21,213 nucleotides of DNA. Source: a virus. Each line of letters starts with the position of its first letter. The first letter of the stretch is position 1. The stretch is from the IMG/VR virus record IMGVR_UViG_3300024262_000303, positions 1 through 21,213 of that record; one strand, written 5' to 3'. The notes under the pieces are model-generated. The model was not told the DNA's origin, did not search any database, and saw only the letters and a list, made by a program, of their open reading frames with translations. Shown piece by piece: positions 1 to 21,213 of this stretch. The translations under genes and the position numbers were made by a program.

Positions 1-1655
1 TGAAGTATACTTAGTACCTTATCTAAAAATAGTAAATTAAGAGCTGTGCCACTTATAGCACTCATTAGTTTTCTAACTGCTAATAAGGTAGCTACCTCCA
101 CAAGACTAAGCTCCCCAGTAGATAGAGAGGATATATCCACAGACACACCACTATTTATTATATTTATGTTGAGCTTATCTTCCTCTAGGTTGAAATTTAA
201 AAGAAACTTACCCTTACTAAGTTCAGAAAGGTATAAATTAATCTCTTTTTCAAGATCTAAGACCAGGTACTGTAGCTTATAAGATATTAAACCTTTAGTA
301 GAAAAAATAGATTTCAAAGTATTAGCCACACCTAAAGACCTTTGAAGCTCTGCTAACTCTTTACTTTTATCAGCTAGAGTATTTGTATAATTAGAGACAT
401 CTTTAATAGCTTCTTTTATTAAAAGATTCTGCTTATCTATCTTTTTATTGTAACTAACTACCTCGTCTATCTCCTTATTACGCTGGGCTATCTTTTTATT
501 AATATCTAATACTTTACCTTCAATTTCTCCTTTATCTACAATATCTGAAGATAATTCGTTATCTATAAGATTTGTCAGCCTTTCAAACTCTTCTGACACT
601 TTTGTGTATTTTCTAAACTTTTGAAGAGCCTCTTTATTTATAGTTAAATTTTTATTAGTTTCAGTGTATCTTTTACTTAAATTAGATAGCTCCAACTCTG
701 CTGCACTTATTATCCTTTGTACATTATCTACATCTATTTCAGATAAACATGTTAAACATTTACCCGCTAATTTACCTAGTTTAGATATTATACTTTTCTG
801 ACTATTAGCTGAACTCTGAATACTTCCCAATTCCCTCTCTAATGAACTAGTATTATCTTCTGGCTTCTCTATACGTTTACTAAGAATAGACTTGTCAAGT
901 TTTTCTAGCATTTCCTTATATTTATTATTCTTCTCAATATTAGCATTTATACGTTTAATGCCCAGTAATGTATTCTCTAATTTTAATTTTTCTGTATTAT
1001 CAAATTTTTCAGGTTCTGGCTCTAGAACTCCCAAAGGTTTACTAGCTAAACTTTGTTCTTCTTGTAGAAGATTATTAAGGGTCGATATAGAGCCCTGTAA
1101 CTCTCTAATATTACCATCCATTTTTCTAGCTACTGATTTAAACACTTCGTGGTAGTTTAAGTATTTATCTAGTTGAAATAGTTTAACTAAGAACTTTTTA
1201 CGTTCTGTATCTGTATCTGTAAGGAATTTAAGTTTAGAATCTGTGCTTAAATAAGTAAGTTGGTTAAATAATACATAATTAATACCTATTATTTCCTCTA
1301 CTAGCTTAACAGTTTGTGCTCCTGTATGTCTAGATATATCTACTCCGTTCTTTTCCAAACTTACCTTTAGGGAAGGATCGCGGGTAAGAGTTACTACATA
1401 CTCTGAATTATCCTTAGAGAAGTAAACTTTCCCACTTAAACGTTTATCTTTTTGATCTCTATTGACTAAATCTGACTTTTTTATACCTTTGTGGTTTTTA
1501 CAGAATAATAACTCTTCAAGAATAAGAAGGATAGATGTTTTACCAGCTCCATTATCCGCAATTACTTGCTTAACAGTTTCATCATTTAATGTTAGTGAAT
1601 TCCCTTTTCCATAACTAAAGAAGTTATCCCACTCTACCTTTTTAATCTCTATCAT
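1..1655 (-). CDS. SbcC/Rad50-like ATPase subunit (T5 D13 type), partial
   Basis: ATPase partner of the SbcD nuclease. SbcCD/Mre11-Rad50 complexes process DNA ends and hairpins, and T5 D13/D12 and T4 gp46/47 do this during phage replication and recombination. The frame is open from the start codon to the left edge (551 codons visible), so the end lies outside the window. Visible: a Walker A with NGAGKT (Lys39), long charged coiled-coil stretches on both sides of a zinc-hook CLTC (Cys300, Cys303), an ABC signature LSTGE (residues 511-515) and a Walker B LLFLD at Asp545. The residue after that Asp is Lys546, where SMC/Rad50 ATPases normally have Glu. The start at 1655 is preferred because AGGAGG at 1670-1665 lies 9 nt upstream; an in-frame ATG at 1661 is too close to it. 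The gene overlaps the end of sbcD by 14 nt, which suggests coupled translation. Confidence 0.9.
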   Translation of the reverse strand, partial: MIEIKKVEWDNFFSYGKGNSLTLNDETVKQVIADNGAGKTSILLILEELLFCKNHKGIKKSDLVNRDQKDKRLSGKVYFSKDNSEYVVTLTRDPSLKVSLEKNGVDISRHTGAQTVKLVEEIIGINYVLFNQLTYLSTDSKLKFLTDTDTERKKFLVKLFQLDKYLNYHEVFKSVARKMDGNIRELQGSISTLNNLLQEEQSLASKPLGVLEPEPEKFDNTEKLKLENTLLGIKRINANIEKNNKYKEMLEKLDKSILSKRIEKPEDNTSSLERELGSIQSSANSQKSIISKLGKLAGKCLTCLSEIDVDNVQRIISAAELELSNLSKRYTETNKNLTINKEALQKFRKYTKVSEEFERLTNLIDNELSSDIVDKGEIEGKVLDINKKIAQRNKEIDEVVSYNKKIDKQNLLIKEAIKDVSNYTNTLADKSKELAELQRSLGVANTLKSIFSTKGLISYKLQYLVLDLEKEINLYLSELSKGKFLLNFNLEEDKLNINIINSGVSVDISSLSTGELSLVEVATLLAVRKLMSAISGTALNLLFLDKVLSIL

Positions 1656-2598
1656 TATCATCCACCTCCTGCCCTAGAACGTTCTTAATTTCCTCGATTT
1701 CATCATCTCCTAAGTTAAGAACCTTTTCACAATATAGTGCAACTTCACTAGCTAATGTAGGAGATTTAGATAGGTCTAGTTTAGCTTTATTTTCTTTAGT
1801 AAATATTTTCTTATCTAGTAGTTCACTATCTTCTACACCTGTTAAAGATACTGTGCTACCCTTTAACTCATAAATAGTATGGTCATATTGTGTTTTCTTA
1901 ATTTCTGCCTCCGACTCTACAGTTTTTCTTATTAGCTGAGGTAACTCTAATGGTACGAACTCATACTCTAAAGGATTAGAGGTTTCAAATATGATAACCC
2001 CAGTCTCTACAGGTTTTCTATGAAAAGATGTAGTTAGTGGAGACCCTGGGTAAACTATATTTCTTTGACTATTACTGTGGGAGTGTAAATCCCCCGCAAA
2101 AACTACTTCCCACTTATCAAAGTGTTCTAAATTTACTTCTGGTTTAACAAAAGGCTCAATAGCCCCCCTTACATGGGTTATTAGAATATTAGACTCTGGA
2201 GTAAGGGTTTCTAACTGTGTTTTAAGCTTACAATACGGTAGAAACTGTATACCGTAATAAGTACAAGCTTCATCTAGTATTAGTACATTATCATTGATTA
2301 ACTTAGACATTAATTTTAGATTAGTAAGCCACGTTGCACCTCGCGCGCTAGCTTCATGGTTCCCGTCTATAACTATACATTTGCACTTTATGTCTTTAAT
2401 TAATTTACAGTATACGTCTATTTCTAAAGTACTTGGTTTATCGTCGAATATATCTCCTCCTAAGATAACTAAGTCCACCTTTTCGGATAGTTGAGATAGT
2501 TCAATCCCTAATTCCTCGTACCTTTGTAACTGCCACTCTTTGGGTACATTACGCTGCCCCACTTTAATATGTATATCCGCTATAAATAGCACTCTCAT
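1642..2598 (-). CDS. SbcD/Mre11-like nuclease subunit (T5 D12 type)
   Basis: Calcineurin-like metallophosphoesterase, 318 aa, the nuclease subunit that pairs with the SbcC-like ATPase encoded immediately downstream. The five metal-binding signatures appear in order: D8-x-H10 (IADIH), GGD ending at Asp49, GNHE (Asn80, His81), His142 in ITHVRG, and GDLHSH (Asp170, His172, His174). A capping region follows. The reading frame extends to a TTG at 2613, but I place the start at the ATG at 2598: a GGAAAA lies 7 nt upstream, and this ATG overlaps the stop of the preceding small membrane gene as ATGA, a typical coupling arrangement. The acidic C-terminus overlaps the sbcC start. Confidence 0.92.
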   Translation of the reverse strand: MRVLFIADIHIKVGQRNVPKEWQLQRYEELGIELSQLSEKVDLVILGGDIFDDKPSTLEIDVYCKLIKDIKCKCIVIDGNHEASARGATWLTNLKLMSKLINDNVLILDEACTYYGIQFLPYCKLKTQLETLTPESNILITHVRGAIEPFVKPEVNLEHFDKWEVVFAGDLHSHSNSQRNIVYPGSPLTTSFHRKPVETGVIIFETSNPLEYEFVPLELPQLIRKTVESEAEIKKTQYDHTIYELKGSTVSLTGVEDSELLDKKIFTKENKAKLDLSKSPTLASEVALYCEKVLNLGDDEIEEIKNVLGQEVDDNDRD

Positions 2599-2756
2599 AA
2601 CATTGTTTTCCAAAGTATATAAACTTTAATACCGCCTAAAAAACTATCTGCTTCGTCAGCATAGTACGCTTTAACATCATCAGGCGTTTCTATAGCTAGT
2701 ATTGTATCTATAATTAATAAAAATAAAGTAGAAAATAATAAGATTTCTAGTATCAT
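2595..2756 (-). CDS. small single-pass membrane protein, unknown function
   Basis: A 53-aa product with a strongly hydrophobic N-terminal segment (about residues 2-21, rich in Leu, Ile and Phe), then an acidic stretch (ETPDDVKAYYADEAD) and a short hydrophobic tail. I do not recognise a family. The ATG at 2756 is chosen because AAGGA lies 7 nt upstream. A longer frame starting with GTG at 2786 would run through a stable hairpin and has no ribosome binding site. The stop overlaps the sbcD start (ATGA), so it is translated from the same message as the SbcCD pair. It resembles a holin or inhibitor peptide only in size and hydrophobicity, so no function is assigned. Confidence 0.65.
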   Translation of the reverse strand: MILEILLFSTLFLLIIDTILAIETPDDVKAYYADEADSFLGGIKVYILWKTML

Positions 2757-2775
2757 TATTGTGTCCTTATATAGG

Positions 2776-2798
2776 AATAGCCCCACAAGGGGGCTATT
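2776..2798 (-). terminator. GC-rich hairpin between SSB and the sbcDC genes
   Basis: Nine-bp stem (AATAGCCCC / GGGGCTATT) with a 5-nt loop. Read on the plus strand it is followed by TTTATT, so it would be the better terminator in that direction. Read in the direction of the genes it is followed by TCCTATAT, a weak U-tract. It may attenuate transcription between the highly expressed SSB gene and the nuclease genes, or protect the SSB mRNA 3' end. Confidence 0.5.
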
Positions 2799-2806
2799 TT
2801 ATTAGA

Positions 2807-2840
2807 CTTGTTTTTTAAGGCATTTGCACTATAAAACAAG
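2807..2840. repeat. 8-bp inverted repeat downstream of the SSB gene
   Basis: CTTGTTTT (2807-2814) and AAAACAAG (2833-2840) form a perfect 8-bp inverted repeat with an 18-nt loop. The loop contains TAGTGCAAA on the minus strand, which recurs at the SSB stop codon about 36 nt upstream in the transcript. The role is unknown; it could be a 3' UTR structure or a protein site. Confidence 0.4.
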
Positions 2841-2862
2841 ACCCGTTATTGAGAGGTTTGCA

Positions 2863-3507
2863 CTAGAATGGGATGTCGTCGTCAAAACCATCTGCCACTT
2901 CAGTATCTACATTGCTGGAAGTATCTTCTTTAAGACATTGTGACTTGATAAAGGCTAATTGCTCATCAGATGTAGGTCTAGGAATTAGCTCATCTATGGT
3001 AGGCCCTTCCTTCCATGCGTTAACTACATCTTCAGGCACTTCCGAAGGTTTACATTTTAGTACATTCAACGTATACTCCACATTATAAGCTAGAGGACCA
3101 TTTTTCTTACGTGTTACAATGCAATCCCACCCAGTTTTTAGATTAGTAGGGTCACCTAAGTCTTTAGCCGCTTCTCTAATTTGCTCGTACATTTTTTTCT
3201 TTAATGTAAGAACTTTAACCTCTCCATTAGGTGTAGCTACTTGACAAGCATATGCCCAACCGCATTTAATATCGGGAAAATAGTGCTGAGGCCAGTCTTT
3301 TTCTATATTTGTAAATTTCTCTTGCTCTCTATCAAAAGATAGACACTCTACAGGCATATTTTTTCCCGAGACGCGGGGTAGCCAGTAGGCATACATAGCT
3401 AAAATTGTATTTGGTAAAATACGAAATTGATTTAGTCCATCTTTTAGCTCATAGTAGTCTACTTTAGCTTTAGCTGAACCTTGTGATTCTTCAAATGATA
3501 GTGCCAT
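2863..3507 (-). CDS. single-stranded DNA-binding protein, gp32-like with an SSB-type C-terminal tip
   Basis: 214 aa, likely coats ssDNA at the phage replication fork. The body looks like phage gp32-type ssDNA-binding proteins: a basic and aromatic core with GPLAYNVEYTLNV around residues 138-150, and Cys55, His75, Cys82 and Cys88 as candidates for a structural zinc site. The C-terminus is acidic (DTEVADGF) and ends exactly DDDIPF, the protein-docking tip known from bacterial SSB. The frame could begin at 3552, but that would overlap the previous gene by 41 nt and add a basic 15-residue extension. The ATG at 3507 (MALSFEES), five bases after the previous stop codon, is preferred; its ribosome binding site (GAGAAA) is weak. 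Position before the sbcDC pair fits a replication/recombination role. Confidence 0.78.
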   Translation of the reverse strand: MALSFEESQGSAKAKVDYYELKDGLNQFRILPNTILAMYAYWLPRVSGKNMPVECLSFDREQEKFTNIEKDWPQHYFPDIKCGWAYACQVATPNGEVKVLTLKKKMYEQIREAAKDLGDPTNLKTGWDCIVTRKKNGPLAYNVEYTLNVLKCKPSEVPEDVVNAWKEGPTIDELIPRPTSDEQLAFIKSQCLKEDTSSNVDTEVADGFDDDIPF

Positions 3508-3511
3508 ATTT

Positions 3512-3874
3512 TTATTTCTCGTTTTTAAAGTAAATCTTCTCGTCTTTAACATTAAGTAACCTATTAGTTAAGATTTGAAGTTTTGAATAGTATCGTAGTC
3601 CAAGAACTAGAGGTAATGTTACTTCCTTAGACTCGATATAGTCGAAGTAGTTTCTTAAGCTACTTAATTTAAGGTACATAAATTTTTCAGCTTCTGTACC
3701 TCTGGGTAATTCCCCTATTAGATAGGAGTTTTTAGGCTCTAGTTTAGGAGGTTTAAACCCATTCTTTGAACCAATTTTTAGTTTTTTCTCTTGACTACTG
3801 GTTAGCCATTGCCACACTTCTAAAGATTTAAGTGGCGTTCTAGTAAAGAGAAAATCAGAATTATATTTAATCAT
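3512..3874 (-). CDS. conserved phage-type protein of unknown function, probably leaderless
   Basis: 120 aa, basic, no hydrophobic segment and no motif I recognise. It lies directly upstream of the SSB gene and its stop is only 4 nt from the SSB start, so the two are likely translated together. The ATG is 8 bases from the -10 element of a strong promoter, so the mRNA would start at or within a few bases of the start codon. No Shine-Dalgarno sequence precedes the ATG, and the next in-frame Met (about residue 66) lacks one as well. Leaderless translation is my inference. The alternative is that the region mainly acts as a long 5' leader for SSB. Confidence 0.7.
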   Translation of the reverse strand: MIKYNSDFLFTRTPLKSLEVWQWLTSSQEKKLKIGSKNGFKPPKLEPKNSYLIGELPRGTEAEKFMYLKLSSLRNYFDYIESKEVTLPLVLGLRYYSKLQILTNRLLNVKDEKIYFKNEK

Positions 3875-3881
3875 TATGTAT

Positions 3882-3910
3882 ATTATACGCTATTTGGGAG
3901 TGCAAGTCAA
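3882..3910 (-). promoter_or_regulatory. sigma70-type promoter for the SSB-sbcDC genes
   Basis: Minus-strand TTGACT (3910-3905), 17-nt spacer, TATAAT (3887-3882), with the TAGCGTATAATA core shared by other promoters in the window. The predicted start of transcription is about 3875, next to the ATG at 3874. Confidence 0.85.
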
Positions 3911-3961
3911 CCTAGTAATTTAGCCTCAAAAAAAATAATCGGTTTTCAGATGTATTTTATG

Positions 3962-4717
3962 TTATTGATTAGCTTCACCTATACTTTCTTTAATCAGTTT
4001 AACAACTAGGTCTAAATACGTAGCATCTATCAGCTCCGTATATCCACCAAATTTAACCCCATCCCACATGTATGTAGGAAATTTATTTATTATTATGTGC
4101 TCTAAATGTCGGGCTTCCCAGTAGTTAGATTTAAGGTCTAATACTTTAACACTATTAAACCCGTGGGAGTTTAAGTCCAAGATACGCTTATCTACATTAA
4201 TAGACGTGCCCACTTTTATACAGCTGTCATTTTTTAGTACATATATATTTAAAGGCTCTAATAATGCAGCATTTTTAAGACCTTCTGATATTTTACCCTT
4301 ATACTTTATAGCTCCTTTAATACCTGAACACGTAGGGCATTGCAAATTGTGGCGTAGTACATCGTCTGGTCTTGCTAAGAATTCTATGCCGCATAGCTTA
4401 CACTTGTGTAGTATTTTCACCTTTGCTTTAGTGTAAGGCTCCAAAGCATATACAGACTTATCTTTTAGTTTATCAGCATAAGTATCTATAATACTTACTT
4501 GGCTGCCCCGTACACCAACTATCTTGTCTCCACATTGTTTACATAAATCAGTTTTAGATTTCTTATTACTAGCCCACGTAGTTTCCCAAGTATGTCCACA
4601 TGCACCTATAAAGTCGGTCTTAGTTCTAGCATTAATATACACACCAGTTATTCTAGTACTTCTACCGTGGTTATACAACCATTCATTTATATCTTCTTTA
4701 GTTAATTTTGCTGGCAT
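3962..4717 (-). CDS. putative freestanding GIY-YIG homing endonuclease with zinc ribbons
   Basis: 251 aa. The N-terminal half has two zinc-binding units: C40-x-H42 with C59-x-x-C62, and C106-x-x-C109 with C127-x-x-C130. These match the treble-clef or ribbon units in front of nuclease domains of phage mobile genes. The C-terminal part has NIYVLKN (157-163), IKVGTS (167-172), Arg178 and acidic residues near 201-206, consistent with the GIY-YIG superfamily branch that includes the T5orf172/MUG113 domains. Such genes are common as freestanding homing endonucleases in T5-like phages. It sits between the DUF3307 gene and the next promoter, with its own AAGGGAG 11 nt before the ATG. Activity and target are not visible. 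A non-mobile nuclease is the alternative. Confidence 0.7.
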   Translation of the reverse strand: MPAKLTKEDINEWLYNHGRSTRITGVYINARTKTDFIGACGHTWETTWASNKKSKTDLCKQCGDKIVGVRGSQVSIIDTYADKLKDKSVYALEPYTKAKVKILHKCKLCGIEFLARPDDVLRHNLQCPTCSGIKGAIKYKGKISEGLKNAALLEPLNIYVLKNDSCIKVGTSINVDKRILDLNSHGFNSVKVLDLKSNYWEARHLEHIIINKFPTYMWDGVKFGGYTELIDATYLDLVVKLIKESIGEANQ

Positions 4718-4743
4718 CTATATTTTAACTCCCTTATATTAAT

Positions 4744-4767
4744 AGCAGTACACTTACTAATACTGCT
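4744..4767. repeat. hairpin between the DUF3307 and endonuclease genes
   Basis: AGCAGTA (4744-4750) and TACTGCT (4761-4767) form a perfect 7-bp inverted repeat with a 10-nt loop. It lies in the 68-nt gap after the DUF3307 stop. The downstream U-tract in the gene direction is poor (ATTAATA), so this is at best a weak terminator. It could mark the edge of the inserted endonuclease gene. Confidence 0.35.
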
Positions 4768-4785
4768 TTTGCCGTTTCCTGCCTA

Positions 4786-5109
4786 TTATTGAAACAGTAC
4801 AGCTGCGGCTATCAGAGCAGATAAATGTATAGCTTGGTCAAATCCTATAGTGACAAAAACCGAATGTCTTTCATCCATTTGGTATAATTTAGCAGATAAT
4901 CTAGATGTAAAGAAGTCAACTAAGAAGTGTGCCAATCCTGTTGCTAGCGCAAAGTCTAGCCCAAATGGGATAAAGCATACAGCATACAGCATACAATGTA
5001 TTGCTAATACTACCACACTTTTACTTTTATTTATAGCTATATAGTCGCTTTGTAATATAAAATCCGCAAAGAAATGCACCCATATAAGTATTAATATTAA
5101 TTCTACCAT
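4786..5109 (-). CDS. DUF3307-family membrane protein
   Basis: 107 aa with three to four hydrophobic segments. Its opening HFFADFILQSDYIAINKSKS is the DUF3307 signature (a conserved His/Asp/Gln pattern near the first helix), followed by AIHCMLYAV and GLAHFLVDFFTSRL. The family occurs in bacteria and phages and has no established biochemical role that I know of. The conserved His and Asp residues inside or beside membrane segments are visible here. The ATG follows AAAGG by 6 nt and starts only 9 nt after the D10 helicase stop, so it is co-translated with replication genes. An inner-membrane location is inferred. Confidence 0.75.
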   Translation of the reverse strand: MVELILILIWVHFFADFILQSDYIAINKSKSVVVLAIHCMLYAVCFIPFGLDFALATGLAHFLVDFFTSRLSAKLYQMDERHSVFVTIGFDQAIHLSALIAAAVLFQ

Positions 5110-5118
5110 AATTTACCT

Positions 5119-6435
5119 TTATATATATTTAATTTTCCAACCTTGCTTTTCATACCAGTGAATACGCTTCTGTTGTTGATGTGTCACAACCCCTCCAGTT
5201 AGAAAGGTATCTACTATAATTGGTTGGTGTTTACCTTCCCTTACCCTTTTGATCCTACCGATAAGCTGGGTAAGTAGTGACTCGTTATTAATTGGTGCTG
5301 TAAGTACCAAACAGCTTAAGGTATTAATACTAATACCTGTAGATACTATCTTTGTAGATGCGTATAGTATCTCCTTTTTATGCTGTAAAAATTTTGTAAA
5401 TATCTCTTCTCTATCCTCTGTTTTAGCAGTAACTAACTCAGAAATAGCACCATTATTACTGTGTAGAGTTTCTAGAAAGAATACTCTATCAGCTGGTACT
5501 AAACACTGATACCCTAGCGTAGCATATGCATTTGCTACGTGGAATATATGCTCCATAAACTGTTTATTTTCGTATAGTTTGGTTAGCTCTTTACTCCAAT
5601 TGCCGGACTGTTTAAATGGGAAAGGTATCTTAGTTATATAAATATGTACTTCAGGAGTCATAGCATTCTCCTCTTTAGGATGTACTATGTTATATTTATC
5701 GAAGTAATCATATAAATATACAGACTTTCCATCTTTACGAATAGGCGTAGCACTTAAAGCGATCTTATTTTTAGCTTTTGAGGCATCTATAACATCGTTA
5801 AAAGTTTTTGCTGGGCTAAGGTGAGCTTCGTCTATAATAATAGTTCCAAACATACTGTTTAGTTCGGGATTTGTATCTATCCTACGCCTAAGTGTTTGTA
5901 TGTTTGCTATAGTTATAGGACTACGGGTATCGAATCCACCGCTACCTATAATAGAGGGAGTTATACCCAGCACTTTTTTTATTTCATGAAACCATTGGTC
6001 TCTTAAAGCAACTGTGTGTAAAACCACTAATGTTTTCTGTTTAAGTTTAGCTATTAAATGTATTGCGGTAAATGTTTTACCGAAGCTAGTATTAGCGTGT
6101 AATAATCCCGAGCTTTCCCATTCATCTACTACCTGCTGTTGACTTACACGTAAAGATATTTTAGGTTGACAAAATTCGATTGGCGCGGACACCCTTTTAT
6201 CTATAATTTCATACCCGCTTGGTATAAGGTCTTGCCTACCGCTAGGAATTGAAATTAAGCCAGGGCGTATCGTAACTACATCACAAATTACAACAGGTAC
6301 TACCTCTTTATGCCTTAAAGGTAGTACATAAGTTAAACTTTTTTCCAGAGCCATTTCTAGCTCGGGGGTAACAGATAAATATATTCTATTAGAGATAACA
6401 GCTTTTTTAACGGTTGAAGTACTCTGCATCAGCAT
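5119..6435 (-). CDS. superfamily 2 helicase, T5 D10 type (branch migration)
   Basis: 438 aa ATP-dependent DNA helicase. Motifs in order: Walker A ANTSFGKTF (Lys120), motif II DEAH (202-205), motif III SATPIRKDG (from 228), and motif VI QLIGRIKR (from 390). The layout (a short N-terminal domain and a compact RecA-like pair, without RecG- or RecQ-type extra domains) matches the T5 D10 family, reported to unwind forks and migrate branched DNA. Its place between the polymerase and the SSB/SbcCD genes supports that. The start at 6435 is ATG with another in-frame ATG at 6429. The ribosome binding site is poor, so translation probably relies on coupling to the previous gene, which ends 12 nt upstream. 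Confidence 0.9.
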   Translation of the reverse strand: MLMQSTSTVKKAVISNRIYLSVTPELEMALEKSLTYVLPLRHKEVVPVVICDVVTIRPGLISIPSGRQDLIPSGYEIIDKRVSAPIEFCQPKISLRVSQQQVVDEWESSGLLHANTSFGKTFTAIHLIAKLKQKTLVVLHTVALRDQWFHEIKKVLGITPSIIGSGGFDTRSPITIANIQTLRRRIDTNPELNSMFGTIIIDEAHLSPAKTFNDVIDASKAKNKIALSATPIRKDGKSVYLYDYFDKYNIVHPKEENAMTPEVHIYITKIPFPFKQSGNWSKELTKLYENKQFMEHIFHVANAYATLGYQCLVPADRVFFLETLHSNNGAISELVTAKTEDREEIFTKFLQHKKEILYASTKIVSTGISINTLSCLVLTAPINNESLLTQLIGRIKRVREGKHQPIIVDTFLTGGVVTHQQQKRIHWYEKQGWKIKYI

Positions 6436-6447
6436 TGTATATATTAG

Positions 6448-6945
6448 TCATAATTTTTTCCTCGTATCTTTTTGTTTATCATCACTAGAACCAAAGTATA
6501 AAAATCCTCCTTTGTACTCTAGTACCTGAGCGTATGAGCCAATTCTTGGAGGTGCTATTCCAGTATACCGTATACATTGTCTTATACCCTGCACTTTTAT
6601 ATAAGAGATATAAAGTGTAGACGTGCTAGGAATTACTTCAGTAATTATATGGCTTTTAAGCTTGTAGTATTTAGTTTTATTAAGCCTAAATATCATACCA
6701 TTACTATCTATATACTTAGTACGCTTGGGAAAGTTAGTAATAGCAGACAGGCTAAATAGCATATCTCCAGTATGTGCCAGCTCCCAAGACTTATATTTTA
6801 GCCTTCTTTCTGCTAAAGTTTTTCCACCCAAGTTCTTGTTGTCTAAAACTAATCCTGTAGATTTAGCATATACTATACCGTCCTTTTCTACCATATCGCT
6901 TTTAAGTCTAAAAACTGGGTATTCAACGGCGGATAGGTTATACAT
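6448..6945 (-). CDS. hypothetical protein, 165 aa
   Basis: No family recognised. The sequence is rich in Tyr, Lys and beta-strand-prone stretches (for example STLYISYIKVQGIRQC), has no membrane segment, and ends in a strongly basic tail (KQKDTRKKL). It starts with ATG after GAGTG at 7 nt spacing, overlaps the preceding gene's stop by 8 nt, and lies directly before the D10 helicase. An accessory role in replication is suggested only by position. Confidence 0.7.
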   Translation of the reverse strand: MYNLSAVEYPVFRLKSDMVEKDGIVYAKSTGLVLDNKNLGGKTLAERRLKYKSWELAHTGDMLFSLSAITNFPKRTKYIDSNGMIFRLNKTKYYKLKSHIITEVIPSTSTLYISYIKVQGIRQCIRYTGIAPPRIGSYAQVLEYKGGFLYFGSSDDKQKDTRKKL

Positions 6946-7288
6946 TGTTACTACACTCTGCTAATAGTGCCGAGTAACCTACTAAGTCTAACATATCATC
7001 TGGATTATGACCAGCTTGTCTTGATCTAGCTAATTTTAAACATACTAAAAATATCCACGCCTCTTCTTCCGATATCTCCTTACCAGTTATTGCGTTAAAT
7101 ATTTTAGCTGTTAATGCGGCACTACGCTCCTCTTCTACATCCCTAGTAGCTGCCCTATCCTTGAGAGTTTCTGCGGCTTTCTTTAAGATGTCCTCCGCAC
7201 GTACTTTTTGTTTCTTAGCCACGTGCTCATTTATATTATAGTGCTCATTTATATTATAGCTAATACTCTCTCTATTAGTCCTCTTCAT
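6938..7288 (-). CDS. DUF6378-like phage protein
   Basis: 116 aa. The C-terminal part, LKLARSRQAGHNPDDMLDLVGYSALLAE, follows the pattern of the DUF6378 phage family: a helix with LKxAR, then a D-DxxGY motif. The family's function is not known to me. The N-terminal 22 residues carry the hexapeptide YNINEH twice in tandem, from an exact 18-bp duplication at 7223-7258. The gene begins at the base where the polymerase stop ends and overlaps the next gene by 8 nt. Confidence 0.65.
   Translation of the reverse strand: MKRTNRESISYNINEHYNINEHVAKKQKVRAEDILKKAAETLKDRAATRDVEEERSAALTAKIFNAITGKEISEEEAWIFLVCLKLARSRQAGHNPDDMLDLVGYSALLAECSNNV
7223..7258. repeat. perfect tandem 18-bp duplication inside a gene
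   Basis: GTGCTCATTTATATTATA occurs twice head to tail (7223-7240, 7241-7258). It is in frame and encodes YNINEH twice near the N-terminus of the DUF6378-like protein, so it looks like a recent slippage duplication. Confidence 0.95.
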
Positions 7289-9501
7289 TAATCTCCCTCA
7301 TCAAATGCGTAGCTATTACCTATCTCAACATCTAAACCTATTGGGTATCCAGGAATAGATACCCCTCTATTTGCTTGTGTTAATTGCTTCATTTTTTCAA
7401 TATATACCTCTTGTTCTGTATCATATACCTCCGCTATAATACTATCATGTACTAAAGCTAAGATTTTTGTTTTCATGTTATTATCTTTTAGCCACTGGTT
7501 TAACTCAGTAGCTGCAAATAAGTTAATATCACTTGCTACAGACTGAATTAAGAAATTAACCCCTGACCTTACATCATGTCCTACAATACCTTGACTATCT
7601 GAAAATACGTTTAGTAGTCTACGTTTGCGCCCGAAGTGGCTATATATAAACCCATCAGTTTTGATCTTCTTTTTCTGAGCTTTTAACCATTTATCTAATA
7701 CATGGAATGTTTTAAAGTATTGATTAATTACCTCTTTAGCCTCTTCTAAAGAAATCCCTGCTTCAGATGCAATCTTTTCAGGAGAAGCCCCGAATAGAAT
7801 ACCAAAAGATACAGCTTTAGCTCCTTGACGTATCTTAGGGAATAGCTCTTTAACCTCAGATACATCACACGGCAGTTTAAAAACCATGTGCGCTACTGAA
7901 CTGTGAAAGTCACCACCTGAGCTAAATACTTTTTGTAGAGCCTTATCTCCAGACAATACAGCAGCTACATACATTTCTGCTGTTGATAAATCCTGAGAAA
8001 CTATCTTATACCCTTCTCTAGCCCTAATACAACGCTTAACCTCCTTCCTGTCTCTAGGAAGCTGCTGGATATTAAGCGTACCGGAGCTTGACAGTCTACC
8101 AGATGTTGTAGTAGTTAAGTTAAACCCAGTACGTAGCCGCCCATCTCTGTCTAAATGTAAGAGAACCTTATCAATATACGTAGACTTAATCTTCTTACTT
8201 TGTGCAATCTTTAAAATTAAAGCTGGCAGTGGGTGAAACTCTGCTAACCCCTCCATAACCTCAGCATCAGTACTAATTTCACCAGTACCTGTTTTCTTAC
8301 TAGGTATAGGAAGTCTAAGAATATCGAACAATAAAATTCTTTTATGTTGTACAGAATTAGTATTGAATTTAATACCTTTAAAATCTTCAAACTTTTTAAC
8401 TTCTGGGTACTCGTATAACTTAGTATATAAGTCAAAAATTTCTTGATCTAATTCAGCCTGTGCATTTAGTAGATACTCCTTACTAAATGGTACTCCATTA
8501 TCCTCCATATCACGTAGAAATACTAAGGCATCTTTCATCTGTGAGTATATCCAAGAAAAGTTGTCATCTATTTTCTCTTGAAATTTAGTGTGTAATTCAA
8601 AAGTTGCTACAGCGTCTAATGCCGCATACCCTTTCATAATACTAAAGGGTATGAGGTCGTAGGTAAAGTCTGTTATCTTTACCTTATTCTTTCTGCAATA
8701 TTCTCGTTTCCAATCATCTAATTCTCTGTCGTAATCCCCAAGTGTACCGTATTTAATAGTAAGAGGCTTTAAACCATGAGCATCATTTTCATCTAATAGA
8801 TAATGCATAACCATAGTATCATCAAACTGACCTATCTTTACCCCTAGATGTCGCATTAAGAAGTGCATATCAAACTTAGCATTATGAAATATAGGAGTCT
8901 TTTTTGCTAGCAGCTCCCCTAATAGGAGTTCAGCTTTCTCTGAAAAATAGTTAATATCTATATAGTACCCAACATCTAAAGATTGAGCTAAAGAAACCCC
9001 TAACAAAGCACCTTTTCTAGCATAAAAAGCGGTCGTCTCTGTATCTATAGCAAAGTACTGCTCTGGGCTATCAATAAAGCTCTGTAGTAGCTGTTCCGCC
9101 TCTTCCTCATTTTGAATACCAATAGACTTGCAATCTCTAGGCTTACTTATTTCTCCCCGTATATATTTATTAATATTTTCTAAAGCAGTTTCCCAAGCTC
9201 TCATACCTTCTGGCTTTAGTCTGATATATGCTGGGTTAGCTATTGGAAGTTGTCCATCCTCCAACAAGTAGCCTTGATGCACTACCACACTAGCTTTACT
9301 ATTATAGTACTTAGTAGGCTCAGCACCCACAGTAATCACATAGTCATATAGGGATTTATCCACTTTTAGCGTAATATCTTTTACTAAAAGCTTTTTCTTA
9401 ATAGTCTCAGATAGGTATAGTTCTGTTAACTCTACGTCTGGAAAGTATTGATTCCAGTTAATGCTAGTTGGGTTTTTGGTGATTATTGCTACTTTTGTCA
9501 A
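7288..9501 (-). CDS. family A DNA polymerase with 3'-5' exonuclease
   Basis: 737 aa replicative polymerase of the PolA/T5 type. Exonuclease motifs: Exo I D153-x-E155, Exo II FHNAKFD (Asn207, Asp211), Exo III Y292-xxx-D296. Polymerase motifs: A, Asp504 in DLSTAE; B, R558, K562 and F566 in RQGAKAVSFGILFG; C, HDS at 685-687. No 5'-nuclease domain is present, as expected for phage enzymes. Two family deviations: the usual motif B Tyr (Y766 of E. coli Pol I) is Phe570, and motif C has HDS instead of HDE. It is about 100 residues shorter than T5 polymerase as I recall it. The start is TTG, eight bases after AGGAG. An upstream in-frame stop excludes anything earlier except an adjacent CTG, and the next in-frame ATG is at residue 100. 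Confidence 0.95.
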   Translation of the reverse strand: MTKVAIITKNPTSINWNQYFPDVELTELYLSETIKKKLLVKDITLKVDKSLYDYVITVGAEPTKYYNSKASVVVHQGYLLEDGQLPIANPAYIRLKPEGMRAWETALENINKYIRGEISKPRDCKSIGIQNEEEAEQLLQSFIDSPEQYFAIDTETTAFYARKGALLGVSLAQSLDVGYYIDINYFSEKAELLLGELLAKKTPIFHNAKFDMHFLMRHLGVKIGQFDDTMVMHYLLDENDAHGLKPLTIKYGTLGDYDRELDDWKREYCRKNKVKITDFTYDLIPFSIMKGYAALDAVATFELHTKFQEKIDDNFSWIYSQMKDALVFLRDMEDNGVPFSKEYLLNAQAELDQEIFDLYTKLYEYPEVKKFEDFKGIKFNTNSVQHKRILLFDILRLPIPSKKTGTGEISTDAEVMEGLAEFHPLPALILKIAQSKKIKSTYIDKVLLHLDRDGRLRTGFNLTTTTSGRLSSSGTLNIQQLPRDRKEVKRCIRAREGYKIVSQDLSTAEMYVAAVLSGDKALQKVFSSGGDFHSSVAHMVFKLPCDVSEVKELFPKIRQGAKAVSFGILFGASPEKIASEAGISLEEAKEVINQYFKTFHVLDKWLKAQKKKIKTDGFIYSHFGRKRRLLNVFSDSQGIVGHDVRSGVNFLIQSVASDINLFAATELNQWLKDNNMKTKILALVHDSIIAEVYDTEQEVYIEKMKQLTQANRGVSIPGYPIGLDVEIGNSYAFDEGD

Positions 9502-9512
9502 CAGTTATTCTC

Positions 9513-9977
9513 CTAGTGAAGTGTTAAACTAGTAGATTCCATACTACGTAAACTAGCTATTCTAATATTTTCTATCAATTTAAATAATATTTCACGTACT
9601 GGCTTTACATATTGCTCTTCATCTTCCCCATTTCCTAAATATACTGCTAATACTAAGTACACTACCTCCCAAAGAGATTGATACTCTAAAACCGTAATAT
9701 CGTCAAGATTAACAGTACCTCCACCAGTCACCTCCCAGTACTCCATAAAATCTATAGATACGCACTCTAGTATATTCTCTATTTCTTCTTTGGGTATACA
9801 AGACAAAATGAACTTAGATAGAGTAGCTAGTTTATATAAGTGCTTTAAATCTGCAACTACTGGATTTTTAACATCCATTTTCTCTAATAGAGCATAGTCC
9901 TCTGAGAACATACCACAGTATTCAATTAAATATACCCCAGTAAGTCCGTATTCTTTACTTATGTCATGACTTAACAT
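9513..9977 (-). CDS. hypothetical acidic protein, 154 aa
   Basis: No family recognised. It is predominantly helical and acidic, with hydrophobic stretches (for example VVYLVLAVYLG) that are too short and scattered for clear membrane segments. The ATG at 9977 has AGAGGA about 6 nt upstream and follows the primase stop by one base. The polymerase begins 11 nt after its end. Position between primase and polymerase suggests a replisome accessory factor, but nothing in the protein shows this. Confidence 0.7.
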   Translation of the reverse strand: MLSHDISKEYGLTGVYLIEYCGMFSEDYALLEKMDVKNPVVADLKHLYKLATLSKFILSCIPKEEIENILECVSIDFMEYWEVTGGGTVNLDDITVLEYQSLWEVVYLVLAVYLGNGEDEEQYVKPVREILFKLIENIRIASLRSMESTSLTLH

Positions 9978-9978
9978 T

Positions 9979-10878
9979 TCATTCCTCTGTTATAGGTGGG
10001 TAAAGATAGTTTTTTAACTCTAATACTTCTGACTCTAATAACCCACCAGGATCATCGCCTTCTGTAAGTAGATTTGTTATTATATTAATATTGAAGTGGC
10101 TTTCAAACTCGTACATTCCTTCAGATGCCTCTATTCCAGACTTATCATTATCGAATAAAACATGCAGAGTTTTAACACCTTTATAGTAGAACGGTAGTAA
10201 GTAGTTGAGCATAGTAGCTATATTCCTCGCTTTAGCAGAACTTCTCATTTCCTCGTATTTAGTTCTAGAGCCAAATATACATACTGCGTTGGTAAGTCCC
10301 TTATCATGTAGATTAATGCAATCCATAATACCCTCAACTAGAATAATACTAGAGTTTATGGGTTCTACATTATAGGGATATAACCCTATTTCCACATGTC
10401 TTGGATATAGCATATATCTATTTCTTACAAAGCCACTGTGCATGTATCTAGCATTGAACAAATATAGTTGATTTTGCACATTATATATGGGAAACACTAA
10501 CCTATCTTCTAAGCCTAGCTCATTTGTAGTAAATGCCCCAAACTTATTATATGTAGATGCCTTTATACCTCTGTAGTTTTTATCAAAAAGTAAGAAGTCT
10601 TTTGGAATCTTTAGACTTAGACCCTGCTGTATCTGAGCTATTTTTTCTTTAATTCGTAAAGCTGCTAAAGATGTAGTATTTTGGTATTCGCCAAAATATC
10701 TAAATATATTGTCTGAAAAATTACAGCTAAAACAATGTGCTATACCAGTTAATTTATCAATACGTAGGCTTGGGTTATTATCGGGATGATCTGGATTTAA
10801 ACATCTTATAACAATATCCGCACCTTGATAGCGATAAAATATCTTATTTTTGTCTAAAATCTCTTCTACTGATGCCAC
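9979..10878 (-). CDS. DnaG-type DNA primase
   Basis: 299 aa. Makes RNA primers for replication. The N-terminal zinc-binding domain has C26, H31, C49 and C52 (RCLNPDH ... HCFSC), followed by an RNA polymerase-like region and a Toprim core with Glu182 in ILVEGIMD and D243-x-D245 in LFDNDKSG. Only about 50 residues follow the Toprim acidic pair, so the large C-terminal helicase-binding domain of bacterial DnaG is missing, as in several phage primases. The start is GTG at 10878, five bases after a consensus AGGAGG; the overlapping ATG at 10880 is in another frame and stops after four codons. It directly follows the DnaB-type helicase, its expected partner. Confidence 0.9.
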   Translation of the reverse strand: MASVEEILDKNKIFYRYQGADIVIRCLNPDHPDNNPSLRIDKLTGIAHCFSCNFSDNIFRYFGEYQNTTSLAALRIKEKIAQIQQGLSLKIPKDFLLFDKNYRGIKASTYNKFGAFTTNELGLEDRLVFPIYNVQNQLYLFNARYMHSGFVRNRYMLYPRHVEIGLYPYNVEPINSSIILVEGIMDCINLHDKGLTNAVCIFGSRTKYEEMRSSAKARNIATMLNYLLPFYYKGVKTLHVLFDNDKSGIEASEGMYEFESHFNINIITNLLTEGDDPGGLLESEVLELKNYLYPPITEE

Positions 10879-10890
10879 ATGTACCTCCTA

Positions 10891-12255
10891 TTAAACGTCA
10901 TCTTTACCGGCCTGCAATTTCTTTAGTCCTCTATGCTCCTCTTCATCGTCATCATCTATCTTACTAGGTAGGCTTCTAAAAGTGGGGTCTATCCTTAGTG
11001 TATTCCAATCTATACCTACGCATAAATCAATTGGAGCAATATCCCTAGTTTTTATAGACTCTAAAACCATCACATCATCTACTACTGACATATTAAATAC
11101 AACATCTGGGGAGTCTAGTATAGCCTTAGAGTATTTGATACTACCATCTTCCTTAGTTTGGAAAGGTGCTATAATAAGTATTCCATGCTTAGCGGCTAAA
11201 GACTTAAGACCTTTACTAAGGTCTAGCTGAGCTTGCCAGTCAAATTGACCAGTACCTCCCGCTACACTAATTACATTCACATAATCTACTACAGCCATTT
11301 GCAATTTATCGCCAAATCTAGCTTTTAGCTTATACAGGTGTAAATCTATTTGAGTTAGGGTAATTGTTGGGTTATCAATTATTAATAATTGATTGTCAGG
11401 ATTTAACTGAGTAGACTTTAAATCGTTTTCTAATCTATCAAAGTCTCCATGCTCCTTATAGCTTTCTAGTATTGGCTCTGATTCGGTGAACATGCCTGCT
11501 CTAGCTTTGGCTAGTTTTAGGAGTTGCACGTCGTTCAGAGTTGCGTTTTTTATGTCTCTATGGCTAACATTAGCTAGAATAGACATATACCTGTGGAAGA
11601 TTTCTCCTTTATTCATTTCTATAGAGAATACTACCCCCACATTACCTGCCTGATATTGAGATACTGCTATATTACAACAAAATATGGATTTTCCAGAGCC
11701 TCTATACCCTCCAACCAGTAAAAGGTTTCCGGGCCCTAGACCCCCAGAGTGCTCATCAAATTGATTTGAGACTAATATATCTATAGTGGACGTTCTTTCT
11801 TCTGGGTTTGTAACAATAGATACATCAGACATATTCACCACTTCAGTAGATGAATGTGTTTGTTCCTCTAATTTTATACTTAGGTTAGCCAGCTCTTCTT
11901 TAATCTCGTGACTATCTAGTAGCGTTATATTATCTAATAGTTTATCTAAAGATTCTAGAACAGAATCTTGAGTGAATTGATCTAACAAAGCATCTGCTAC
12001 AGTATCTATATCTACGCTTTCTGGTACTTCCACATCCTTAATAATAGATAAAGACGTATTTACAGCCATATTACGATTTATAATATCTAATTCTGCAAAA
12101 GAGGGTAAATTTCCATGTTTAGTATAGTATAAGTTTATTGCTAAAACTACACTATCGAACCCTTTTAAATACGCCTTTTTTATATTTGACCATGCCTCTA
12201 GTCCATTTGTTGGGTCTTGTAATAGTAGTTTTAGAAATAAGCTTGTTAAGTCCAT
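10891..12255 (-). CDS. DnaB-family replicative DNA helicase
   Basis: 454 aa, ring-forming 5'-3' fork helicase. The RecA-like domain has Walker A GGYRGSGKS (182-190, Lys189), a catalytic Glu213 in SIEM, Walker B with Asp324 in VVDYVNV, and Gln366 in APFQT, the order found in the DnaB/gp41 family. The N-terminal roughly 150 residues are helical, as in the DnaB collar. The C-terminus is highly acidic then basic (DDDDEEE ... KKLQ). The ATG at 12255 overlaps the previous gene by 10 nt, with GAGGAG about 11 nt upstream. It is followed directly by primase, forming the helicase-primase pair. Confidence 0.92.
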   Translation of the reverse strand: MDLTSLFLKLLLQDPTNGLEAWSNIKKAYLKGFDSVVLAINLYYTKHGNLPSFAELDIINRNMAVNTSLSIIKDVEVPESVDIDTVADALLDQFTQDSVLESLDKLLDNITLLDSHEIKEELANLSIKLEEQTHSSTEVVNMSDVSIVTNPEERTSTIDILVSNQFDEHSGGLGPGNLLLVGGYRGSGKSIFCCNIAVSQYQAGNVGVVFSIEMNKGEIFHRYMSILANVSHRDIKNATLNDVQLLKLAKARAGMFTESEPILESYKEHGDFDRLENDLKSTQLNPDNQLLIIDNPTITLTQIDLHLYKLKARFGDKLQMAVVDYVNVISVAGGTGQFDWQAQLDLSKGLKSLAAKHGILIIAPFQTKEDGSIKYSKAILDSPDVVFNMSVVDDVMVLESIKTRDIAPIDLCVGIDWNTLRIDPTFRSLPSKIDDDDEEEHRGLKKLQAGKDDV

Positions 12256-12548
12256 CTATGTTTGTTCTCCTCTGTGATTTCATCAAGAAGCTCTTTAACC
12301 TCCTCTATAAAATCCTCTTTTAAACTACTTACCTTATCTTCATATATTGAAGCTTCATCATCAAAAAAAGCGTCTAGCTGCTTTCCAGTTATCGCTAAAG
12401 ATATTGCGTGACGTATAAAATCTCTGTATGATTGAGACACTGGCTCTAGCTTAACTTGCACACTATCACCGTATAAGTGTTTTGCTCTTAAAGCTATCTC
12501 TTGTGGAGTTAGAGACTCTGTATCTATATACGTTAGACCTACCTTCAT
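12246..12548 (-). CDS. hypothetical protein, 100 aa
   Basis: No family recognised. A soluble acidic protein with a helical C-terminal half containing many Glu, Lys and Leu residues (about 62-95), which could form a coiled coil. Starts with ATG overlapping the stop of the preceding membrane gene (ATGA), with AAGGG nearby, and its own end overlaps the helicase start by 10 nt. Tight coupling with the replicative helicase hints at a loader or accessory function; this is inference from position only. Confidence 0.7.
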   Translation of the reverse strand: MKVGLTYIDTESLTPQEIALRAKHLYGDSVQVKLEPVSQSYRDFIRHAISLAITGKQLDAFFDDEASIYEDKVSSLKEDFIEEVKELLDEITEENKHRWT

Positions 12549-12778
12549 AATCCCTTATTCCATCTTTTAAATGCTTCTAATTTCTGTCTTGCTAGTTCCC
12601 AACCAAACGCTCCAAATACAATTAATAACCCAGATAAGAACGTAAAAGCTATAACAACTATAAATAGTAGTAAATTACCCCATATAGGAGATAATATAAC
12701 TATCCACCAAGATATTTGTATATACCCAAGTACTTTAAACGCTATCAATAATAGTAGTAATCCAATTCCGAATTGCAT
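12545..12778 (-). CDS. small membrane protein, 77 aa
   Basis: Two or three hydrophobic segments (about residues 4-19, 24-42 and 36-60) and a positively charged C-terminal helix (ARQKLEAFKRWNKG), suggesting an inner-membrane protein with a cytoplasmic tail. No family recognised. ATG with AGGA about 8 nt upstream; its stop overlaps the next start as ATGA. It is the first gene after a terminator, so it depends on read-through or an unseen promoter. Confidence 0.65.
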   Translation of the reverse strand: MQFGIGLLLLLIAFKVLGYIQISWWIVILSPIWGNLLLFIVVIAFTFLSGLLIVFGAFGWELARQKLEAFKRWNKGL

Positions 12779-12802
12779 ATATAATTCCTAGTATGTTTGA
12801 GA

Positions 12803-12845
12803 CTAAAAAGGGCAACTACATGTATTTTTGCAGCTGCCCCTTCAT
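12803..12845 (-). terminator. Rho-independent terminator after the D5-like gene
   Basis: Stem of 11 bp between 12842-12832 and 12817-12807 with a 14-nt loop, followed by UUUUU in the gene direction. The two positions that would be A-C mismatches on the plus strand are G-U pairs on the minus strand, so the structure fits minus-strand RNA. It would raise the D5-like message relative to the replisome genes downstream. Confidence 0.8.
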
Positions 12846-12860
12846 TAAATGCCTATATTT

Positions 12861-13613
12861 TTATTTAGAGGCTTCTTTTTTACTATCTAATTTAGCTTTA
12901 CGTGTAGAACCTTTATAATCGATAGCGTCTAAACCACGTCTAGTTAGAGTAGTTTTAACACCTCTTTCCGATTTATCTGTAGCTTGCGAGATTTCAGCAA
13001 CAGTCATTTCTTCTGTTTCTAAATCTCCGAAAAGATCTGTTTCACTATGTACTACTTTATCTCTAGTAACAGGAATTTCTTGAATTTCGCCTTTGCGCAG
13101 TAAGCTAAGTGCTTTACCACGAACTGAGCGAATTTCTTTACCTAACGCTTTTGCAATTTCTTCAATACACTCACCGTTGTTAGCTAGCTTAATAAACTCT
13201 TCCTCTTGCTCGTCGGAGTATTGTTTGTGAGCTTCAGCTTTTTCAGTAGGCTTAGCGGTACCACTAAGGTCCATACTTAACAACTTGCCCTGTACTTCAC
13301 GTGTTGTAAACTTCCCATCCATAAACTGTGCCGCAATCTCAGCGAAAGTATATACACCACTATTTTCTTCTGCAAAACTAGCTAATGCTTCACCTTCTTC
13401 CTCAGTAAACGTAGCCGCTTTAGCCGCTTTAGCCATAGATACACACGTATATCCTAAGTTACGTAGTTTACCAGTAATATTGCGTACTTCTGCACCTTCG
13501 ATAGCTTCAACAGCTTCATTGATTTGGTCTTTACCAACTACTTGATCGGTATCATTTCCAACGATTTCTACCAATACGTTTTGTGCTTCTTCTGTCCAAT
13601 TAAATTTGCTCAT
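12861..13613 (-). CDS. D5-like abundant DNA-binding protein with four repeat units
   Basis: 250 aa. Resembles T5 D5, a plentiful DNA-binding protein needed for replication and late transcription. I see four repeats of about 55-60 residues, each opening with an aromatic/acid helix (FNWTEEA, TFTEEEG, YSDEQEE, DLETEEM) and closing with a recognition-like helix (VRNITGKLRNL, TREVQGKLLSM, IRSVRGKALSL, SERGVKTTLTRR). This is a Myb/SANT-like or helix-turn-helix arrangement. The C-terminal tail is Lys-rich. A 135-aa protein at 20072-20479 has the same unit. ATG 13613 has AGAGG 8 nt upstream and starts 3 nt after the ligase B stop. A terminator follows the gene, in keeping with high expression. Repeat count is by eye. 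Confidence 0.75.
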   Translation of the reverse strand: MSKFNWTEEAQNVLVEIVGNDTDQVVGKDQINEAVEAIEGAEVRNITGKLRNLGYTCVSMAKAAKAATFTEEEGEALASFAEENSGVYTFAEIAAQFMDGKFTTREVQGKLLSMDLSGTAKPTEKAEAHKQYSDEQEEEFIKLANNGECIEEIAKALGKEIRSVRGKALSLLRKGEIQEIPVTRDKVVHSETDLFGDLETEEMTVAEISQATDKSERGVKTTLTRRGLDAIDYKGSTRKAKLDSKKEASK

Positions 13614-13616
13614 TTT

Positions 13617-14327
13617 TTATGCCTCTGTTATGTTATTAATAATTTTAATTCCTAACTCTACTGCTTTATTATATTTGCTAGTATTGCTAGGTTTGTCTGC
13701 TAAAAGCACCGTAGTATTTTTAGATACTGCTGATGCCACGCGATATCCTTTAGATTCCGCTATTTCTTTAAGGGTAGTTCTAGTATGTCCCTCAAATGAT
13801 CCTGTTATTACCATTACGCCTTTATCTTGTACTTCAACCGCCTCTTGCATTTCCCTAAACTTAAAGGGAACTGACTGTAGCTCTAAGTATTCCGTACCGT
13901 CTAACCACTTATTTAGGTTTTCTCTAGCTTTTGGTGGAAGTTTAGCAATGTTTAAATTACTAAGTGAGTTTCCAGTTATTTTCTTAGCTGTAGATAATCC
14001 TATTAATGGTATGGATAAGCTAGATAACAACTCTACTATAGTTGTTTCTAAACTCTCCTGTATTTGTTTGTAAATCTTTCCCCCGTTTTTACCTAATACA
14101 TATATTAATTCCTCCTCAGATAAAGAATAGATATCCGGTATGCTATCTATATTAAGTTTGGATATAGACTTTTCAGCTAATCCTTTGATTTTTCTCTTTT
14201 TGCAGTAGTTTGCTATTTTCTGTGTAGCTCTTGCAGGACAAGAGATATTGGTACAAAACAGTTGATCTGTAATTCGACTTAGTTTAGTTTTGCAACACGG
14301 GCACTCGGTTGGTATTTCTATTGTCAT
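13617..14327 (-). CDS. ligB: NAD-dependent DNA ligase, C-terminal subunit (zinc finger, HhH, BRCT)
   Basis: 236 aa, the second half of a split bacterial-type ligase, as in T5. It begins exactly where the intact enzyme would continue after its OB fold. Four-cysteine zinc finger C9, C12, C25, C30 (CPCC ... CTNISC), helix-hairpin-helix region (about 40-140), and a BRCT domain from about 168 (KGVMVITGSFEG ... YRVASAVSKNTTVLLA). It lacks adenylation motifs and must work with the other subunit at 14738-15679. ATG 14327 overlaps the TGA of an 11-codon leader peptide as ATGA, so translation is probably coupled to it; its own ribosome binding site (GAGG, 11 nt away) is poor. Two tandem promoters lie upstream. 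The symbol follows T5 usage and is not E. coli LigB. Confidence 0.88.
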   Translation of the reverse strand: MTIEIPTECPCCKTKLSRITDQLFCTNISCPARATQKIANYCKKRKIKGLAEKSISKLNIDSIPDIYSLSEEELIYVLGKNGGKIYKQIQESLETTIVELLSSLSIPLIGLSTAKKITGNSLSNLNIAKLPPKARENLNKWLDGTEYLELQSVPFKFREMQEAVEVQDKGVMVITGSFEGHTRTTLKEIAESKGYRVASAVSKNTTVLLADKPSNTSKYNKAVELGIKIINNITEA

Positions 14328-14359
14328 TTTTGCCAGCGCCTCACCTCTAATTGTTTCAT
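14324..14359 (-). CDS. 11-residue leader peptide coupled to ligase subunit B
   Basis: ATG at 14359 with a strong AGGAGAGAAA just upstream encodes MKQLEVRRWQK and stops with TGA overlapping the ligase B ATG (ATGA). The start occupies the place where the start codon lies in two other promoter-leader cassettes of this window. It is too short for homology tests. It could be a translational coupling device or an attenuator. Confidence 0.6.
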   Translation of the reverse strand: MKQLEVRRWQK

Positions 14360-14388
14360 TTTCTCTCCTTTTTTCAATTTATATACAT

Positions 14389-14416
14389 ATTATACAGTAT
14401 TTATATAAATAAACAA
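14389..14416 (-). promoter_or_regulatory. sigma70-type promoter, proximal to ligase B
   Basis: TTGTTT (14416-14411), 16-nt spacer, TATAAT (14394-14389) on the minus strand. The following leader (GTATATAAATTGAAAAAAGG) is alike to those at 16362 and 21110. Confidence 0.75.
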
Positions 14417-14417
14417 G

Positions 14418-14431
14418 CTAGAAATTCCTAG
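14418..14431. repeat. near-palindrome beside the -35 element
   Basis: CTAGAAATTCCTAG is a 14-bp imperfect palindrome (one mismatched pair) ending one base from the proximal promoter's -35. Similar AGAAATTCC(C)TAG occurs on the minus strand near 21190-21206. Possible operator; weak evidence. Confidence 0.3.
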
Positions 14432-14433
14432 AG

Positions 14434-14465
14434 TGTTCTGCTGGGCGAATCTTTAACCGAGAACA
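14434..14465. repeat. inverted repeat in the distal promoter leader
   Basis: TGTTCT (14434-14439) and AGAACA (14460-14465) form a 6-bp inverted repeat with a 20-nt loop just after the predicted start of the distal promoter's transcript. It could fold in the 5' UTR. Confidence 0.35.
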
Positions 14466-14469
14466 TACT

Positions 14470-14498
14470 ATTATACAGCATTTTTAACCGTTTGTCAA
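14470..14498 (-). promoter_or_regulatory. consensus sigma70 promoter, distal to ligase B
   Basis: TTGACA (14498-14493), 17-nt spacer, TATAAT (14475-14470): a full match to the sigma70 consensus and the strongest-looking promoter in the window. It lies 9 bases past the stop of the 76-aa gene and should drive ligase B and the D5-like gene. Confidence 0.9.
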
Positions 14499-14507
14499 GA
14501 AAAATTT

Positions 14508-14738
14508 TTATTTTTTATCTCTTATTCGGGATAAGGCTTTAGATATAGGTTCTGGAGGTGTGTCCAACTTTAGTCTTGTAAGCTCTTCCTTAAAAGTCTT
14601 AAACTCAGCCTTAAAATTTTCTATACTGAAGAAACAGTCGTAGTGGTTCATATAGTTTTCATACGCTTCACCTACTGTATTTAATCCACAAGCTTCTGCT
14701 ATTTCTAACATACCTATTGCCGATGCGTTACTCTTCAT
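14508..14738 (-). CDS. hypothetical protein, 76 aa
   Basis: Small, mixed-charge, mostly helical protein (acidic middle, basic end SRIRDKK). No family recognised and no membrane segment. Its ATG shares a base with the ligase A stop (TAATG), so it is translated from the same message. It sits between the two ligase subunits, with strong promoters after it. A role with the ligase is possible from position, not shown by sequence. Confidence 0.65.
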   Translation of the reverse strand: MKSNASAIGMLEIAEACGLNTVGEAYENYMNHYDCFFSIENFKAEFKTFKEELTRLKLDTPPEPISKALSRIRDKK

Positions 14739-15679
14739 TATTTTACCCCTACAATTTGCGGAATTACTCCACCAGCTCTAGTTACTAAAATAGTATCTCC
14801 CAAACTTAACCCTAGATTCTCTATATATCCTGGATTATTCAATGTTGCTTTAGTTATCTTTGCGTCATCTATTATTACTTCATCGAAATGACCTACTGGC
14901 GTTACACGCCCACTACCTCCTACTTGCCACTCCACGCTATTTAAAGTAGTTTCTACTACCTCAACATCAGCTTTATCCTTTAAAGCGAACGCCCCTCTAG
15001 GGTGTTTTGCTGTATATCCTAATTCTTCAAATGCTTTATTATCATTTACTCTAAATACTTTTCCATCCGTTCTATACTTATCTGTTAAACCTTCTTTCAG
15101 TACTGTAGTAAATCCTAAATTTTCTACAGCTATCATACTTAATTTGTAACTTCCCCACCCTTTGTGTGATACACCATAGGCTACGAAACTTAAATGCTTT
15201 TCTTGTTCTTTAAACTTTTTTATAGATGTATTAGATCCTATAGCTCCTGCGGCAAAGTTTCTAGCATTTTCTATAGTTTTATCACAAACTACTTCCCCTG
15301 TTATTTGTATTTTTGTTGGGTAGTCTATATTATTAGGTATACTATCAAGGTGCATTACTTTATCTAATATATCCCTACCTGTCTTTCCATCTCCTCTAGT
15401 TGCTGCCTTTACTAGAATACCTTTGTCGTAAAGTAAAGCTACAGCCAACCCATCTAGTTTGGGAGTTTCTACTAGCTCATACTCCTGTAGTTTTAAAGCC
15501 TCTCCTACATATACTTTATCTAACGAGTATAGAGGAAACTCATGCTTTATATCTCCTTCTTTTGCACCTACTTCCTCTCGACCGTATCGCTCCTCTAAGT
15601 AATCATATGTAGCATCATCTATAAGACCAGTACCGTTATAGTATGCTCTTGCATACATATTTAACATTTTATGTGACAT
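14738..15679 (-). CDS. ligA: NAD-dependent DNA ligase, N-terminal subunit (adenylation and OB fold)
   Basis: 313 aa, catalytic half of a split ligase that seals nicks using NAD+. Short Ia-like start (YYNGTGLIDDATYDYLE, then HEFPLYSLDKVY), adenylated Lys74 in KLDG, RGDGKTG from 95, Glu129 in TGEV (most ligases have RGE), RNFAAG from 140, FVAYGVS from 165, TDGKVFR from 204, PRGAFALK (227-234), GSGRVTPVG in the OB region, and an end at IPQIVGVK. It therefore stops right before the zinc finger, which is encoded separately at 13617-14327. ATG 15679 directly follows the previous stop, with GAGG 6 nt upstream. T5 has the same two-subunit arrangement. Confidence 0.92.
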   Translation of the reverse strand: MSHKMLNMYARAYYNGTGLIDDATYDYLEERYGREEVGAKEGDIKHEFPLYSLDKVYVGEALKLQEYELVETPKLDGLAVALLYDKGILVKAATRGDGKTGRDILDKVMHLDSIPNNIDYPTKIQITGEVVCDKTIENARNFAAGAIGSNTSIKKFKEQEKHLSFVAYGVSHKGWGSYKLSMIAVENLGFTTVLKEGLTDKYRTDGKVFRVNDNKAFEELGYTAKHPRGAFALKDKADVEVVETTLNSVEWQVGGSGRVTPVGHFDEVIIDDAKITKATLNNPGYIENLGLSLGDTILVTRAGGVIPQIVGVK

Positions 15680-16330
15680 TTATTTACCTCGTGGTAAGTT
15701 TCTGGCAGGAATTCCGCTCAAGCTAGTTACACTTATATCTAACTCATCTTGCGCTTTTCGGAGGTCTATCAATTCGTAGTAAGGTTGGTAAGCGTTCATA
15801 CAATGCTTACCTAATATATAAATATGGTAAATTGCACCGTGTTCTTCACTATCACTGTGCTTTTTGATAATTTCCGCATACTCGCCATACTTAGCTGAGT
15901 AGACTAAATCACCCTTTCCGTAATCCTCCGCAGTTTGTTCTTCTTCAATAAGGATTCTATCGCCTAAAGAAGTTCTAGCAGGCATGTTAAACTCTACCAG
16001 AACTTTATTTACAATATGTAACGATCTGAAAGAGTCTTTTACTATATCATTTACAGATACTCCAGATACAAAGCTCTGAACTATGTTTTTCTTATCTAGT
16101 ATAGATACCGGAGTTTTTCTAACTGCCGCTCTTTGCCTACGTCTGAAGGCGATCTTATCTTCATACTCTTTGATTATATTAGTTAAACGTGTAGTATTGT
16201 ATGTGATATTTAACATAGCACACGCTTCTTTTTTAGAAATGGGTGCTTCCGCACCCAATGCTTTGATTACCTCTTTTACGCTAGCTTCATCTAGTCGTTC
16301 ACCAGCTTTAACTTTAATAACTTTAGCCAT
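15680..16330 (-). CDS. HTH DNA-binding protein, probable regulator
   Basis: 216 aa. The N-terminal half carries two helix-turn-helix-like stretches (about residues 30-56, SKKEACAMLNITYNTTRLTN; and about 80-110, NIVQSFVSGVSVNDIVK) joined by a very basic segment (AFRRRQRAAVRK). The C-terminal half looks like a small beta domain (GDLVYSAKYGEYAEII ... YHIYILG). No exact family recognised. It is the first gene of a transcript with its own promoter and leads into ligase A. ATG 16330 has AGGAG 6 nt upstream. A transcription or replication-origin factor is plausible; this is inference. Confidence 0.7.
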   Translation of the reverse strand: MAKVIKVKAGERLDEASVKEVIKALGAEAPISKKEACAMLNITYNTTRLTNIIKEYEDKIAFRRRQRAAVRKTPVSILDKKNIVQSFVSGVSVNDIVKDSFRSLHIVNKVLVEFNMPARTSLGDRILIEEEQTAEDYGKGDLVYSAKYGEYAEIIKKHSDSEEHGAIYHIYILGKHCMNAYQPYYELIDLRKAQDELDISVTSLSGIPARNLPRGK

Positions 16331-16361
16331 TATTTTCTCCTCTTCTTTAATTTATATAACT

Positions 16362-16389
16362 ATTATACGCTAATTAGAGAATAAAACAA
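16362..16389 (-). promoter_or_regulatory. sigma70-type promoter for the HTH protein and ligase A
   Basis: TTGTTT (16389-16384), 16-nt spacer, TATAAT (16367-16362), with core TAGCGTATAATA and a leader (TTAAAGAAGAGGAGAAAA) nearly the same as at 21110. Confidence 0.85.
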
Positions 16390-16400
16390 TGGAATAATTT

Positions 16401-16943
16401 TTAGCGTAAAGTTAATCCCTTATCAATCTTAGTCTCAAACATAGCTTTAGTATCTTCAGTACTTATAATAACATACTTGTCTAAATCAATTTTTGGATAC
16501 CCAGCTATACTAAGCCACATTCCTGTCCATAAATATCCTAAATTAGTAAGATAACTTTGTTTAGTTTCTATAAATCTAGTTTGCGCATTAGTATATTTAT
16601 TACGTCCACCTCTAATTATGTTCATAATTTCTAAATACATATTAGAGTCAATATTTATATCGTGCTCTTTAAACCATTGAAAAGTTGCCTTACTACCGCC
16701 TTCGCCTTGTCTGGCTACCATTTCCGAAACTACTACATCTTTAAGGTCGTCTCTGTACATAGCTGGCACTTGTGCAGACTCAGAAACTTTCAAGGAATAT
16801 TGTGCTAATATATTCTCTAAATTTGTATACTCAGCTATAAGCTGATTTTCTGTTCTATTACCATAATTATAATTAGTGATGTACGAGATTGTACATATTG
16901 TTAGCACTAATCCGATTAATATAATTCCTAAATTGTTTTTCAT
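16401..16943 (-). CDS. LemA-like membrane protein
   Basis: 180 aa. One N-terminal membrane segment (about residues 4-24), then a long helical domain with EYTNLENILAQY, RDDLKDVV and ATFQWFKEH, the order seen in LemA-type helical bundles. Cellular LemA proteins are single-pass inner-membrane proteins of poorly known role, often next to TPM-domain genes. Here the preceding gene has a TPM-like region and a prohibitin-like gene is two further upstream. ATG 16943 has GGAG 7 nt upstream. The assignment rests on pattern and context; a generic single-pass helical protein is the alternative. Confidence 0.5.
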   Translation of the reverse strand: MKNNLGIILIGLVLTICTISYITNYNYGNRTENQLIAEYTNLENILAQYSLKVSESAQVPAMYRDDLKDVVVSEMVARQGEGGSKATFQWFKEHDINIDSNMYLEIMNIIRGGRNKYTNAQTRFIETKQSYLTNLGYLWTGMWLSIAGYPKIDLDKYVIISTEDTKAMFETKIDKGLTLR

Positions 16944-16979
16944 AAAATATCTCCAATAAAAAATAAATAAGACTACTGT

Positions 16980-18041
16980 TTAGTAGTCCCCTTTGTAAAA
17001 TACATAACTTAACCCAATACTACCTAATACAGATACAACAAACATGGCTACCATAACCCCTAATGTTGGTTCTGTTATATCTTTAAGATAATCAAAGGAA
17101 CTCATATTAGGTCTAGCATACCATTTACGAATGTTCTTTATCAATAAATTAGATATATTTTTTACATCAAACTCTTTAGAATTATGCAAAAAATCAGACT
17201 CTGCCTCAGCTTGAAAAATTTCATTTCTAAAATTTAATGCGAAGGTCATTATGCTAGACCAAGTGACTGTATATCCGTCTAATCCAATAAAAAGTACCAC
17301 ATCGTTCTTTTTACCCCCTAACCAAGCAGACTCTACAGCATATCTGTATTCTGGGTTATCTATCCCTGTTAGGATAACTAATATATTAACTTCCTTTTCT
17401 AAACCTAAACTTTTTAACTCATTATTAAGGTATGTATTAAGAGATTCTATGTCTTTCTTAGATATCTTCGAGTCTACATTTATAACTCTATTATATTTAT
17501 AATAGCTGTAAACCTTTGGATAGTTTGGAACTTTTCCAGTATACTCCCTAAAATCTATGTTTAAGTTAAATAGAGTAGAGGGTGCTGCTTTTATATTGTT
17601 AAAAAAGGTGTGTGGTATTGCCGCTGGTTCTCCCACCGTACAGTTTGTATATACGTCAGGGTCTTCAGTATCGTAAACTCTACTAGTACTACGATCTAAT
17701 TCTTTTAATACTATATCTTCTATCGGAGTTCTAGCAGTCCATTTTACAGTATATCTAGTTTCATAACATGTTTGGCAATTTCCTTTCCCATTACAGTTAC
17801 AGGGGTATGATCGCTGATACGTGCTATGTTCCCTATCCTTTGATGAAATATATGTATTCAATATTTCAGTATCTGAACCAGCTAGATTCATACCTGCCGA
17901 ATATGTGATAACTACTAATATTGATATAATTACAAATTGCACTATCCCTTCCCTAACAGTTATCTTATGCGGGAACAGCTTACGACTAATCAATACTATT
18001 ACAGCGGGTAGTGCTAGGAATATTAATAATTCAGGTTTCAA
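16980..18041 (-). CDS. membrane protein with cysteine cluster and TPM-like domain
   Basis: 353 aa. Two N-terminal membrane segments (about 4-20 and 32-52), a cysteine cluster C81, C83, C89, C92 (CNCNGKGNCQTC, resembling a DnaJ-type zinc unit), then a domain at about 205-275 (ISKKDIESLNTYLNNEL, EVNILVILTG, AWLGGKKNDVVLFIG) that follows the pattern of TPM domains, and a C-terminal membrane segment (about 326-348). TPM proteins are commonly encoded beside LemA, as here. The start is TTG at 18041, seven bases after a consensus AGGAGG; the next in-frame ATG (residue 50) would remove the first membrane segment and most of the second. Domain identity is my inference by eye. Confidence 0.55.
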   Translation of the reverse strand: MKPELLIFLALPAVIVLISRKLFPHKITVREGIVQFVIISILVVITYSAGMNLAGSDTEILNTYISSKDREHSTYQRSYPCNCNGKGNCQTCYETRYTVKWTARTPIEDIVLKELDRSTSRVYDTEDPDVYTNCTVGEPAAIPHTFFNNIKAAPSTLFNLNIDFREYTGKVPNYPKVYSYYKYNRVINVDSKISKKDIESLNTYLNNELKSLGLEKEVNILVILTGIDNPEYRYAVESAWLGGKKNDVVLFIGLDGYTVTWSSIMTFALNFRNEIFQAEAESDFLHNSKEFDVKNISNLLIKNIRKWYARPNMSSFDYLKDITEPTLGVMVAMFVVSVLGSIGLSYVFYKGDY

Positions 18042-18229
18042 AATGTACCTCCTTTATAGAACCCTTCGCCTTTTAACTTAAACATTGGTGTACCTGTGTA
18101 AATTCTGTACATCGGTTGATTACAAGATTTACATAAGATAGTATCGGTTAACTCTCTATATACCTCCAATACTAAAGCTTTATCAGGACAGTGGGAATTT
18201 CTGCACCCGACGTCAAATAATTGTTTCAT
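18038..18229 (-). CDS. FmdB-like zinc ribbon protein
   Basis: 63 aa. Two cysteine pairs (CRNSHC and CKSC, residues 9-14 and about 33-36) and the tail TPMFKLKGEGFYKGG match the FmdB/CxxC regulatory-type zinc ribbon, whose members end in a similar FxLKGxGxY. The role of these proteins is not settled. ATG 18229 has AGGAG 5 nt upstream. Its TGA overlaps the region directly before the TTG start of the next gene. It begins just after a large inverted repeat. Confidence 0.6.
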   Translation of the reverse strand: MKQLFDVGCRNSHCPDKALVLEVYRELTDTILCKSCNQPMYRIYTGTPMFKLKGEGFYKGGTF

Positions 18230-18244
18230 ATATTCTCCTATTTA

Positions 18245-18288
18245 TGTACTTAAAATAACACTAAACCTATAATGTTATTTTAAGTACA
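18245..18288. repeat. perfect 16-bp inverted repeat downstream of the SPFH gene
   Basis: TGTACTTAAAATAACA (18245-18260) and its exact complement (18273-18288) flank a 12-nt loop. It sits in the 88-nt gap between the SPFH gene and the zinc ribbon gene. It lacks a U-tract, so an mRNA processing or stabilising hairpin, or a protein binding site, is as likely as a terminator. Confidence 0.85.
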
Positions 18289-18317
18289 CCTAAGTTTCCT
18301 TAGATGTACTATTAAAT

Positions 18318-19559
18318 CTAGTTAACTTTATTATCTAAAGCTAAATCTTTTGCTGTTTTTACACTTAACATATCTATTAAGGCGGTAGCAGTACTACCTC
18401 CGCCATTAGCTGAGGTAGCTCCCATTTGTATTTCTGGAACCCACTTTTGCTTTTCTACAGCTTCCGCGAATCTAGCCATAACCGCTTCATAAGTAGCAAG
18501 CTTCTGTGTTAAAGCACCGTCTGCTTGCATTACTAGACGTTTATACTCTCCATCCCCTTCACCTTGTAGGACTTTCATTTTCTTATACTCACTAGCTGCA
18601 AGTCTTTTCTGCTTAGCCTCTAGTAATTGTTGTGCGGCTACATCTACAAACTTCTGAGCAGTAATTATAGCAACTTCTTTATCCTGTTCCGCAGATACAA
18701 TAGCTTGCTTTTTTAATACTTCACGCTCATATTTTGCGGTCATTACGTTAGCCTTCCCTTGCTCTTCAGCAGTAAGAGAATCCTGTTTAGCTCTCTCAGC
18801 GTTAGCCTTCGCTGTAATAATAGCCATAGTAGCTTCACGTCTCGCAGCAATTTGAACTAGTGTTTTTGGCTCAAAGTCCCAATCCGTAATTTGAAAACCA
18901 GAAACTGTAATCCCATACATAGTAAAATCACTAGTGTTATGCTTTGCTAGTCCATTATCATCATATGTAATAACTGGTACATGCTTAGTAAGTTCAGTAC
19001 CTACTTCATCAACAACCACAACCTCTTTTAATTCCGTCTGAAATGTACCCTTAGCTATTTGGTCATGTGCCCATTGCGTAAATGTACTTCTTTTTTCAGC
19101 ATATGCTTCTTCACTACTCATCAATCCAGCAGTTAAGTTCATACCCTCTTCAGCTATAGGTGTAATTAACTTATTAGCAACTCCCTCGTTACTGCGAAAG
19201 GCTTTGTGCAGGGCTATCATTGTCTCTCTATCCGTAGGTAGGGAGAATCTAGCCTTACCATGAATTGTACCTGTACCTCCGTCTTGATAGCGAACAGGAA
19301 TTCCGTTAGTATTGATACTGGCGGTGTTATCTTCAGATGTAGAAAAATCAAACGTTAAAACATCGTTATATTCTTCAGCATTACCAAACCATTTAAAATA
19401 TACTCCAGGACTAAACTTTACGAACAAAGTCCCGCTAGGATATTGTACTACTGTTCGTTGTCCAGCATCATTAATGCCTACAGTCATATCTAGTGCTATA
19501 ATCATAACTGCGGCTAATGTTCCCAGTATTAAAATTTTTGAATTTTTTGAATTACTCAT
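18318..19559 (-). CDS. SPFH/Band-7 (prohibitin-like) membrane protein
   Basis: 413 aa. One N-terminal membrane anchor (about residues 8-26), then an SPFH domain (about 30-250: NDAGQRTVVQYPSGTLF, SPGVYFKW, FTMYGITVSGFQI) and a long Ala/Glu/Lys-rich coiled coil (about 245-370, with ARREATMAIITAKANAERAK), ending in a Gly/Ser linker and short tail. This is the flotillin/HflK/prohibitin arrangement: such proteins oligomerise on the inner membrane, form rings or microdomains, and can control FtsH-type proteases. Upstream is a small coiled-coil membrane protein whose stop overlaps this start by 8 nt. Family membership is clear; the phage function is unknown. Confidence 0.85.
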   Translation of the reverse strand: MSNSKNSKILILGTLAAVMIIALDMTVGINDAGQRTVVQYPSGTLFVKFSPGVYFKWFGNAEEYNDVLTFDFSTSEDNTASINTNGIPVRYQDGGTGTIHGKARFSLPTDRETMIALHKAFRSNEGVANKLITPIAEEGMNLTAGLMSSEEAYAEKRSTFTQWAHDQIAKGTFQTELKEVVVVDEVGTELTKHVPVITYDDNGLAKHNTSDFTMYGITVSGFQITDWDFEPKTLVQIAARREATMAIITAKANAERAKQDSLTAEEQGKANVMTAKYEREVLKKQAIVSAEQDKEVAIITAQKFVDVAAQQLLEAKQKRLAASEYKKMKVLQGEGDGEYKRLVMQADGALTQKLATYEAVMARFAEAVEKQKWVPEIQMGATSANGGGSTATALIDMLSVKTAKDLALDNKVN

Positions 19560-19776
19560 TTATACTCTCGTCTATTTGTTTAATATTATTTTTAATAACC
19601 CTCTGCTTATATCTCTCTTTAGCCGCAGATTCCTCCAACTCTAATGCAGATACTCTTAATTTTTCTTCGTCAAGTCTTTGCTCCTCAGCCCCTTTAAATT
19701 TTTTAACCTCATACCATTTCAGTAACCAAAATACTAACAACCATATTACTATAGCCCCTATATAAATTTTTAACAT
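19552..19776 (-). CDS. small membrane protein with coiled-coil tail
   Basis: 74 aa. N-terminal membrane segment (about 3-20, IYIGAIVIWLLVFWLLK) and a strongly charged helix to the end (EEQRLDEEKLRVSALELEESAAKERY), likely a coiled coil. Overlaps the SPFH gene start by 8 nt. Size, topology and coupling suggest a partner of the SPFH protein; this is inference. ATG 19776 with AGGA about 7 nt upstream. Confidence 0.65.
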   Translation of the reverse strand: MLKIYIGAIVIWLLVFWLLKWYEVKKFKGAEEQRLDEEKLRVSALELEESAAKERYKQRVIKNNIKQIDESINE

Positions 19777-19792
19777 AATCTTCCTCTTAAAG

Positions 19793-19812
19793 TAGGGCGC
19801 GAAAGCGCCCTA
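19793..19812. repeat. GC-rich 8-bp hairpin with tetraloop
   Basis: TAGGGCGC GAAA GCGCCCTA on the plus strand (loop UUUC in the gene direction). It lies between two small membrane genes. Only CUUU follows in the gene direction, so it could be a weak terminator or an mRNA-stabilising hairpin. Confidence 0.6.
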
Positions 19813-19817
19813 TTAAG

Positions 19818-20066
19818 CTACTCTACAACTTTAGTCTTAGATACTTCTAAGGCCTCTTTATACGTATACACATACTCTGGAACTTGTTTCCATACTCTTT
19901 CTTCCGAAAGAGTAGTCTCACTTTCTTTAAGTTCTTTAACTTTAAGAGGCATTAAGATTATTAGTATCATTAGTATAATTACTAGAACGACACCTAATGG
20001 TCTGTCTCCCCATCCGAAAGCCATACATATAGTAACTATCATAATTAGAATAGCTAGTAGTACCAT
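19818..20066 (-). CDS. small two-pass membrane protein, 82 aa
   Basis: Two hydrophobic segments (about residues 2-17 and 24-41) joined by a short GWGDRPLG turn, then a charged C-terminal tail of about 40 residues. No family recognised. Starts 5 nt after the preceding stop. First membrane gene of the SPFH/LemA group. Confidence 0.65.
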   Translation of the reverse strand: MVLLAILIMIVTICMAFGWGDRPLGVVLVIILMILIILMPLKVKELKESETTLSEERVWKQVPEYVYTYKEALEVSKTKVVE

Positions 20067-20071
20067 CTACT

Positions 20072-20479
20072 CTAATCCTCTTCTACGTCAGGCAGTGGAG
20101 TGCCTACCTGACCAACCAAGTCAATTATAGCCTCCAATACTTTAGCTGTGATTTTTTTGGTATCTTCTTCATCTAAAGAGAACTCAGCACCATTTAACTC
20201 ACAGATAGCCACAAAGTTTGCCAATGCTTTAGCTTTAGGAGTAACGCGAGGTTTCTTCTCTCCGCCAGATTTTTTAGATGCCGCCTTAGCAGGTTCTTTT
20301 TTAACATACACTTCAGCATTTGTTAATATGCGTCGAATAGCATTTACACTACGAGGCTCATCATCATCCTGAGTGTCATCGGAAATCATTTGTACAATTT
20401 CCTCTGTGGTATCTGGTGTAGGTTCTTCTGCTAAGTACGCCTCTACTACCGATGTCTTTTGTTCTTCTGTCCAAGCCAT
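20072..20479 (-). CDS. small DNA-binding-like protein related to the D5-like repeats
   Basis: 135 aa. The N-terminal unit (WTEEQKTSVVEAYLAEE ... RSVNAIRRILTNAEVYVKK) matches the repeat unit of the 250-aa D5-like protein at 12861-13613 in its opening WTEE and closing helix. A basic middle (AASKKSGGEKKPRVTPKAK) and an acidic end (DVEED) follow. It is probably a single-unit relative that binds DNA. ATG 20479 has AGAGG 8 nt upstream, and it is the first gene after a promoter. Confidence 0.65.
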   Translation of the reverse strand: MAWTEEQKTSVVEAYLAEEPTPDTTEEIVQMISDDTQDDDEPRSVNAIRRILTNAEVYVKKEPAKAASKKSGGEKKPRVTPKAKALANFVAICELNGAEFSLDEEDTKKITAKVLEAIIDLVGQVGTPLPDVEED

Positions 20480-20512
20480 TATATCTACCTCTTTATTAAA
20501 AAATTTTAAATT

Positions 20513-20532
20513 TATAGTTTCATCAAACTATA
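20513..20532 (-). promoter_or_regulatory. 5'-terminal mRNA hairpin
   Basis: TATAGTTT-GATG-AAACTATA on the minus strand: a perfect 8-bp stem with a 4-nt loop, beginning at the predicted first or second base of the transcript from the promoter at 20538. Such terminal stems slow 5'-end-dependent mRNA decay in bacteria. Confidence 0.6.
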
Positions 20533-20537
20533 ATACT

Positions 20538-20565
20538 ATTATACGCTATCTATAGAAATAAACAA
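20538..20565 (-). promoter_or_regulatory. sigma70-type promoter for the membrane module
   Basis: TTGTTT (20565-20560), 16-nt spacer, TATAAT (20543-20538), with core TAGCGTATAATA. Located between two gene groups and upstream of the D5-repeat protein. Confidence 0.85.
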
Positions 20566-20576
20566 GCGAAAAATTA

Positions 20577-20801
20577 CTACTGCTTTAACTTTGCACGCTC
20601 TAAAGCTGCTGCTTCTAAAGCAGTCCAATCTTCATCTGATAAATCATCTACCGAGTATTCGCCAGCTGGCTGTACCTCGAAAATTTCTACTGATGCTGGA
20701 TACCCAGGGTCTAAAAAGGTTTGTGGCTCCTCACTTATATAGTCGAAGCTAACTAAATATTCTATTTCCCCTAAATATATTGACTCTTCTAGGAATTCCA
20801 T
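20577..20801 (-). CDS. hypothetical acidic protein, 74 aa
   Basis: Acidic small protein with a Pro/Gly-rich middle (FLDPGYPASVEIFEV) and a helical end rich in Ala and Glu (DEDWTALEAAALERAK). No family recognised. ATG 20801 overlaps the preceding gene by 13 nt, and an AGAGG lies about 10 nt upstream. Confidence 0.65.
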   Translation of the reverse strand: MEFLEESIYLGEIEYLVSFDYISEEPQTFLDPGYPASVEIFEVQPAGEYSVDDLSDEDWTALEAAALERAKLKQ

Positions 20802-21079
20802 AGTACTTCTACCTCTTGATTTTTATGGTTGTTAAAATAAGCTTCTGAGTTTTCTACCTTACTCCAGCTAAGCTGTTTGACTCTGTTATCTATATCATTG
20901 TCGAAATACAAATACCCTATATGTTTGTCCTCCTTTATACTTTGGCTTTCTAAGAACCCCCTCCAAGTAAAGTTTTTACTAAAGATAGCTTTCTGGATGT
21001 CTGTGCTTTCTTTTACATTATTTACCCTCACTTTAAAATTATCTAATTTATATAGGTCATCTAATTTAATTTTTTTCAT
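20789..21079 (-). CDS. hypothetical protein, 96 aa
   Basis: Small mixed-charge soluble protein with no recognised motif; KNFTWRGFLESQ and HIGYLYFDND suggest a compact alpha/beta fold. It starts with ATG five to six bases after AGGGAG and is the first gene of its transcript. No function is assigned. Confidence 0.65.
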   Translation of the reverse strand: MKKIKLDDLYKLDNFKVRVNNVKESTDIQKAIFSKNFTWRGFLESQSIKEDKHIGYLYFDNDIDNRVKQLSWSKVENSEAYFNNHKNQEVEVLWNS

Positions 21080-21109
21080 CTTTTTCTCCCTTCTTTAACT
21101 TATACATAT

Positions 21110-21137
21110 ATTATACGCTAATTTGAGAATAAATCAC
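21110..21137 (-). promoter_or_regulatory. sigma70-type promoter at the right end
   Basis: TATAAT (21115-21110) in the shared TAGCGTATAATA core; the -35 is weak (GTGATT at 21137-21132, 16-nt spacer). The leader TAAGTTAAAGAAGGGAGAAA matches that at 16362. Confidence 0.7.
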
Positions 21138-21154
21138 CCTAAAACTTTTTAGGG
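21137..21154 (-). terminator. hairpin just upstream of the right-end promoter
   Basis: CCCTAAAA and TTTTAGGG with a 2-nt gap form a perfect 8-bp inverted repeat. It may end a transcript entering from the right; the U-run after it (GATTTATT) is only moderate. It touches the promoter -35. Confidence 0.4.
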
Positions 21155-21213
21155 AAATATTTACGCTAATACCTATACGTAATAGTTTTACCTAGGGAAT
21201 TTCTCAGGTCGGC

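Follow-up and report, generated by a model that had tools for sequence, protein, structure and literature searches.

The adjacent TPM and LemA genes found in this virus fragment look like a widespread, unrecognised phage gene pair and a way to act on the host membrane. Beside them lies a second pair, consisting of an SPFH/Band-7 gene and the gene of a small membrane-anchored partner, and the two are independently conserved pairs placed side by side, not one conserved module. The main gain is the assignment of two phage protein families to TPM and LemA, along with the recognition of the SPFH and small-partner pair.

Six genes next to a T5-like replication region

The stretch analysed, referred to as the window, was an entire IMG/VR virus fragment of 21,213 bases. 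Its minus strand carries a T5-like replication region with genes for an SbcD-like nuclease, ssDNA-binding protein, helicase, DNA polymerase, primase, DnaB-like helicase, D5-like regulator and NAD-dependent ligase. The genes under study are located just upstream of the ligase and are adjoined on the other side by the gene of a DNA-binding protein (phrog_1725, 20072-20479). The sequence-only reading had placed six genes here and had counted five predicted membrane proteins among their products, and both claims were borne out. Six consecutive minus-strand ORFs, contiguous and with some ends overlapping, fill 16401-20066 (Table 1), and TM-like segments were predicted in the 180-, 353-, 413-, 74- and 82-aa proteins, with none in the 63-aa protein.

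Table 1. Features of the membrane-gene region in window coordinates
Feature	Position	Strand	Remarks
LemA-family 180-aa protein	16401..16943	-	one N-terminal TM helix and helical domain; phrog_1383
Terminator-like hairpin between TPM and LemA genes	16969..16990	-	
353-aa TPM membrane protein (very probable)	16980..18041	-	phrog_2087; TTG start overlaps 63-aa gene
63-aa protein, four cysteines (CX4C, CX2C)	18038..18229	-	FmdB-like zinc ribbon by eye only
20-pair hairpin between SPFH and 63-aa genes	18244..18290	-	-29.6 kcal/mol for folded stretch
413-aa SPFH/Band-7 protein	18318..19559	-	phrog_11908
74-aa protein	19552..19776	-	one N-terminal TM, 47% charged tail; overlaps SPFH start by 8 bases
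GC-rich hairpin AGGGCGC-TTTC-GCGCCCT between 82-aa and 74-aa genes	19785..19820	-	
82-aa protein	19818..20066	-	two TM-like segments

The placement of all six genes on one transcript, also claimed in that reading, was not supported, as stable hairpins separate the 82- and 74-aa genes (-17.7 kcal/mol, z -3.0), the SPFH and 63-aa genes (z -6.8), and the TPM and LemA genes, the last one terminator-like with a T-rich tail. The second of these is a very stable inverted repeat, GTACTTAAAATAACA, without an obvious T-tract, and may be a processing or regulatory site. A smaller hairpin overlaps it and has the 5' arm in common. The idea that an intergenic hairpin arm serves as a recurring operator was rejected, as its matches were no more frequent than expected by chance.

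Some other features of the window were noted. The NAD-dependent DNA ligase is encoded by two separate genes (phrog_3359 and phrog_3498, window 13617-15679), between which lie a 76-aa ORF and a gap. A 251-aa ORF at 3962-4717 has several cysteine pairs and a C-terminal part that by eye resembles GIY-YIG/T5orf172 nucleases, and the hydrophobic 107-aa ORF at 4786-5109 is, again by eye, like DUF3307-type membrane proteins.

LemA and TPM in phages

Scans of the window proteins with Pfam and NCBIfam gave nothing for LemA or TPM, and the curated Pfam LemA model (PF04011) matched neither the 180-aa protein nor its relatives; profiles built from phage sequences were therefore used. The best PDB match of the LemA profile, made of seven phage sequences, was T. 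maritima LemA (2ETD) with an E-value of 0.07. For the cellular test set, 80 loci were retrieved with the 2ETD sequence and a piece of MG1655 was added, which gave 4,048 ORFs. Against these ORFs the phage-only profile returned exactly 80 matches, one per locus and each the LemA gene (E 1e-9 to 3e-3); with iteration on phage sequences alone it reached E 2e-13, and the reversed profile returned zero. Alignment of phage to cellular LemA by hhalign gave 97.7% and E 1.9e-12, when mismatched families scored 0.004 or worse. The PHROG 1383 model and Pfam LemA also had matches in exactly the same 6 of 14 control genomes. Foldseek alone gave no significant match for the LemA model, and 2ETD was absent from the structural chains listed for it. 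The recovery of all 80 cellular LemA genes and the hhalign score bear out the call that had been made by eye, and the 180-aa protein, with its TM helix followed by a helical domain, almost certainly belongs to the LemA family.

PHROG 1383 is labelled "virion structural protein", and the public names of the homologues range from 'hypothetical protein' through 'virion structural protein' even to 'major capsid protein'. The last name, found in some records such as MF979564 and MW021758, is probably a propagated misannotation.

The 353-aa protein has two N-terminal TM helices, a Cys-rich beta domain (residues about 56-147), a TPM domain (about 166-310) and a C-terminal TM helix; judging by the charges flanking its helices, it probably exposes the Cys-rich and TPM domains to the periplasm. 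Its AlphaFold model had a pLDDT of 94.9. The seven best structural matches were all TPM proteins (5anp, 3pvh, 7tbr, 3ptj, 8c7i, 2kw7 and 2kpt; Z 9.8 to 8.0 over about residues 166-310), a fold match that depends on the realignment and on the best-ranked structures all being of one kind, the Foldseek E-values themselves being not significant. The Pfam TPM model (PF04536) did not match the window protein itself, and on the genomes of PX29, pVp-1 and phiN3 it gave matches under the cut-off (E 3-4e-4 per genome), each inside the homologous gene. Searched against the 4,048 cellular ORFs, the phage TPM profile had a sole match (E 0.007), which was a gene adjoining LemA and was identified as TPM via E. 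coli YgcG. The hhalign comparison of phage and cellular TPM was in a plausible register and not significant; in the alignment, the window segment KKNDVVLF stands opposite KRNDGILI of YgcG. The family model of phrog_2087, labelled "unknown function", found no match in the TPM-bearing control genomes. The predicted structure and these weak but consistent profile matches agree with the by-eye TPM call, and we identify the 353-aa protein as a TPM protein with high confidence.

The suggested pairing of the two proteins also proved to be conserved. LemA adjoined TPM on the same strand at every one of the 115 viral loci that have the two genes; these loci represent 88 distinct TPM and 80 distinct LemA sequences and include some contigs fetched twice. 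The order was always TPM then LemA, the median distance between them being 15 bases. L128 and L177 have TPM without LemA, and both end shortly after the TPM gene. Scans of viral contigs with the single 180- and 353-aa proteins found nothing, and the pair was found by alignment-based scans. By tblastn, 454 phage records contained the TPM protein and 429 contained LemA, and these covered T5-like, Ackermann-type, T4-like and jumbo phages.

PHROG 1383 and PHROG 2087, to which the 180- and 353-aa proteins belong, are assigned here to LemA and TPM. The two proteins are like cellular LemA (PF04011; 2ETD; MamQ) and TPM (PF04536; E. coli YgcG, TLP18.3, Psb32) in both families and in their adjacency, but the gene order is reversed: in the cellular loci sampled, mostly from Firmicutes, 70 of the 73 TPM genes follow LemA. 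The phage TPM protein further differs from cellular TPM in its two N-terminal TM helices and the added Cys-rich beta domain. The literature search turned up one annotation of a prophage LemA and otherwise no paper that treats phage LemA together with TPM. The annotation is in Lactococcus garvieae prophage PLg-TB25, in which a LemA-family gene adjoins the gene of a 269-aa membrane protein (PMC5431838). The arrangement is similar in that a phage-borne LemA-family protein is encoded beside a membrane protein, but PLg-TB25 is a temperate Gram-positive phage and its LemA gene comes first. As the PLg-TB25 LemA is 75% identical to that of L. lactis (PMC5431838), it was probably acquired separately and recently.

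The SPFH protein and its small upstream partner

Band_7 (PF01145) matched the 413-aa protein at E 1.9e-10 with 41.5 bits, above the Pfam cut-off of 23.6, which confirmed the earlier SPFH call and makes its identity as an SPFH/Band-7 protein nearly certain. The protein, whose family is PHROG 11908, has an N-terminal TM, the SPFH domain at about residues 32-256 and a tail rich in Ala, Glu and Lys. It was detected by tblastn in 47 phage records, among them those of Vibrio T5-like phages, of crAss001 and of Sinorhizobium phage phiN3.

A small gene was located directly 5' of the SPFH gene in all 11 loci compared, namely the window and ten relatives (L004, L241-L245, L247-L249 and pVp-1), which have 37-56% identity to the window SPFH protein. 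The pairing of SPFH with the 74-aa protein, suggested beforehand, is accordingly a conserved gene pair in this set. The upstream proteins of the relatives, 52-106 aa in length, have one N-terminal TM and a tail with 41-57% charged residues, and their genes often overlap the SPFH start; sequence identity among them is low, and they are positional homologues of the 74-aa protein. Since only 8 of 27 small genes nearby encode an N-terminal TM, the association is unlikely to be due to chance, with the reservation that these relatives are not independent. Most of the more distant SPFH genes in phages stand without such a gene, which was not seen upstream of those of CHOED, MQM1, phiN3, Milchi and VBP47. 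A relationship of the 74-aa protein or its relatives to PspB was considered and rejected, the match (E 0.09) appearing in only one of the 11 members.

SPFH proteins are known in T4-like phages (PMC1524935) and in phiSH19 (PMC3220722), and that of a Vi01-like phage was detected by virion mass spectrometry (PMC10892097). The window protein shares the SPFH domain and the membrane anchor with these phage proteins (PHROG 11908, the PHROG 200 lipoprotein, and the Band 7 proteins of T4-like and Vi01-like phages), but its clade differs in having the small TM partner gene directly upstream. Encoding of an SPFH protein together with membrane-protein partners is also seen in the PspA-YdjGHI operon of B. 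subtilis (PMC8581546), with the differences that no PspA homologue is present in the phage locus and that YdjI lacks a membrane anchor of its own, whereas the window SPFH protein has a TM segment.

In three relatives FmdB-type zinc ribbons were observed immediately ahead of the SPFH gene pair or immediately behind it, at L004:7227-7526, L004:10407-10637, L241:7370-7669, L241:9335-9553 and L242:7334-7591, with PF09723 found in L004, hinting at a recurring neighbourhood. The proposal that the 63-aa window protein is an FmdB-type zinc ribbon was itself not upheld: no Pfam profile, that of FmdB (PF09723) included, matched it even at E<10, BLAST found no similarity to the ribbons beside the related SPFH genes, and its first cysteine pair is CX4C, compared with the CX2C...CX2C spacing of FmdB. 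Given the ribbons flanking SPFH in the three relatives, the zinc-ribbon idea may yet hold. The 82-aa protein had no relatives in the phage collection.

Possible roles at the host membrane

The six genes had been read as one membrane module. That all of them form one functional module expressed together appears improbable, although they are contiguous with some overlapping ends, and although the SPFH and TPM-LemA genes stand within about 4-14 kb of each other in pVp-1, AhSzw-1, phiN3 and three contigs. A Band_7 gene was present in only 18 of 50 LemA-TPM contigs, mostly at tens to hundreds of kb from the pair. Conversely, only one of the ten contigs with close SPFH relatives, some of which are fragments, had LemA (pVp-1), Thalassa has SPFH and no LemA, and the hairpins between the genes also speak against joint expression. 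A gene near TPM-LemA in FEC14, suspected from its length to encode SPFH, turned out to be an amino acid:DNA transferase. The linkage of SPFH to TPM-LemA was not established beyond chance, and a looser functional link between them is possible.

The TPM-LemA pair lies amid nucleotide or replication genes in the unrelated phages PX29, FEC14, Acibel004 and XacN1. This placement points to expression in the early or middle phase and speaks against a part in virion structure or lysis; in phage KEY the pair lies in a tRNA cluster. The membrane role proposed earlier is therefore plausible early in infection, even though its one-module form did not stand. FtsH is under the control of HflK/C and prohibitins, plant TLP18.3 takes part in the repair of membrane proteins, and LemA genes often lie close to htpX. 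As the best-supported reading we tentatively propose an early- or mid-infection membrane scaffold and envelope-maintenance unit that steers membrane-protein turnover. Both pairs would be produced early or in mid infection, with the host inner membrane as their site of action. In the manner of HflK/C and prohibitins, SPFH and the 74-aa partner would build an oligomeric scaffold in the membrane. The TPM protein, with its domains probably on the periplasmic side, would form a unit for envelope maintenance together with LemA, comparable to bacterial LemA-TPM. The two pairs might in this way keep the membrane in order during phage replication and steer the turnover of membrane proteins, for example by FtsH or HtpX. 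Among cellular counterparts, the LemA protein MamQ is required for magnetosome membranes to be normal, and a 2016 paper names it as the sole LemA member tied to a cellular process (PMC4902198); the SPFH protein YdjI of B. subtilis acts with two membrane partners in envelope stress (PMC8581546). Against the maintenance mechanism stand the PHROGs label of the LemA family and the usual separation of SPFH from TPM-LemA, so that their joint action is proposed only.

Other roles were weighed against this mechanism. Small early membrane proteins in phages often serve superinfection exclusion or counter-defence, and the presence of the genes in many phages and their absence from others is in keeping with an accessory function of this kind, by which the entry of competing phage DNA would be blocked or membrane-acting abortive-infection effectors blunted. 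We consider it unlikely, because the proteins had no match to known defence models and no credible one to superinfection proteins (only phrog_1301 with the 82-aa protein, E 0.04), and because an ordered pair kept over diverse phages would seem more constrained than typical exclusion genes. Somewhat less likely still is the membrane anchoring or compartmentalisation of phage DNA replication. The location inside the replication region of the window and beside replication genes in FEC14 and XacN1 would agree with it, but the proteins contain no DNA- or replisome-binding domain, and the pair of KEY sits among tRNA genes. The PHROG label would make the LemA protein a virion component, in line with the annotation of Acibel004 gp20 as a structural protein in a phage that had its particles examined by mass spectrometry (PMC4128745) and with three SPFH peptides detected in Sajous1 virions (PMC10892097). 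The homology to a cellular membrane family, the TM segment, and the position of the gene outside the structural clusters in Acibel004 and PX29 render this improbable, and low peptide counts may represent cell debris according to the authors of the Sajous1 study (PMC10892097).

Two widespread phage families, PHROG 1383 and PHROG 2087, gain a family identity. The function of LemA-TPM in bacteria is poorly known, and phages with the pair would offer a tractable genetic system in which to learn it. The SPFH clade, with its constant small partner, points to a minimal SPFH complex of two proteins. At a more speculative level, large lytic phages of many lineages might use TPM-LemA as a dedicated cassette for remodelling or protecting the host inner membrane in early infection. 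It would be the viral equivalent of membrane organisation of the MamQ type, and in some of these phages it would be reinforced by a scaffold of SPFH and its small partner.
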